From Klebsiella sp. RHBSTW-00484 (GTDB lineage Bacteria > Pseudomonadota > Gammaproteobacteria > Enterobacterales > Enterobacteriaceae): a DNA stretch of 64,000 bases. This document shows, in pieces, positions 1-64,000 of this stretch. The notes under the pieces are model-generated. The model did not search any database, was not told where the DNA came from, and saw only the letters and a program-made list of their open reading frames with translations. The stretch covers positions 1,364,001-1,428,000 of the forward strand of contig NZ_CP055481.1 in assembly GCF_013705725.1 (NCBI RefSeq). Reading direction: 5' to 3'. A program made the position numbers and the translations under genes. Each line of letters opens with the position of its first letter. Within the stretch, counting starts at the first letter, position 1.

Positions 1-61
1 TGGCGTTATCTTTGACGGCCGCAATAACCGGATTTTGTCGGAGCAGGTGTAGCAGGGGCAT
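1..61 (-). CDS. ygcP: YgcP-like glycerol-3-phosphate-responsive antiterminator (5' end only)
   Basis: Only the first 20 codons lie in the window; the reading frame opens with MPLLHLLRQNPVIAAVKDNA and runs off the left edge. An AAAGGA ribosome binding site stands six bases before the ATG. The sequence and its place after ygcN and ygcO match the ygcNOP order of E. coli, where YgcP belongs to the GlpP-type antiterminator family. The assignment rests on a short N-terminus plus synteny, so it is likely but not proven. Confidence 0.65.
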   Translation of the reverse strand, partial: MPLLHLLRQNPVIAAVKDNA

Positions 62-114
62 GGTGTGTCCTTTGTATTTTATTCGTCATACTTCAAGCTG
101 CTGGTACGGTTTTC

Positions 115-139
115 TCCCTCTCCCCGAAGGGGAGAGGGA
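115..139. repeat. Perfect 11-bp hairpin, REP-like
   Basis: TCCCTCTCCCC and GGGGAGAGGGA flank a GAA loop. It lies between ygcP and ygcO and is preceded at 86-103 by a fragment resembling the outer end of an ERIC element. It is probably an intergenic repeat fragment; there is no T tract that would make it a good terminator. Confidence 0.5.
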
Positions 140-193
140 ACCGTTCTGCTGGCGTTTTTTATTACATAACAATGTATTAGCCTTTCAGCTTTA

Positions 194-454
194 TTACCCA
201 AAACGGAATGTAATACCAAAACCAGAGTCAGGATAGCGCCATTCTTTCAGCGTTGCCTCATCGCATAACAACCGGCAGGTGCCGCATTCCAGACAGCCGC
301 GATAGTCGACCCGCAGCTCACCTTCCGCCGTGCGTGAGAAAAGCCCGGCGGGGCAGGATTGAATCAGCAACTCGGCGATTTCCGGAGTCGGTGAAGCGGA
401 TGGAACAATATGCGGGCTGTCGGCGGGACGCCAGACGTTGCGGGCTACAGACAT
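194..454 (-). CDS. ygcO: Ferredoxin-like protein YgcO
   Basis: An 86-residue FixX/ferredoxin-like protein. The start is the ATG at 454 (MSVARNVWRP), which overlaps the ygcN stop by 10 bases and gives the usual family length; a longer upstream reading has no family support. The C-terminal half carries CLECGTCRLLC, a partial iron-sulfur cluster motif with cysteines spaced CxxCxxxC plus an upstream CPAGLF segment. FixX-type proteins pass electrons to FixC-type flavoproteins, so YgcO is probably the electron partner of the adjacent YgcN. The substrate of the pair is unknown. Confidence 0.85.
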   Translation of the reverse strand: MSVARNVWRPADSPHIVPSASPTPEIAELLIQSCPAGLFSRTAEGELRVDYRGCLECGTCRLLCDEATLKEWRYPDSGFGITFRFG

Positions 455-1716
455 CGTAAACTCCTGACAAGATCGCCTGCCAGATGGCGCAGGCCGTGAC
501 GGCGAAGCTGACGCCAGACTATCTGGCGCAGCGGCGGAACCGGGCTCGCGCCCTGCAGCCAAAGTTCGCGGGAAATGTCTTCCATTAACGCAGGCCACTG
601 GCGATACCAGCCGGGGCGTTGCAGCAGTGCGGGCACATGCTGATAGCGCTGAAGAATCTCCCACAGCAGGCTGCGTTCAACGTCCTGGTGATATTGTGCA
701 AACAGATTTTGCGGCGTGCTTTGCTGACAGGCCCGAACCAACGTTTGCGCCGCCGCCTGAGCACCGATGAGCGCCATATCCATCCCGCGCACGGTAAAGC
801 CGGTATTGATACAGGTGCGCAGCGCATCGCCAACCAGTAGCCAGCCGTCTCCGCCGTACTGCACGGGCATGCTATGCAGACCGCCTTCGGGCACCAGATG
901 CGCACCATACTCCAGCGTTTCACTCCCACGTAGCAAAGGGCGCAGGGCCGGATGTGATTTGAGATTCTCCAGCAGTTCAGAGGCCGGAGCCGCGCCTTTT
1001 CCCAGCGAGGAGAGCGGGCAAACAATGCCGAATGAGAGCGTATCCTGATTGGTATAAAGAAACGCGCCGCCGGGCAAATCCCCGCAGACGCCGCCGGTGA
1101 AGAGCATCGCCGCCCCCTCGTTACCTTCCAGGCGAAAGCGATCTTCCAGCGTTTTTTGCTCCAGCGCCAGCACCGCTTTAATCCCTAACGCCATTGACGA
1201 TGGGGAAGGGCGAGGCACTAAATCATGCCGCTCCGCCAGCTCACTGTTAGCCCCTTCAGCCAGTACGACGTAGCGGGCGTGCAGGGTTTCATTATCGCAA
1301 ATGACGCCGCAGACCCGACCATTTTCGCGATACAGCGCCTCGACCGTCGCCCCGGTAATACACTGGACGCCTTCATCTTCGGCCTGGCCGACAAACCACG
1401 GATCGAAGCGGGCGCGCAGGAGACTCCAGGAGTCGCCGTTGGGTTGCAGGCTGGAATATGTCGTTGCGCCGTTTGCGGTCATCAGGGCCAGACTTTCCTG
1501 GGTGATGCGGCGTTCAAGCGGAGCGGATTGCTGAAAATGAGGAAGGAGTTCGGCAAGCGCATGGCAATACAGCCGCCCGCCGGAAAGATTTTTACTGCCG
1601 GGAAGTTCGCCGCGTTCAAGCAACAGAACGGAAAGTCCTGCCCGCGCACAGCGTAAAGCACAAGCGGTGCCAGCTATCCCTGCACCAATGATAATAATAT
1701 CAAAATCGTCAGCCAT
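445..1716 (-). CDS. ygcN: FixC-like FAD-dependent oxidoreductase YgcN
   Basis: 423 residues from the ATG at 1716 (MADDFDIIIIGAGIAG), preferred over an ATG nine codons upstream because it gives the known YgcN length and starts right at the Rossmann fold. The N-terminal GAGIAG dinucleotide-binding motif is followed by an ERGELPGSKNLSGGR segment typical of electron-transfer flavoprotein dehydrogenases of the FixC family. The C-terminal GDA motif (LLVGDALRTC) closes the FAD site. It is followed by ygcO with a 10-base overlap, so the two are translationally coupled. Physiological substrate unknown. Confidence 0.88.
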   Translation of the reverse strand: MADDFDIIIIGAGIAGTACALRCARAGLSVLLLERGELPGSKNLSGGRLYCHALAELLPHFQQSAPLERRITQESLALMTANGATTYSSLQPNGDSWSLLRARFDPWFVGQAEDEGVQCITGATVEALYRENGRVCGVICDNETLHARYVVLAEGANSELAERHDLVPRPSPSSMALGIKAVLALEQKTLEDRFRLEGNEGAAMLFTGGVCGDLPGGAFLYTNQDTLSFGIVCPLSSLGKGAAPASELLENLKSHPALRPLLRGSETLEYGAHLVPEGGLHSMPVQYGGDGWLLVGDALRTCINTGFTVRGMDMALIGAQAAAQTLVRACQQSTPQNLFAQYHQDVERSLLWEILQRYQHVPALLQRPGWYRQWPALMEDISRELWLQGASPVPPLRQIVWRQLRRHGLRHLAGDLVRSLRCL

Positions 1717-1796
1717 ATTGCGCCCCAGATATCCAGAGCGCATAAGCTAACATGACGTTATTTAAGGAATATTGACCGCCGACACAAACGCTTTAA

Positions 1797-2159
1797 TCAC
1801 TCGCCGCGATAGACGCAGCCCGCCGTGCAGGTCTCTTTAATCATCACCGCGCTCAGTAGCGGAATCAGCGGTTTCATCTGATCCCAGATCCATTTTGCCA
1901 GCACTTCGCTGGTAGGATTTTCTAGTCCCGGAATATCGTTCAGATAGTAGTGATCCAGCCTGTCGTAAGTCGGCTTAAACGCGGCCTTCAGCTCGGCAAA
2001 ATCCATGATCCACCCGGTATGGGGATCGACTTCACCGGTAATCTCCAGGCGCACCATAAAAGAGTGACCGTGCAGGCGACCGCACTTATGCCCTTGCGGT
2101 ACATGCGGCAGGTGGTGAGCGGCTTCGAAGGTGAAATCTTTAAACAGCGTGGTGGACAT
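1797..2159 (-). CDS. queD: 6-carboxy-5,6,7,8-tetrahydropterin synthase
   Basis: 120 residues, full length for QueD, which converts dihydroneopterin triphosphate to 6-carboxytetrahydropterin in the queuosine/7-deazaguanine pathway. The zinc ligands appear as FEAAHHLPH near residues 11-19 and RLHGHSF near 28-34, and the catalytic cysteine is Cys26 in [10 protein letters not shown]. It is transcribed divergently from cysJ, as in other enterobacteria. Confidence 0.95.
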
Positions 2160-2605
2160 CTTTTATTCTCAATATGGCAAAAAAACCGCCGTAGGGTACC
2201 GGAAAGCACCTTTTTTCGCATTAACTAAAACGGCCCTGAACAGAAAATGGACACATTCATCTGGTTTATTGGGATTAAATTATTATATATCATAGGGTTA
2301 TTTAATCGATTTTGTTGTTAATAACTATAACTAAAACAGGTTAGTCCATTTGGTTATTTGTTATTTCCATCCCTTCTTTAATTGTTACTATCTGCACCGT
2401 TACCCTTATCACTCGTCATACTTCGAGCCGCATGTGCGTTGGCTTTACTCGCTCACCCCAGTCACTTACTTATGTAAGCTCCCGGGGATTCGCTGCGTCG
2501 CCGCCTGCCTGCAACTCGAATTATTTAGAGTGAACACATTCTCTTTTGTTTTATCGCGCTGACAGGCTGCGACTAACAGCTTTGCTTACTGGAACATAAC
2601 GACGC
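2160..2605. promoter_or_regulatory. Divergent queD / cysJIH control region
   Basis: 446 bases without a gene. It must contain the queD promoter on the minus strand and the CysB-dependent cysJ promoter on the plus strand; the stretch around 2270-2400 is AT-rich, as CysB-controlled promoters are, but no binding site can be fixed by eye. An ERIC element occupies about 2410-2540, so the cysJIH transcript either carries it in its leader or starts downstream of it. Confidence 0.55.
2410..2540. repeat. ERIC element
   Basis: Contains the conserved ERIC core GCTCACCCCAGTCACTTACT followed by ATGTAAGCTCCCGGGGATTC, framed by GTCATACTTC at one end and GCAACTCGAATTATTTAG at the other. The length of about 130 bases is that of a full ERIC. 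It sits directly upstream of cysJ. A second copy with an internal insertion lies at 59390-59580. Confidence 0.88.
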
Positions 2606-4405
2606 ATGACGACACAGGCCCCACCTTCTAATTTGCTACCGCTTAACCCGGAGCAAATGGCGCGCCTTCAGGCGGCCACGACTGACTTCACGCCAACCCA
2701 GCTGGCCTGGGTTTCCGGCTATTTCTGGGGCGTGCTGAATCAGCAGCCCGGCGCGGCGGTTGTCGCTCCAACCCAGGCAGCAGAAGTCCCTTCCATTACC
2801 CTTATTTCGGCATCGCAAACCGGCAACGCCCGCCGCGTCGCTGAAGCGCTGCGTGACGATTTGCAGGCCGCGCAACTGAACGTGAAGCTGGTTAACGCAG
2901 GCGACTATAAATTCAAACAAATTGCCTCCGAGAAACTGCTGGTTGTCGTGACGTCAACGCAAGGCGAAGGTGAGCCGCCGGAAGAAGCCGTCGCGCTGCA
3001 TAAGTTCCTGTTTTCGAAGAAAGCGCCGAAGCTGACCGATACCGCGTTTGCCGTATTTGGCCTTGGCGATACCTCCTATGAATTCTTCTGCCAGTCCGGC
3101 AAAGATTTTGATAACAAACTGGCCGAACTGGGCGGTGAACGCCTGCTCGACCGGGTTGACTCGGATGTGGAATACCAGGGGGCCGCCGCTGAATGGCGCG
3201 CCCGCGTGGTTGACGTCCTGAAAGCGCGTGCACCAGCAGCAGCCCCGTCCCAACTGGTGACCAGCGGGGCGGTGAATGAGATTCACACCAGCCCGTATAC
3301 CAAAGAAGCGCCGCTGACCGCGACGCTTGCGGTGAATCAAAAAATCACCGGTCGTGATTCAGAAAAAGATGTGCGCCATATTGAAATCGACCTCGGCGAC
3401 TCCGGCCTGCGCTATCAGCCGGGCGATGCGCTGGGCGTCTGGTATCAGAACGACCCAGCTCTGGTCAAAGAACTGGTGGGGCTGCTGTGGCTGCAGGGCA
3501 CGGAACCGGTGACGGTTGACGGTAAAACCCTGCCGCTTGCTGAAGCGCTGGAGTGGCACTTCGAGCTGACGGTTAACACCGGCAATATCGTTGAGAACTA
3601 CGCCACCTTAACCCGCAGCGAATCTCTGCTGCCGATGGTGGGCGATAAGGCACAGCTCCAGCATTACGCCGCGACCACGCCGATCGTCGACATGGTGCGT
3701 TTCTCTCCGGCGCAACTGGATGCTCAGGTAGTGATTGACCTGCTGCGCCCGCTGACGCCGCGCCTGTACTCTATCGCTTCGTCACAGGCGGAAACCGAAA
3801 ACGAAGTGCATGTCACCGTCGGCGTTGTCCGCTATGACATCGAAGGCCGGGCTCGCACTGGCGGCGCTTCCAGCTTCCTTGCCGACCGCGTCGAAGAAGA
3901 TGGCGAAGTTCGCGTCTTTATCGAGCATAACGATAACTTCCGTCTGCCTGCTAACCCAGAGACGCCAGTTATCATGATTGGCCCGGGTACCGGCATCGCG
4001 CCGTTCCGCGCCTTTATGCAGCAGCGCGCGGCAGAAGGAGCTGAAGGTAAGAACTGGCTGTTCTTCGGCAACCCGCACTTTACCGAAGATTTCCTCTACC
4101 AAGTGGAGTGGCAAAGCTACGTCAAAGAGGGCGTACTGAGCCGCATCGACCTGGCCTGGTCTCGCGACCAAAAAGAAAAAGTATACGTACAAGACAAACT
4201 GCGCGAACAGGGCGCAGAGCTGTGGCACTGGATTAACGACGGTGCCCATATTTATGTCTGCGGCGATGCCAATCGTATGGCAAAAGACGTTGAGCAGACG
4301 TTGCTGGAAGTGATTGCCGAATTTGGCGCGATGGACGCCGAAGCGGCGGACGAATTTTTAAGTGAGCTGCGCGTTGAGCGCCGTTATCAGCGAGATGTCT
4401 ACTAA
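2606..4405 (+). CDS. cysJ: Sulfite reductase [NADPH] flavoprotein alpha subunit
   Basis: 599 residues, identical in length to E. coli CysJ. An FMN-binding flavodoxin domain ([11 protein letters not shown] near residue 68) is followed by a connecting region and a ferredoxin-NADP reductase module with the FAD motif RLYSIASSQ and the NADPH motif [12 protein letters not shown]. The C-terminal aromatic tail (RRYQRDVY) is the flavin-stacking end of the family. CysJ passes electrons from NADPH to the CysI hemoprotein for six-electron reduction of sulfite to sulfide in the cytoplasm. Its stop codon overlaps the cysI start (TAATG), so it heads the cysJIH operon. Confidence 0.97.
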
Positions 4406-6117
4406 TGAGCGAAAAACATCCAGGCCCGCTGGTGGTCGAAGGTAAACTGGTCGATGCCGAGCGCATGAAGACTGAAAGTAACTACCTGCGCGGCACCATT
4501 GCGGAAGATCTGAACGACGGTCTGACCGGCGGTTTTAAAGGCGATAACTTCCTGCTGATCCGCTTTCACGGCATGTATCAGCAGGATGATCGCGATATTC
4601 GCGCCGAGCGTGCGGCACAGAAGCTGGAGCCGCGCCATGCGATGCTGCTGCGCTGCCGCCTGCCGGGCGGGGTGATTACCACCAAACAGTGGCAGGCGAT
4701 TGACAAATTCGCCGCCGATAACACCATTTACGGTAGCATCCGTCTGACCAACCGTCAGACCTTCCAGTTTCACGGCATTCTGAAGAAGAACGTCAAGCCG
4801 GTGCACCAGATGCTGCATTCGGTCGGGCTGGATGCGCTGGCGACCGCCAACGATATGAACCGTAACGTGCTGTGTACCTCTAACCCGAACGAGTCTCAGC
4901 TTCATGCTGAAGCCTATGAATGGGCGAAGAAGATCTCTGAGCACCTGTTGCCGCGCACTCGCGCTTATGCAGAGATCTGGTTGGATCAGAAGAAGGTCGC
5001 CACCACCGATGAAGAGCCGATCCTCGGTCAGACCTATCTGCCGCGTAAGTTCAAAACGACCGTGGTGATCCCGCCGCAGAACGATATCGATCTGCACGCT
5101 AACGATATGAACTTCGTAGCGATTGCCGAAAACGGCAAGCTGGTGGGCTTTAATCTGCTGGTTGGCGGCGGTTTATCCATCGAGCACGGCAACAAGAAAA
5201 CCTACGCCCGCACGGCGAGCGAATTCGGCTATCTGCCGATTGAGCACACTCTGGCGGTGGCGGAAGCGGTGGTGACCACCCAGCGCGATTGGGGTAACCG
5301 TACCGACCGTAAAAATGCCAAAACCAAATATACTCTTGAGCGCGTTGGCGTTGAGACCTTCAAGGCGGAAGTAGAGCGCCGGGCGGGGATCAAGTTTGAG
5401 CCGATTCGCCCTTACGAGTTTACCGGCCGTGGCGATCGCATCGGTTGGGTAAAAGGTATCGACAATAACTGGCACCTGACGCTGTTTATTGAAAACGGTC
5501 GTATCCTTGATTACCCGGGGCGTCCGTTGAAAACCGGCCTGTTGAAGATTGCGAAGATCCATAAAGGTGAATTCCGCATTACGGCTAACCAGAACCTGAT
5601 CATTGCCGGTGTTCCTGACGATCAGAAGGCGAAGATCGAGAAGCTGGCCCGCGATCACGGGCTGATGAATGCCGTCACGCCGCAGCGTGAAAACTCCATG
5701 GCCTGCGTGTCGTTTCCGACCTGTCCGCTGGCGATGGCCGAAGCTGAACGCTTCCTGCCATCGTTTACCGATAAAGTCGAGGGAGTGATGAGCAAGCATG
5801 GCGTCGCTGATGAGCATATCGTCACCCGCGTGACCGGCTGCCCGAACGGCTGCGGCCGCGCGATGCTGGCGGAGGTGGGTCTGGTGGGTAAAGCGCCGGG
5901 CCGCTACAACCTGCACCTCGGGGGTAACCGCAGCGGGACGCGTATTCCGCGCATGTATCGGGAAAATATTACCGAGTCGGAAATTCTCGACTCCCTTGAC
6001 GAACTGGTAGGGCGCTGGGCGAAAGAGCGTGAAGCGGGTGAAGGCTTCGGCGACTTTACGGTGCGTGCGGGCATCATTCGCCCGGTGCTCGACCCAGCCC
6101 GGGATTTCTGGGAATAA
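4405..6117 (+). CDS. cysI: Sulfite reductase [NADPH] hemoprotein beta subunit
   Basis: 570 residues, full length. The siroheme/4Fe-4S ligands are visible as [11 protein letters not shown] and [10 protein letters not shown], the two cysteine pairs that hold the coupled cofactor. It forms the catalytic subunit of the NADPH-sulfite reductase with CysJ and produces sulfide for cysteine synthesis. The start codon overlaps the cysJ stop. It depends on siroheme made by CysG, encoded nearby at 11578. Confidence 0.97.
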
Positions 6118-6123
6118 CTCAGC

Positions 6124-6200
6124 ATCGCCCGGCGGCGCAACGCTTACGGGTGTATGAATTTTGTAGGCCGGGCAAACGTAGTGCCGCCCGGCAAAACAGG
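6124..6200. repeat. REP/BIME-type palindromic repeat
   Basis: The cysI-cysH gap holds two GC-rich inverted units, GCCCGGCGGCGCAACGCTTA and, in the other orientation, GTAGGCCGGGCAAACGTAG followed by GCCGCCCGGC. The arrangement of a head-to-tail REP pair between two genes of one operon is typical of enterobacterial BIMEs, which can stabilise upstream mRNA. Confidence 0.75.
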
Positions 6201-6214
6201 CAAGCGAGGTTCTT

Positions 6215-6949
6215 ATGTCCGTACTGGATCTAAACGCTCTGAACGACCTGCCGAAGGTAGAACGCGTGATGGCGCTGGCGGAAACCAACAGCCAGTTAGA
6301 AAAGCTGAGCGCAGAAGAGCGTGTCGCGTGGGCGCTGGAAAACCTGCCGGGCGAATACGTGCTCTCTTCGAGTTTTGGTATTCAGGCGGCGGTAAGCCTG
6401 CATCTGGTCAATCAGGTTCGCCCGGATATTCCGGTCATTCTGACCGACACCGGCTACCTGTTCCCGGAAACCTACCAGTTTATCGACGAGTTAACGGACA
6501 AACTCAAACTCAACCTTCAGGTCTACCGCGCAAAAGAGAGCGCCGCCTGGCAGGAAGCGCGCTACGGCAAGCTGTGGGAGCAGGGCGTTGAAGGCATTGA
6601 GAAATACAATGACATCAACAAGGTTGAGCCAATGAACCGGGCGCTGGAAGAGTTGAACGCGCAAACCTGGTTTGCGGGCCTGCGCCGCGAGCAGTCCGGT
6701 AGCCGCGCGCATTTACCGGTGCTGGCCATCCAACGCGGCGTATTTAAGATTCTGCCGATCATCGACTGGGATAACCGCACCGTCTATCAGTATCTGCAAA
6801 AGCACGGGCTGAAATATCACCCGCTGTGGGATCAGGGTTATTTGTCGGTGGGCGATACCCACACTACCCGCAAATGGGAACCGGGAATGGCGGAAGAAGA
6901 AACGCGGTTCTTTGGGTTGAAAAGAGAGTGCGGGCTGCACGAAGGTTGA
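6215..6949 (+). CDS. cysH: Phosphoadenosine phosphosulfate reductase
   Basis: 244 residues, full length. The N-terminal SSSFGIQ segment is the PP-loop-like PAPS-binding motif of the family, and the C-terminal KRECGLHEG carries the catalytic Cys239 on its mobile tail. The enzyme reduces PAPS to sulfite with thioredoxin or glutaredoxin as donor, feeding CysJI. It is the last gene of cysJIH and is followed by a strong terminator. Confidence 0.97.
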
Positions 6950-6961
6950 AAGATTAATATG

Positions 6962-6987
6962 AATCCCGGCGCTGCCGGGATTTTTTT
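6962..6987 (+). terminator. Rho-independent terminator of cysJIH
   Basis: A perfect 9-bp stem (AATCCCGGC / GCCGGGATT) with a GCT loop is followed by a run of T. Confidence 0.9.
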
Positions 6988-7020
6988 ACGTAAATGGTTA
7001 ATGAGTTATTCGGTGCCTTT

Positions 7021-9075
7021 CTAAATTTTTCCGTTATTGTTGAGTGCGGTAAACTCCGGCTGCGGGCAATTCTGACCAAAGTTTTCTGCCCACGGAAACG
7101 GTGCACCGTTTTTCACGTAGCGCTTGTACAGACGTCGTGCTGATTGGGGATCCCGAGCCCATATCCATCCTGTCGCATTGCACAGTACGGCGGCATAGGC
7201 CTGTGATTTGCGCGGCAATAAATCGGCGGCTTTCTCTGCAAGCTTCACCGCCTGCCAGCGATAGTGCATAAAACGGTTATCCTGCTTGGGTTGCGAGAGC
7301 TGAACGCGATACCGCTCACCGGCGCTAATCCATGATTTGGTCGCCGGATTTTCTTCCGGGCCCCAGTCGTAATAGGGCCATGAATACCAACCCTCATAGA
7401 GCGCAAAATCCGGGGCCATCTCATAGCCCGTCAATTCCATCCCCTGATGGCGCAGAATCAGCGCGGCTTGCCACCAGTCCTGCGCTGTAGCCGTTTTTTG
7501 CCCTTTTTTTGGCAGGGTATTGATAAATGAAAGCGCCCTTTCCCGATCCTCAGAAATGGCAAAATAAGTCAGTGCTTTTTGATACTGACCTTCACGCATC
7601 AGACGGCGGGCGAGCAGGGCGCGCAGTTTGACATCGGCGGTGTAGCGATTATCGTAACCCGTGTTTTCCGATCGAGCGGATAAAGGCGGATTCGGCGCAG
7701 GAACATATTTATCCACAAACGCGGTAAGCTCTTTTACTGTCAGCACCTGCTCAGCGATCTGCGCCAGATCCGGCCAGTAGCTGTCTTTGGCTTTGTACAT
7801 TAAGCGCATCGCGTCCAGATAATCGTTGCGGTTTAGCGCCAGTACCGCCTGCTCAGCATTGATGCGGCAGAGTGGGATAACAAACTCATCGCCAACAATC
7901 TCACTATTATCAGGCTGAGGGCCCCATACTTCGTTTACTGGAAACGACGCGGCGGCTTTTGCATACCATGCGGTCGCGGCTTTTACATCTCCCTCTCGCA
8001 GCGCCATTTTGGCTTGCACCCATGCGGTTAGCCCATTTTCTTTAGCATTTTTCAGCAGCAGGGTCACCAGAGGGTACTGACCATTGCGGTAGGCAAGGGC
8101 GATCAGACGATCGCTGCCGGGCATGTCGTAATTTATTTTCTGCGCCAGCTTCGCTATCACCTCATTATGGTAATTTTTGATCTCTTTCTCGTTATTGGGT
8201 CTGGGTTCTGGCTCGAACAAGGAATTGGAAGAGCGCGTGAAAAAACTCACAATAAGCAGTTGCTGAATAACCGGATCGTCAATGCCCGGTTGCAGGAAGT
8301 TCTCGTTTTCCGGATGGCTCAGAATGTCGGCGGTATAGCGTAAGGAGAGGCTGCCTGTGGGTGAGCCCTGAGCCGCTTGCTGAGCATAGAGGTGCGCTGC
8401 AACAAGTGGCTCATTAAGCCACATTTTAATCCTCCCCTGCTGACCGAGGCTTGCCAGCGAGAGCAACTCCGGGTCTTCTTGTCCATTGCGCACAGCGTCG
8501 ATGATTTGCTGATAGAGTTCAAAAGCTTCGCGGAGCTCCTGCTCATTGCCGTGAGAATTATCTTTGCTGGAAAGCGGATATCCGCTCTCAGAGCGAGGCG
8601 CAGGATAGTCACCCATTAAATCCCGGGCCAGCGAGTAGCGAGCTTTTAGCCCCCATTCACCCTGCTGATCTACAGGAAGCGCTATCACCTGGCGAAAGTA
8701 GTCGCGCGCCCGATTGTCGTAAGTAGCAAAGGCTACCGCCCCGAGCACATACAGACGTGCTGCTGTCGGCAGGCTGACCGCCATCTTTTCTGCCGCCTCT
8801 ACTGAGCCACTGGCGCGGATCTCTTTGAGCAGGACGTCCTGTGCGGAGGGAGGCTGGGTTTTATCGCCAGACGTATCAAGCCATTGCGGCAGACGCGGAT
8901 CGGCAGGCACCAGGCGGCTACTCTCTAAATCAAAGCTCCCCTCCGGGAGATAAAGCAGGTTGGCGTTACGGTTTTGCAGTAAATAGTTGGGGAAGTACGG
9001 CCCGCAGGCATGGCTATTGATGGCGGCCAGCGCGGTGGTCAGGAGCACGGCCAGAGGTAATTTACGGGTTAACAT
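7021..9075 (-). CDS. Secreted protein of unknown function, partner of DUF3142 protein
   Basis: 684 residues with an N-terminal signal peptide (MLTRKLPLAVLLTTALAAIN, probable cleavage after NSHA). The mature part starts CGPYFPNYLL and is rich in alpha-helical, TPR-like stretches (for example YLDAMRLMYKAKDSYWPDL and EGQYQKALTYFAIS), suggesting a periplasmic or outer-membrane helical-repeat scaffold. The cysteine after the predicted cleavage site lacks a canonical lipobox (SHAC), so lipidation is uncertain. Its start overlaps the end of the upstream DUF3142-type gene by 14 bases, so the two are co-translated and probably act together. Function not known to me. Confidence 0.75.
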   Translation of the reverse strand: MLTRKLPLAVLLTTALAAINSHACGPYFPNYLLQNRNANLLYLPEGSFDLESSRLVPADPRLPQWLDTSGDKTQPPSAQDVLLKEIRASGSVEAAEKMAVSLPTAARLYVLGAVAFATYDNRARDYFRQVIALPVDQQGEWGLKARYSLARDLMGDYPAPRSESGYPLSSKDNSHGNEQELREAFELYQQIIDAVRNGQEDPELLSLASLGQQGRIKMWLNEPLVAAHLYAQQAAQGSPTGSLSLRYTADILSHPENENFLQPGIDDPVIQQLLIVSFFTRSSNSLFEPEPRPNNEKEIKNYHNEVIAKLAQKINYDMPGSDRLIALAYRNGQYPLVTLLLKNAKENGLTAWVQAKMALREGDVKAATAWYAKAAASFPVNEVWGPQPDNSEIVGDEFVIPLCRINAEQAVLALNRNDYLDAMRLMYKAKDSYWPDLAQIAEQVLTVKELTAFVDKYVPAPNPPLSARSENTGYDNRYTADVKLRALLARRLMREGQYQKALTYFAISEDRERALSFINTLPKKGQKTATAQDWWQAALILRHQGMELTGYEMAPDFALYEGWYSWPYYDWGPEENPATKSWISAGERYRVQLSQPKQDNRFMHYRWQAVKLAEKAADLLPRKSQAYAAVLCNATGWIWARDPQSARRLYKRYVKNGAPFPWAENFGQNCPQPEFTALNNNGKI

Positions 9076-10249
9076 GAAACTCTCCTTGCGGTGGCGATGG
9101 GCATCTTGCCCAGCCGATGGCCCGTGTCTGCCCGGCGCGCAGCAGTGCCGGAGAGGTCAGGTAAAATGTCTGCTCGTCAAAGCGGTAGCTGCCCATACCG
9201 TCCGCGGTGAGACAATCTTCAGTCTGCAACGTAATGCTTGCCGGGAGCGGTGCATCAATGTCGCCCGCATTTTTAATCGCCAGTTCGTAGAGCGTGGAGT
9301 CTGCGCTGGCGCTCGTTTTGTCAGGAACCGCCAGCCACTGCCAGCGGGTGCTTAATGGCCGGTGGTGGATAACCGCTTCCAGGGTGGAAAGCGACCAGGC
9401 GCGGCTGTCGCTCTCCAGCGGCAGGCGGAACCAGGCGATGCCCGCAAAGTTTTTCGGCGGATGTTGTTCGAGTTCGCGGGTAAAGGCGTCGATTTGCGGC
9501 GGCGATACGCTAAGTTCTTGTTTCTCGCCCGCGATGCCCAGCGGCGACTCGCTTTCTACCCGAGCGGGCTGTCCGGGCGTGGAAACCAGCGCGGAACCAT
9601 AGGCCGGGAGCGCCAGGTAGTACGGATGTGGGGAGATCAGTGCATATTGCCCGCTCCAGCGCAGCGCTTGCACCGGGTCAAACAACCCCTGCTGCGGCGA
9701 CAGCACGCTGTGCAGTTGCAGCACGGAACTGTCGACCGTTGCCAGTAGCGCAGGAAGTTGTGGCGAAGAGAGCCAGGTCGGCAGCGCGGTCAGGCTGAGC
9801 GCCATCTCTGAAGGCAGCGCCTGGCGTAATGCAGCAAGTAGACGCTGGTATTCGACGAGGCGCGAGGTGGGGGCATCGTAATCTATCTCTATCGCGGTGA
9901 GGTTCACGCCAGCGCTGCGCCAGCGGTCGATGATGGTTTTTATTTGCGGAATAATCGCCGCCGCATCCAGCTGCGTCAGGCTACCGTCGAGGCGAACCAC
10001 CAGCCACACCGGGCGGCCATCCTGCTGTAATAATGGTGTGTCGACCCGGGCAATGCGCGAACCTTCCTGGGGATGGATTTGCAGCCCCAGTACGCGCAAA
10101 GTGGAAAAAAGATCGTGGCTTTGGCGCAACGCCGTTTCATGCCCGGCGTTCCAGACCCGCTGCCAGATATAGACCTGGCTGTCGGCAACAGAATGTCCGC
10201 TGACAACCAGTAAAAGAAACAACAACATGAAAAAACGAGCGTGCATCAT
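9062..10249 (-). CDS. DUF3142-type secreted protein
   Basis: 395 residues with a signal peptide (MMHARFFMLLFLLLVVSGHS, cleavage near SVADS). The rest reads like a TIM-barrel glycoside-hydrolase relative: QVYIWQRVWN near the start, an IEIDYDAPTSRL segment where acidic residues follow a beta strand, and a later FAGIAWFRLPLESD strand. This pattern fits the DUF3142 family, for which no activity is established as far as I know. It is the first gene of a two-gene operon with the 684-residue secreted protein and lies in the cysH-iap interval. Confidence 0.72.
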   Translation of the reverse strand: MMHARFFMLLFLLLVVSGHSVADSQVYIWQRVWNAGHETALRQSHDLFSTLRVLGLQIHPQEGSRIARVDTPLLQQDGRPVWLVVRLDGSLTQLDAAAIIPQIKTIIDRWRSAGVNLTAIEIDYDAPTSRLVEYQRLLAALRQALPSEMALSLTALPTWLSSPQLPALLATVDSSVLQLHSVLSPQQGLFDPVQALRWSGQYALISPHPYYLALPAYGSALVSTPGQPARVESESPLGIAGEKQELSVSPPQIDAFTRELEQHPPKNFAGIAWFRLPLESDSRAWSLSTLEAVIHHRPLSTRWQWLAVPDKTSASADSTLYELAIKNAGDIDAPLPASITLQTEDCLTADGMGSYRFDEQTFYLTSPALLRAGQTRAIGWARCPSPPQGEFHVNP

Positions 10250-10284
10250 GGCGACAATCCTTGTGGCCTGGCTTTAATAACAGC

Positions 10285-11340
10285 CTATTTTGATTGAAGT
10301 TTCTTCTCCGCCTTCGCCAGCTCTTTAACCAGCGGCAGCATAATCTTCATCACATCGCGACTGCGCTGCGCAATCCGGCCCGGCAGGGCTTTATCAATAT
10401 GCTGCTGGTTATCCAGTTGCACGTTGTGCCAACTGGTGCCGTCGGGGAACGAACGGGATTTCGCACGCTGCTGGTAGCCATCTTTGCGTCCGAGAGACCA
10501 GTTGGTGGCTTCCACGGATAGCACCGGGATCCCCGCCTCATCAAACACGCTGGCATCATTACAGCAGCTGGTTCCCTGCGGATAGTCCGGGTTCTTACCG
10601 GGATTGCTGGATGCGGTAATCCCTTTGCTACGGGCGATGGTCAATGCCCGGTCTCGGGTTAGTTTACGTACTGAGGCCGGCGTGCTGCGACCGCTATTAA
10701 AATAGAGTTTGTCGCCGACGACCAGGTTATCGAGATTAATCACCAGCAGAGTGTTTTTCTTCTCCGCTTCGCTCATGCGTTTGAGCATATTCTGCGCTCC
10801 GAGACGACCTTCTTCTTCGCCGCTGGTCGCAACGAAGCGGATTCCGTAACGGGTAGGGATGTTCTTTAGCTGCTCGGCAAGTTCCAGCATGATGCCCAGC
10901 CCCAGCGCGTTATCATCGATACCCTGCAACGTCAGGCCGCCAAGGTTATTTTCGACGTCGGCATCGGTCTGCGGTGCGTAGGTATCAAGGTGCGCCATGA
11001 TAATAATCTGCTGGCGATCTTTACCTTCATGCGCGGCAATAACCGTGCTGCCGGTAACGTTTTGCCAGTTTTTGCGCTGATCGTTGTTGGTGTAAATATA
11101 ACGGGTATTAAAGCTGCGAATATCGCTCTTGTAGCCCATTTCTCTGAATTGTTGGCGCAGATAATCGGCCGACAGCATCTCGGCGGGTGAGCCGGTCATT
11201 CTTCCGGGAAAAAGGGTGGCGATGTGACGAGCCTGCGCATTGGCGGTGTCGCCCAGGGCGCTCAATGCCGGGGCGGCGGAGAAGACAAAACCTGCGCCCA
11301 ACGCCAGGGGGAGCAGGCGACGGCACAATGCGGAAAACAT
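10285..11340 (-). CDS. iap: Aminopeptidase Iap (M28 family, alkaline phosphatase isozyme conversion)
   Basis: 351 residues with a signal peptide (MFSALCRRLLPLALGAGFVF). The M28 zinc peptidase core is clear: MAHLDTYAP (first metal His/Asp), GIDDNALGLGIMLELAE (bridging Asp), SGEEEGRLGAQ (catalytic Glu pair) and NLDNLVVGD. The E. coli homologue removes N-terminal arginine from alkaline phosphatase in the periplasm. The gene is transcribed away from cysG. Confidence 0.92.
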   Translation of the reverse strand: MFSALCRRLLPLALGAGFVFSAAPALSALGDTANAQARHIATLFPGRMTGSPAEMLSADYLRQQFREMGYKSDIRSFNTRYIYTNNDQRKNWQNVTGSTVIAAHEGKDRQQIIIMAHLDTYAPQTDADVENNLGGLTLQGIDDNALGLGIMLELAEQLKNIPTRYGIRFVATSGEEEGRLGAQNMLKRMSEAEKKNTLLVINLDNLVVGDKLYFNSGRSTPASVRKLTRDRALTIARSKGITASSNPGKNPDYPQGTSCCNDASVFDEAGIPVLSVEATNWSLGRKDGYQQRAKSRSFPDGTSWHNVQLDNQQHIDKALPGRIAQRSRDVMKIMLPLVKELAKAEKKLQSK

Positions 11341-11577
11341 AGGGGGTCCTTACGCGATCAAAACAATTTTACCCGCGTAGTATGAAACTGTGACCGAGGT
11401 TAAACAATTTCAATCGCTCTTAAATCCCGGAAAAACCGCGTGTTAAGCACTTTTTGATATTTGCTTTTCCAGGGCGTTATTCCTTTGAGTAACAACTCAT
11501 TCCATTTCGTAATTTCATTTGCTCGAACCCGCACCCTATAGTCGCTCTATGACTGATTGTAAGAGAGTTGTTGCGCT
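11341..11577. promoter_or_regulatory. iap / cysG-cysDNC intergenic promoter region
   Basis: 237 bases separate the divergent iap and cysG genes. A -10-like TATAGT lies at 11537-11542, 35 bases before the GTG start, with only a poor -35 (TTTCAT, 11513-11518), as expected for an activator-dependent CysB promoter. The AT-rich stretch 11440-11520 is the likely activator region. The individual CysB site is not identified. Confidence 0.45.
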
Positions 11578-12993
11578 GTGGACTACTTGCCGATATTTGC
11601 CGAATTGAAAGACAGACCCGTACTGGTTATCGGCGGTGGCGAGATTGCCGCACGCAAGATTACTTTCCTGCTGCGTGCCGCAGCGAAGGTGCAGATCGTC
11701 GCCGACGCGCTGATACCGGAACTTGCTGAGAAGGTTGAGCACCAGGAAATTCAGTGGCGAGCAACCGCATTTGTAGAACAGCAGCTTGATGATGTTTTCC
11801 TGGTGATTGCCGCAACCGAAGATGATGAACTCAACCAGCGCGTTTTTGCTGCGGCGAACGCGCGCTATCGGCTGGTCAACGTGGTGGATAATCAGGCGCT
11901 GTGCTCATTTGTGTTTCCATCAATTGTCGACCGCTCTCCGCTGATGGTGGCTATCTCTTCCAGCGGGAAAGCGCCGGTGCTGTCGCGTATTTTGCGCGAA
12001 AAAATTGAGGCGCTGCTGCCGACTAACCTGGGGCGTATGGCCGAAGCGGCGAGCTACTGGCGTCACCATATCAAAACTCATCTCAAAACCACCGCCGAAC
12101 GCCGCCGTTTTTGGGAACGCGTGTTTACCGGCCGTTTTGCCAGCCTGATGCTGGCAGGCAACAAAGCCGAAGCGGAAAAGGCGCTGGAAGAAGAACTTAA
12201 ACAGCCGGAAAAGCGTCCTGGAGAAATTATTCTTGTTGGGGCAGGGCCGGGCGATGCCGGACTGTTGACCCTGCGTGGTTTGCAGGCGATTCAGCAGGCT
12301 GATGTGGTGTTTTACGACAACCTGGTTACCCCAGAGGTGCGTGAGCTGGTGCGACGCGATGCTGAGCTAATCTGCGTTGGCAAAAGCGCTGCTGGCAGTT
12401 CTGTGCTCCAGCCGGAAATTAACCGCATGCTGGTGGACGCGGCAAAAGAGGGCAAAACGGTGATTCGCCTGAAGGGCGGCGACCCGTTTATTTTTGGCCG
12501 CGGCGGCGAAGAGCTGCAGGCCGCTGCCGAAGCTGGCATTCCGTTTCAGGTCGTCCCAGGCGTGACGGCGGCGGCGGGCGCAACGGCCTATGCCGGTATC
12601 CCGCTGACTCATCGGGATTATGCGCAGAGCGTGACCTTCGTCACCGGACACTTCAACGCGGAAAACTCTCCGCTCGACTGGGCGCGGTTAGCGCAAAGCG
12701 GTCAGACTCTGGCGATTTATATGGGCAGCCTGAAGGCGGCGGAAATTAGCGCTCAGTTGATCGCCCATGGTCGCGACGCCAACACCCCGGTAGCGGTGAT
12801 CTCTCGCGGGACTCGCGCCGATCAGCAAGTGAAGACCGGCACATTACAACAACTCGAAAACCTGGCGAAAGACGCCCCGATGCCCGCGCTGCTGGTGGTG
12901 GGTGAAGTGGTGCAATTACATCAACAGCTCGCCTGGTTTCAACACACAACGACAGCAGAGGGGTTTAACTCTTCTGTGGTAAATCTGGCTTAA
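11578..12993 (+). CDS. cysG: Siroheme synthase (second, sulfur-cluster copy)
   Basis: 471 residues, trifunctional. The N-terminal NAD-dependent dehydrogenase/ferrochelatase module begins [20 protein letters not shown], and the C-terminal uroporphyrinogen-III methyltransferase module shows [31 protein letters not shown] and [22 protein letters not shown]. Translation starts at a GTG. It makes siroheme for CysI, and its fusion to cysDNC places cofactor supply under sulfur control. Many Klebsiella carry a further cysG beside nirBD, so this is probably the assimilatory-sulfate copy. Confidence 0.93.
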
Positions 12994-13002
12994 GGAACGG
13001 TT

Positions 13003-13911
13003 ATGGACCAAAAACGACTTACTCACCTGCGGCAACTGGAGGCGGAAAGCATCCATATCATTCGTGAGGTGGCCGCCGAATTCTCTAACCCGGTGATGAT
13101 GTACTCCATCGGCAAAGACTCCAGCGTGATGCTGCATCTGGCGCGCAAAGCGTTTTATCCCGGTACTCTGCCGTTCCCGCTGCTGCACGTCGATACCGGC
13201 TGGAAATTCCGCGAAATGTACGAGTTCCGCGACCGTACCGCTAAAGCCTACGGCTGTGAGCTGCTGGTACATAAAAACCCGGAAGGGGTAGCAATGGGCA
13301 TTAGCCCATTCGTGCACGGCAGCGCTAAGCACACCGACATTATGAAAACCGAAGGTCTTAAGCAGGCGCTGAACAAATACGGCTTTGATGCCGCGTTCGG
13401 CGGCGCACGTCGTGATGAAGAGAAATCCCGCGCCAAAGAGCGTATCTACTCTTTCCGCGATCGTTTCCACCGCTGGGACCCGAAAAACCAGCGCCCGGAG
13501 CTGTGGCACAACTATAACGGCCAGATTAACAAAGGCGAAAGCATCCGCGTGTTCCCGCTCTCCAACTGGACCGAGCTGGATATCTGGCAGTACATCTATC
13601 TGGAAAATATTGAAATCGTTCCGCTGTACCTGGCGGCAGAGCGTCCGGTGCTGGAACGTGACGGCATGCTGATGATGATCGACGACGATCGGATTAATTT
13701 ACAGCCCGGCGAGATGATCAAAAAACAGATGGTGCGCTTTCGTACCCTCGGCTGCTGGCCGCTGACCGGCGCGGTGGAATCCAACGCGCAAACGCTGCCG
13801 GAGATCATCGAAGAGATGCTGGTCTCCACCACCAGCGAACGACAAGGACGCGTGATTGACCGCGACCAGTCAGGCTCCATGGAGCTGAAGAAACGTCAGG
13901 GTTATTTCTAA
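13003..13911 (+). CDS. cysD: Sulfate adenylyltransferase subunit 2
   Basis: 302 residues, full length. [18 protein letters not shown] is the PP-loop of the ATP sulfurylase small subunit, and [15 protein letters not shown] is a conserved substrate loop. With CysN it forms APS from ATP and sulfate, driven by GTP hydrolysis. It follows cysG by nine bases and precedes cysN by nine. Confidence 0.97.
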
Positions 13912-13920
13912 GGAGCCGCC

Positions 13921-15348
13921 ATGAATACCACTATTGCACAACAAATTGCCGATGAAGGCGGAGTCGAAGCCTACCTGCACGCCCAGCAGCATAAAAGCCT
14001 GCTGCGTTTTCTGACCTGCGGCAGCGTCGATGACGGCAAAAGTACGCTGATTGGCCGGCTGCTGCACGATACTCGACAGATTTACGAAGATCAGCTCTCT
14101 TCGCTGCACAATGACAGCAAGCGTCACGGTACTCAGGGCGAGAAGCTCGATCTGGCGTTGCTGGTGGATGGCTTACAAGCCGAGCGCGAGCAGGGCATTA
14201 CTATTGACGTGGCCTATCGCTATTTCTCCACCGAGAAGCGCAAATTTATTATCGCCGACACCCCGGGGCATGAGCAGTACACCCGTAATATGGCGACCGG
14301 CGCATCGACTTGCGACCTGGCGATCTTGTTGATCGACGCGCGTAAAGGCGTGCTGGATCAGACCCGTCGCCACAGTTTTATCTCCACGCTGCTGGGGATC
14401 AAGCACCTGGTGGTGGCGGTGAACAAAATGGATCTCGTCGATTTTAGCGAAGAGACCTTTAACCGCATTCGCGAAGAGTATCTGACTTTCGCCGAACAGC
14501 TGCCGGGCAATCTGGATATTCGCTTTGTGCCGCTGTCAGCCCTGGATGGGGACAACGTTGCTAACCAGAGCGACAAAATGCGCTGGTATAGCGGCCCAAC
14601 GCTGCTGGAAGTGCTGGAAACCGTTGAAATTCAGCGTGCGGTCGAAAATCAGCCGCTGCGCTTCCCGGTACAGTATGTTAACCGTCCGAACCTCGATTTC
14701 CGCGGTTTTTCCGGTACCGTGGCGTCCGGCACCGTGACGCTCGGTCAGCGCCTGAAGGTGCTGCCGTCGGGCGTGGAATCCAGCGTCGCGCGTATCGTCA
14801 CCTTTGACGGTGACCTGCCGCAAGCGGGCGCCGGGGAAGCGATCACGATTGTGCTGAAAGACGAAATTGATATTAGTCGTGGCGATCTGCTGGTTGATGC
14901 AGCGGTCTCTCTACCTGCGGTGCAGAGTGCCAGTATCGACGTGGTTTGGATGGCGGAACAAGCGTTGACTCCAGGCCAGAGCTACGACATTAAAATCGCC
15001 GGTAAGAAAACCCGCGCGCGTATCGATGGCGTTCGCTATCAGGTGGATATCAATAACCTGACCCAGCGAGAAGTGGAATCGCTGCCGCTGAACGGTATTG
15101 GCCTGGTGGATTTGACCTTTGACGAACCGCTGGTGCTGGATAAATACCAGGATAACCCGGTGACCGGAGGGCTTATCTTTATCGACCGTCTGACTAACGT
15201 CACCGTTGGCGCGGGCATGGTACGCGAACCGAACGAGCAGGCGCAAACGGGCGCTTCGCAGTACAGCGCATTTGAGCTTGAGCTGAACCAGCTTGTTCGC
15301 AAGCACTTCCCGCACTGGGACGCTCGCGACCTGCTGGGAGGCAAATAA
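13921..15348 (+). CDS. cysN: Sulfate adenylyltransferase subunit 1 (GTPase)
   Basis: 475 residues, EF-Tu-like GTPase. G1 is [10 protein letters not shown]3 is DTPGHEQYT and G4 is NKMD, followed by beta-barrel domains. It couples GTP hydrolysis to APS formation by CysD. Its TAA overlaps the ATG of cysC (TAATG). Confidence 0.97.
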
Positions 15349-15953
15349 TGGCCCAGCATGACGAAAACGTCGTCTGGCATGCGCATCCGGTGACCCAGGA
15401 GCAGCGCGAGCAGCATCACGGCCATCGCGGCGTGGTGCTGTGGTTCACCGGGCTTTCGGGCTCGGGGAAATCCACCGTTGCCGGTGCGCTGGAAGAGGCG
15501 CTGCATCAGCTTGGTGTGAGCACTTATTTGCTGGATGGTGATAACGTGCGTCATGGCCTGTGTAGCGACCTTGGATTCAGCGATGATGACCGCAAAGAAA
15601 ACATTCGCCGCGTGGGTGAAGTGGCGAAGCTGATGGTCGATGCCGGGCTGGTTGTATTGACGGCATTTATATCTCCGCATCGTGCGGAGCGGCAAATGGT
15701 GCGCGAGCGGCTAGGCGAAGGGCGCTTTATCGAGGTTTTTGTCGATACGCCGCTGGCTATCTGCGAGGCGCGGGACCCGAAAGGCTTATACAAGAAGGCG
15801 CGAGCGGGGGAGTTGCGTAATTTTACCGGGATTGATTCAGTATATGAATCCCCGGAGAGAGCGGAAATCCATCTCGACGGTGAACAATTGGTAACAAATT
15901 TGGTGCACCAACTATTAGACCTGCTCCGACAGAGCGATATTATCAGATCCTGA
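15348..15953 (+). CDS. cysC: Adenylyl-sulfate kinase
   Basis: 201 residues. The P-loop is GLSGSGKST near residue 35-43, and [10 protein letters not shown] contains the serine that is phosphorylated in E. coli CysC. It converts APS to PAPS, the substrate of CysH. It is the last gene of the cysG-cysDNC operon. Confidence 0.96.
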
Positions 15954-16003
15954 AACGGCGACGGCATCGATGGGTGCCGGTCGCCCGGTCAACAGGATTC
16001 GAT

Positions 16004-16330
16004 ATGCGTAATACCCAGAACATCACTATTTTTCGTTCAGAACCGCCCCCCGTGGCTAATGACGAGACCACCTGGTCTCTGTCAGGCGCTGCCGTGGGTT
16101 TTATCTCATGGCTGCTGGCGCTGGGTATTCCCTTCCTTATCTATGGCGGTAACACGCTATTTTTCCTCCTCTATACCTGGCCCTTCTTCCTGGCAATCAT
16201 GCCGGTTGCCGTGGTGGTCGGGATCGCGCTGCATTCCCTATTGGACGGTAAACTTCGCTACAGTGTTGGTGCGACGATTTTGACCGTCGGACTGATGTTC
16301 GGTCTGCTGTTCCTCTGGCTGCTGGGATAG
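16004..16330 (+). CDS. ygbE: Inner membrane protein YgbE (DUF3561)
   Basis: 108 residues from the ATG at 16004, which matches the family start (MRNTQNITIF) better than an ATG ten codons upstream. Three hydrophobic segments are visible (AAVGFISWLLALGIPFLIYG, TLFFLLYTWPFFLAIMPVAV and the C-terminal ILTVGLMFGLLFLWLLG), so it is an inner membrane protein. Function unknown; it regularly sits between cysC and ftsB. Confidence 0.9.
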   Translation: MRNTQNITIFRSEPPPVANDETTWSLSGAAVGFISWLLALGIPFLIYGGNTLFFLLYTWPFFLAIMPVAVVVGIALHSLLDGKLRYSVGATILTVGLMFGLLFLWLLG

Positions 16331-16470
16331 TCCTTTTTACGAATGAATCTAGCCTGGGTATCAACGGTAAAAATGTGGTACAGTCCCCGCGTTACGCGGC
16401 GTCGTCCGCGCGCCAGAGTAGAGTACTCGGGCGAGTTATGGGATGATGATGCCGTTTTTCAGGGGGCAGG

Positions 16471-16788
16471 ATGGGTAAATTAACGCTGCTATTATTGGCT
16501 TTGCTGGTCTGGCTGCAGTACTCGCTTTGGTTCGGCAAAAATGGTCTGCACGACTATAGCCGGGTTAATGACGATGTCTCCGCTCAGCAGGCAACCAATG
16601 CCAAATTAAAAGCACGCAACGATCAGCTGTTCGCCGAAATTGACGACCTCAATGGCGGCCAGGAAGCTATCGAAGAACGTGCGCGCAATGAACTCAGTAT
16701 GACCCGCCCGGGCGAAACGTTTTATCGTCTGGTGCCGGATGCGTCAAAACGCAACCAGGCGGCGGGACAACAGCAGAATAATCGATAG
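16471..16788 (+). CDS. ftsB: Cell division protein FtsB
   Basis: 105 residues with an N-terminal membrane anchor ([20 protein letters not shown]), then a periplasmic coiled coil ([18 protein letters not shown]) and a globular end. This is the FtsB topology; it joins FtsL and FtsQ at the division septum. The short gap of 19 bases to ispD suggests co-transcription. Confidence 0.95.
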
Positions 16789-16807
16789 ACAGGCCCAGGA
16801 TTACGAC

Positions 16808-17518
16808 ATGGCAGCCACTTTTCCGGGCGTTTGCGCCGTGGTGCCGGCAGCCGGTTTTGGCCGCCGCATGCAAACGGAATGCCCAAAACAATATCTCTCA
16901 ATCGGTAACAAAACGATTCTCGAACACGCAGTTGCTGCGTTGTTGGCGAACCCGCGCGTGCAGCGGGTGGTCATCGCCGTCAGCCCCGGCGATGTGCGTT
17001 TTAGCCAACTTCCGTTAGCGAATCACCCACAAATTACCGTCGTTGATGGCGGCACCGAGCGCGCGGACTCCGTCCTCGCGGGCCTGAAGGCGCTGGATGA
17101 GGCCGATTGGGTGCTGGTGCACGATGCCGCGCGCCCCTGTCTGCATCAGGACGACCTCAGCCGCCTGCTTCAGCTGTGTGAAACCAGCCGAGTGGGTGGC
17201 ATTCTGGCCGCTCCGGTTCGCGATACCATGAAGCGCGCGGAGCCGGGCAAAGTCGCTATCGCCCATACCGTCGAGCGCAACGATTTATGGCATGCGCTGA
17301 CGCCGCAATTTTTCCCTCGTGAGCTGCTTGTTGATTGCCTGACGCGCGCGCTCAATGAAGGGGCAACCATTACCGATGAAGCCTCGGCGCTGGAGTACTG
17401 CGGCTTCCATCCTGAACTGGTTGCCGGACGAGCTGATAATATTAAAGTGACGCGCCCGGAAGACCTGGCGCTGGCCGAATTTTACCTTACCCGTTCCCGA
17501 CACCAGGAGAAGGCTTAA
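16808..17518 (+). CDS. ispD: 2-C-methyl-D-erythritol 4-phosphate cytidylyltransferase
   Basis: 236 residues from the ATG at 16808. [12 protein letters not shown] is the CTP-binding loop with its conserved arginine, and VHDAARPC is the second nucleotide/metal motif. It carries out the CTP-dependent step of the MEP isoprenoid pathway. Its stop overlaps the ispF start (TAATG). Confidence 0.96.
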
Positions 17519-17997
17519 TGCGAATTGGACATGGTTTTGACGTACACGCTTTTGGCGGTGAAGGCCCAATCATTATTGGTGGCGTTCGCGTGCCTTATGA
17601 AAAAGGGCTGCTGGCACATTCCGATGGCGATGTGGCGCTGCATGCGCTGACCGACGCGCTACTGGGCGCGGCTGCGCTAGGCGATATTGGCAAGCTGTTT
17701 CCGGACACTGACCCGGCTTTTAAAGGGGCCGATAGCCGCGAGCTGCTGCGCGAAGCGTGGCGGCGGATTCAGGCGAAGGGCTATAGCCTTGGCAACGTTG
17801 ACGTCACCATCATCGCCCAGGCACCGAAAATGCTGCCGCATATCCCGCAGATGCGCGTCTTTATCGCAGAAGATCTTGGCTGCCATATGGACGACGTTAA
17901 CGTCAAAGCCACGACGACCGAAAAGCTGGGCTTTACCGGGCGCGGTGAAGGCATCGCTTGTGAAGCGGTGGCGCTATTGCGTAAGGCTGACAAATGA
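17518..17997 (+). CDS. ispF: 2-C-methyl-D-erythritol 2,4-cyclodiphosphate synthase
   Basis: 159 residues. The zinc ligands are in [10 protein letters not shown] (Asp8, His10) and [11 protein letters not shown] (His42), with [12 protein letters not shown] as the substrate loop. It acts two steps after IspD in the MEP pathway. The stop overlaps the truD start (ATGA). Confidence 0.97.
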
Positions 17998-19043
17998 TTG
18001 CGTTTGACGAACTCACTTATCTGCATGGAAAACCGCTGGCTCAGGGGCTGCTAAAAGCGAACCCGGAAGACTTTGTGGTGGTTGAGGATCTCGGCTTTGA
18101 GCCTGACGGTGAAGGCGAGCACGTACTGGTGCGGATTCTGAAAAATGGCTGCAATACGCGTTTTGTTGCTGAAGCTCTGGCAAAATTCCTTAAAATTCAT
18201 GCGCGTGAAGTGAGCTTTGCCGGACAGAAGGACAAACACGCGGTCACCGAGCAGTGGCTGTGTGCCCGAGTGCCGGGTAAAGAGATGCCTGACCTGAGCA
18301 AATTTCAGCTCGAAGGCTGCCAGGTTCTCGAATACGCGCGCCACAAGCGCAAGCTGCGTCTGGGAGCACTGAAAGGCAACCAGTTCACTCTGGTGCTGCG
18401 TGAAGTTAGCGCCCGTGATGATGTCGAAAAGCGCCTGCAGGCGATTGCTGATCAGGGCGTTCCGAACTATTTTGGCGCTCAGCGCTTTGGTATCGGCGGT
18501 AGCAATTTGCAAGGTGCCCTGCGCTGGGCTGAGAGCGGTGCGCCGGTGCGCGATCGCAATAAACGCAGTTTTTGGTTGTCGGCGGCCCGCAGCGCATTGT
18601 TTAATCAACAGGTTGGTATTAGATTAAAAAAACCGGAATTTAATCAGGTTGTTGATGGTGATGCGCTACAATTAGCGGGGCGCGGAAGCTGGTTCGTTGC
18701 GACCTCTGAAGAATTCGCGGAACTCCAGGAACGGGTTGATAACCGTGAACTGATGATCACTGCTGCGCTTGTGGGTAGCGGCGATTGGGGAAGCCAACGG
18801 GATGCGCTGGCCGCCGAGCAGGCGGCAGTAGCCGAAGAGACGCAGTTACAGGCGCTTCTGGTGCGTGAAAAAGTGGAAGCGGCTCGCCGGGCGATGCTGC
18901 TCTACCCGCAGCAGATGAGCTGGAGCTGGTGGGATGACGTCACCGTGGAACTGCGTTTCTGGCTGCCAGCAGGCAGCTTTGCTACCAGCGTGGTAAGGGA
19001 GCTTATCAATACAACGGGTGATTATGCGAATATTGCTGAGTAA
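17994..19043 (+). CDS. truD: tRNA pseudouridine(13) synthase
   Basis: 349 residues, full length. The catalytic aspartate is Asp80 in [18 protein letters not shown] is the second conserved TruD motif. It modifies U13 in tRNA(Glu). It overlaps ispF by four bases and surE by 20 bases, so the block is translationally coupled. Confidence 0.96.
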
Positions 19044-19785
19044 CGATGACGGGATTCATGCGCCAGGGATTCAGACCCTGGCGAAGGCCTTACGGGAATT
19101 CGCTGAGGTTCAGATAGTTGCACCCGATCGTAACCGCAGCGGAGCATCGAACTCCCTGACGCTGGAATCCTCACTACGCACCTTCACTTTCGATAATGGC
19201 GATATCGCCGTGCAGATGGGCACTCCGACGGACTGCGTTTATCTCGGCGTTAACGCCCTGATGCGCCCGCGTCCGGATATCGTCGTTTCAGGTATTAACG
19301 CCGGGCCCAACCTCGGCGACGACGTTATTTACTCCGGTACCGTAGCCGCTGCAATGGAAGGCCGCCATCTGGGCTTTCCGGCGCTGGCCGTGTCGCTAAA
19401 CGGCTATCAGCATTATGACACCGCCGCCGCGGTCACCTGCTCTATTCTGCGAGCATTAAGCCGCGAGCCGTTGCGCACCGGGCGTATTCTCAATATCAAC
19501 GTACCGGATCTGCCTCTTGAGCAGATTAAAGGTATTCGCGTGACCCGCTGCGGCAGCCGTCATCCTTCCGATCAGGTGATTCCGCAGAAAGATCCGCGCG
19601 GCAATACGTTGTACTGGATTGGTCCGCCAGGCGAAAAGTACGATGCCGGGCCGGATACTGACTTTGCGGCCGTGGATGAAGGCTACGTTTCCGTCACTCC
19701 GCTGCATGTCGATTTAACCGCCCATAGCGCACATGAAGTGGTTAGCGGCTGGTTGGAACGCGTCGGGGTTGATACGCAATGGTAA
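19024..19785 (+). CDS. surE: 5'/3'-nucleotidase SurE
   Basis: 253 residues from the ATG at 19024 ([10 protein letters not shown]), two codons after an alternative start, chosen because the metal-binding NDDG motif sits at residues 7-10 in the family. [21 protein letters not shown] is the active-site loop. It is a stationary-phase survival phosphatase for nucleotides and polyphosphate. The end overlaps pcm by seven bases. Confidence 0.96.
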
Positions 19786-20405
19786 GTAAACGTGTTGAAA
19801 GTCTTCTCAATCAGCTTCGCACTCAGGGCATTGTCGACGAGCGCGTACTGGACGCTATCGCTCAGGTGCCGCGAGAAAAGTTTGTTGATGAAGCCTTTGA
19901 ACATAAAGCGTGGGAAAACACCGCATTGCCGATTGGTCAGGGGCAAACTATCTCGCAACCCTATATGGTAGCGCGGATGACCGAGCTTCTGACGCTAACA
20001 CCGGACTCAAGGGTGCTGGAGATTGGCACTGGTTCAGGCTATCAAACGGCAATACTGGCGCATCTGGTGCACCATGTTTGCTCGGTTGAGCGGATTAAGA
20101 GTTTACAGTGGCATGCGCGCCGCCGCCTGAAACAACTTGATTTACATAATGTTTCAACCCGTCACGGCGATGGGTGGCAGGGTTGGCACGCGCGTGCGCC
20201 GTTCGACGCGATTATCGTTACCGCTGCGCCGCCGGAAATTCCGGCCGCACTGCTGGCGCAACTGGATGATGGCGGCGTGCTGGTATTGCCAGTGGGCGAA
20301 GAGCATCAGTTTCTGAAGCGGATCCGTCGACGCGGCAACGATTTTGTGATTGATACTGTCGAAGCCGTGCGCTTTGTTCCTCTTGTCAAAGGGGAGTTGG
20401 CCTGA
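19779..20405 (+). CDS. pcm: Protein-L-isoaspartate O-methyltransferase
   Basis: 208 residues. The SAM-binding motif is [12 protein letters not shown], and [16 protein letters not shown] is the family-specific substrate loop. It starts repair of isoaspartyl damage in aged proteins. It forms the usual surE-pcm-nlpD-rpoS stationary-phase block. Confidence 0.96.
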
Positions 20406-20472
20406 ACCCGGATTATTCCAGGTTTTTTTGCTTAAGTTTAGGCATAGGGTGGACGCATTTTTCGTGTCCTGG

Positions 20473-20487
20473 CCGGGCGCTGCCCGG
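20473..20487. repeat. Short GC-rich palindrome in pcm-nlpD gap
   Basis: CCGGGC and GCCCGG flank a GCT loop; it resembles the core of a REP unit. It has no T tract. Confidence 0.4.
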
Positions 20488-20527
20488 TGAGCAAGATATT
20501 GGCAGTTAACATATTCCTGGGGGATAA

Positions 20528-21661
20528 ATGAGCGCGGGAAGCCCAAAATTTACCTTAAGTCGCATTGCGGCTTTATCACTGGTGTCACTCTGGCTGGCAG
20601 GCTGTAGCAGCTCCAATAATGCGCCAGCGCCGGTCAGTTCAGCTGGCGGTGCTTCATCTTCCAGTACCAATTCCGGAATGCTGATCACGCCGCCCTCCAA
20701 TACCGGCACTTCCACCGTTCCACAGGCGCGCCCGGTACAAACTCAACCGGTACAGACGCAGCCTACCCAGGTTCAGCCGATGGCCCAGCAGCCGGTACAA
20801 ACGGTTGATGGCAAGATTGTTTACAACCGTAAGTATGGGAATATTCCTAAAGGTAGCTATACCGGCGGCAGTACTTATACCGTTAAACGCGGCGATACGC
20901 TGTTCTATATTGCATGGGTCACCGGGAACGACTTCCGCGACCTGGCTCAGCGCAATAATGTCCCGGCACCGTACGGTTTGAACGTCGGTCAGACGCTTCA
21001 GGTCGGTAATGCGTCAGGCCAGCCGATCACCGGCGATAATGCCGTTGCACAGGCCAGCGCGCAGGCCAGCAGCGGTGGGATGCTGACCGCAAATTCTGCA
21101 CAAAAATCGACCGCGGTGGTTGCGTCACAACCAACTATTACGTATTCTGAATCTTCAGGTGAACAGAGTGCTAATAAGATGTTGCCGAACAACAAGCCTG
21201 CGACGACGACTACAACCGTCGCGCCAGTTACGGCTCCAGCTGTCAGCACAACCCAATCGACTGCAAGCAGTACGTCAACCAGTTCGCCGATCTCTTCATG
21301 GCGCTGGCCGACTGATGGCAAAGTTATCGAGAACTTTAGTGGCTCCGAAGGAGGCAACAAAGGTATCGATATTGCAGGCAGTAAAGGACAGGCTATTGTC
21401 GCGACCGCAGATGGGCGCGTCGTCTATGCCGGTAACGCACTGCGCGGTTACGGTAATCTTATTATCATCAAACATAACGATGATTACCTGAGCGCCTACG
21501 CTCATAACGATACGATGCTGGTAAAAGAGCAACAAGATATCAAAGCGGGGCAGAAAATCGCTACCATGGGTAGCACAGGTACAAGTTCGACACGTTTGCA
21601 TTTTGAAATTCGTTACAAGGGGAAATCCGTCAACCCGCTGCAGTATTTACCGCAGCGATAA
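20528..21661 (+). CDS. nlpD: Murein hydrolase activator NlpD
   Basis: 377 residues. A lipobox ends in LAGC with Cys26 as the lipidated residue, giving an outer-membrane lipoprotein. A Pro/Thr/Gln-rich linker leads to a LysM domain ([14 protein letters not shown]), a second linker, and a C-terminal M23-type domain ([14 protein letters not shown] to [10 protein letters not shown]). The first metal-binding histidine of active LytM enzymes is missing (GNKGIDIAG), as expected for an activator of the amidase AmiC rather than a hydrolase. In E. coli the main rpoS promoter lies inside nlpD. Confidence 0.95.
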
Positions 21662-21796
21662 TTTGGCGAAGTACGCATAAGCGTAGCATCAGTGAAAAGG
21701 CGTCAGGGCGGGAGATATAGATTACCGTCCGGGTGTCGTTTGAATGATGTTTAGCGAAGGTGCTTTGCTCAGGGATCACGGGTAGGAGCCATCTTT

Positions 21797-22789
21797 ATGA
21801 GTCAGAATACGCTGAAAGTTCATGATTTAAATGAAGACGCGGAATTTGATGAGAACGGAGTCGAGGTTTTTGACGAGAAAGCCTTAGTTGAAGAGGAACC
21901 CAGTGATAGCGATCTGGCTGAAGAAGAGCTTCTTTCGCAGGGAGCAACCCAACGGGTGCTTGATGCGACGCAACTCTACCTTGGTGAGATTGGTTATTCC
22001 CCACTGCTGACCGCCGAAGAAGAGGTTTATTTTGCTCGTCGCGCGCTGCGTGGTGACGTTGCGTCACGCCGCCGGATGATTGAAAGTAACCTGCGTCTGG
22101 TCGTCAAGATAGCCCGTCGTTACGGCAATCGTGGTCTGGCTCTGCTGGATCTGATTGAAGAAGGTAACCTGGGGCTGATTCGCGCAGTTGAGAAGTTTGA
22201 CCCGGAACGTGGGTTCCGTTTTTCGACTTATGCGACCTGGTGGATTCGTCAAACGATTGAACGGGCGATAATGAACCAAACCCGTACCATTCGCTTGCCT
22301 ATCCATATTGTTAAAGAGCTGAACGTCTATCTGCGTACCGCACGCGAGTTGTCCCATAAGCTGGACCACGAGCCAAGCGCGGAAGAGATTGCCGAACAGC
22401 TGGATAAGCCGGTTGATGACGTGAGCAGGATGCTTCGTCTGAACGAGCGCATTACCTCGGTGGATACGCCGCTGGGTGGTGACTCGGAGAAAGCGCTGCT
22501 GGATATCCTGGCCGATGAAAAAGACAACGGCCCGGAAGACACCACGCAGGACGATGACATGAAACAATCCATCGTCAAATGGCTGTTCGAACTGAACGCC
22601 AAGCAGCGTGAAGTGCTGGCTCGTCGCTTTGGTCTGCTGGGTTATGAAGCCGCAACGCTTGAGGATGTGGGCCGTGAAATTGGTCTGACCCGCGAACGCG
22701 TGCGTCAAATCCAGGTTGAAGGTCTGCGCCGTCTGCGGGAAATTCTGCAAGGCCAGGGGCTGAACATCGAAGCGCTATTCCGCGAGTAA
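21797..22789 (+). CDS. rpoS: RNA polymerase sigma factor RpoS
   Basis: 330 residues, full length. Region 1.2 ([20 protein letters not shown]), region 2 ([41 protein letters not shown], listed here by its extent at roughly residues 113-153) and region 4.2 ([19 protein letters not shown]) are intact, so the general stress sigma factor should be functional. The long 5' region that carries small-RNA control in E. coli starts inside nlpD. Confidence 0.97.
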
Positions 22790-22802
22790 GATACCTTTCC
22801 TA

Positions 22803-22838
22803 AAAAAGGCTCAATCATCTGATTGAGCCTTTTTCTTT
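22803..22838. terminator. Bidirectional terminator between rpoS and the NTF2-like gene
   Basis: A perfect 14-bp stem, AAAAAGGCTCAATC against GATTGAGCCTTTTT, with an ATCT loop and T runs on both strands. Confidence 0.92.
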
Positions 22839-22849
22839 TTAGCGCCCCG

Positions 22850-23227
22850 CTATCCCTGAGCTGTTTCGTGCAGATGCTGCCAGATGACTTTCTTCTCTTG
22901 CTGGCGGAAGATAACCGTCGACCAGCGCACGCTCTTCTCTTTACCCGGAAGATATTGGGTTTCGCGATACTCAACTGCTGCGCCATCGTGCCATTCGGCG
23001 AGCAGGGCGGTACTATCAACGACAATCTTTAAACCAGGTCGTCTGGCGCTGGCACCCTTGAAAAAGGCGCTAACTTCCTGACGGCTCATCCGAATGCCGC
23101 TTGTTGGGATCATCGTAAAATCGGCGCTAAAACGGAGCATTAACGCCTCTATGCTCCCTTCGCCCTGACTTAGCCAGTTTTCGATGACTACGTGCGCGTC
23201 GAGTACTTCCTGGATATAGCGATTCAT
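22850..23227 (-). CDS. NTF2/SnoaL-like protein
   Basis: 125 residues with the small cone-shaped NTF2 fold pattern: an N-terminal helix (IQEVLDAHVVIENWL), FSADFTMIPTSG, a central SRQEVSAFFKGA helix and antiparallel strands to the end. Such proteins are ligand-binding or small-molecule enzymes; the ligand is unknown. Its ATG overlaps the stop of the MFS gene (ATGA), so both belong to one operon controlled by the divergent LysR regulator. Confidence 0.75.
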   Translation of the reverse strand: MNRYIQEVLDAHVVIENWLSQGEGSIEALMLRFSADFTMIPTSGIRMSRQEVSAFFKGASARRPGLKIVVDSTALLAEWHDGAAVEYRETQYLPGKEKSVRWSTVIFRQQEKKVIWQHLHETAQG

Positions 23228-24438
23228 TGGTTCTCCATTTTGCTCTGTAGGTGCATGACTATAGCCCGGTTATTAAACCGCAGGCAGCTCAGTAGCGGCA
23301 CGAGGGTAACCATGGCGGCGCTGATAAATACGCCGCGCCAGGCCAGTGCCGTTGGGTAGTAACGCAGAAGGGCACTAAGCAACGCAGCCAGTACTGCTGA
23401 GCCAATCAGGAAGCTAAGCTGGCGATTGATATTCCACAGCGCGCTGGCGTCCGGCATATCAGGGTTCGCCACGTTAAGAAACGCGCTGCTCTGCGCCGAA
23501 CTGCTGCACAGGCTGCCGCCTGCGCCCATTAAGGTAAATGCCAGTATTAGCGTACTGCCGGCGGTATGTGGATCCACGCCGACCAATATGAAGATCCCAG
23601 CGGCCTGTAGCAGGCAGCCCGTAGCAATTAACGGGCTCGGGCCTAGACGATTAAAATAACGACCGGTTATTGAGATAGCCGCAAACGAGGCCAGCGACCA
23701 CGGCAGCATCAGAGAGCCGATGGCGGAAGGTGACAATCCGGTGACGTTTTGCAAATAAAACATCCCGACGACGTTAATGCCAATAAACGTCCCCGGTACG
23801 CAGAGATACACCAGCATCGAAAAACGCAGCAGCGGATCTCGCAATAAAGAGAGATGCAGGAAACGACGCGTTCGCGGGGTGTTGTTCTCATCCTTCAGCC
23901 ACAGTGCGGCCAGGCCAAGCGTGATGAATGCGAGCGGCAGGCTGACAAAGAACACCCATCGCCAGCTAAGTGATTGGACTAATACTCCGCCCAGGGCCGG
24001 AGAACATGCCGGAGCCAACAAGCCGACCATCATCACCGCGGCGGAAAGTTTAGCCCGCTCGTGAGGCTTAAACTGCTGCCATGTTAGCGCCTGACCTATT
24101 GGAATTAACAGCCCGCCGCCCATCCCTTGCAACGCGCGCCACAAAATGAGGCTTGTCAGCGAATCAGCCAGTCCTGAGGCCAGCGCCCCGACGCTGAACA
24201 GGCCCAGTGAAAGCAAAAAGATGCGCCGGGCACCAAATCGCTGGCTGAGCCAGGCGCTGAAAGGCAGTACCAGGGTGAGTCCGGCGATATAGCCATTGCT
24301 CACCCACGCCAGTTCGCCCACCGATGCGTGCAGCGCCTGACTCATCGCTGGAAAGGCGACGCTGGCGATAAACATATTGATTAAGTCGAGAAAGAAACCA
24401 AGCAGAAAAACGGTTGCGACCTTGCTGCGATACGTCAT
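23224..24438 (-). CDS. MFS-family exporter
   Basis: 404 residues with about twelve hydrophobic segments. The loop between segments 2 and 3 reads LSQRFGARRIFL, the MFS motif A variant, and segment 5 holds PALGGVLVQSLSWRWVF, motif C of drug:proton antiporters. It is probably an exporter of small molecules or drugs. It is divergent from a LysR regulator and co-operonic with the NTF2-like gene. Substrate unknown. Confidence 0.85.
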   Translation of the reverse strand: MTYRSKVATVFLLGFFLDLINMFIASVAFPAMSQALHASVGELAWVSNGYIAGLTLVLPFSAWLSQRFGARRIFLLSLGLFSVGALASGLADSLTSLILWRALQGMGGGLLIPIGQALTWQQFKPHERAKLSAAVMMVGLLAPACSPALGGVLVQSLSWRWVFFVSLPLAFITLGLAALWLKDENNTPRTRRFLHLSLLRDPLLRFSMLVYLCVPGTFIGINVVGMFYLQNVTGLSPSAIGSLMLPWSLASFAAISITGRYFNRLGPSPLIATGCLLQAAGIFILVGVDPHTAGSTLILAFTLMGAGGSLCSSSAQSSAFLNVANPDMPDASALWNINRQLSFLIGSAVLAALLSALLRYYPTALAWRGVFISAAMVTLVPLLSCLRFNNRAIVMHLQSKMENQ

Positions 24439-24510
24439 TTTAAATTCCTCTTGAAGGCCGCTACTCTAAACCTCGACGGTAGGGCGGATAAATGCGACGT
24501 TCGGGGATAT

Positions 24511-24533
24511 ACTGTCTAAAATTTTTTGACAAT
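24511..24533. promoter_or_regulatory. LysR-type operator candidate
   Basis: The arms TGTC (24513-24516) and GACA (24528-24531) flank an 11-base AT spacer, the T-N11-A pattern of LysR-type regulators. It lies between the divergent MFS and lysR starts, ten bases before the regulator ATG. Confidence 0.5.
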
Positions 24534-24543
24534 AAGTGATGGC

Positions 24544-25431
24544 ATGCTGAATCTACAGCGAATGACCATGTTTGTGGCGGTGGTGGATAGCGGCAGTTTT
24601 ACCGCTGCGGCAGCGGCGCTTGGGCAAACTAAAGCGGTGATTAGCTTTAACGTCCGACAGCTGGAGAGCGAACTTGGCGTCACGCTGTTGTTGCGATCCA
24701 CGCGCAGGCTGACGCTGACTGAGGCCGGTTCGCTGTTTTATCATCGCGGCGTTGCGTTACTGAAAACGGCTGAAAACCTGCAAGATGAGGTGCGGGCCAG
24801 CCACTCGGGGTTGAGCGGAGAACTGCGGATGACCACGACGCCAGAATATGGTGCGCAGGTGATTATTCCTGCGCTGGCGGAGTTCAGTGCGCGGCACCCG
24901 GCGCTGCGCGTGCGCCACGTTTCCTCTTCGCATCACGCGGATTTAATCTCCGGGCGTTTTGATGTGGCGATTCGCCTCGGAACGCTGGCGGATTCACGTT
25001 ACCGGGCGGCGTTGATATCCCGCTTTGCCATTATCCCGGTAGCTGCCCCGTTATGGCTGGCTGAGCATCCTTTGAAAACCCTTGAGGCGCTGGCTCAGGC
25101 GGATTGGATTATTCATGAGCGCCTGTCCGCACCGCTACGCTGGCAGCTCACCGGGCCGCGCGATGAGAGCATCGCTTTTGACATTAAAAAGGTACCGCGT
25201 CTGTCGGCAGACAGCGCCAGTGCGCTGATGGCATTTGCGCTGGCGGGTAGCGGTGTTGCACTGTTACCCGAGTGGCTGGTGGCGACTGCGCTAAGAGAAC
25301 AAAAACTGGTTCAGGTGGTGCCGGAATTTACTTTTCCGCATCAGGGTGTGTTCGCGGTCTACCCGGATGCGCAGCATGTACCAACTAAGGTCCGGGCGTT
25401 TATTGATTTTTTACGCGAACGCCAGGGTTAA
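24544..25431 (+). CDS. LysR-family transcriptional regulator
   Basis: 295 residues from the ATG at 24544 (MLNLQRMTMF); a TTG six codons upstream is possible but would run into the operator candidate. The N-terminal winged helix is FVAVVDSGSFTAAAAALGQTKAVISFNVRQLE (described by extent, residues about 10-41), followed by a linker helix and a two-lobed effector domain. It is predicted to control the divergent MFS/NTF2-like operon. Confidence 0.88.
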   Translation: MLNLQRMTMFVAVVDSGSFTAAAAALGQTKAVISFNVRQLESELGVTLLLRSTRRLTLTEAGSLFYHRGVALLKTAENLQDEVRASHSGLSGELRMTTTPEYGAQVIIPALAEFSARHPALRVRHVSSSHHADLISGRFDVAIRLGTLADSRYRAALISRFAIIPVAAPLWLAEHPLKTLEALAQADWIIHERLSAPLRWQLTGPRDESIAFDIKKVPRLSADSASALMAFALAGSGVALLPEWLVATALREQKLVQVVPEFTFPHQGVFAVYPDAQHVPTKVRAFIDFLRERQG

Positions 25432-25847
25432 TCTTTTTGTTCTTGCGCGATCAGCTTATGGATAATATGTGAAAACTGCTGGCGCTCTTCGTCGCTCAGA
25501 CGACCCAAAAACTCTTCATCAACGGCGTTTCCCAGTGGCATGGAGTTTGCCAACAACAACTGGCCTTCCTCGGTTAAATAGACAAAACGGCGGCGTTTGT
25601 CGGCTGGATCGTGCTCACGACGCACCAGTCCCCGGCTCTCCATGCGGCTCAGCATTTCCGCCAGCGTCGCTTTGGTGCTGACTGCCGCCTCCGTCAGCGT
25701 CACCTGTTCAATGCCCGGATGCTCCGCAATCGAGCGCATCACCGCATACTGTGGTTTGGTGAGATCCGGCAGTACGTGCTGCCAGCGGGCGGTGTGCCGT
25801 TGAAAAAGCTGGCGCAATAGATGGAACGCCTCGTTTCTTAACTCCAT
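25428..25847 (-). CDS. MarR-family repressor, likely regulator of kpdBCD
   Basis: 139 residues. The winged-helix core is LTEAAVSTKATLAEMLSRME with the wing REHDPADKRRRFVYLTEEG. MarR proteins repress catabolic and resistance genes and release DNA on binding phenolic ligands. It is divergent from the hydroxyarylic-acid decarboxylase genes, so 4-hydroxybenzoate-like phenolics are the likely inducers. It converges on the LysR gene with a four-base overlap. Confidence 0.85.
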   Translation of the reverse strand: MELRNEAFHLLRQLFQRHTARWQHVLPDLTKPQYAVMRSIAEHPGIEQVTLTEAAVSTKATLAEMLSRMESRGLVRREHDPADKRRRFVYLTEEGQLLLANSMPLGNAVDEEFLGRLSDEERQQFSHIIHKLIAQEQKD

Positions 25848-25986
25848 GACAACTCCGTAATAAAACAGTCGGCTCTATGATAGCCTTTCGCAGTGCTTTT
25901 GCGCATTTTTCCTGTTTTGATTAAAAATGCGGACGTATATAAACAACCTTGCGTAGATGGCCTTGCAAGCGTAGGGTTAATAAAAA

Positions 25987-26002
25987 TGTTCGTATACGAA
26001 CA
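25987..26002. promoter_or_regulatory. Perfect palindrome, MarR operator candidate upstream of kpdB
   Basis: TGTTCGTATACGAACA is a perfect 16-bp palindrome lying 16 bases before the kpdB start codon and about 140 bases from the divergent MarR gene. Size, symmetry and position fit a MarR dimer site. Confidence 0.6.
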
Positions 26003-26017
26003 ATGTATGAGGTGATG

Positions 26018-26611
26018 ATGAAGTTAATTGTTGGGATGACCGGGGCGACGGGCGCTCCGCTGGGCGTGGCGCTGCTTAAGGCGCTTCGTGAGATGCCGGA
26101 AGTGGAAACCCATTTGGTGATGTCTAAATGGGCTAAAACCACGATAGAACTGGAGACGCCGTACAGTGCGCGCGAAGTGTCTGAACTGGCTGATTTCTCG
26201 CATAGCCCTGCCGACCAGGCCGCCATCATCTCATCTGGTTCATTTCGTACCGACGGCATGATTGTCATCCCTTGCAGTATGAAGACGCTGGCCGGTATTC
26301 GTGCCGGATATGCTGAAGGGTTAGTTGGTCGGGCGGCTGACGTGGTGCTGAAAGAGGGCCGCAAGCTGGTGCTGGTCGCACGCGAAATGCCGCTGAGCAC
26401 CATCCATCTGGAAAATATGCTCGCTCTGTCACGCATGGGCGTTGCGATGGTGCCGCCGATGCCCGCTTATTACAACCACCCTGAAACCATTGAAGACGTC
26501 ACTGACCACGTTGTCGCGCGGGTGCTGGATCAGTTTGGTCTGGATTATCACAAAGCACGTCGCTGGAACGGGTTACGGACGGAAGAGAATTTTTCACAGG
26601 AGAATGAATAA
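26018..26611 (+). CDS. kpdB: Flavin prenyltransferase, hydroxyarylic acid decarboxylase subunit B
   Basis: 197 residues from the ATG at 26018 (MKLIVGMTGATGAPLGVALL). ATGs at 26003 and 26015 are in frame, but the GAGG site at 26009-26012 is best spaced for 26018 and this gives the family length. The UbiX/Pad1 flavin-binding motif GMTGATGAP is present, as is CSMKTLAGIRAGYAEGL. It makes prenylated FMN, the cofactor for the KpdC decarboxylase. The stop overlaps the kpdC start region (TAATG). Confidence 0.9.
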   Translation: MKLIVGMTGATGAPLGVALLKALREMPEVETHLVMSKWAKTTIELETPYSAREVSELADFSHSPADQAAIISSGSFRTDGMIVIPCSMKTLAGIRAGYAEGLVGRAADVVLKEGRKLVLVAREMPLSTIHLENMLALSRMGVAMVPPMPAYYNHPETIEDVTDHVVARVLDQFGLDYHKARRWNGLRTEENFSQENE

Positions 26612-28035
26612 TGGCTTTTGATGATTTGCGCAGCTTCTTGCAGGCGCTGGACGACCAGGGGCAACTGCTGAAAATTAGCGAAGAAGTTAACGCGGAGCCG
26701 GATCTGGCTGCCGCCGCTAACGCCACCGGACGTATTGGCGATGGCGCACCGGCGCTGTGGTTCGACAATATTCGCGGTTTTACCGATGCTCGTGTGACGA
26801 TGAACACCATCGGTTCGTGGCAGAACCACGCTATTTCGATGGGTTTGCCGCCGAATACGCCGGTGAGAAAACAGATTGATGAGTTCATTCGCCGCTGGGA
26901 TAAATTCCCAGTGACGCCGGAGCGTCGGGCAAACCCAGCGTGGGCAGAAAATACCGTCGACGGTGAAGACATTAATCTGTTTGATATTCTGCCGCTGTTT
27001 CGTCTGAACGATGGCGATGGCGGCTTTTATCTCGACAAAGCCTGCGTGGTTTCTCGCGATCCGCTGGACCCGGACAATTTTGGCAAGCAGAACGTCGGTA
27101 TCTATCGCATGGAAGTGAAGGGCAAGCGTAAGCTGGGCCTGCAACCTATTCCAATGCATGACATCGCGCTGCATCTGCACAAAGCCGAAGAGCGCGGCGA
27201 AGACCTGCCGATCGCTATCACCCTCGGTAATGACCCGGTTATCACCCTGATGGGCGCCACGCCGCTGAAGTACGATCAGTCAGAATATGAGATGGCGGGC
27301 GCGCTGCGCGAAAGTCCGTACCCGATTGCCACCGCACCGCTGACCGGATTTGACGTGCCGTGGGGCTCGGAAGTGATTCTTGAGGGCGTTATTGAGAGCC
27401 GCAAGCGCGAGATCGAAGGGCCGTTTGGTGAATTCACCGGTCACTACTCCGGTGGGCGCAATATGACGGTGGTGCGGATCGATAAAGTCTCTTATCGCAC
27501 CAAACCGATTTTTGAATCTCTCTACCTCGGTATGCCGTGGACAGAAATCGACTACCTGATGGGCCCGGCGACCTGCGTGCCGCTGTACCAGCAGTTGAAA
27601 GCGGAATTCCCGGAAGTGCAGGCCGTCAACGCCATGTACACTCACGGCCTGCTGGCGATTATCTCCACTAAAAAACGCTACGGCGGCTTTGCCCGCGCGG
27701 TTGGCCTGCGGGCGATGACCACGCCACACGGTCTGGGCTATGTGAAGATGGTGATTATGGTTGATGAGGACGTTGATCCGTTCAACCTGCCACAGGTGAT
27801 GTGGGCGCTGTCTTCGAAAGTGAACCCGGCGGGGGATTTGGTCCAGTTGCCGAATATGTCCGTGCTGGAACTTGACCCTGGCTCAAGCCCGGCGGGGATC
27901 ACTGACAAACTGGTTATCGACGCGACTACGCCGGTTGCGCCGGATCTTCGTGGTCACTACAGCCAGCCGGTACAGGACCTCCCTGAAACCAAAACCTGGG
28001 TTGAAAAACTGACCGCCATGCTGGCCAACCGTTAA
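26611..28035 (+). CDS. kpdC: UbiD-family non-oxidative hydroxyarylic acid decarboxylase subunit C
   Basis: 474 residues, full length for the YclC/EcdC/KpdC group. The prFMN-binding UbiD core is seen in the middle third (PWGSEVILEGVIESRKREIE, then GPFGEFTGHYSGGRNMT, roughly residues 250-290). The enzyme reversibly decarboxylates 4-hydroxybenzoate-type acids to phenols. It needs the prFMN made by KpdB and works with the small subunit KpdD. Confidence 0.92.
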   Translation: MAFDDLRSFLQALDDQGQLLKISEEVNAEPDLAAAANATGRIGDGAPALWFDNIRGFTDARVTMNTIGSWQNHAISMGLPPNTPVRKQIDEFIRRWDKFPVTPERRANPAWAENTVDGEDINLFDILPLFRLNDGDGGFYLDKACVVSRDPLDPDNFGKQNVGIYRMEVKGKRKLGLQPIPMHDIALHLHKAEERGEDLPIAITLGNDPVITLMGATPLKYDQSEYEMAGALRESPYPIATAPLTGFDVPWGSEVILEGVIESRKREIEGPFGEFTGHYSGGRNMTVVRIDKVSYRTKPIFESLYLGMPWTEIDYLMGPATCVPLYQQLKAEFPEVQAVNAMYTHGLLAIISTKKRYGGFARAVGLRAMTTPHGLGYVKMVIMVDEDVDPFNLPQVMWALSSKVNPAGDLVQLPNMSVLELDPGSSPAGITDKLVIDATTPVAPDLRGHYSQPVQDLPETKTWVEKLTAMLANR

Positions 28036-28048
28036 TAAGGAGATAAAG

Positions 28049-28285
28049 ATGATTTGTCCACGTTGCGTCGATGAACATATTGAAGTGCTGGCGAAGTCGC
28101 CGGTAAAAGATGTCTGGACGGTATTTCAGTGCCAACACTGTTTCTACACCTGGCGCGATACCGAGCCGCTACGCCGCACCAGCCGCGAGCACTATCCGGA
28201 AGCGTTTCGTATGACGCAGAAGGATATTGATGAGTCGCCAATGGTACCGAGTATTCCGCCGCTGCTGGCGGAAGATAAGCGCTAA
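28049..28285 (+). CDS. kpdD: Hydroxyarylic acid decarboxylase subunit D
   Basis: 78 residues with two CxxC pairs (MICPRC and QCQHC), a small zinc-ribbon-like protein typical of KpdD/EcdD/VdcD. It is required for activity of the BCD decarboxylases, but its biochemical role is not settled. A ribosome binding site (AAGGAG) precedes it. Confidence 0.9.
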   Translation: MICPRCVDEHIEVLAKSPVKDVWTVFQCQHCFYTWRDTEPLRRTSREHYPEAFRMTQKDIDESPMVPSIPPLLAEDKR

Positions 28286-28292
28286 AAGTAAT

Positions 28293-28318
28293 GGGTCCGC
28301 TAAGTCGGGCCCGTTTTA
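28293..28318 (+). terminator. Terminator of kpdBCD
   Basis: GGGTCC pairs with GGGCCC (one G-U pair) across an eight-base loop, followed by a short T tract. Confidence 0.55.
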
Positions 28319-28437
28319 TATTTGATTTATAAATTAAAGCTGGGACTAATAGATATAAACTCTTGCGAGCATTATCGCAACCTGCAATAAAAAGATGGAA
28401 TTCAACTTACTCAAGGTAATTTTCGTCATCAGCGGGT

Positions 28438-28530
28438 ATAGAATAAACGCGGGTGCTTGAGGCTATCTGGCTTTGAGCATTTGTGAGATTTCAGATAGAC
28501 GAAAGCCCCAGGAGATATTTCTATCAACTG
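28438..28530 (-). ncRNA. Predicted Sok-type antisense RNA, copy 1
   Basis: The leader contains CGGGTGCTTGAGGCTATCTG and the AAAGCCCCAGGAG block found before chromosomal hok genes. By family knowledge the antitoxin RNA is encoded opposite this leader. Its ends are not visible by eye. Confidence 0.4.
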
Positions 28531-28540
28531 AGGCTAACGG

Positions 28541-28744
28541 ATGAACATAGACAACTCAGATGTTAGTCTCTTCTTTGCAGGGAGGCAAGACATGCTGACA
28601 AAATATGCCCTTGTGGCAATCATTGTGCTGTGTATCACAGCGCTGGGATTTACGCTGATGGTGCGCGATTCGTTATGCGAGCTGAGCATCAAAGAGCGTA
28701 GTATGGAGTTTAAAGCTGTTCTCGCTTACGAATCGAAGAAGTAG
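28541..28744 (+). CDS. Mok/Hok type I toxin, copy 1
   Basis: The Hok toxin is the 50-residue frame from the ATG at 28592 ([20 protein letters not shown]), which has a strong GGGAGG ribosome site. An in-frame start at 28541 adds 17 residues and corresponds to the mok leader frame of hok loci. The product has one hydrophobic segment followed by [10 protein letters not shown], the Cys-containing motif of the Hok/Gef family, and it damages the inner membrane when made. Translation should be silenced by an antisense Sok RNA over the leader. A GC-rich hairpin follows at 28751-28768. Confidence 0.88.
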
Positions 28745-28782
28745 CAACAACGCGGGGGCGACCCCGCGTACTGGTTGTCAGG

Positions 28783-29094
28783 ACCCATCCTCTAGCACCC
28801 ATTTTATATCCACCTCGGCGGATCATCGTGTACGGAAGAACGAAACAAGCTCTTTTAGTCGATGATTGAGCAAAGAATAACAGCCATGAATATCTCCAGC
28901 CATCCATATATGATGGTAACGGTGAGATTCTATTTTTAATAGCACGCCACCGTCATTTTTACTCCGGCTAAGTGAGTGTTTACTATTTTAAAATGCAATT
29001 GTCTCTGTAAGGTAATATGCGTTTTACGAGCGTGCTCGCAAGTTATAATAAATATCTGTAAAACTCTTTTTCATTTATAAACATCACGCCAGCC
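28783..29094. other. Spacer between the two hok copies
   Basis: About 310 bases with no convincing gene, terminator or repeat; AT-rich towards its right end. Confidence 0.6.
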
Positions 29095-29098
29095 GGGT

Positions 29099-29191
29099 AT
29101 AGAATAAACGCGGGTGCTTGAGGCTATCTGGCTTTGAGCATTTTTGAGGTTCCAGATAGACGAAAGCCCCAGGAGATATTTCTATCAACTG
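29099..29191 (-). ncRNA. Predicted Sok-type antisense RNA, copy 2
   Basis: Opposite the second leader, by the same reasoning as copy 1. Three leader differences between the copies fall here, so the two antisense RNAs may not be fully interchangeable. Confidence 0.38.
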
Positions 29192-29201
29192 AGGCTAACG
29201 G

Positions 29202-29405
29202 ATGAACATCAACAACTCAGATGTTAGTCTCTTCTTTGCAGGGAGGCAAGACATGCTGACAAAATATGCCCTTGTGGCAATCATTGTGCTGTGCATCACA
29301 GCGCTGGGATTTACGTTGATGGTGCGCGATTCGTTATGCGAGTTGAGCATCAAAGAGCGTAGTATGGAGTTTAAAGCTGTTCTCGCTTACGAATCGAAGA
29401 AGTAG
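29202..29405 (+). CDS. Mok/Hok type I toxin, copy 2
   Basis: The Hok protein begins at 29253 and is identical in sequence to copy 1; the leader frame from 29202 differs by one residue (MNINN versus MNIDN). Nucleotide changes inside the toxin are silent, which points to selection on the peptide or to a recent duplication. The 3' hairpin ACGCGGGG / CCCCGCGT is at 29411-29430. Confidence 0.88.
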
Positions 29406-29476
29406 CAACAACGCGGGGGTGACCCCGCGTACTGGTTGTCGGGCTTCATTCTCATGCACCCATTCTTTCACCCGCG

Positions 29477-30460
29477 CTATTTCTCCAGCGTTTTTTTCGC
29501 TTGCTGGTGACCATTATTGGCGGCGAGCTGATACCAATATGCGGCCTGTTTTTTATCTACCTGAACGCCATCTCCTTCGTCGTATATTTCTCCGACAATA
29601 TATTGTGACTCGGAATCATTTTGTTCGGCGGTTTTGCGAAACCAGGATAAGGTCTGCGCTTTGCTTTTTGTTACGCCGTTACCATCGTTGTACATTACGC
29701 CTAAATTAAACAGGGCGTTAACATCGTTCTGTTTTGCCGCCTTCATAAACCACTCCCAGGCTAAAGCATAATTTTGCGGAACGTATTGACCGAAGTAATA
29801 GAGCTGACCGAGGGCGAACTGCGCGGAGGCAGAGTTTTGCGCTGCCGATTTTTTATACCAATGGATAGCCTGCTCAATATCTGGCGCAACGCCAAGGCCT
29901 CTTTCATAGCTTCGGCCAAGATTTTGCTGACCTGAGGCATCACCCTGTTCTGCGGATTTTTTATACCAACTGACAGCTTGCTGCTGGTCTTGCTTCACAC
30001 CATCTCCGGTCATATACAAGACGCCAAGATTGCTCTGTGCGGTGGAGTTGCCGTTGTTTGCCGCTATCAGATACCAACGAGCGGCCTCCCGGATATTTTT
30101 CGCTACGCTATAGCCCAGATGATACATATTGCCTAACCAGAGCTGGGCAGGGGCGTAGTTTTGCCCGGCGGCCAGCCGCATCCATTTTTCCCCTGTTTGC
30201 GGGTCATAAATATTTCCCGCTTTCTTTTCCAGATAATATGCGCCGAGCTTATATTGGGATTTTGGATTATCGCGAATCGCGGAAATTTCCAGAAAAATAC
30301 CCGGCTTGTTTATACCTTTATCAACGGCGGGGGAATTAATTAAGCTAACGAGATAATTTAATGTGGCTTTATCACGGCGAGAGGTTTCTGCCGATTGGAG
30401 TATATACATAACTAATGTCGCAATGCATATTAATAATATATATAAATATTTCTTTTTCAT
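29477..30460 (-). CDS. Membrane-anchored Sel1-repeat protein
   Basis: 327 residues from the ATG at 30460 (MKKKYLYILLICIATLVMYI); an ATG seven codons upstream is less likely. One N-terminal membrane segment is followed by about seven Sel1-type helical repeats with the pattern AxxxLGxxYxxGxGVxxDxxxAxxWYxKAAxxG (for example AQSNLGVLYMTGDGVKQD). Sel1 proteins act as protein-interaction scaffolds in the periplasm or at the membrane. No partner is evident here. Confidence 0.85.
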   Translation of the reverse strand: MKKKYLYILLICIATLVMYILQSAETSRRDKATLNYLVSLINSPAVDKGINKPGIFLEISAIRDNPKSQYKLGAYYLEKKAGNIYDPQTGEKWMRLAAGQNYAPAQLWLGNMYHLGYSVAKNIREAARWYLIAANNGNSTAQSNLGVLYMTGDGVKQDQQQAVSWYKKSAEQGDASGQQNLGRSYERGLGVAPDIEQAIHWYKKSAAQNSASAQFALGQLYYFGQYVPQNYALAWEWFMKAAKQNDVNALFNLGVMYNDGNGVTKSKAQTLSWFRKTAEQNDSESQYIVGEIYDEGDGVQVDKKQAAYWYQLAANNGHQQAKKTLEK

Positions 30461-30527
30461 TGTCAGGATATTTTTCACCATATCAATATATATGGTGTTA
30501 ATCGTTTTTGTTTATGGAGGTTGTCAT

Positions 30528-30555
30528 TATATGGGCAACCGAAGCTGCCCATATA
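30528..30555. terminator. Inverted repeat between mutS and Sel1 gene
   Basis: A perfect 10-bp stem, TATATGGGCA against TGCCCATATA, with an eight-base loop just downstream of mutS. It lacks a clean T tract but is the best candidate for the mutS 3' structure. Confidence 0.45.
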
Positions 30556-30569
30556 TATGACTACATCAA

Positions 30570-33137
30570 CTACACCAGACTTTTTAGTCTATAAATCCAC
30601 TCCAGAGCCTGACGTGGGGTCAGTGAGTCCGGGTCGAGATTTTCCAGCGCCTCAACCGCAGGCGAAGCTTCTTCCGGAGCGGAAAGCAGCGACATCTGCG
30701 TACCATCTACTTGAGTAGCGGCGGTACTCGGGGCAATGCTTTCCAGCTCGCGCAGCTTCTGGCGGGCGCGCTTAATCACCTCTTTCGGCACTCCAGCCAG
30801 CGCTGCGACGGCCAGACCGTAGCTCTTGCTGGCCGCACCATCCTGTACGCTGTGCATAAAGGCGATGGTATCGCCGTGCTCCAGTGCATCAAGGTGGACG
30901 TTGGCGACGCCTTCCATTTTCTCCGGCAGTTGGGTCAGCTCGAAGTAGTGGGTAGCGAACAGGGTCAACGCTTTAATTTTATTCGCCAGATTTTCCGCAC
31001 AGGCCCACGCCAGCGACAGGCCATCGTAGGTTGAAGTACCGCGGCCAATTTCATCCATCAGCACCAGGCTGTGCTCGGTGGCGTTATGCAAAATATTGGC
31101 GGTTTCGGTCATTTCCACCATAAAGGTCGAGCGACCGCTGGCAAGGTCATCCGCCGCGCCAACGCGGGTGAAGATACGGTCGATAGGGCCAATCTCGACT
31201 TTTTGCGCCGGGACGTAGCTGCCAATGTAGGCCAGCAACGCAATCAGCGCAGTCTGGCGCATATAGGTACTTTTACCGCCCATGTTTGGACCGGTGATAA
31301 TTAACATTCGGCGCTGTGGCGTCAGGTTTAGCGGGTTAGCGATAAACGGCTCTTTCAGTACTTGTTCAACCACCGGGTGGCGGCCTTCGCTGATACGAAT
31401 ACCCGGTTTATCGCTAAAGGTTGGGCGACAGTAGTTGAGGGTTTCCGCGCGCTCGGCAAGGTTAACCAGCACATCAAGCTCCGCCAGCGCGCTGGCGCTC
31501 TGTTGCAGGTCGCCAAGATGCGGCAGCAGCATATCGAATAATTGATCGTACAGCTGTTTTTCCAGCGCCAGGGCTTTCCCTTTCGACGTCAGTACCTTGT
31601 CTTCATACTCCTTCAGCTCAGGAATAATGTAGCGCTCGGCGTTCTTGAGGGTTTGACGACGGACGTAGTGAATTGGCGCATGCTGGCTCTGACCGCGGCT
31701 GATCTGGATGTAATAGCCGTGAATGGCGTTGTAGCCTACTTTCAGCGTATCCAGCCCCAGGCGCTCGCGTTCGCGGATCTCCAGCTTGTCGAGGTAGTCC
31801 GTCGCGCCATCAGCCAGCGCCCGCCACTCGTCGAGTTCTTCATGGTAGCCGGGAGCGATAACGCCGCCGTCGCGAACCAGCACCGGCGGAGCATCGATAA
31901 TCGCCCGCTCCAGCAGTTCGCGCAGTTCGGTAAACTCGCCCATCTTCTCACGTAGCTGTTGCACCGGTGCGCAGTCAACATCGGCCAGCATAGCGCGTAG
32001 TTCCGGCAGTTGTTGGAACGCGTGGCGCATACGTGCTAAGTCGCGCGGACGGGCGGTGCGCAGGGCCAGACGCGCCAGAATACGTTCGAGATCGCCAACC
32101 TGGCGCAGTATCGGCTGCAGTTCAGTGTAACGTTCCTGCAGCGCGCCGATGGTCTGTTGGCGTTCTACCAGCACATCGGTATCACGCGCTGGCATATGCA
32201 GCCAGCGCTTAAGCATACGGCTGCCCATTGGGGTGACGGTGCAGTCGAGCACCGCGGCTAGCGTGTTATCAATGCCGCCGGCCAGGTTCTGGGTGATCTC
32301 CAGATTACGGCGAGTGGCGGCATCCATAATGATGCTGTCCTGCTGGCGCTCCATGGTGATGGAGCGGATATGCGGCAGCGAGGTACGTTGGGTATCTTTG
32401 ACATATTGCAGCAAACAGCCAGCAGCACACAGTCCGCGTGGCGCATTTTCCACACCAAAGCCGATGAGATCGCGGGTGCCGAATTGCATATTGAGCTGCT
32501 GGCGCGCAGTGTCGATTTCAAACTCCCACAGCGGGCGGCGGCGTAGACCGCGGCGGCCTTCGATCAGTGAGGATTCGGCGAAGTCTTCAGCGTACAGCAG
32601 TTCGGCGGGATTGGTGCGCTGAAGTTCTGCCGCCATGGTTTCCCGGTCAGCCGGTTCACTCAGGCGAAAACGCCCGGAGCTGATATCCAGCGTGGCATAA
32701 CCAAAGCCTTTGCTGTCCTGCCAGATAGCGGCCAGCAGGTTATCCTGACGCTCCTGCAATAGCGCTTCATCGCTGATGGTGCCGGGCGTAACAATGCGCA
32801 CCACTTTACGCTCGACCGGCCCTTTGGTGGTGGCCGGGTCGCCAATCTGTTCGCAAATGGCGACTGATTCGCCCTGATTAACCAGCTTGGCGAGATAGTT
32901 TTCCACCGCGTGGTGCGGGATCCCGGCCATCGGGATCGGCTCGCCCGCCGACGCTCCGCGTTTGGTCAGCGAGATATCAAGCAGTTGTGATGCGCGTTTA
33001 GCATCATCATAGAACAGCTCGTAAAAGTCCCCCATCCGGTAAAACAGCAGGATCTCCGGGTGCTGGGCTTTCAGCTTGAGATACTGCTGCATCATGGGCG
33101 TATGGTCTGATAAATCCTTGTCAATAGACTCATTCAT
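30570..33137 (-). CDS. mutS: DNA mismatch repair protein MutS
   Basis: 855 residues, full length. The mismatch-binding Phe-X-Glu lies in [11 protein letters not shown] near residue 35. The Walker A motif is [14 protein letters not shown], followed by the dimer motif [16 protein letters not shown]. It recognises mismatches and recruits MutL. The gene is intact, although the island begins only about 15 bases outside its start codon, so the integration changed its upstream promoter region. Confidence 0.97.
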
Positions 33138-33151
33138 ATTGATTTTACTCG

Positions 33152-33170
33152 TTTTTTAAGTCTGCTGAGT
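33152..33170. other. Candidate left attachment repeat of the island
   Basis: TTTTTTAAGTCTGCTGAGT is matched at 17 of 19 positions by the sequence at 50733-50751, at the opposite end of the AT-rich island. It lies between mutS and the integrase. Mismatches make this tentative. Confidence 0.35.
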
Positions 33171-33223
33171 ACTCAAGTGGCCCTATGTGAAACCGCTTTA
33201 AACCCATGTAAATCGATAAATTT

Positions 33224-33279
33224 GTATACCAGTAGTATACCGGTTAGTATCGGGTATACACTCTGAATTGCTGGTATAC
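33224..33279. promoter_or_regulatory. Four GTATACC/GGTATAC half-sites before the integrase
   Basis: GTATACC occurs at 33224-33230 and 33235-33241 and its complement GGTATAC at 33253-33259 and 33273-33279, the last ending five bases before the integrase ATG. The two pairs face each other. Likely roles are arm-type integrase sites or an operator controlling int. Confidence 0.6.
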
Positions 33280-33283
33280 ATTT

Positions 33284-34747
33284 ATGAAAATGACACTTAC
33301 TCAGTCGATTATAATCAATAAGTTATCTATCGACGTGAAACCAGATCTCGACCAGCAAGGGCGAGTTGTCTACTTACCCAATCCTGAACGAAAGCCGTAT
33401 CTTATCACTGACAACCACAGGGATTCACCCGTTGGTTTTGGTGTCAAAATCAGTGCGACCAAAAAAACCTATATCATTCAACGAAGAGTGTCGTCAGCAG
33501 ACAATCGACCGGAGACAGGGGGCAAAGCTCCGAAACAAGTTATCAGATCTACCATTGGTAATGTCTCAGATTTCGCCAGCATTGATCAGGCACGCGAGAC
33601 TGCTCGCAAGTTCGTTGAAACGATGAAGTTGACCAAAAGGAACCCTAACAAGATAAAACGGGAGTCCGATGCTTCTGAGCTCACTATCAGTGAAGTGTTT
33701 GCTCAATATCGTCAACACCTTCTTGGCAGGTCTAAACCAGCTAAACCCAACACACTTAATGTCCTGAACAAAGCAGAAAACAGGCTTTCTGAATGGTCAG
33801 GACTTCGAGTGAAGGATTTAACTGGTAATGAAATTCTTCGTAAGTTTGATGAGATTGCCAGCAGAGCCAGGACAGCAGCCGAGCAAACTTTTAGATGGGC
33901 CAATGTTGCTGTCAGACATGCCATCGAGATTGAAGCAAGTAATGCACAGACCCAGCAACGACAACCCTCCTTGTCCTACAATCCATTCTCTATCTTGAAA
34001 GTTCAGAAGAAGTTCAGGACTCGTTCTGAGCTTGAAGACAGCTACAAAGCGAAAGGTGTCAGAAATCCGCTTTCGCCAAAAGACACACTTGGTCGGTTCT
34101 TGAATGCATTGCACAATAAAAGAAGCTTCAATCGGTTAGGGTGTGACTATCTGCTACTGACAGTCCTGTTAGGTGCTAGGAAAGAAGAAACCGCTTCTTT
34201 ATGTTGGAGAGAAGCTTTAACAAGTGAAGAAGCTAAAACGACAAGTTATGTTGACCTGAGTAACAGAACTATCCGTTTTTACGACACGAAAAATCGAAAC
34301 GATCACGAGCTTCCGATTTGTGATGCCGTCAAAAGAATTTTGGAAGATAGAAGAGACATTGTTCAGGAAACAGAAACTCGTTCAGAAAGACTGAAGTGGG
34401 TTTTCCCAGCCCGATCCAAAAGAAGCAAAGTCGGGCATTACTCTGACAGTAAAAGCTTGCGAGAATACTTGTGCCAGGAAGCTGGTATTACAAAACTTGG
34501 TATGCATGACCTGCGACGAACTTTCGGCAGGATTGCAGAAGAGCTTACTTCTTATGCTGTCGTTAAGAGACTGCTCAATCACCGTAATACTACCGACCCG
34601 ACAGAACGATATGCTGTTCCCGATGAAGAACGAATCTATGAGGCATTACAACGGATTGAGTTGCATATGCTTATCACTGCACCTAAATTGTATAATGCAC
34701 TTTTAGCATCAGCAAAATATCCACCATTCTTAAATGTAGACGTTTGA
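33284..34747 (+). CDS. int: Tyrosine-family site-specific integrase
   Basis: 487 residues. The C-terminal catalytic domain shows the tyrosine recombinase pattern: Arg in LLGARKEETASLCW, HDLRRTFGRI (His-X-X-Arg), LLNHRNTTDPTERYAV with the second His and the nucleophilic Tyr. The N-terminal half contains an arm-binding/core-binding region (SELTISEVFAQYRQHL). It lies next to mutS at the left end of the AT-rich island and is the probable integrase of the whole element. Gene is intact. Confidence 0.93.
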   Translation: MKMTLTQSIIINKLSIDVKPDLDQQGRVVYLPNPERKPYLITDNHRDSPVGFGVKISATKKTYIIQRRVSSADNRPETGGKAPKQVIRSTIGNVSDFASIDQARETARKFVETMKLTKRNPNKIKRESDASELTISEVFAQYRQHLLGRSKPAKPNTLNVLNKAENRLSEWSGLRVKDLTGNEILRKFDEIASRARTAAEQTFRWANVAVRHAIEIEASNAQTQQRQPSLSYNPFSILKVQKKFRTRSELEDSYKAKGVRNPLSPKDTLGRFLNALHNKRSFNRLGCDYLLLTVLLGARKEETASLCWREALTSEEAKTTSYVDLSNRTIRFYDTKNRNDHELPICDAVKRILEDRRDIVQETETRSERLKWVFPARSKRSKVGHYSDSKSLREYLCQEAGITKLGMHDLRRTFGRIAEELTSYAVVKRLLNHRNTTDPTERYAVPDEERIYEALQRIELHMLITAPKLYNALLASAKYPPFLNVDV

Positions 34748-34810
34748 GTTTTCGAAAAAAAATAGTAAGAGGAAGGTATTGTTTCACACTAATACATCAA
34801 TATTTTCCTA

Positions 34811-35317
34811 TTAGGCTGGGGGTATATAGCTACTTAGTCCATGCTCTAAGTCTTTAAAATTACATGAAATATTTACTAAGGCGGGAACCTTTTTATTTAT
34901 AACAATGTCATATAACGTATTTGCTTTATTAATTAACAGAGTGCTGTGTGTACGGATGTAATTAATTTCTTTATTTATTAATGATTGATATTTGGAATCA
35001 TAAATCGAAATGTCAAATTTATTTATAACAATGTTATTCACAGGAATCATGTTGTTTAACTGTACAACGGATATTAATTTTGGCTCAACTGACGTATCAG
35101 ACTCATCATATATTTTGAAGGCTGCAGGGTTACTATTTTTTATTGATTTGTGTTTGTCTTTGGCAGAAGTCAAAGGTGCTATGTAATTTATTTCACCAAT
35201 GGAAAAAAGAACACCAACAAAAGGTTTACCCATCGCATAGTTATTTGGAGTTTTACTGTCAATTTTTTTTAAAAATTGAATATAAGTATCACTTACAGTG
35301 AAAAATTCAAGTTTCAA
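34811..35317 (-). CDS. toxN: ToxN/AbiQ-family type III toxin endoribonuclease
   Basis: 168 residues from a TTG start at 35317 with a GGAG site eight bases upstream; a reading frame open further upstream runs through the antitoxin repeats and terminator and is not coding. The sequence follows the ToxN pattern: KLEFFTVSDTYIQFLKKID, then KPFVGVLFSIGEINYIAPLTS, KHKSIKNSNPAAFKIYD, NNMIPV and a C-terminal IRTHSTLLINKANTLYDIV. ToxN enzymes cut RNA and are held inactive by repeated RNA pseudoknots; several act in abortive phage infection. It sits directly downstream of its repeat RNA and terminator. Confidence 0.88.
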   Translation of the reverse strand: MKLEFFTVSDTYIQFLKKIDSKTPNNYAMGKPFVGVLFSIGEINYIAPLTSAKDKHKSIKNSNPAAFKIYDESDTSVEPKLISVVQLNNMIPVNNIVINKFDISIYDSKYQSLINKEINYIRTHSTLLINKANTLYDIVINKKVPALVNISCNFKDLEHGLSSYIPPA

Positions 35318-35332
35318 TAGGTTACTCCAGAT

Positions 35333-35358
35333 GTAAAAATGCCCCACAAAAGTAGGGC
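35333..35358 (-). terminator. Attenuating terminator between toxI and toxN
   Basis: On the minus strand GCCCTAC pairs with GTGGGGC around a TTTT loop, followed by ATTTTTAC. In type III systems this leaky terminator sets the excess of antitoxin RNA over toxin mRNA. Confidence 0.8.
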
Positions 35359-35528
35359 AAGAAATGGTTCGCACTTGATGGCAGCGAATCTCCAATTTTA
35401 TGGTTCGCACTTGATGGTAGCGAATCTCCAATTTTATGGTTCGCACTTGATGGTAGCGAATCTCCAATTTTATGGTTCGCACTTGATGGTAGCGAATCTC
35501 CAATTTTAAAGCCGTATCTTATCGGCTT
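35341..35528 (-). ncRNA. toxI: ToxI-type antitoxin RNA with four 36-nt repeats
   Basis: Four tandem 36-base units occupy 35365-35400, 35401-35436, 35437-35472 and 35473-35508; three are identical and the one nearest toxN has a single change. In the transcript each carries TTCGCTACCATCAAGTGC, close to the core of the Pectobacterium ToxI repeat as I remember it. The RNA begins near 35528 and ends at the terminator. Each repeat should fold into a pseudoknot that binds one ToxN. Confidence 0.87.
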
Positions 35529-35534
35529 AAAATG

Positions 35535-35563
35535 ATACTACTACATTACTGTCATCATGTCAA
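35535..35563 (-). promoter_or_regulatory. toxIN promoter
   Basis: On the minus strand a consensus -35 TTGACA (35558-35563) is followed after exactly 17 bases by TAGTAT (35535-35540). The predicted start is just before the first repeat. Confidence 0.75.
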
Positions 35564-35606
35564 ACTGTTATTGGCTTGTGAGATGTTGTCTTTACGTTAT
35601 TCGCTG

Positions 35607-35612
35607 TATAAT
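35607..35612 (+). promoter_or_regulatory. -10 element of the HTH-nuclease-helicase operon
   Basis: A perfect TATAAT stands 75 bases before the HTH gene, with a TTGTCT -35 candidate 15 bases upstream. Two CATAACC direct repeats follow in the leader (35622-35650), possible sites for the HTH protein itself. Confidence 0.5.
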
Positions 35613-35687
35613 GTTAAGGCATAACCGCTTTGCACATAACCATTATCGAGGTGCGTCTTTTAACTATATGTTTTAAAAGGATTAAAT

Positions 35688-36332
35688 ATGATTTCGGTGG
35701 AGATTTTAAGAGAATTGTCAGAGGTCTGGAAACTCTTTGGCGATCTTCCTGATGACTCAGTGCTCAATGTTGACTTGGCTGCTGTGTACCTTGGTGTAAG
35801 CGTTAAAACACTAGCTCGTTACAGACAAAATGGTGGAGGGCCTGAATACATACAGTATCAAGCCGAAGATAGTAAGGCTCGTAACCAACGAATAAATTAT
35901 CTTTTAGGAGATCTAAGAATATGGAGAAATAATCATAAAGTTAAAAATAGTATGCAAGCGGCACAAGTTCGAGGACTTGCTTTCACTTCACTGAGCGATT
36001 TTACGGAAGAACATCCTTTTATTGTTAAAAATAAAATCATCCAAAAAAGGAAAATAAAAAGGTTAGGAGTTAGAGATTCAGATACTGAGATATACGATGA
36101 TGTTATCTTAGGGCATATACTCTGTGTGGAAGAAACAGTTTTAAAAATCGAAATATCCAATAACGACTTGCAAGTTATTTGGATTTCAATTGAAGAAGCT
36201 TTGAAAAAACATTGGGAATATAACGATAATAAAAATATTTTTTTAGATTGTTTTAAGTTGTGCTCACAAGAAATCATTACAAATGCAGAAATAATTAGTG
36301 ATTATAATTTTTTAAAACAGCAATTGAGGTGA
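35688..36332 (+). CDS. Helix-turn-helix protein, first gene of a putative defence operon
   Basis: 214 residues. Residues about 27-75 form an excisionase/MerR-like helix-turn-helix: VLNVDLAAVYLGVSVKTLAR with the wing YRQNGGGPEYIQYQ. The C-terminal 100 residues are not recognised; they contain a lysine-rich stretch (KNKIIQKRKIKRL) and mixed alpha/beta sequence. Its stop overlaps the nuclease gene (GTGA), so all three genes are translated together. It may be an autoregulator of the operon or a DNA-binding subunit of the system. Confidence 0.75.
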   Translation: MISVEILRELSEVWKLFGDLPDDSVLNVDLAAVYLGVSVKTLARYRQNGGGPEYIQYQAEDSKARNQRINYLLGDLRIWRNNHKVKNSMQAAQVRGLAFTSLSDFTEEHPFIVKNKIIQKRKIKRLGVRDSDTEIYDDVILGHILCVEETVLKIEISNNDLQVIWISIEEALKKHWEYNDNKNIFLDCFKLCSQEIITNAEIISDYNFLKQQLR

Positions 36333-36334
36333 TA

Positions 36335-38314
36335 ATGAAAATTACACAAATGGAGATCAAAGGCTTTAAGAGCTTTGATAATGTAGGGCAAACTATAAAT
36401 ATAAATTCATTCACCAGCTTAATTGGAGGGAATGGAACAGGTAAAACTGCTGTTCTCCTCGCATTGACAAGGATGTTTGGTGTCAAAAGCTCCGATAGAA
36501 TTGTTCAAGTTGATGATTTTTATGTTCCTCCTGGAGATGAAATCGATACTCAAGATGAAAGAGAATTATCAGTTCGTGTGAAATTTGAATTTGCAGATCT
36601 GCAAGATGGTGAGGACGATTCAGTCGCTGATTTCTTTAAGCATTTGGTCTCAAATGAAGCAGACCAGATCCCATACTGTATAGCAAAATTAAAAGCTAAA
36701 TGGACAAAAACTAATCTTGCAGAAGGGGATATAGATAGTGATTTAGTATGGGAAATAGGAAAATATGAAAAAAATATTACAGCATATGAAAGATCAAAAA
36801 TCCATGTTCATTATGTCCCTGCTTATCGCGATCCTGCTCAACAACTGAAGCAAACAGCCGGAACCATCATGCACCGTTTGATAAATGCAGTTGAATGGTC
36901 TGAACAGATGAGTTCAACGGTTGATGAGGTTGCAGAATCAATCGGAAACCAGTTCCAAGAAGAAATTGGGGTTCAGACAATAACATCTTCATTGAGCAGA
37001 AATTGGAAAACTCTTTTTAGCGGAGGGTATTTTGAACAGCTTAAAATTCAGCCAGTAATGAATGGAATAGAAGATGTATTAAAGCATATAGATACTGTTT
37101 TTATGCCTACTCCGGTGACTCAACCATTACCAACTGAAAGATTAAGTGATGGTATGAAGTCATTGTTTTATCTTTCGTTAGTCAAATCTGCATTTGATAT
37201 TGAAGATGAGATCATAAATTCAGGAGAAAATGAATTATCGATATCAGTAGAAGCATTAGATCCTCCAAATTTAACGATAATATTAATCGAAGAACCAGAA
37301 AATCATCTTTCACCCCAATATTTAGGAAGAATAGTTAAACTATGTGAAGATATATCTGAGAATGATCGAGCACAGGTTGTTTTAACAACACACGCACCTT
37401 CATTACTCAATAGAGTAGAACCAGAAAATATAAGGTATTTTCGGCTACATGATAATAAAAATACTGTTGTCAAACCAATATTATTACCAAGCGAAGATGA
37501 AGACGATGGAGACAATGTTGATACTTTCACTTATGTAAAAGAAGCAGTGAAGGCATATCCAGAAATTTATTTTGCAAAAGTTGTAATACTTGGTGAAGGT
37601 GATAGCGAAGAAATAGTAATACCTAAAATAGCTCAAGTAAACGGTATAGAGCTTGACACTTCATTGATAACATTTGCGCCATTAGGTGGGCGATATGTTA
37701 ACCATTTCTGGAAACTTTTGGATGAGCTTTCAATCCCTCATGTGACACTTCTTGATTATGACCATAGAAGAGGTGGTGGAGGCTGGGGAAGAATTAAATA
37801 TGCATTAAAGCAACTTGTTTCCGTTGGTAAGGATAAGAATAAATTATTAATAATAAAAACTGGTGTTTTAAGTGATAAAGAACTTGAAAAAATGCATACA
37901 TGGGGAGAAGACAAGGATAATGAAATTGCATGGATGAATCGTCTAAAAGAGTATAATGTATATTTTTCATACCCCTACGATTTAGATTGGCTAATGCTTA
38001 ATGAATTCTATGAGGATTATAAGACTTTTGTTCCAAAAAAAGGTGGGCCAAAATTACCTAAGGATGATGACCCTGAATATAACGACAAAGTTAGAGCCGC
38101 AATTGCTTCAGTATTGAAAAAAGAAGTAAGTGATATTGAAATTGATGATTTTGATGATCATGATAAGTATTTTTGGTACCGATATTTATTTTTGGGTAGA
38201 GGTAAGCCATTATCACATAATTATGTATTATCAAAGCTGGAAGACGGTAAATTAAGAGATAATAGCCCTGAAATACTTGATGAACTTATCGAAACAGTGA
38301 GGGGGTTACTTTAA
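36335..38314 (+). CDS. OLD-family ATPase/TOPRIM nuclease (GajA-like)
   Basis: 659 residues from the ATG at 36335; a GTG two codons earlier overlaps the upstream stop and is also possible. The N-terminal ABC-type ATPase has Walker A GGNGTGKTAV near residue 31, an ILIEEPENHLSPQ Walker B/D-loop near residue 310 and LTTHAPSLL. The C-terminal third is a TOPRIM domain with VVILGEGDSEE (catalytic Glu) and LLDYDHRRGG (DxD). This is the class 2 OLD layout of Gabija GajA. With the adjacent UvrD-like helicase it forms the Gabija-type pair that senses nucleotide depletion and nicks phage DNA. Confidence 0.88.
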   Translation: MKITQMEIKGFKSFDNVGQTININSFTSLIGGNGTGKTAVLLALTRMFGVKSSDRIVQVDDFYVPPGDEIDTQDERELSVRVKFEFADLQDGEDDSVADFFKHLVSNEADQIPYCIAKLKAKWTKTNLAEGDIDSDLVWEIGKYEKNITAYERSKIHVHYVPAYRDPAQQLKQTAGTIMHRLINAVEWSEQMSSTVDEVAESIGNQFQEEIGVQTITSSLSRNWKTLFSGGYFEQLKIQPVMNGIEDVLKHIDTVFMPTPVTQPLPTERLSDGMKSLFYLSLVKSAFDIEDEIINSGENELSISVEALDPPNLTIILIEEPENHLSPQYLGRIVKLCEDISENDRAQVVLTTHAPSLLNRVEPENIRYFRLHDNKNTVVKPILLPSEDEDDGDNVDTFTYVKEAVKAYPEIYFAKVVILGEGDSEEIVIPKIAQVNGIELDTSLITFAPLGGRYVNHFWKLLDELSIPHVTLLDYDHRRGGGGWGRIKYALKQLVSVGKDKNKLLIIKTGVLSDKELEKMHTWGEDKDNEIAWMNRLKEYNVYFSYPYDLDWLMLNEFYEDYKTFVPKKGGPKLPKDDDPEYNDKVRAAIASVLKKEVSDIEIDDFDDHDKYFWYRYLFLGRGKPLSHNYVLSKLEDGKLRDNSPEILDELIETVRGLL

Positions 38315-40161
38315 TGCCAACTATTAAAGATGGAGATTGGGTATTAAAGGATATCCAAGAAGTCGAAGATGAAGCAATGAAAGTGATACGGAATAGTACA
38401 GAGCATAATCTCGTTCTTGCAGGTCCCGGTTCAGGTAAAACTGAATTATTGGCTCAAAAAGCATGTTTTTTAATTGAAACGGGAAAATGTAGTAAGAAAA
38501 AAATCATCGCACTATCTTTCAAAAAAGATGCGGCAAAAAACCTACAAGATCGAGTCAACTCACGGCTTGATTTAAAATTTAGGAATAAGTTTGAATCCAC
38601 GACATTTGATGCTTTCTGTAAAAGTATTGTAGATAGATTTAAAGGTACTCTTCCGAGGTTTTATCGTCCTTCAGACGATTATGAAATTATTTCTCTTAAT
38701 AAAAAAGAAGTTATAGCAGAAATAAAAAGAGAGGCATTAGGTTTTGAGGGGTTGACATCATTTGAATTGAATAAAATAAAGCATTCAAATTTTGAAGAAA
38801 AATACATTGTAATTCCTTATAAACAAGAAGAAAGGCATACAATTAATGGAAGGATAAGATATTTTGTATGGACTCATTTATTGAAAGATAAGTCAAGAAT
38901 TTCATTCAAAATGATAAATTATCTTGCTAATAGAATTATAAAGAAAAATAGTTTCCTATCAAATGCCATTAATTCAACATATGAATATGCCTTCATTGAT
39001 GAGTTTCAAGACACTACATCTAAGCAATATGAGATATTTAAAAGTATTTTCTTTGATCGAGCTATAAAAATAACAGCCGTTGGTGATACAAAACAAAGAA
39101 TAATGGGGTGGGCAGGGGCATTGCCTAATGCTTTTGATGTCTTCAAAAAAGATTTTGAAGTTGGTGACAATAATGAATTGATAAGCAATAGAAGGTCATT
39201 AAAAAATTTGATAAGTTATCAAAGATTGATGGAATCCTTCATGAATAAAACTGAAAATAAGACAGAAATCACTTTTTATAAGGGAGAAGGTTTAGCCAGG
39301 TTAATGCAGTTTGAGGAAGTTGACCAAGAGGCATCTTATATTGTTTCACTTATTAAAAAATGGATTGATGAAGGTATTGAACAAAGGGATATCTGCATTT
39401 TATCCAAAAGTGTGGCCGGACAGTACTCTCAAAAAATAATCTCAGAGTTAGACAAGTCTGGTGTCAAATGCCGTATTGAAAATGAATACCAAGAATTATT
39501 AAACGAAGCAATAGTACAATTAGTTTTACAGCTTCTAATGTTTGTTTGTAATAGAAAGTCTATAGAAGGCTGGGCTTCTACAATGGATCTTTTGTGCAAC
39601 ATTAGAGGTGTAAGTAAAAGAGGTGATGTTACTCGTTTAGAAAAAGAGTTAAGTAACTTCATCAAGGCTAATAAGGAAGTTAAAAGTGATGTTGTTGATT
39701 ATTTAAAGGGCTTACTAACAATATTTGGTATCCCTGAGTTAAAATCTTATTTTCCGCAATATATGAATGGTAATGGCTTAGAGCATAATATTAATACTCT
39801 ATCTAAATATCTCGAAGCATTAGATATAAAAAATAACATGTCAAATGCTATAGATATGTTGAGTGGAAATAAAACTGTACCATTTATGACTATCCATAAA
39901 AGTAAAGGTTTAGAATTTAAAAAGGTCGTTATAGTAGGACTTGAACCGGATGCTTACTTTGGTGATGAAGAAGGACAGATAGAAAATCAAAAAACAGTTT
40001 TTGTAGGGTTTTCAAGAGCTATTGATGAAGTGTTCATGACTCGTTGTAAACTAAGGAGGGATAATTTTGGTAATGTCTCCAGACAAGACTTTAATAGAAT
40101 ACCGCTGATAACCGATATGCTAACTTATTGTGGTATCGAGGCTGAGAGCTATCCAGGTTGA
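38314..40161 (+). CDS. UvrD/PcrA-like superfamily 1 helicase (GajB-like)
   Basis: 615 residues. Walker A is LAGPGSGKTELLAQKA near residue 35, the Q/Ia region follows, AFIDEFQDTT is the DExQ-type Walker B, VGDTKQRIMGWAGA is motif III, TIHKSKGLEFKKVVIVGLE is motif V and VGFSRAIDEVFMT motif VI. All SF1A motifs are present. The start overlaps the nuclease stop (TAATG). It is about 100 residues longer than the GajB proteins I recall, so the system may be a divergent branch. Confidence 0.88.
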   Translation: MPTIKDGDWVLKDIQEVEDEAMKVIRNSTEHNLVLAGPGSGKTELLAQKACFLIETGKCSKKKIIALSFKKDAAKNLQDRVNSRLDLKFRNKFESTTFDAFCKSIVDRFKGTLPRFYRPSDDYEIISLNKKEVIAEIKREALGFEGLTSFELNKIKHSNFEEKYIVIPYKQEERHTINGRIRYFVWTHLLKDKSRISFKMINYLANRIIKKNSFLSNAINSTYEYAFIDEFQDTTSKQYEIFKSIFFDRAIKITAVGDTKQRIMGWAGALPNAFDVFKKDFEVGDNNELISNRRSLKNLISYQRLMESFMNKTENKTEITFYKGEGLARLMQFEEVDQEASYIVSLIKKWIDEGIEQRDICILSKSVAGQYSQKIISELDKSGVKCRIENEYQELLNEAIVQLVLQLLMFVCNRKSIEGWASTMDLLCNIRGVSKRGDVTRLEKELSNFIKANKEVKSDVVDYLKGLLTIFGIPELKSYFPQYMNGNGLEHNINTLSKYLEALDIKNNMSNAIDMLSGNKTVPFMTIHKSKGLEFKKVVIVGLEPDAYFGDEEGQIENQKTVFVGFSRAIDEVFMTRCKLRRDNFGNVSRQDFNRIPLITDMLTYCGIEAESYPG

Positions 40162-40165
40162 ATAG

Positions 40166-40198
40166 ATGATGGCGATTTCAGATCGCCATCATTTTTTA
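40166..40198. terminator. Bidirectional terminator after the helicase gene
   Basis: A perfect 11-bp stem, ATGATGGCGAT against ATCGCCATCAT, with a five-base loop and T runs; it serves both the helicase and the convergent membrane-protein gene. Confidence 0.92.
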
Positions 40199-40771
40199 TT
40201 TTGCTTTTTGCATATTTAAATTAAAATTGCTTCCGATTTCGTTAATAACTTCCAATGTTAACTGGCTTTTTGAAGATTTTATTATTTTATAGGATTGGTT
40301 TTTCCCACCTGCCATACTCTCCTCAATAGTTGGTAACTTTTTATTGTTTATCACCTCTATTTTCAGCGGATCAAGATCTTTGTTATTTAAAACCAGCTTT
40401 ATGGGTTTTGTTTTTAAGCTATTTAATGATGTAATTAACTCATTATCATATAGTTGCCAATCACCAGCACCGTCAGAAAGATAGTCTATGAATATATGGT
40501 CACCTGGAGCATAAGAGTCAATAGAGATACTGCCATGAAAGTTGTATTTTCCATTAGAGAAGAAGGTCGTTTTTCCATTAACCCTAACGGTATTACCTTT
40601 TACTGTGTAAGAGTAATCAGATAGCCAGCTTCCTACAATACTGTCGTATCTCTGAGTAGAAGGGGAGGTCGGGTTGTAATGCGCATAGATTGCGAATGCT
40701 GTCGCAATGATCCCGCATAAAGAACCAGTAACTCCTATTATCTTTAAAAATGCAGAAATTTTTCGTCCCAT
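40196..40771 (-). CDS. Membrane-anchored protein of unknown function
   Basis: 191 residues. One N-terminal transmembrane segment (residues about 10-29, IIGVTGSLCGIIATAFAIYA) is followed by an extracytoplasmic domain rich in beta strands (IVGSWLSDYSYTVKGNTVRV, GKTTFFSNGKYNFHGSISI) that resembles a small lipocalin- or META-like barrel. I do not recognise the family. It lies alone on the minus strand between the defence operon and the recombinase trio and is probably cargo. Confidence 0.6.
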   Translation of the reverse strand: MGRKISAFLKIIGVTGSLCGIIATAFAIYAHYNPTSPSTQRYDSIVGSWLSDYSYTVKGNTVRVNGKTTFFSNGKYNFHGSISIDSYAPGDHIFIDYLSDGAGDWQLYDNELITSLNSLKTKPIKLVLNNKDLDPLKIEVINNKKLPTIEESMAGGKNQSYKIIKSSKSQLTLEVINEIGSNFNLNMQKAK

Positions 40772-40973
40772 GAAACATTACTCATATAATATAGATCGTT
40801 AGATGAGTAATTTTATCATCATAAAGTTGCCTTTAACACAGTTGGTTAAGTTTTCGTAAACCGTACATTTCAATATTTACTAATTTCTTATTTGTACATT
40901 ACAAAACAAATTACACTTTCCGATTATTTATTTTAAATCAACAAGTTACTAACTAAGGTAAATATAGGGGGTT

Positions 40974-40999
40974 ATATATTCACCTTAAGGTGAATATAT
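40974..40999. promoter_or_regulatory. 26-bp perfect palindrome containing a ribosome binding site
   Basis: Every base from 40974 to 40999 pairs with its mirror; the arm reads ATATATTCACCTT. The right arm includes AAGGTG, correctly spaced from an ATG at 40998, so a folded RNA would hide that ribosome site. It may be an operator, a recombinase core site or a translational switch. Confidence 0.7.
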
Positions 41000-41072
41000 G
41001 GCCGATTCGTTATTGGAGCCGCAATTAATAAGGTTGTTAGAAATAATGGAAAATAAATTTGTAACTTGCTAA
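40998..41072 (+). CDS. Possible 24-codon leader peptide before the trio
   Basis: ATG at 40998 opens MADSLLEPQLIRLLEIMENK and stops after 24 codons, 44 bases before the first recombinase. It has an AAGGTG ribosome site inside the palindrome. It could be a leader peptide coupled to the trio, a remnant of a longer gene, or chance. Confidence 0.35.
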   Translation: MADSLLEPQLIRLLEIMENKFVTC

Positions 41073-41116
41073 AAAATTATGTTACCTATAAATAAAAAAT
41101 AAATTATGGGGTAATA

Positions 41117-42409
41117 ATGAATAAGAGATATTCAGTAAAGAAAATAATGGCGAGTGATGGAAACAGATTTTGTATGATTTTGGATTCAAAAAACGGTTTG
41201 CCATTGTATTATCAAAATATATATCTTAGTTTGCTATATAAGCAAAAGAATAAGTCATTCAATACTGTATTGAGAAATGCTTACACTTTGATTGCTTTTG
41301 AAAATTATCTGATAGAATCAAATATAAATCTTATCGAAAGAATTAGATCTAAGACCTTCCTTAGCTTTACTGAAATCTATTCATTGTCAGAACAACTTAG
41401 AGTTAAAAATAAAAAACAAAAAGTTATAGATATAAAAGAGTATAAAAAGATCAATCAAGAAAATCTTCATTATAGATTGACAGTAATTAGTTCCTACATT
41501 TCTTGGATTTATGAATCATATTTTAGCACTACAATATATGAGACAAACATTATATTAAAAAGTGTTAATTTACTTTTTCGTAAACATAAACCTAAATTAA
41601 ACTCTCAACTCTATTTGAATAATGATTTTAAGTCATTAGAAAAAGAGAGCTTAGACATTCTATTGCAATGTTTAGAACCTGAAAGCCAATACAATCCATT
41701 TGTTGATATCAGTTGCCGTAAAAGAAATCAACTCATAATCCTCATTCTTCAGGAAACTGGAATGCGAGGGGGTGAGCTATTGAACTTGAAAATTTCTGAT
41801 TTTAACAAGGAGAAAAGATATCTTAAAGTTTGTAAAAGAGTGAATGACCCAGCAGATCCAAGGGTTTTTCAACCACTTGTTAAAACATTTGAACGAGAAT
41901 TAAATATTAGCAAAAAATTGTCTATGCAAATCTCTTCATATATAGACAATGATAGGTCTTTCTATTCGAAAAGCTTAAATCATAATTACTTATTTATTAC
42001 TCAAAAATCTGGTCCTACGGAAGGGTTTCCTCTATCAATAAGTGCATATCATAAGGTAATTAAGCAAATAAGTAGAATTGAATTCAATGGAGTATCTTTT
42101 CAAAATTTCACAGGGCATTGTCTACGGCATACATGGAATTATATTTACAGTTTGAAATACATAGGGGTCACTGATCAATACAGATTGACCCAATTAGATA
42201 GAATCAGATGTGTAAGAATGGGGTGGAAAATGAACTCCAAAACGGCTTTGATTTACAACAATCGTTATATTAGCGAAGAAACTTTAAAAGCTTTTGAAGA
42301 GGCAGACTTAGTAAATAATGAAATCATAAATAAAATTGAAGGAGAAATAGATGAAAGCATTAATGTTAGAAAATTACTTGGTGTTAAAAGCAAAAGACAG
42401 CAGAAATAA
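41117..42409 (+). CDS. Tyrosine recombinase A of a recombinase trio
   Basis: 430 residues. Catalytic signatures are QETGMRGGELLNLKISDF (Arg), GHCLRHTWNYIYSLKY (His-X-X-Arg-His) and TALIYNNRYI (nucleophilic Tyr). The N-terminal half is a helical core-binding domain. It overlaps the next recombinase by 59 bases. Three overlapping tyrosine recombinases followed by a small protein recall Tn554-type tnpABC, RIT elements and the gamma-mobile-trio islands; which of these is closest cannot be settled without a search. Confidence 0.82.
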   Translation: MNKRYSVKKIMASDGNRFCMILDSKNGLPLYYQNIYLSLLYKQKNKSFNTVLRNAYTLIAFENYLIESNINLIERIRSKTFLSFTEIYSLSEQLRVKNKKQKVIDIKEYKKINQENLHYRLTVISSYISWIYESYFSTTIYETNIILKSVNLLFRKHKPKLNSQLYLNNDFKSLEKESLDILLQCLEPESQYNPFVDISCRKRNQLIILILQETGMRGGELLNLKISDFNKEKRYLKVCKRVNDPADPRVFQPLVKTFERELNISKKLSMQISSYIDNDRSFYSKSLNHNYLFITQKSGPTEGFPLSISAYHKVIKQISRIEFNGVSFQNFTGHCLRHTWNYIYSLKYIGVTDQYRLTQLDRIRCVRMGWKMNSKTALIYNNRYISEETLKAFEEADLVNNEIINKIEGEIDESINVRKLLGVKSKRQQK

Positions 42410-43721
42410 TTTTAGTTTAAATGACAGTGTTTGGTTTCTGAGCAAAGATGTTAAATTAAATTTCTCATATTTCGAAAGCAACATTAATGCTAACTTATTA
42501 GCATCTATAAAAGAAACACTTGCATATACTGCTGTTAATTTTAGTTCAGCTTATGCAAGGAAGTTTTTCTTTTCTATAAAGAAACTTGTTGTTTTTAATC
42601 AAGGGAAGTTGGACAAATTTGATTATGGTTTACTAAATAGATTTTACAATGCGTATTACAAAATAAGTTATACACATGTTGAAAGTTTAAAGTACTTTTT
42701 AATAAAACTTTATGAACTAAATAATGAATTCTTAGATCAAGAAATGCTGGATTTGATTTCCAAATGGAAAGTAACTAAGCCCAACAAGACAACTGCCTAC
42801 ATTGAGCGAAAAGAGTCGTTAAGACCATTATCAGAGTATGAATTGAAGAATCTAATCGGGTGTATGACAAAGGAATACAAGGAAGGAAGTATGACTATGA
42901 ATGACTACCTTTTAGTCATGCTAATGATATATTCAGGTAGAAGACCAATGCAGATAGCCCAATTAAAAAGGAAAGATCTCTATGTTAAAAAAAATGGTAA
43001 TTATTTAAACATACCCAGATTAAAGCAAGGAGATAGTTTCAGAACAGAATTTTCAGAATTGCGTATAGGGGATAATTTGTTCAATTCACTATCAGAACTA
43101 AAATCAGTAGTTAAAGTTTTTGTGCAGAGTGAGGTAGGAGATATATTAACTGAAGAGGAATTAAACAATTTACCCCTATTTATTGATCCTTATTTTTTTA
43201 ATTCAACTTACAAGCTTGATGAATTATATGAAAATAATTTCTTCAATTTGCATATGAGCTCTAAGAGAATAACCCGTAGGGTTCAGGCCGTTTGCAAGAG
43301 AGTAAGTAAAGATAAAAATAAAAAAATTAACTCTCGTCAACTTAGGGTTACATTAGCCACAAGGCTTGCACTTAAAGGTTATGGATTAGGAACGATAGCA
43401 AAAGCTTTAGATCATAGCAATTTGAAATCAGTATTATCGTATGCAAAAAACAATGAAGAGTTTTCATTCAGAATTGATCAGGCGATAAATGATTCAGTAA
43501 GTCCTTATATCGCTTCATTTTCAAAAAAAAGTGACGACATTACACTTGGATTGGTTGACGATTTGATAATCATAAAAGAGCTTACTAAAGAATTAATAGC
43601 AGGTTATACGAAGCAAGCAGAGTTTGAAATTTTAACGGATTTTTCCTCAATCTTAGAATGCAAAATAAATAAAATAGTTGAATTGCTCAACTGGGAGGGC
43701 ATGAATAATGAGTTATTATAA
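42351..43721 (+). CDS. Tyrosine recombinase B of the trio
   Basis: 456 residues. The first catalytic Arg is in IYSGRRPMQIAQLKRKD. The second box is NSRQLRVTLATRLA, where the usual His of His-X-X-Arg is replaced by Arg, and the third is LDHSNLKSVLSYAKN with His and Tyr. The altered box II suggests a weakened or specialised catalytic role. The gene overlaps its neighbours by 59 and 14 bases. Confidence 0.8.
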   Translation: MKALMLENYLVLKAKDSRNNFSLNDSVWFLSKDVKLNFSYFESNINANLLASIKETLAYTAVNFSSAYARKFFFSIKKLVVFNQGKLDKFDYGLLNRFYNAYYKISYTHVESLKYFLIKLYELNNEFLDQEMLDLISKWKVTKPNKTTAYIERKESLRPLSEYELKNLIGCMTKEYKEGSMTMNDYLLVMLMIYSGRRPMQIAQLKRKDLYVKKNGNYLNIPRLKQGDSFRTEFSELRIGDNLFNSLSELKSVVKVFVQSEVGDILTEEELNNLPLFIDPYFFNSTYKLDELYENNFFNLHMSSKRITRRVQAVCKRVSKDKNKKINSRQLRVTLATRLALKGYGLGTIAKALDHSNLKSVLSYAKNNEEFSFRIDQAINDSVSPYIASFSKKSDDITLGLVDDLIIIKELTKELIAGYTKQAEFEILTDFSSILECKINKIVELLNWEGMNNELL

Positions 43722-45354
43722 GAATTATGAAGTCTTAGCTAATGAAGTAAAGACACAGGCAAAAAAAGAAAATATTATAAATTGGGATGATTTGTCATGG
43801 GGTAAAGGGGTTTCATTTAAAAATAACAATCACATAAAAAGATACAACGAAATGGGAGAACATTTTCAACAATTATCCAAAGTTATTATATATAGAGAAT
43901 GCTTCCCTAATGTGGGCAAATCTTTGCTTTATTTGGCGACAATAAAGATAATGGAATATTCATTTATTAATATGAAAATAGAGCCACACATTGTCAATAT
44001 TAACCCAGACATTATTAACGATATAATACTTCAAGGTGAAAAGAAATTCTCAAATGATCGGGCAGGGGCTATTGAGAAAGCATTAAAGAATATTTTAGAT
44101 GTATTGGCTATCAATAATATAGTGAATCCAAAGCTTAGTAAGTTTAACTCCAGAGTGAGAAAAAATAGAAATAAAGCTATCAGGGATATTCCAGAACAAA
44201 ATAGAGTTAAAAATAAATTACCAGAAGATAAAGTGATAGATCTTGTTGGTAGGGTTTTTAGTTCTAATGATAAAAGTCAAAGAGATATATTTACTACATC
44301 TATCATTGCACTGCTTCTTTGTGCTCCAACACGAATATCTGAGGTATTGAGCCTTGAGGTTGATTGTGAAGTAGAAGGGAAAGATAAAGAGGGGAAAGGA
44401 ACCTATGGCATTCGTTATCATAGTGCAAAAGGCTATGGAGAAAGTATAAAGTGGGTTCCAAGGAATATGCACTCAATAGCAAAGTTATCCATTCAAAGAT
44501 TAAAGGTATTATCCAGGATGGCAAGGTGTATAGCAAGCATACGAGAAAAAGGGGAGTTGGAGTTCTATAATAGTTTAGATACTGAAGAGAATGGAAGATA
44601 TTTTCATGAAAAGTTGTATGAACTTTTAAATATAGATAGTAAGAAGTGCTTCAATGCTAAAACCAAAAATATTTTAATGCGGGTTGAGAGTGGGGTCCTT
44701 AGTGCAAAGGAATTTTGGAATGAAGTTTTTAATTATAATGATAAAACTAAACCCTGGGATACATTTTCAAAAGCGATAAAACTTAGTAATAGATTATTAC
44801 TCCTAAATAAAGACCAATTACATTTGAAGAAAGGAGTCGATTTATTCTGTATCTTGCCCACAAGTGATAAGATATTTTATTCTGACTTTAAAAAAAGGTC
44901 AGAAAAGGAGACTACTTTAAATTTTTTTCAACGGCACAAGGCATTACATCCTAATGGTATGAAAGAGGTTTTTAGTAGTCATCAGCCAAGACACCTTTTA
45001 AATACTCTTGCTCAAAGAGCTATGCTTTCTGATATAGAAATAGCTTTTTGGTCAGGGAGGAAAAATGTCGAACAAAATAATGTGTATGACAATCGAACTT
45101 GGGAGGAGTTGAGACAAAACGAGCGAAGAGTATTGTTTGCTGATGAAATGATTTCGGAGTTAGGTGGAGGAAGTAAGGAAGAAATCATTTGCAAACTTAA
45201 AGACCATTTAAAAACACTTGAAGAAAAAAACAATTTATACAGAAGCCAATATAATTCACAGAAAGCAAACTATGTTGAAAGAGAAATTCAAGAAGTTGGT
45301 AGAGTTATAAATCATATTGTTAGTTATTATCTTAGAGGAGAACATAATGAGTAA
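43708..45354 (+). CDS. Tyrosine recombinase C of the trio
   Basis: 548 residues, the largest of the three. The catalytic Arg is in LCAPTRISEVLSLEVD, box II is SSHQPRHLLNTLAQRA and the final box IAFWSGRKNVEQNNVYDNRT carries the Tyr with Trp in place of the second His-Gly pair. A long coiled-coil-like tail follows (LKDHLKTLEEKNNLYRSQYN). Its stop overlaps the next gene (ATGAGTAA). All catalytic positions except the second His are preserved. Confidence 0.82.
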   Translation: MSYYKNYEVLANEVKTQAKKENIINWDDLSWGKGVSFKNNNHIKRYNEMGEHFQQLSKVIIYRECFPNVGKSLLYLATIKIMEYSFINMKIEPHIVNINPDIINDIILQGEKKFSNDRAGAIEKALKNILDVLAINNIVNPKLSKFNSRVRKNRNKAIRDIPEQNRVKNKLPEDKVIDLVGRVFSSNDKSQRDIFTTSIIALLLCAPTRISEVLSLEVDCEVEGKDKEGKGTYGIRYHSAKGYGESIKWVPRNMHSIAKLSIQRLKVLSRMARCIASIREKGELEFYNSLDTEENGRYFHEKLYELLNIDSKKCFNAKTKNILMRVESGVLSAKEFWNEVFNYNDKTKPWDTFSKAIKLSNRLLLLNKDQLHLKKGVDLFCILPTSDKIFYSDFKKRSEKETTLNFFQRHKALHPNGMKEVFSSHQPRHLLNTLAQRAMLSDIEIAFWSGRKNVEQNNVYDNRTWEELRQNERRVLFADEMISELGGGSKEEIICKLKDHLKTLEEKNNLYRSQYNSQKANYVEREIQEVGRVINHIVSYYLRGEHNE

Positions 45355-45730
45355 AAAGTTTAACAAGGAAGATATTGAATTCGTTCTCGATAAAATAAAT
45401 GGCTGGGAAGGCGATTTAACCTGGGTTAGTCTTTGTGATTCCGTAGAGGAACATTTCGGTAAAAAACCAACGAGACAGGCTCTTTCAAGACATACAGTAA
45501 TAGCTTATGCATATCAGCAGAAAAAGAGAATTAAAGGTGAAACTGTTAAGCATATTAAAAGTGCTCAAAGTCTTGCCTATGCTTCGAATAAAATAAATAA
45601 ATTAGAAAAAGAAAATGCGAGATTACTAAATGAGAATAATAGACTTCTTGTTATGGTTAGAGACCTTCAGATGGTCGCATACAGCAAAGGTCTTAGAGAA
45701 GATCAAATTTTTTCCCAAAACAAAAAATAA
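45347..45730 (+). CDS. Small HTH/coiled-coil accessory protein of the trio
   Basis: 127 residues from the ATG at 45347, overlapping the recombinase C stop by eight bases. Residues 15-60 resemble a winged helix (LTWVSLCDSVEEHFGKKPTR, QALSRHTVIAYAYQQKK) and residues 75-110 form a coiled coil (INKLEKENARLLNENNRLLV). Size, order and coiled coil match the third protein (TnpC-like) of Tn554-type trios, an accessory factor for orientation or efficiency of insertion. Confidence 0.7.
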   Translation: MSKKFNKEDIEFVLDKINGWEGDLTWVSLCDSVEEHFGKKPTRQALSRHTVIAYAYQQKKRIKGETVKHIKSAQSLAYASNKINKLEKENARLLNENNRLLVMVRDLQMVAYSKGLREDQIFSQNKK

Positions 45731-45831
45731 TTTTAATATTAATAGGTTTTGTCTATTGATATTTTTTAAATGTGTGGTAACTATATATATTGTCAGGAAG
45801 ACAAAATCAAATTTTGCAAGGATGCAATTTT

Positions 45832-46260
45832 ATGGACAAAAAAAATTTTAATTCAGTCGTGACACTTGAAGAACAGCTTGTTGTCATCATAGATAAATAC
45901 ATATCAAAACGATATCAGCCACATGATAAAAGTTTTTCTCACCAGTTGTATTTGATATTTGTTGGGTACCATTTGAAATATTTTTATCCCAGACAGATCT
46001 ACACCCGTTCTAACCGAAACATAGACAACATCATGACGATGTTTAGTTCAGTATATAAATGCCTTACAAGTAATCTGTTACAGCGATTAAACAATAAAGA
46101 AGCTGTTCTTAGAGAACTAAACTCTCTTGTTAATTATATAGATAATAATCAAGAAAAAGCAGAAGAAATCTATACAACCTTTAAAACTCAATATGAGATA
46201 AAAGCAATAGAGAAAGAACTAACCCATGAAGTTGTTAGAGTAAAAAATGTTAGATTATAA
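45832..46260 (+). CDS. Protein of unknown function after the trio
   Basis: 142 residues from the ATG at 45832, which has an AAGGA site ten bases upstream; an earlier in-frame start has none. It is mostly helical and basic (HQLYLIFVGYHLKYFYPRQI, KAIEKELTHEVVRVKNVRL) with no membrane segment. It is 100 bases downstream of the HTH/coiled-coil gene and ends at a terminator, so it is probably the last gene of the trio transcript. No family recognised. Confidence 0.6.
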   Translation: MDKKNFNSVVTLEEQLVVIIDKYISKRYQPHDKSFSHQLYLIFVGYHLKYFYPRQIYTRSNRNIDNIMTMFSSVYKCLTSNLLQRLNNKEAVLRELNSLVNYIDNNQEKAEEIYTTFKTQYEIKAIEKELTHEVVRVKNVRL

Positions 46261-46287
46261 AAGCTCCCGAAAGGGAGCTTCATTTTA
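46261..46287. terminator. Bidirectional terminator between the trio operon and lipoprotein gene
   Basis: AAGCTCCC pairs with GGGAGCTT around a GAAA tetraloop; followed by TTCATTTT on the plus strand and preceded by an A run on the minus side. Confidence 0.88.
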
Positions 46288-46300
46288 CTAATTTACTTTA

Positions 46301-46564
46301 TTAATAACTTCCTACTTGCCAGCCATCATCTGATTTTATTAATTTAACTGTTCCAGCTTGCTTTGTTCCGCTCATATCCATAATTATATTGCACTTATAG
46401 CTTATATCAGATTCTTTTGTGCAATCTACTTTTTTTACTGAAGTCAGATAGCTTCCAGTCCATTTTCGCATAGCTTTAAAAATATCATCTTGGGAAGGCT
46501 CACTGCTACATGCAGTAAGAACAAAAGCAGAAATAATAACAGCAAGAACCGAAGATATTTTCAT
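46301..46564 (-). CDS. Small lipoprotein
   Basis: 87 residues. The signal sequence MKISSVLAVIISAFVLTACS ends in the lipobox LTAC, giving a lipoprotein of about 69 mature residues. The mature part contains two cysteines (VDCTKESDISYKCNI) and beta-strand pattern. Function unknown; it may belong with the next two small genes. Confidence 0.75.
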   Translation of the reverse strand: MKISSVLAVIISAFVLTACSSEPSQDDIFKAMRKWTGSYLTSVKKVDCTKESDISYKCNIIMDMSGTKQAGTVKLIKSDDGWQVGSY

Positions 46565-46588
46565 TAGACTTGTTCCTGATTAAGTATT

Positions 46589-46975
46589 TTACTGGAGAAT
46601 GCCAGATTTTGTATTGTTATTATCAGTAGAGAATGTCCATTTGCTTACGGTTTCTCCATTGAAGTCGATTTCGAGAGTTCTAGACTGAGTCTGGGAACCG
46701 CCCGTTAGCAAACCGACAACAGGGATAAAAGTCGAGGCATTGAACTGATTGTTATACATGAAATATCTCCATTGCTCGTTGCCATCGTCAAGAGTCGTTC
46801 TAGTGTCAGGCTCACCAAGTTGAGCAAGTAGCTCTGCCTTAGTTGTTTTGTTTTTAATTATTTTTGATTGTAGACTTTGAGCAGTTTCATTTTTAATCTT
46901 TTGGTTCCCTGATGTTGAGCAACCGGTAATTAAGCATATTGCAATAAAAAAGGATGTAACAATAATTTTTTTCAT
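46589..46975 (-). CDS. SmpA/BamE-like lipoprotein
   Basis: 128 residues with a lipoprotein signal ending LITGC. The mature domain follows the OmlA/BamE pattern: KIIKNKTTKAELLAQLGEPD, then DGNEQWRYFM and a final TLEIDFNGETVSKWTFS strand. BamE-like domains occur in outer-membrane assembly and in plasmid or phage lipoproteins. Here it is island cargo, 24 bases upstream of the smaller lipoprotein. Confidence 0.75.
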   Translation of the reverse strand: MKKIIVTSFFIAICLITGCSTSGNQKIKNETAQSLQSKIIKNKTTKAELLAQLGEPDTRTTLDDGNEQWRYFMYNNQFNASTFIPVVGLLTGGSQTQSRTLEIDFNGETVSKWTFSTDNNNTKSGILQ

Positions 46976-47004
46976 TTAATGATCCTTATTATATTTAACC
47001 AAGG

Positions 47005-47283
47005 TTAGCTTTTATGTGTGAAAACGGCTCTGTGTGCAAATTTCTTACGTAAATAAAATCTCAAAGAAATTGCTGATGCAAAATAGATAACGACAGTTAA
47101 TATAAAACTTTGACTGATAGCGAATATGAAGAAAGCAATCGCTAACAGCACAATTCCTATTAGTAAAGCTAACCAAGCTGAAACGGCTCCATATTTGATG
47201 GTTGAATGACAACCGGTGCAGACAAGGACACCAAACGGACTCTCCTGAAAGCAGAACGGGCACTTAATTGTTTCGTTTTTCAT
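47005..47283 (-). CDS. Zinc-ribbon membrane protein
   Basis: 92 residues. CPFC and CTGC pairs at the N-terminus form a zinc ribbon, followed by two hydrophobic segments (SAWLALLIGIVLLAIAFFIF and FILTVVIYFASAISL) and a basic tail. Such proteins are common on plasmids and islands; function unknown. It forms a minus-strand group with the two lipoproteins. Confidence 0.68.
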   Translation of the reverse strand: MKNETIKCPFCFQESPFGVLVCTGCHSTIKYGAVSAWLALLIGIVLLAIAFFIFAISQSFILTVVIYFASAISLRFYLRKKFAHRAVFTHKS

Positions 47284-47535
47284 ATTAACTCCATTTTTAC
47301 AATCGGTTCCTGATACTGCTATTGCTTAAAAATCATCAGGCTCTTTTCAGGGATTCTCGATGAATAATTATCTTTAGTAAAATCACTTGTACCGATCGAT
47401 GTCTAAGTAGTGATAGGTATAGACTATCATACTCTCAATATCGATCTGTAATAACGATCAATATTTTCTTGACTAAACACAAATTGTTCACTAGAAGGCA
47501 AAGTGCGTTTACAGAATTAATTTGTAATTGACTGT

Positions 47536-48699
47536 TTATAAATGAATTTTTCTTGCAGGTTTAAGATGATGTGCTGAATAGACTTCTAAGAAGTTTGTAG
47601 GAGTCTTATGAAGGATGCTCTTCCCATAACTTCTGAGAAGCTCTATGAGCCGTTGTAATAAAGGAACCCATCTACTGAGTCTGTGATGCTTTTGCTGTTG
47701 TACTGCATTCTTTTGAAGAATCTTTTCTACAATCTCGTTTCGTTTGCCTTCTCTGAGTTGCAGTTCGAGTTCAGCAAGTTTTTCACTGATACTTTCCTTT
47801 CTCTCAGTGGTTTTTAAAACTGTTGCAGGAACAGGAACAGGAACAGGAACAGGAACAGGAACAGGAACAGGAACAGGAGCAACTGACTTGGCATTTAGTA
47901 GAAGTGGGTTGTCGCGTTCAGGTTCGTAGTTGAGGATCTTTTGAAGATTCGCCCATGAATACATCTTCCCAAGCTGGGAGGCTTTAAATGCGATGTTTTG
48001 ATATTCGAACGAGAATCCATTCATCTTTCCTGTTTTTGAGACATTCGCCGTCCATGCAACCTGAGCTTCTCTGATTCTTTTGATAAAAGTTTCTAGATTG
48101 GGTTTATCCTTCAAACATTTATCAATGATCTGTTGCAGGGATTTCTTGGGGCAGGGCAAGCCTGTCCGTTGAGAAAGCATCTCTTCATTACGTGAAAGCT
48201 TACGCTTTGTTTGTTTCGGTTGTACTCTTACTGCTGGGGTTTGAGTAAGGCCATGAGCGATTTCAAGTTCCTGAATTATTCGGCCACTGACTAAACTCTC
48301 ATGCCGACCAAGATGAACTTTACCAGACACGGCATCGACTCTATTAGCAATGATGTGTATGTGCTGACCCATACTGTCGTCGTGTAATACATAACAACGA
48401 AGATGAGTGTCACTGAACCCCATTTGATCCATGTAATCGTCAGCTATCAGCTTCCATTGTTCGTTTGTAAGCTCTTCACCTTTAGGAAGGCGAAGCGAGT
48501 TATGCCATGCAGGTTTTGCAATGTCGGTTCTGAGCCTACTGGCCGTATCAAACTCAGCTATCAGTTCATTGGCACAATCACCTGTCATGTTGCCACCTAT
48601 GATACTGGGAGCTTCTCTATGGTGAGAAGCTGATTTCAACACATACTTCACGACATTGATAAAGTTCTTGTGTCTTTTTATCCGTTGCATTCCCTTCAT
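47536..48699 (-). CDS. MOBP-like relaxase
   Basis: 387 residues. The relaxase histidine motif is GQHIHIIANRVD near residue 114, preceded by WHNSLRLPKGE, both as in MobA/VirD2-type (PF03432) mobilization nucleases. The N-terminal third carries the likely catalytic Tyr region (KNFINVVKYVL). The middle holds a Pro-Val repeat encoded by eight exact AGGAAC hexamers plus a ninth variant (47827-47880). It should nick oriT so that the island can be mobilized by a helper conjugative element; no coupling protein or secretion genes are present. Confidence 0.85.
   Translation of the reverse strand: MKGMQRIKRHKNFINVVKYVLKSASHHREAPSIIGGNMTGDCANELIAEFDTASRLRTDIAKPAWHNSLRLPKGEELTNEQWKLIADDYMDQMGFSDTHLRCYVLHDDSMGQHIHIIANRVDAVSGKVHLGRHESLVSGRIIQELEIAHGLTQTPAVRVQPKQTKRKLSRNEEMLSQRTGLPCPKKSLQQIIDKCLKDKPNLETFIKRIREAQVAWTANVSKTGKMNGFSFEYQNIAFKASQLGKMYSWANLQKILNYEPERDNPLLLNAKSVAPVPVPVPVPVPVPVPVPATVLKTTERKESISEKLAELELQLREGKRNEIVEKILQKNAVQQQKHHRLSRWVPLLQRLIELLRSYGKSILHKTPTNFLEVYSAHHLKPARKIHL
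47827..47880 (+). repeat. Hexanucleotide microsatellite in the relaxase gene
   Basis: AGGAAC is repeated eight times and followed by AGGAGC. Copy-number change adds or removes Pro-Val pairs without a frameshift. Confidence 0.95.
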
Positions 48700-48707
48700 A
48701 GGAATAC

Positions 48708-49100
48708 CTACTTATCCGAATGACAAACAGAAGCTGTCAGGCACAAACGAAGTTCTTTGATCTGTTTCTTTACAGCGAAGATCTCTGTTTTAGTTAATTC
48801 ACTATTGCTACTTTTTGTATCGAGATGAATGATTAACCTGTTTAGCTTTTGTGATATATCAGACAATGATTTCCATGCTTCAATATTTATTTCGGGAACA
48901 ATGGCAGGAAGTTTATCAAGGGAAGTTAAACGAAGCCATTCACCTTTGCTTTTGTTTCCACGATTAGCATTCAGAAGCTCTAATTCGGCTTGATTGAATC
49001 GAACACTGACACAGTGTATTCGCAACGATTGAGCAGGGGGGATATGATTGTTGATTGGCTTAAAATCATTTGTATAGGATAAGGTTATTGTATTACTCAT
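48708..49100 (-). CDS. MobC-like relaxosome accessory protein
   Basis: 130 residues. The central NQAELELLNANRGNKSKGEW segment resembles the ribbon-helix-helix start of MobC-type proteins, followed by helical sequence. It sits eight bases before the relaxase gene, the usual mobC-mobA order. Predicted to bind oriT and aid nicking. Confidence 0.65.
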   Translation of the reverse strand: MSNTITLSYTNDFKPINNHIPPAQSLRIHCVSVRFNQAELELLNANRGNKSKGEWLRLTSLDKLPAIVPEINIEAWKSLSDISQKLNRLIIHLDTKSSNSELTKTEIFAVKKQIKELRLCLTASVCHSDK

Positions 49101-49309
49101 AGAAACTCCTTTTCATATGTGTATTCGATGACGGCGAGCAATCCTTGCACACCTCTAATACAGTTATAATAGAAATGCAATTTATGTCAATGAGTTAGGT
49201 AAGACTTAGACTTTCTTTTTCAACCGAAGGGCGAAAAACAAGGGACTAAGAGAAGCGGAGCTTCTCTTAGTCATACCTTGCAGATTATATTATTTACAGA
49301 TTATATTAT
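49101..49309. other. Candidate oriT region
   Basis: The 209 bases upstream of mobC contain a perfect inverted repeat GACTAAGAGAAGC / GCTTCTCTTAGTC (49244-49272, three-base loop). Its place in front of mobC-relaxase fits oriT; it could also be the terminator of the HNH gene. Nearby a 16-base unit is tandemly duplicated (49281-49312). Confidence 0.45.
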
Positions 49310-50653
49310 TTAATCCTCATTTCGCTGAGATAATATCATATTTAGTACAAACTCTTTTTCTTCGTAATCACTAAAGTCTTCAAAACCCCACTCATCCATT
49401 CTTTTGAATTGTGGGAAGAACTTAATGAAGTTATCAAAATTTTTTTGTTGACTAAATTCAACTTCATCGCTTTTAAATAAAGGTATTATGAAGATATAAG
49501 TTAGAAATGTATAATGAAATTCCCCTACGGCATAAGGAAGACCTTGTTTTTTGTTTTTAGAAATATAAACAATTAAGGCTGGTTCTGTGCAATAAAATTG
49601 GTAGTTTTTTAATATGGCTATTTTAGGAAGTTTTTCATAAAATTTAGTAGGTGATTTTATCCATTCTATAGTTTTATTGAATTCACTTAAGTCTTTCCTG
49701 TCATGAATGACACTTAAAGAAAACTTCACGAGTGATTTATAAATATTTTGTTTGCGAATTTTTTGATGGAAACATAAATCTACATTTTTAGGTGGTTCTG
49801 AATCAGAATTACAATTTTCTGGATTGGTTGGTGTATGTGCCAAAACGAAATCGACATGGCGGTCATGCCCATCAATAGTTCTATTAATATATTCAAAGGA
49901 AAAGTTTTTCCCTTTTATTTTAGAAACCTTGTTGTCTTTGTTTTTCACTCTAAAAAATGATGAGTATAATTTTAAGTATGTATCTATATCTCTTTCAATG
50001 TTCTGGTCGAAATATTCATTGCAAAGATCACACTCTTCATTGAGAATTATTTTTTTATTGCCAAGAGACTCTGAAATTGCATGAGCTTCTTTTGAAAATG
50101 TTGTGGGCTTCTCGTTTTTATTATTACAAAATCGACATACTCTGTTAGCTTTGAATCCTTCGCCAATCTTTTTCTTTCCTTTTAATTCCTTCGGGTCAAT
50201 CCCATTCATAGAATATTGATCTATAAAGCCACTAAAATTAGAATTAAAACTTTCAATATAGGCATCTTTACTTAATTTATCAAGATGGACTAATGAAAGA
50301 GATGTTTGTAATTTAATTAATTGGGTCTGATTAACATTTTCTATCACTGGTAATAGATAAAAATTTTCATTTTCCTCAAGGGTATTAATAAAAGTGTTTA
50401 ATCGGTTCAGATTTGGAGATTTGTTTTTATATTTATTAATGTATTGGTTAATTCTAAATCTAAGCTCTTTGGTGTTTTTTATTAACGACAACACACATCC
50501 TATATCTTTATCGAATTCATATTTTGGGTCTAAAGCAAAAGTTATTTCACTCATTGAAAGAAAAAAATCATATGAATCAGACATTATCCCTAACATATGA
50601 TGCTTATTCTTTGATATGAAGTTGAACCAAATTCTAATTTGTATTTGATACAT
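49310..50653 (-). CDS. HNH endonuclease domain protein
   Basis: 447 residues; start uncertain because a later ATG at residue 24 (MSDSYDFF) is also plausible. Residues about 170-215 form an HNH/zinc-finger nuclease core: CRFCNNKNEKPTTFSKEAHA, ISESLGNK, then NEECDLCNEYF, with paired CxxC motifs and the catalytic His. The remaining N- and C-terminal regions are not recognised. It lies beside the mobilization genes as cargo; defence against phage or plasmid is a reasonable guess but not shown. Confidence 0.8.
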   Translation of the reverse strand: MYQIQIRIWFNFISKNKHHMLGIMSDSYDFFLSMSEITFALDPKYEFDKDIGCVLSLIKNTKELRFRINQYINKYKNKSPNLNRLNTFINTLEENENFYLLPVIENVNQTQLIKLQTSLSLVHLDKLSKDAYIESFNSNFSGFIDQYSMNGIDPKELKGKKKIGEGFKANRVCRFCNNKNEKPTTFSKEAHAISESLGNKKIILNEECDLCNEYFDQNIERDIDTYLKLYSSFFRVKNKDNKVSKIKGKNFSFEYINRTIDGHDRHVDFVLAHTPTNPENCNSDSEPPKNVDLCFHQKIRKQNIYKSLVKFSLSVIHDRKDLSEFNKTIEWIKSPTKFYEKLPKIAILKNYQFYCTEPALIVYISKNKKQGLPYAVGEFHYTFLTYIFIIPLFKSDEVEFSQQKNFDNFIKFFPQFKRMDEWGFEDFSDYEEKEFVLNMILSQRNED

Positions 50654-51590
50654 TATAGCGATCCTTTTCTTAATAAATGTAGTGTCATGTATCTCAGTTC
50701 ATGATAAGCCAAGATAATTGAAGTCAATAGTCTTTTTTAAGTATGCTGGGTGTATATTTAATTGCATAAAATAAAGTTATTTAGTTAATTATCAATTAGT
50801 TACAGTATTGAAATTATACTGCTGCATCATAGGGGTATGGGCGTCAAGGTTCTCTAGTGTACTCATCAGTTTATGATGTCCATTTTCTTAAGTTTTAATG
50901 AGTTAGCGGAGTTTATTGTTCTCATTACGTCGCACTCCGCCTCATTGGTTCCTGTGAAACTCTGCATTTCTTTTCATCTGTACATAGGCAGCATGATAAC
51001 GGAGTCTGAATGTCAGGAAAACAAGAAGGAAGAGGTGGGGCCAGAGTGGGTGGCATAGTGAAGTTAAAGATGGGGAATTGCGTGCTTATGGCAGCATAGC
51101 GGCGAGCTTTGTTCGATGTCTGCTATCTGTCCCAGAAACGCCATGAAACATATTGTTTCTTCAATATGTTTAGCTATTTTCTATCATGACATGGATTGAA
51201 TTTATTTTAATGTTAATTAAATGTAATATAATTTACAATTATTCAACGGCCATTTTTTATAGTTTTTAATCTATTAATAACCTTTCGTAATTTGTTTTTA
51301 GGATGTATCTCAATGCTCTGCGAGTTAATTTTCTGGGCTAACAATGTTCGCGAGGTTAAATGTTTTTTTAATTGCCTGTTCAATGTATTACTTTTTACAT
51401 GGAAAATGATTTGATAATCTTTTGTCGACCAGGGGATCTGGCTTTAATTAAATCTTAAATAGTGGCGATTTAATTATTAAAACGGATTTTACGGTGATGC
51501 GGAGGGCTGCAGGTCGTTGGGCAAATATAATACCACGACTTTATCGCTCTTTACTTTTTAGGATAAAAATTTATAACGCAGGAATTTTCT
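50654..51590. other. AT-rich gap between the island and the fimbrial operon
   Basis: 937 bases without a supported gene. At 50733-50751 lies the candidate right attachment repeat. An inverted repeat AAACATATTG / CAATATGTTT is at 51146-51171. The fimbrial promoter must be in the last 400 bases, which are AT-rich; no invertible fimS-type repeat pair was seen. Short open frames here have no coding character. Confidence 0.6.
50733..50751. other. Candidate right attachment repeat of the island
   Basis: TTTTTTAAGTATGCTGGGT, matching 33152-33170 at 17 of 19 bases. Confidence 0.35.
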
Positions 51591-52130
51591 ATGAAACTGA
51601 ATAAAGTTGCTATGGCTGTGGCATTAACTGCTGCTCTCGGTTCTATGTCTGCTCTGGCTGATACAACTAACGGTCAGATTGAACTTCAGGGTGAGCTGGT
51701 CAATACCGCTTGCGGCTTAGCCCCGTCGTCCAGCCCGGTAACCGTTGATTTTGGTCAGGTTCCTGTTTCCCTGCTGCAAGGCGGTGGTCAGGCAACTGAA
51801 ACCAAAAACATCGAACTGCAGTACTGCGATACCACCATTGCCAGCAGTGCCGTTGTTTCCTACACCCCGACTTCGGTTAACCCGAACGATCCTACTCTGG
51901 CAGCATTCACTTCTGGTTCCGCATCTGGTGCGGGTATCGGCCTGAAAGACAGCGCTAGCCAGACTGTTACCTGGGGCGCGCAGACGACTCCGGTAACTCT
52001 GGTTGATGGAACTAACACCATTCCTTTCGTGGCCTTCCTGAAAGCAGAAGCAGCAGCAACCGGTTCTACAACTACCGTGACCGCTGGTGCATTCCAGTCA
52101 ACGATCAATTTCACTATCGATTATCAATAA
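51591..52130 (+). CDS. Major fimbrial subunit
   Basis: 179 residues with a signal peptide (MKLNKVAMAVALTAALGSMS, cleavage after ALA). The mature chain begins DTTNGQIELQGELVNTACGL and has the pilin pattern: one disulfide pair (TACGL and LQYCDTT), VDFGQVPV, and the C-terminal beta-zipper STINFTIDYQ used for chaperone and usher binding. It is first in the operon and highly biased in composition, as major pilins are. Confidence 0.93.
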   Translation: MKLNKVAMAVALTAALGSMSALADTTNGQIELQGELVNTACGLAPSSSPVTVDFGQVPVSLLQGGGQATETKNIELQYCDTTIASSAVVSYTPTSVNPNDPTLAAFTSGSASGAGIGLKDSASQTVTWGAQTTPVTLVDGTNTIPFVAFLKAEAAATGSTTTVTAGAFQSTINFTIDYQ

Positions 52131-52209
52131 TCGATTTTGAGTTATCGTTCGCGGGGAGATTTCTCCCCGCGATATTTGGCTATATACCAGATAATATGGA
52201 ATTCTGAGT

Positions 52210-52764
52210 ATGGTAAAGGATACAGAGAAAAAGAGACTGATAGGGTTATTCGTATCTGTATTGCTCTTTTCCGGACATGCTTTGAGTACTAATTTTACCC
52301 CAGGAAAGCTGGAGCTTTCAGGCGAGCTGGTTGCCGCCGCATGTGATATTGATCCTGACTCGCGAGAGCTATGGGTGGATTTTGGCAATATATCCGCTCG
52401 CGATATTAATATGGATCAAGAGGGCAAGCTTACCCGGCCTTTTCTGGTGCGCTTAATCGGCTGCGAGTCTTTCGGCAGTGATAATCAGTCAAGTCCAGGC
52501 GCTTTTGCCACGATTACCTTTACAGGAAACGCCTCTTCGCAAGATTCTACGGTATTAATACCTGATGGCGAAGGAAAAGGGTTTGGTATACAGATTCGCG
52601 ATCGCCATGGAGAGGTTTTAACCTTTGGGGAACCCTCTTCGGGATATCTTTTGAGTGATGAGAATAATACGCTGAAATTCACCGCTTCACTGGTTCCGGT
52701 TCAGCAACATATTAAGGCAGGGGATTTCTACGCCGTCACTCGTTTCTTTATGGATTATAACTAG
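52210..52764 (+). CDS. Minor fimbrial subunit (possible anchor)
   Basis: 184 residues. A signal segment (GLFVSVLLFSGHALS) is followed by a pilin domain with a cysteine pair (AACDIDPDS and LIGCESFG), WVDFGNI and a C-terminal FYAVTRFFMDYN. Its place between the major pilin and usher resembles MrpB-type terminator subunits. Confidence 0.85.
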   Translation: MVKDTEKKRLIGLFVSVLLFSGHALSTNFTPGKLELSGELVAAACDIDPDSRELWVDFGNISARDINMDQEGKLTRPFLVRLIGCESFGSDNQSSPGAFATITFTGNASSQDSTVLIPDGEGKGFGIQIRDRHGEVLTFGEPSSGYLLSDENNTLKFTASLVPVQQHIKAGDFYAVTRFFMDYN

Positions 52765-52839
52765 AAACAAGCCAGTTATTCTTGTTTTAGCTTGTTTGTC
52801 GCGCACGATATTTTACTGAATGATTCGGGATGAATAGTC

Positions 52840-55314
52840 ATGTCAGCAGAACAAAAAATAAAAATAAACGTAATCCTCTCTCAGATACTTTTCTTCTGCT
52901 GCACTTCTATGGCTTGCGCTTCCTCGGATGTAGAATTCAATACCGACGTACTGGATGCCGCCGACCGCGGCAATATTGATTTAACCCGTTTTGCTACCGA
53001 TAACTATGTTCCTCCAGGCGAATATCTCTTAGACATTAAAATTAATGGCCAGGCAGTGGGGCAGCAAAAAGTTCGTTATCTGGCCTCCAAAGACGAGAAA
53101 CATACCCAAGCCTGTATTAACGGCGAAATTCTCTCAAGATTAGCGTTGAAAGAGGAAGCACAACAGAAGGTTGCACAGCCGTTTGCGGATTGCTATGACC
53201 TGCTGAGTCTTCCTGGCGCCACGTTGAGTAACTATGCCGGGGTGCTGGACATCACCGTCCCGCAGGCATGGATGAAATACAATGATCCAAACTGGGTGCC
53301 ACCAGAGCGCTGGGACCAGGGAATTGGTGGGTTTCTGCTCGACTACAGCCTGACCGGGCAATATACCCGCCAGCTTGATATGCACGAAGATTACAGCACC
53401 TTGAGCGGCTATGGTCAGACCGGGGTCAACCTCGGTGGCTGGCGTTTGCGTGGTGAATATCAGACCAGCTATTACAGCTCGACGCACCAGTTCGATTTCG
53501 ACATGAATCAGGTCTACGCCTATCGTCCGCTGCCGATGCTGGCGGCAAAATTGACGGCAGGGGAGATCTACCTCGATTCTCAGGTCTTCGACACCGTACG
53601 TTTTACCGGGCTTAATCTCGCCAGCGATGAGCGCCAATTGCCGCCGAACTTGCAAGGTTATGCGCCAGAAATTCGCGGTCTGGCCAAGACTAACGCCAAA
53701 GTGACGGTGAAGCAGAGCGGGCGCATTATTTATGAAACCACGGTCCCTGCCGGGCCGTTTAATATCCAGGACTTACGTAGTTCTGTGCGCGGTACGCTGG
53801 ATGTACAGGTTGAAGAGCAGGATGGTTCAATCTCCACTTTCCAGGTCAACACCGCCAATATTCCTTATCTCACGCGTCCGGGCTATGTGCGCTACAACGT
53901 GGCGATCGGTGCGCCATCCCGCTACAGCCATAAAATTCAGGGACCGGGATTCGCTTCTGGCGACTTCTCCTGGGGGATAAGCAACGCCTGGTCGCTATAT
54001 GGTGGGCTACAAAGCGCGGGGGCTGAATATACTGCGGTTTCCGCTGGTATTGGTCGTGATTTAAGCGTTCTTGGCGCGCTCTCGCTGGATGCCACAGAAT
54101 CTTATAGTCAGCAGTCGAATAAGAAACGACTTAAAGGCACCTCATTTAAGCTGAGCTATGCGAAAACCTTTGACGAATATAACAGTTCAATTACCTTCGC
54201 CGGATATCGCTTTTCTCAGGAAGATTTCCGCTCTTTCTCGCAATATCTCAACGAGCGTTATGAGGGATATGACAGCCTTGGTCGCGAAAAAGAAGTTTAT
54301 ACCATTACCGGGAATAAAACGTTCTGGGCCGATGAGCCGGGCAAGGCGACCACTGTATTCCTGACCTATACCCACCAGAATTACTGGAATCGCAGCAGTC
54401 AGGATCGCTACGGCATCTCTTTAGGGCGCTCGTTTAACGTCGGTAATATTCGCGGGATCACCACCAATATTTCAGCATATCGTTCTGATTATGAAGGACG
54501 TAAAGACGACTCGATCGCTATTTCGCTTTCTGTTCCGGTTGGCGATAGCAAATGGAGTGGTCTGGACGTGCAGACCAATAACGGCAAAACCAGCCCGATG
54601 CTCTCATATACCGATAGCAGCGACTACAACAACCTGTGGCGACTGCGTGCAGGGGCGAGCTAGAGCGGTTATGCCAACGTCGACGGCTATTATCAGCGCC
54701 GCTCGCAGTATGCCGAAATCAACAGCAACGCCAGCTATCAGCAGGATCACTATATCTCTCTGAGCAGCACTCTGCGCGGCGGCTTTACCGCCACCCGACA
54801 TGGCGCGGCGATCCACAACAGCGGCGCGACGCTCAACACCGCTCGCGTGATGGTGAATACCAACGGCATCGGCGACGTCCCGCTAAATGACGGGAAATCA
54901 AGAACTAACAATTTCGGTATTGCCGTTATTCCGGACATCGTGAGCTACAACAGCTTTGATACCCGGGTTGATGTCGATGCGATGTCGGAATCGATTGAAC
55001 CGGCAAAAGCCATCAGCACCGCCACGCTGACCGAAGGCGCTATCGGCTATCAGACCTTTGGCATGGCGAAGGGCGAGAAGATGATGGGCATTATTCGCCT
55101 GGCTGACGGTACCTATCCTCCGTTTGGCGCCGAGGTTATTAACGGCGATGGCGTTAGCGTGTCGATGATTATGGAAGGCGGACAGGGATGGCTGGCGGGC
55201 GTGAACCCACAAGAGGCGCTAAGCGTGATGTGGAGCGGGAAAAAGCAGTGTCAGATAACCATTCCGCCATCTATAGAGCGTCGTTCGACAACCGCGCTAT
55301 TGCCGTGTAAATGA
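52840..55314 (+). pseudogene. Fimbrial usher interrupted by an in-frame amber codon
   Basis: The frame runs 607 codons, meets TAG at 54661-54663, and continues in the same frame for 216 more codons to a TGA at 55312. The whole gives 824 codons, the normal usher length. The first part holds a signal region, the N-terminal domain (EFNTDVLDAADRGNIDLTRF), most of the 24-strand barrel and the plug; the second holds SGYANVDGYYQ, NTNGIGDVPL and the C-terminal domains with CQITIPPS. Without readthrough the product lacks the last barrel strands and the C-terminal domains and should be inactive. A sequencing error or an amber suppressor could restore it. Confidence 0.88.
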
Positions 55315-55339
55315 CAGTGACAGTAATAAAAGGCCAAAA

Positions 55340-56083
55340 ATGAGCATGACAAGTAACAAACTCTGCTGGATGGGCGCCCTGATGCTGACAGCGGTAAGCA
55401 GTACCGCTCAGGCGGGCGTTTCACTGGATCGCACTCGCTTGATTATCACCGGTAAAGATAGCTCGGCAAGCGCGAATTTGACCAACACCAGCCCGGATAT
55501 TCCGTTTCTGGCGCAGTCCTGGGTCGAGGACAGCAAAGGCAATAAAATCACCTCTCCGCTGGTGGTGCTGCCGCCTTTGCAGCGAATTAACGGCGGGCAA
55601 AAAGGCGTCGCGCGCGTGACCAAGACTGATGGCATCAATCAGCTGCCGCAGGATCGTGAAAGCCTGTTTTATTTAAGCGTGCGCGAAATTCCACCTAAGC
55701 CGGATAAAGCGAATGTCCTGCAATTAGCGATGCAGTCGCGGATTAAATTATTTTTCCGCCCAACCGCCATTATCCCAAAAAGCAAAAGCGAGATTTGGCA
55801 GGATCAGGTCGTCTTTCAAAAAAGCGGCAATAAAATGAGCGCGCAAAACCCGACGCCTTATTACATCACCATTATTAGCCTGTCGCGGACGAAGGGTGAA
55901 AAAATAACGAAATTTCCGGGAATTATGATTGCACCGAAATCCAGTCTGGAGTTCAACGTAACAGATGGCGGAATTAGTGATTTTTCCATGATGTACGTGA
56001 ATGACTATGGCGGCCATCCGGAACTGAAATATCGCTGTGCGGGAAATACCTGTAAAGCTCTGCCGCCGTCGCAGCAAGGGTAA
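55340..56083 (+). CDS. Periplasmic fimbrial chaperone (PapD family)
   Basis: 247 residues with a signal peptide ending AQAG. PapD signatures are SLDRTRLIITG, NTSPDIPFLAQSWVED, RESLFYLSVREIPPKP and RIKLFFRP. The short F1-G1 loop fits the FGS class. It donates a strand to subunits and delivers them to the usher. Confidence 0.92.
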   Translation: MSMTSNKLCWMGALMLTAVSSTAQAGVSLDRTRLIITGKDSSASANLTNTSPDIPFLAQSWVEDSKGNKITSPLVVLPPLQRINGGQKGVARVTKTDGINQLPQDRESLFYLSVREIPPKPDKANVLQLAMQSRIKLFFRPTAIIPKSKSEIWQDQVVFQKSGNKMSAQNPTPYYITIISLSRTKGEKITKFPGIMIAPKSSLEFNVTDGGISDFSMMYVNDYGGHPELKYRCAGNTCKALPPSQQG

Positions 56084-56097
56084 TTGAGAGGAACCTG

Positions 56098-56730
56098 ATG
56101 ATGAAAACGCGTTTATCGCTATTCGCACTGTTTGTATTCGGTCTCAGCATGCCAGCGCTGGCCGACGCTGATATTCCGCTACAGCCGCAGCACTATAACC
56201 AGGATCATCAGGGGGAAGATGGCGGTAACGTGATATTTCAGGGCTCCGTTTACGCCTCGCCGTGCGTCCTTGCCCCGCAGAGCCGTCTGCAAATCATCGA
56301 ACTGGGTGAAATTAGCGCCCGCCGTTTTCATCAGGCGGGCGATCGTAGCCAACCGGTACTGGTACGCGTTGAACTGCGAGATTGCCTGAAAGGGGCGTCA
56401 CAGGCGCGAGACAGCATCGCATCAAGGACTACGGGAAATAGCAAGCACCTCTATACCACTGGCGAGCAAGCGGTGCAGATGACGTTTATCGGCGAGTCGG
56501 ACGAGAATAATCGTCAACTGTTACGCCTGACTGGCAGCACCTCCGGAGCCGGTATTCGTCTGCTGGATATCAAAGAGCGCGCGCTGGATATCAATCAAAC
56601 CCAGCCGCCGTTTATTGTGAAAACCGGCGACAGCAGCCTGACGTTTATTGCGGTACTGGAGTCTACCGGTCGAAACGTGACCGCCGGTAATTTTAGCGGA
56701 CTGCTGCGTTTAAAAATGGAGTATCTGTAA
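56098..56730 (+). CDS. Minor fimbrial subunit
   Basis: 210 residues with a signal peptide (LSLFALFVFGLSMPALAD). The pilin domain has YASPCVLAP and ELRDCLKG cysteines and a C-terminal NFSGLLRLKMEYL. An insertion between strands (DSIASRTTGNSKHL) makes it longer than simple pilins. Probably an adaptor in the tip. Confidence 0.85.
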   Translation: MMKTRLSLFALFVFGLSMPALADADIPLQPQHYNQDHQGEDGGNVIFQGSVYASPCVLAPQSRLQIIELGEISARRFHQAGDRSQPVLVRVELRDCLKGASQARDSIASRTTGNSKHLYTTGEQAVQMTFIGESDENNRQLLRLTGSTSGAGIRLLDIKERALDINQTQPPFIVKTGDSSLTFIAVLESTGRNVTAGNFSGLLRLKMEYL

Positions 56731-57782
56731 TGGCTGCTATGGTTATCTGGCGTAAAACCCGCGTCGCTATTTTGCTATGCGGTGGCCTGCTGTCCTGGGA
56801 AACCGCAGCGGCAGTTGAAGGGGAAATTACGCCGGTTGGCGGACCTAAAATGTATAATATTGACGTCGCCAACCAGGATATTACCAACAACAGTATCGGG
56901 GCGACCATTCCTTATACTTTTGCATTAGGCGGCCAATACTCTGGCGTAGCCAGCTGCACTATCCCCATGGAAAATCAGGCCATCTATTATTCTGCTACTG
57001 CCTCGTTACTTCAGCAGGGTAGTTCGGCGGGATATTTAAAGCTCAATGATTACATGGATGTAAAAATTGAAATTTATATCCGTGGTCAGCGCATGGCCTA
57101 TCTTCCGGTCCCTTTTAATAATGAGTCAAACGATGCATTTCAGAACAAATGCGTGCCACCAACCACTCAGTTTAATAACTTTGAATCCGGCGCTCAGGGG
57201 CGGGTGACGTTTATGATCACCAAGCCGATTGTTAACGGCGTAAACCTGTTGGGTACCGAAATAGCTAAACTTTACGGTCGCCTGGGCAATTATAGCGCCG
57301 GGATGGGGACCACGCCAATGTCGATTGTCTCTATTAACTCTGGAGTTATTACCGTTCCGGACAAATGTATCGTCAACTCCGGCTCGCCGATCACTGTTGA
57401 TTTTAACACTATCCCCAGTTCTGGTTCACTGCTTAACGGCAACAACTATAGCCAGTCCGTGCCGATTCAGGTGAAGTGTGAAGGGGGAAGTTTTGCGACC
57501 GGTAACTTGAATATTCGCCTGGGAATTCAGCAGGCTAATACCGCCAGTTTTAATAGCGATTATTTAGGTACCACCGGCGCCGTCGACCGCTCCAACCTTG
57601 GCATTATCTTGAAGGATTCCGGCGGCAATTTAGTGGCCGCGAATAAGTTTTATGACGTCCCGGGTTTTAATAATAACCAGGGAACCTGGAATCTGACCGC
57701 CGCACCGATTGCCAATGCCGGGACCAACGTACTTGAAGGGGATTTCCAGGCATCGGCCACCGTGGTCGCTGAGTTTCAGTAA
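56730..57782 (+). CDS. Two-domain tip adhesin
   Basis: 350 residues with a signal segment (VAILLCGGLLSWETAAA). Residues about 25-200 form an N-terminal receptor-binding-like domain (QYSGVASCTIPMENQAIYYS, NKCVPPTTQFNN); residues about 215-350 form a pilin domain (ITVPDKCIVNSGSPITVDFN, ending ASATVVAEFQ). This two-domain layout is that of FimH-type adhesins; the receptor is unknown. The start overlaps the previous stop (TAATG). Confidence 0.85.
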   Translation: MAAMVIWRKTRVAILLCGGLLSWETAAAVEGEITPVGGPKMYNIDVANQDITNNSIGATIPYTFALGGQYSGVASCTIPMENQAIYYSATASLLQQGSSAGYLKLNDYMDVKIEIYIRGQRMAYLPVPFNNESNDAFQNKCVPPTTQFNNFESGAQGRVTFMITKPIVNGVNLLGTEIAKLYGRLGNYSAGMGTTPMSIVSINSGVITVPDKCIVNSGSPITVDFNTIPSSGSLLNGNNYSQSVPIQVKCEGGSFATGNLNIRLGIQQANTASFNSDYLGTTGAVDRSNLGIILKDSGGNLVAANKFYDVPGFNNNQGTWNLTAAPIANAGTNVLEGDFQASATVVAEFQ

Positions 57783-57791
57783 GGGGACAGC

Positions 57792-58340
57792 ATGCGTCAA
57801 TTAATCGCATCAATGATACTCATATGTTCGCTACCGGCAGTCACCCCGGCGTATGCCATCGGAGAGCTGATCGGCGGCGATTTAAACTTCAAGGGAACCG
57901 TTGTTGCCCAGGGCTGCAGCATTGTCCCTTCGTCAAAAAACATCGCCGTGGATTTTGGCCAAATTTCAACCCGCTCGCTGTATGCCGAAGGAAAATCGCT
58001 GCCCAAAGCGTTTGTTATTGAGCTACAGGATTGCAGTACCGATGTCTTTAATTCCGTCACTGTGACCTTTAGCGGGACGGAAAATGCCAATATGAGCGAT
58101 CGCCTGGCGATTACGCCGGTAGCGCCCAATTCCGCCAGCGGGATTGGTATTGGCTTTGAAGAGAGTAACGGTACGGCTATTTCACTGAATACGCCGACGA
58201 CCGCGGTTGCCATTTCCGATGCCACCATGCAGTTAAATTTTAAAGCTTTTGTGGAAGGGGAACCGGATGCCTTGAGTAACGAAACCTTGCAAACCGGTGC
58301 CTTTCAGGCCACGGCAAATTACACCCTAAACTACCAGTAG
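57792..58340 (+). CDS. Minor fimbrial subunit
   Basis: 182 residues with a signal peptide ending TPAYA. Pilin features are AQGCSIVPSSKNIAVDFGQI, ELQDCSTDVF and the C-terminal TANYTLNYQ. Probably a tip or adaptor subunit. Confidence 0.88.
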   Translation: MRQLIASMILICSLPAVTPAYAIGELIGGDLNFKGTVVAQGCSIVPSSKNIAVDFGQISTRSLYAEGKSLPKAFVIELQDCSTDVFNSVTVTFSGTENANMSDRLAITPVAPNSASGIGIGFEESNGTAISLNTPTTAVAISDATMQLNFKAFVEGEPDALSNETLQTGAFQATANYTLNYQ

Positions 58341-58362
58341 AACCGATCAAGGATGATTAAAA

Positions 58363-59034
58363 ATGAGCCGTCATTTCTTTCTCTACGATAAAAATATTTT
58401 TTTCTCTGAAGGTGTGCGTTCCGCAGTTGCCGATCTTACTGCCCGCGAGCCGGACTGCTCTTTCTCAAAGATCGAACATTTTTCGCAGCTGATTAGCACG
58501 CTGCGTTCACCAAAAAAGAGAAATGAGCTGCATTGGATCCTCTGTGATGTCGACAGCTTACCGGATGAACGCTTTAATGCGTTATATACCATTAAAGAAC
58601 ATTATTGCCGGGAAAATCAGCAACTGGTTATTCTGTTAGATAGCAATAATCTCGCTCTCTTTTTTGCGCTGCATTCGCTTCTCCCGGAAGCCAGTTGGTT
58701 ATTAAAGAATGAATCACTGAGCAACTTTTCTAGCTTTATCGAAGATTCTCAGGCATTAGTAGCAAAAAAAATATTCTTTAGCCGTTCGTTGATTAACTAC
58801 ACACGGCAAAAATGGTTGGCAAGAGATTTTAATAACAGCATCTCCAGCGATGACTGGTGGTTAATGGAAGAAATATTCAAAGGAAAGTCGCTTTCACAAA
58901 TTTCCTCTGAGCAACAAATTGATGTTCGTCGCTTAAGCCGCAGTAAACGAGGGCTGATGAAAAAATTAAACGCCAAAAATAACGTTGAGCTGTTTAATAT
59001 TTTCAAGTGTATCGTCGCCACGCCTTGCATATAG
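58363..59034 (+). CDS. LuxR-like transcriptional regulator of the fimbrial/peptide locus
   Basis: 223 residues. The N-terminal half resembles a degenerate receiver domain (LYDKNIFFSEGVRSAVADL, WILCDVDSLPDERF) without a full acidic pocket. The C-terminal part has a LuxR-type helix-turn-helix (DDWWLMEEIFKGKSLSQISS, QQIDVRRLSRSKRGLMKKLN). It closes the fimbrial operon and lies 100 bases before the peptide gene, so it could control either. Confidence 0.75.
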   Translation: MSRHFFLYDKNIFFSEGVRSAVADLTAREPDCSFSKIEHFSQLISTLRSPKKRNELHWILCDVDSLPDERFNALYTIKEHYCRENQQLVILLDSNNLALFFALHSLLPEASWLLKNESLSNFSSFIEDSQALVAKKIFFSRSLINYTRQKWLARDFNNSISSDDWWLMEEIFKGKSLSQISSEQQIDVRRLSRSKRGLMKKLNAKNNVELFNIFKCIVATPCI

Positions 59035-59137
59035 CAGCGTGCAACGTATGACATCGACAAAATTACTGGCAGGTATCTAAGCCAGTAGGTAAGTGTAAGA
59101 AAATACATTTCAATATAAATAGTTAAGGAACTAACAA

Positions 59138-59347
59138 ATGAAAAAATTAAGCATGATTGAAGCAGCGGGTATTATTGGCGGGACCTGTAAGGAAACTTGC
59201 ACCAGTTCTTACGAAACTGTGGTTGTTGGCGGCGTTTCTTCTTGTAAAGAAGTGACCACCTGCACGGATAAGCACGGCAACTCAACCGTTAGCATGAAAG
59301 ATGCTGCTGATGGTATGTGCGTAGTACCGAACCGCATCCGCCAGTAA
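59138..59347 (+). CDS. Double-glycine-leader cysteine-rich peptide (microcin/bacteriocin-like)
   Basis: 69 residues. The leader MKKLSMIEAAGIIGG matches the LSxxEhxxIxGG consensus exactly, so cleavage after Gly15 by a C39 peptidase is expected. The mature peptide has 54 residues with five cysteines (CKETC, SSCKEV, TTCTD, MCVV), enough for two disulfides. An AAGGA site precedes the ATG. The DsbA-like and C39 exporter genes follow downstream, so it is the likely exported substrate. No immunity gene is obvious. It may be a class II microcin or a signalling peptide. Confidence 0.82.
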   Translation: MKKLSMIEAAGIIGGTCKETCTSSYETVVVGGVSSCKEVTTCTDKHGNSTVSMKDAADGMCVVPNRIRQ

Positions 59348-59389
59348 TTTCTGCAGTAGTACATGGAGGGGTAACCCTCCATGTACCCG

Positions 59390-59580
59390 TCATACTTCAA
59401 GTTGCATGCGCGTTGGCTTTGTTACTCGGCTCATCCATGAGCCTCGCCCTGGCGGGCCGCCGTTATACGGCGTTCAAATCTGTTCCGGACAGATTTGTCG
59501 CTCACCCCAGTCACTTGACTTGCGTAAGCTCCTGGGGACTCTCTGCGTCGCCGCCTTCTCGCAACTCGAATTATTTAGGG
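59390..59580. repeat. ERIC element with internal insertion
   Basis: Both ERIC ends are present (GTCATACTTCAAGTTGCATG and GCAACTCGAATTATTTAGGG) with the core GCTCACCCCAGTCACTTGAC. Compared with the copy at 2410-2540 it carries about 70 extra bases (roughly 59431-59500), a known type of ERIC insertion. It separates the peptide gene from the rest of the export operon. Confidence 0.85.
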
Positions 59581-59617
59581 TATATTTCTACGCCTTTTTC
59601 GCGAGCCTGGTATCGAA

Positions 59618-60286
59618 ATGAAAATAAAACCTATTACCGCTGTTGGCTACACGTTTCTGGTGGCGTTAATTTCGTCGCTGATGACTGTTCTGTGTTATCA
59701 CATCTTTGTATTTAATACTTTTTCATTAGATAGCAGTAAGCCTTCGGCGCTACGGAAAATTGATGAGACAATTGTTGCCAGTAGCCCAATAAAACATGAG
59801 AGCAGTATTATTGAAGTGCTGTCCTATGGCTGCCACTACTGCGCGTCGAATGAGGAAAATATCGAAAAATTTGCCGCCACCTTACCGGTAGATAGCACCT
59901 TCGAAGTTATCCATATCACCGCTGAAAGAAATGGTCTGGCGGTTTATGCACCGGTTTTTGCGACGCTTGAAGTGATGGGCCTTGAGCGTCAGACGCGCGA
60001 CTCGGCATTTAACGCGGTAATGGTTCGCGGTATTAATTTAGCTGATGATGAAGCGCTGAATACCTGGCTGAAAAAGAACGATATTGATGTGGCGAAATAT
60101 CATCAGGTACGCCAAAGCAAAGCCGTTGCCGAACGGCTGGAATATATGGCGAAAATCACCGAGCTCTATGACATTAACGCGACGCCGTTGTTTATTGTTA
60201 ATAAAAAATACGTCGTGGCGAAGGATCGTCAATTTCCTGAATTTGCCGACTATATGCGCCAGCTGTTAGCTCAGGACAAGGAGTAA
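59618..60286 (+). CDS. DsbA-like thiol-disulfide oxidoreductase
   Basis: 222 residues. One N-terminal membrane anchor (residues about 10-32), then a thioredoxin fold with the active site GCHYC (Cys72 and Cys75), a DsbA-type helical insertion, and the cis-proline in NATPLF (Pro190). It should act in the periplasm and is well placed to form disulfides in the exported cysteine peptide. Confidence 0.87.
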   Translation: MKIKPITAVGYTFLVALISSLMTVLCYHIFVFNTFSLDSSKPSALRKIDETIVASSPIKHESSIIEVLSYGCHYCASNEENIEKFAATLPVDSTFEVIHITAERNGLAVYAPVFATLEVMGLERQTRDSAFNAVMVRGINLADDEALNTWLKKNDIDVAKYHQVRQSKAVAERLEYMAKITELYDINATPLFIVNKKYVVAKDRQFPEFADYMRQLLAQDKE

Positions 60287-60288
60287 GC

Positions 60289-61239
60289 GTGACGCGCTTT
60301 CTGATCGTCTGGGGCGTCTTCAGCGTAAGAAAATGGTCCGCGCAGCTTGCCTGGCGACACCGTCCTTTTACCGGCTACGGGCAAAAGGCGGTGCGGGCAG
60401 TGATGCGTTATACCCCTATGTCGCTGCTGTTGCTAACCGTTCGCGCGCTGTGCACGCTGCGGTTGTTGGGCAGACAATATCGCGGGCGCACCGCCGTGGC
60501 GACGCAGAACTATCGCTGCCTGACCGGTGGCGATGGGCGAGTTGACGCCGCGTGGATCGCAATGCGCCGCCAGTTACTGGAGATGGGCGCGACCTGGGGT
60601 CAGCACTCGACAACGTTGCGCCAGATGCAGGCGTGCACGCAAGAGCTTGATGCGGTGGTTGCGCCACTGGTGGTGCAAAAGACGCCGGTGGTCCTCGCGC
60701 CGCTGCACTGCGTTTCCGATATTTTAGCCGCGATGGTCGGGGCCGGCGTGACGCCGGGCAAAGCCAGCGTGGTGGTCTCATCCAGCGCGGAAAGCTACAC
60801 CGCCGCCAGCCGCGCAATGGGCGGCGTTGCGCTCTCCTACTGCTCCATTCATCAGGATAATACATCGCTGGCCAGCGAGCTGATGGCGCTAATGACTAAC
60901 GTCTCAGAAGGAAGGGAAAACATGATTATTTTCCCCGATATTCCAGCCGATTACACCGTACAGACCCACGAAGCGCAGTCCGGAAAAATAAGCTGTCGGC
61001 TATTTGGCCGTCCGGCAAAACTACACAACGGCGTACAGCGGTTTTCGCGCATCGTGTCGGCGCAGGTGGTTTTTTATCACCTCTATTATCAGCAAGGGAT
61101 AAAAATAAAAATCTATTCCCCGCTGTCGCCAAAAGAGGTCGCGGCAACGTTGCCGACGATTATTGAAAACACCCTGCGTGATTATCCGCAGGATTGGCTT
61201 TTGTGGCACAGCCATTCGCTCTATTTTATTAATCACTGA
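60289..61239 (+). CDS. LpxL-like acyltransferase family protein
   Basis: 316 residues from a GTG at 60289 with an AAGGAG site. It has an N-terminal membrane-proximal helix pattern, then APLHCVSDILAAMVG, GKASVVVSSSAESYTAASRA, and ENMIIFPDIPADY, the spacing seen in LpxL/HtrB-type acyltransferases. The His-X4-acid motif is only partly matched (HCVSD), so activity is uncertain. Position between the thiol oxidoreductase and the exporter suggests it modifies the peptide or a partner. Confidence 0.55.
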   Translation: MTRFLIVWGVFSVRKWSAQLAWRHRPFTGYGQKAVRAVMRYTPMSLLLLTVRALCTLRLLGRQYRGRTAVATQNYRCLTGGDGRVDAAWIAMRRQLLEMGATWGQHSTTLRQMQACTQELDAVVAPLVVQKTPVVLAPLHCVSDILAAMVGAGVTPGKASVVVSSSAESYTAASRAMGGVALSYCSIHQDNTSLASELMALMTNVSEGRENMIIFPDIPADYTVQTHEAQSGKISCRLFGRPAKLHNGVQRFSRIVSAQVVFYHLYYQQGIKIKIYSPLSPKEVAATLPTIIENTLRDYPQDWLLWHSHSLYFINH

Positions 61240-61248
61240 TGTATCAAT

Positions 61249-63360
61249 ATGAAAAATATTATCCCTGATATGGTTTTTCAGGAAGAGACCAATGAGTGTG
61301 GCCTCTCCTGTATTGCGATGCTGGCGCAAACCCAGAATATTCAGTGCTCTCTTCCAGCATTGCGGGAGATTTTCCCGGCGTCCGATCATGGGACATCGTT
61401 GAGTGATTTATCCGTCATCCTGCAACAGGTTGGCATTGCCACTGCTCCAGTGCTCTTCGATCACGACGAGCTACATGGGTTGCCGTTCCCCTCCATTTTG
61501 CACTACGGTGCCAGTCACTATGTCCTGCTGGCGTGGCGCAAGGGGGACTACGTCTGCGTGATGAACCCGGCAATTGGTCAGCAGTGGTTGCCGTTCTCAG
61601 CGTTAAAAAAAGAGATTAGCGGCTATGCGCTGATCCTCGAAGAATCCCCCTCATCAGGAGTCATCCCCAACCCTGTTATCGCCGAAGCGCAGCAGGAGAT
61701 GCCGCGGGCCATGAGCCTGAAGGAGACGGCGGCGGTTCCGGGCATTTACAAGCTGATGCTATTAACCTTCCTGGTGGCGTTAACGCTGTTTTTAATGCCG
61801 ACGATGGTCAGCCGCGCGATTAATCAGGCGTTCTCAGATGCGCAGAATACGGATTTTCCATATCTGTGGTTTATCCTCGCCTTTGTGGTCTCTACGCTGT
61901 TAGCACTGGGCGTCAGGGTGATTAGCGAGCGTTTCATCCGCCGCTTTGTGTTGCTTAATAGCGATATCGGTTTTTCGCGATTGCTGAATAATCCGCTGCG
62001 CTTTTTTGAAAAACGCGCGCCGGGGGATGTTTTCAGCCGCTTTATTGCCTGGCAGAGCGGCATGCTGCAAAAAATTGAGCTGGATAACGGCCTGCGCTCG
62101 GACTGGATTATTTGCGTTATCGCCATCGGCATCATGTTCTGGATCTCCCCGGTGCTGGCGCTGATTTCCGCCGTGGGCATTGTGGTGATGGGGTTAATTA
62201 GCGTCTGGGCGATATTTCGCGACCGCTGGTATACGCAGCAGCTTCAGCTCAAGAGCGCGGTGCTAAATGACTTTTTTATGGAGACCCTTCAGGGGGTATT
62301 AACCATTAAAACCGCCGGGCTGGAAACCCAGCGCAAAGCGCAGTTTGCCCGCCTGTCGCATGACCTTTTTACCTGCCTGCAACGGCAGAAAGTCTATCAA
62401 CAAGTGAAAGACGGGCTGTATCAGCTGACCGGCAGCCTCGAAATGGTAGTTTTTATGCTGGTAGTGCTGCCGCTGGTGCATGCAAAACAGATCTCCCTGG
62501 GCGACTTCTTTGCCTACAGCTTTTTGCGGCAAATTTTTACCTCCTACGTCACGCGGATGTTCTATGCCGTTATCCGTAAGTCGCAACTGCATGTGATTGA
62601 TACCCGCGCACAGGGATTGTTTACGAAGCATGAGCTTGCTTCTCCCCTGATTTCTCCGCTCAGCGGAACAGCGGTTCCGCGACTGGCGTTCGAGCGGGTG
62701 AGCTTTCATTACAACCCGCAAAGGCCAGTATTAAACGCGGTGGACCTCATACTTGAACCTGGCGATCAGATAGCCATTGTCGGCGATTCCGGTGCCGGAA
62801 AAAGCACTTTGCTGCGGCTGATGACCGGGCTTTTTCCCGCACAGCAGGGGCGGATTTTGTTGAACAATGCAGAGGCAAGCGCTCCACAGCTGACGTCGCA
62901 GGTGTGGTTGCAGAGTCAGGAGGACATCCTGTTTAACGCCTCGGTGCTGCAAAACATCACCCTGTTTGACCCGTGGTACAGCGACAGCGAACGTGGGCGC
63001 GTGGAAGCACTTGTCAGCAAAATGGCGCTGGGGCCGGTGGTTCAGGCGCTGCCGGGGGGAATGGAAGCGCTGATTCGCGAGAGCCACTCTGCGCTCTCTT
63101 TAGGCCAGCGCCAGCGGCTGATGCTGGCGAGGGCGCTCTACAGCACCCGACCGATTTTACTGTTCGATGAGCCTACCGCCAATCTTGATGATGAAACCGC
63201 AGAGACGGTGATCGCCGCGCTGTGTCAGCACTGCCGCGAACAGGGCAAGACGCTGATTGTCGTGACCCACAGCGAGCTGATTGTGAACCACTTTGCGCGA
63301 GTATATCGCCTGAACGAAGGCGAGCTGCGCGATATCGGGCAGGGAGCGGCGGGCCAATGA
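61249..63360 (+). CDS. C39-peptidase-containing ABC exporter
   Basis: 703 residues. The N-terminal C39 domain has the oxyanion Gln11 and catalytic Cys17 in FQEETNECGLSC, His90 in GASHYVLL, and Asn106 in VMNPAIG where most family members have Asp. Six membrane segments follow (about residues 170-450). The ATPase has Walker A GDSGAGKST, signature LSLGQRQRL and Walker B ILLFDEPT. It should cleave the double-glycine leader and export the mature peptide. Confidence 0.94.
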   Translation: MKNIIPDMVFQEETNECGLSCIAMLAQTQNIQCSLPALREIFPASDHGTSLSDLSVILQQVGIATAPVLFDHDELHGLPFPSILHYGASHYVLLAWRKGDYVCVMNPAIGQQWLPFSALKKEISGYALILEESPSSGVIPNPVIAEAQQEMPRAMSLKETAAVPGIYKLMLLTFLVALTLFLMPTMVSRAINQAFSDAQNTDFPYLWFILAFVVSTLLALGVRVISERFIRRFVLLNSDIGFSRLLNNPLRFFEKRAPGDVFSRFIAWQSGMLQKIELDNGLRSDWIICVIAIGIMFWISPVLALISAVGIVVMGLISVWAIFRDRWYTQQLQLKSAVLNDFFMETLQGVLTIKTAGLETQRKAQFARLSHDLFTCLQRQKVYQQVKDGLYQLTGSLEMVVFMLVVLPLVHAKQISLGDFFAYSFLRQIFTSYVTRMFYAVIRKSQLHVIDTRAQGLFTKHELASPLISPLSGTAVPRLAFERVSFHYNPQRPVLNAVDLILEPGDQIAIVGDSGAGKSTLLRLMTGLFPAQQGRILLNNAEASAPQLTSQVWLQSQEDILFNASVLQNITLFDPWYSDSERGRVEALVSKMALGPVVQALPGGMEALIRESHSALSLGQRQRLMLARALYSTRPILLFDEPTANLDDETAETVIAALCQHCREQGKTLIVVTHSELIVNHFARVYRLNEGELRDIGQGAAGQ

Positions 63361-64000
63361 TGCGAGGATTATTACGCCAACGCAAAACGTGGCTGTTTGC
63401 GCTGATCGCGATCGTAGCCATCATCGTCGCCGTTCTTTATCAGCGCGCGCTGCCGGCGCAGGCCGAATCGCTCTATACCGTCGCCCTCGATCGTGGAGAT
63501 ATCGAAAAAGTGGTGCTGGCGAGCGGCATCATCAAACCAGCCGTCCAGGTGAGCGTTGGCGCTCAGGTCAGCGGGCAGTTGCGCAAGCTGTTTGTTCGTC
63601 AAGGGGAGCGGGTGCAAAAAGGGCAACTGCTGGCCGAAATCGACCCGACTTTACAGCTTTCAGACTTACGTAACGCCACCGCACAGCTGGCCAGCGCCAG
63701 AGCGCAGAAGTTAGCCTCTGAAGCGACGCTGGTGCAGTACCGCAAAGCGCTGACCCGCGAGCAGACCATGAACCGCGATGGCTCTGGTGTGAACAGCGAC
63801 CTTGAACAGGCGCAGGCGCAATATGCCGCGCAGGTTCAGCAGATTGCGGTCAATGAGGCGCAGATTGTGCAAGCGGAAATGAGCGTGCAGACCGCCAACG
63901 CCAACCTCGGCTATACGCGCATTCTCGCCCCTATGGACGGCGAAGTACTCGGCATTGTCACCCGTGAAGGGCAAACCATCGTATCTTCACAAATTGCGCC
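63357..64000 (+). CDS. MacA/HlyD-like periplasmic adaptor (partial)
   Basis: Starts at the ATG overlapping the exporter stop (ATGA); a second ATG follows directly. An N-terminal membrane segment (TWLFALIAIVAIIVAVLY) is followed by a biotinyl-lipoyl-like barrel (SVGAQVSGQLRKLFVRQGERV) and a long coiled coil (ASARAQKLASEATLVQYRKA). The gene runs off the right edge at residue 214. It should link the exporter to an outer membrane channel. Confidence 0.9.
   Translation, partial: MMRGLLRQRKTWLFALIAIVAIIVAVLYQRALPAQAESLYTVALDRGDIEKVVLASGIIKPAVQVSVGAQVSGQLRKLFVRQGERVQKGQLLAEIDPTLQLSDLRNATAQLASARAQKLASEATLVQYRKALTREQTMNRDGSGVNSDLEQAQAQYAAQVQQIAVNEAQIVQAEMSVQTANANLGYTRILAPMDGEVLGIVTREGQTIVSSQIA

What the first reader, a model, noticed from the sequence alone, without database searches (positions are those of the whole stretch)
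59138..64000. Cysteine peptide with its own DsbA-like enzyme and C39 exporter
The peptide has a consensus double-glycine leader and five cysteines; a dedicated CxxC oxidoreductase, an LpxL-like protein, a C39 ABC exporter and a MacA-like adaptor follow. The combination suggests a disulfide-stabilised secreted peptide, possibly with acyl modification. The peptide does not match any microcin I know and no immunity gene is visible, so it could be a signal or a new microcin class.
Basis: partly seen in the sequence, partly recalled or inferred. Interest (0 to 1): 0.78.

Follow-up and report, generated by a model that had tools for sequence, protein, structure and literature searches.

The report
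Operon for a lipid-tailed secreted peptide
Klebsiella and many of its relatives carry a conserved gene set that appears to make a small cysteine-rich peptide, build a special fatty acid for it, tie it with disulfide bonds and export it; what the peptide does is unknown, and I found no described system with this combination of parts.

Summary
The double-glycine peptide belongs to Pfam family DUF4762 (E 4e-23). It heads an 11-gene operon: peptide, DsbA, LpxM/PatA-fold acyltransferase, C39 exporter, MacA, MacB, outer-membrane factor, then ketosynthase, MaoC-like dehydratase, acyl carrier protein and ketoreductase past base 64000. Of 32 named Enterobacterales loci found by the acyltransferase, 31 have the peptide, 29 DsbA and 32 the genes from acyltransferase to acyl carrier protein. 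Of 41 family genomes with DUF4762, 40 carry the acyltransferase. In 5,426 E. coli genomes operon and peptide were found in the same 9 plasmids, though unlinked. Catalytic residues are kept in every aligned row. One lysine (DKxG) is invariant in 66 of 66 distinct peptides. DsbA goes with peptides of at least 4 cysteines (55 loci) and is absent with 2 or fewer (7), but only two tree changes underlie this. Two outlying loci keep peptide, acyltransferase, C39, MacA and MacB without fatty-acid genes. Best reading: a disulfide-bonded peptide acylated, probably on that lysine, and exported in two steps. Acylation, site, export order and function are inferred. No immunity gene lies inside the operon. 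Seven targeted paper searches found no description.

The parts
58363..59034 (+). LuxR-type (GerE-like C-terminus) regulator immediately upstream of the peptide gene
   Evidence: PF00196 E 3e-4, 20.7 bits, just under its cut-off of 23.5; found upstream of the peptide in 20 of the 32 named loci
59138..59347 (+). precursor peptide, DUF4762; leader 59138-59182 (15 aa, ends IIGG), mature part 54 aa, net charge 0, 5 Cys
59270..59272 (+). codon of Lys45 in C-T-D-K-H-G: invariant lysine, proposed acylation site
   Evidence: K45 and G47 in 66 of 66 distinct peptides found by profile; in the low-confidence peptide model it lies between strands 33-43 and 49-56
59359..59386 (+). RNA hairpin GTACATGGAGGG-GTAA-CCCTCCATGTAC after the peptide gene, terminator/attenuator-like
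   Evidence: a hairpin with changed but still complementary arms can be seen in this gap in 15 of 15 loci folded, least clearly in L070 and L034; no shuffle control and no covariation test run
59380..59584 (.). ~205-bp dispersed repeat between the peptide and DsbA genes in this genome (not a part of the system)
   Evidence: 65 matching pieces in the genome, own copy included, many of them parts of one copy; the closest relative L024 has only 74 bases between the two matched reading frames
59618..60286 (+). DsbA-family oxidoreductase (CHYC, conserved TP) with an N-terminal hydrophobic stretch (by eye)
60289..61239 (+). acyltransferase of the LpxM/PatA (LPLAT) fold; invariant H140-x3-D144, D217, E293
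61249..63360 (+). C39 peptidase ABC exporter (C17, H90, Walker A K518)
63360..64000 (+). MacA/HlyD-type periplasmic adaptor; gene continues to 64517. Beyond the window (window numbering, L009 + 56000): MacB 64517-66460, NodT-type outer-membrane factor 66457-67854, ketosynthase 67841-69094, MaoC-like dehydratase 69091-69897, acyl carrier protein 69915-70166, ketoreductase 70168-70905

Best explanation
The operon makes a secreted, disulfide-bonded, fatty-acylated ribosomal peptide. (1) The DUF4762 precursor is translated with a 15-residue double-glycine leader. (2) Ketosynthase, ketoreductase and MaoC-like dehydratase, working on the dedicated acyl carrier protein, build a particular acyl chain; there is no enoyl reductase in the operon, so the chain is either left hydroxylated/unsaturated or finished by the housekeeping enzyme. 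(3) The LPLAT-fold enzyme moves this acyl group from the carrier protein to the peptide at the inner membrane, most likely onto the invariant lysine of the DKxG loop. (4) The C39 exporter removes the leader and moves the peptide to the periplasm. (5) The dedicated DsbA forms the disulfides of the conserved four-cysteine frame. (6) MacA-MacB and the outer-membrane factor expel the finished peptide from the periplasm. Shown by sequence: the parts, their order, conserved catalytic residues, and close co-occurrence of peptide and machinery. Inferred: steps 2-6, the acyl acceptor, the order of steps, and the function (antibacterial lipopeptide somewhat more likely than surface coat or signal).
Against: No chemistry has been seen: nothing here shows that the peptide is acylated or which residue. 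The DsbA-cysteine link has only two changes on the tree and 1-2 independent pairs, so it is not significant; one of the 55 (Salmonella L177) has only a DsbA fragment (46.9 bits), and the peptides of 5 of the 7 DsbA-less loci were picked by eye from ORF lists. K45 invariance is partly selected for by a profile search; outside that set L148 (RKDG), L149 (NKDG), L179 (DKDG), L176 (DKHG), L177 (DKYG) and one L173 paralogue (NKFG) keep a KxG, but the second L173 paralogue reads NHFG and L172 has none. G326 and the Chimaeribacter plasmid keep exporter and fatty-acid genes with no recognisable peptide or DsbA. The acyltransferase has HX3D, not the HX4D/E that I recall for LpxL, and no lipid A acyltransferase profile hit. 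The acyltransferase model has mean pLDDT 72.8, the peptide model 66.7. The E. coli plasmid carriers are few lineages, not independent events.
Confidence: 0.6

Rival explanations
1. Self-protection: the acyltransferase and fatty-acid genes remodel the producer's lipid A or phospholipids as immunity against an unacylated disulfide-bonded microcin; MacAB-outer-membrane factor pumps the peptide out.
For: Closest folds include LpxM, a lipid A acyltransferase. No immunity gene inside the operon.
Against: The mature window peptide has net charge 0, so the usual lipid A defence against cationic peptides fits poorly. The lysine is invariant across otherwise variable peptides. One enzyme would have to protect against quite different peptides, while some genomes have extra unlinked peptides beside an operon elsewhere.
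Confidence: 0.13
2. Ordinary class II microcin-like peptide, only cut and disulfide-bonded; the fatty-acid genes make an unrelated lipid that happens to be co-transcribed.
For: Double-glycine leader and C39 exporter as in class II microcins.
Against: The fatty-acid genes stay with the rest across deep divergence, for example Rahnella at 38-47% acyltransferase identity and a rearranged order in L130, L131 and L179. Their catalytic residues are kept in every aligned row.
Confidence: 0.13
3. The exported product is a surface-attached lipopeptide (coat or adhesion modulator, as for dispersin/CexE) or a signal, not an antibacterial. This changes the function, not the maturation route, so its odds overlap with the best explanation.
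For: No immunity gene inside the operon. The Aat system shows that an acylated small protein can be exported to the surface by a composite machine with its own acyltransferase (PMC7943197). LuxR-type regulator upstream.
Against: Patchy distribution, plasmid carriage, paralogous and diverging peptides look more like competition factors.
Confidence: 0.4
4. The main product is a lipid or polyene made by KS/DH/KR/ACP and moved by MacAB, with the peptide as its carrier.
For: KS, KR and DH without an enoyl reductase, as I recall for aryl-polyene type clusters (for the parts).
Against: The G039 and G505 loci keep peptide, acyltransferase, C39, MacA and MacB without any fatty-acid gene in the stretch fetched.
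Confidence: 0.06

Closest known systems
Aat (AatPABCD) system exporting dispersin/CexE (Icke et al. 2021, PMC7943197; abstract, outline and passages seen)
   Same: Composite exporter with its own acyltransferase that acylates a small secreted protein; found on plasmids in some hosts.
   Different: CexE enters by Sec and is acylated on an N-terminal glycine by a Lnt-like enzyme; here a double-glycine leader with C39 exporter, an LPLAT-fold enzyme, DsbA, MacAB and a dedicated fatty-acid set.
Class II microcins with C39 exporters
   Same: Short double-glycine-leader peptide, C39 ABC exporter, Enterobacterales hosts.
   Different: No immunity gene inside the operon, the single adaptor is MacA-type and sits with its own MacB, plus DsbA, acyltransferase and fatty-acid genes; the peptide is DUF4762.
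Lipidated RiPPs: selidamides, nostolysamides (PMC13060382; passages seen)
   Same: Fatty acyl group put on a lysine or ornithine side chain of a ribosomal peptide (there shown, here predicted).
   Different: They use GNAT-family enzymes; here the enzyme has the LPLAT fold and the operon carries its own ACP, KS, DH and KR.
HlyC-type acylation of RTX toxins (recalled, not searched)
   Same: ACP-dependent internal lysine acylation before type I export.
   Different: HlyC is GNAT-like and uses housekeeping ACP; substrate is a large protein without a double-glycine leader.
Mycobacterial PatA and Acinetobacter LpxM acyltransferases
   Different: They acylate a mycobacterial glycolipid (recalled) and lipid A; 12-13% sequence identity.

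Membership tests
DUF4762 (PF15959) | Whole-protein score over Pfam's cut-off | tested here: met
   81.4 bits against cut-off 27
Class II microcin | Double-glycine leader and C39 exporter | tested here: met
Class II microcin | Cognate immunity protein next to the peptide | tested here: not met
   No room for a gene inside the window's operon (gaps of 17 bases or less after the DsbA gene; the 270-base gap before it is the hairpin plus a repeat); an immunity gene in the flanks or elsewhere is not excluded
Class II microcin | Antibacterial activity | not testable with these tools
   -
Aat secretion system | Lnt-like C-N hydrolase acyltransferase and Sec signal on the substrate | tested here: not met
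   LPLAT fold; substrate has a double-glycine leader
Selidamide-type lipidated RiPP | GNAT-family acyltransferase | tested here: not met
   None of the 10 operon proteins given to Pfam hit a GNAT family at E 0.001 (MacB, the eleventh, was scanned against NCBIfam only); the acyltransferase has the LPLAT fold
Selidamide-type lipidated RiPP | Acyl group on a side-chain amine | not testable with these tools
   Invariant lysine found; chemistry unknown
Lip_A_acyltrans (PF03279, LpxL/LpxM) | Pfam profile match | tested here: not met
   No hit at E 0.001 for the window protein; of three distant homologues scanned only L172 shows PF03279, at E 0.016, under the cut-off
LPLAT fold | Same three-dimensional fold as PatA/LpxM | tested here: met
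   model pLDDT 72.8
DsbA | DsbA domain with CxxC and cis-Pro | tested here: met
   the proline is taken as the cis-proline by its TP motif
MacAB-type tripartite pump | MacB ABC permease, MacA adaptor, outer-membrane factor together | tested here: met
   MacB 709 bits (below the equivalog cut-off 966, so MacB-like, not E. coli MacB itself); NodT factor 218 bits, above cut-off 210; adaptor by Pfam HlyD families

The most novel reading that the evidence does not exclude
A new class of ribosomal lipopeptide: each operon carries its own small fatty-acid synthase, and an enzyme of the lipid A acyltransferase fold attaches that acyl chain to the invariant lysine in a loop of a disulfide-stapled peptide. 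The peptide is cut by a C39 exporter, folded by its own DsbA in the periplasm and released by MacAB: a second, independently assembled acylate-and-secrete system besides Aat, spread over Enterobacterales and on plasmids.
Probability: 0.5. Interest if true: 0.87.

Novelty: new variant of a known kind. Interest (0 to 1): 0.76.

Why it matters
If true, it would be a ribosomal peptide lipidated by an LPLAT-fold enzyme with a dedicated acyl supply, in bacteria as common as Klebsiella, Enterobacter, Serratia and Providencia and on E. coli and Salmonella plasmids. It gives a Pfam domain of unknown function a concrete role, makes a testable prediction (acyl group on Lys45), offers a possible two-step export route for double-glycine peptides through the periplasm, and provides a possible new tool for lipidating peptides in E. 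coli.

Tried and rejected
Peptide in plasmids with the window peptide as query: no match; it is found there only with a plasmid peptide as query. Acyltransferase and C39 DNA of the window against E. coli genomes: no match, because the plasmid versions are too diverged; found with the plasmid operon (which needs roughly 85% identity, so more diverged copies may be missed). PDB sequence search with the acyltransferase gave one hit at E 0.33, with the peptide profile none at E 1. Class-level search: only the window's genome among 350. I did not search the peptide model against fold libraries, because its confidence is low. Whether G039 and G505 have fatty-acid genes of this type elsewhere was not searched.

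Idea that DsbA presence statistically tracks cysteine number: the table is clean (55/0/0/7) but there are too few independent changes, so it is kept as suggestive only. Idea that the 205-bp repeat belongs to the system: rejected, since the closest relative lacks it.

Literature: ten searches in a library of open-licence PMC papers, seven aimed at DUF4762 or this gene set and three at comparators. DUF4762 is in 0 papers. None of the listed titles or abstract beginnings describes this gene set; most listed papers were not opened, and subscription journals are mostly missing. Seen: PMC7943197 (abstract, outline, passages), PMC13060382 (passages), PMC9746304 (one passage); all others in search listings only. 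Statements on LpxL motifs, HlyC, aryl polyenes and MacAB exporting from the periplasm are recalled.
Full report
WHAT IS THERE. The window is bases 1364001-1428000 of contig 1 of a 6.9-Mb genome. I read on past the window end (L009). The operon is: peptide (DUF4762), DsbA, acyltransferase, C39 ABC exporter, MacA, MacB, NodT-type outer-membrane factor, beta-ketoacyl synthase, MaoC-like dehydratase (PF01575 at 22.9 bits, under its cut-off of 27), acyl carrier protein, ketoreductase, with a LuxR-type regulator upstream and an HD-domain gene on the other strand downstream. After the DsbA gene no gap exceeds 17 bases and most genes overlap or nearly touch, so there is no place for an immunity gene inside.

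CO-OCCURRENCE. Among 60 genomes drawn as relatives, the own one included, the peptide is found in 12; of the 19 others of the genus, in 7. In 392 family genomes DUF4762 is in 41 and the acyltransferase in 47, with 40 in common by handle. The one peptide-only genome (G355) ends about 100 bases after the peptide, at a contig edge. Of the 7 acyltransferase-only genomes, two Rahnella (G077, G417), G293 and G366 have divergent members of the peptide family found with my own profile; G307 and G310 have a double-glycine peptide of another sequence upstream of MacA; G326 has only what looks like a decayed remnant. In a scan of 84,980 species genomes 32 loci encode the acyltransferase (a lower bound, since it depends on two short patterns). 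Of these 32, 31 have the peptide, 29 DsbA, 32 the genes from acyltransferase to ACP, 31 KR above threshold and 20 the regulator; some genes are scored in two pieces (L081, L084, L092, L094, L097). The exception for the peptide, L089, starts inside the acyltransferase gene. In the order sample 10 of 394 genomes match, own included, 2 of them outside the family; in the class sample only the window's own of 350. As far as sampled, the system is an Enterobacterales one.

PLASMIDS. Fourteen of 72,556 plasmid records carry the acyltransferase: 10 E. coli, 2 Salmonella, 1 Chimaeribacter, 1 Serratia. I read 5 of the 14: each holds the fatty-acid set. In the E. coli plasmid L176 the peptide lies 4 kb downstream on the other strand and keeps four cysteines and DKHG. 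Searching with it gives 12 records, exactly the E. coli and Salmonella ones that have the acyltransferase; two pairs of these have equal length and are probably duplicates. Among 5,426 E. coli genomes the operon covers at least 80% of the query in 9, and the peptide is found in 9, the same nine plasmid records, about 3 to 60 kb apart. Two of these genomes also hold the fatty-acid end alone on the chromosome. These plasmids are few lineages, so 9 is not 9 independent events, but the pair stays together without being adjacent. The Serratia plasmid and G307/G310 have a rearranged order, with KS-DH-ACP-KR before the acyltransferase and C39 genes.

THE PEPTIDE. Sixty-six distinct peptides were aligned (74 before removing identical ones). 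Invariant in 66: G14 and G15 of the leader, C36, K45, G47; C61 in 65; C42 in 64; C21 in 61; D44 in 59. After thinning to 37 at 70% identity G14, G15, C36, K45, G47 and C61 are in all 37. So the fixed mature features are most of a four-cysteine frame and K-x-G, while the rest varies. The set was gathered by a profile, which favours conserved columns. Peptides found without that profile set mostly keep a KxG (L148, L149, L179, L176, L177, one of two in L173) but not all (second L173 peptide, L172). The model is weak (pLDDT 66.7): three strands 21-30, 33-43, 49-56, with K45 in the turn.

DSBA AND CYSTEINES. In 62 loci with a peptide, 55 have DsbA and at least 4 Cys, 7 have no DsbA and at most 2 Cys, none is mixed. 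Left out: five rows without a readable peptide in the fetched stretch (L089, L132, L150 = same genome as L132, L175, L178) and L097, whose acyltransferase is in short pieces (by it has DsbA and 6 Cys). One of the 55, L177, has a DsbA fragment only. In the tree of the acyltransferase both traits change twice, so this is suggestive only.

TWO OUTLIERS. G039 and G505, outside the family, keep double-glycine peptide(s), acyltransferase, C39, MacA and MacB (and in G505 an outer-membrane factor) but show no DsbA and no fatty-acid genes in the 14 and 20 kb fetched. I read this as the core, to which the Enterobacteriaceae-type operon added its own acyl supply and DsbA. It is the best evidence that the acyltransferase serves the peptide.

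EXPORT. The only adaptor is the MacA that sits with MacB. From recalled knowledge of MacAB pumps, which take cargo from the periplasm, I infer two steps: C39 to the periplasm with leader removal, DsbA there, then MacAB and the outer-membrane factor. One-step export by C39 with MacA and the outer-membrane factor is not excluded.

REGULATION. A hairpin stands between the peptide and DsbA genes in 15 of 15 loci folded, with altered but complementary arms, least clearly in L070 and L034. It may let the peptide be made in excess; I ran neither a shuffle control nor a covariation test.

COMPARISON. Aat is the nearest in working principle (acylate, then secrete), with different parts (PMC7943197). 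Selidamides and nostolysamides show lysine/ornithine lipidation of ribosomal peptides, but by GNAT enzymes (PMC13060382). The class II microcin survey I looked into (PMC9746304, one passage) has no occurrence of acyl carrier, DsbA, MacB or fatty acid in its main text. I file the peptide under DUF4762, the oxidoreductase under DsbA, and the acyltransferase under the LPLAT fold only. I do not file the system as a class II microcin, Aat or selidamide.

VERDICT. A real, conserved and, as far as my searches reach, undescribed biosynthesis-and-export system. Acylation of the peptide is likely but unproven; function open.

Noticed in passing
window 59380-59584: A ~205-bp dispersed repeat (65 matching pieces in this genome, own copy included) with imperfect inverted ends (TACCC...GGGTA) splits the peptide from the rest of the operon; a repeat with similar ends sits in the same gap in an uncultured Cedecea locus (L072). 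It could alter expression.
   Followed up: partly
window 52840-58340: A fimbrial cluster (usher part, chaperone, several pilin-like proteins, judged from the translations only) ends just before the regulator of the operon.
   Followed up: no
L177 7291-8558: Transposase-like ORFs (by eye) next to a DsbA fragment on Salmonella plasmid pSalMiami.
   Followed up: no
NZ_CP128926.1 727896-729901 and NZ_CP178694.1 1219710-1221711: Two E. coli chromosomes carry only the KS-end/DH/ACP/KR part of the operon (~91% identical to the plasmid copy), one beside an IS3 transposase; both strains also have the full operon on a plasmid.
   Followed up: no
L035, L138, L141, L143, L161: Unlinked DUF4762-like peptides (two near each other in L035 and L161) in genomes that have an operon elsewhere; the operon may export several peptides.
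   Followed up: partly
L009 14940-16106: HD-domain protein on the opposite strand directly downstream, also present in most other Klebsiella loci (not in L164) and several other carriers of the operon.
   Followed up: no
L149 464-1290 (reverse-complement numbering): Two tandem glycine-rich small proteins with GA/AG-type leaders (class II bacteriocin-like, by eye) some 8 kb upstream of the operon in G310.
   Followed up: no
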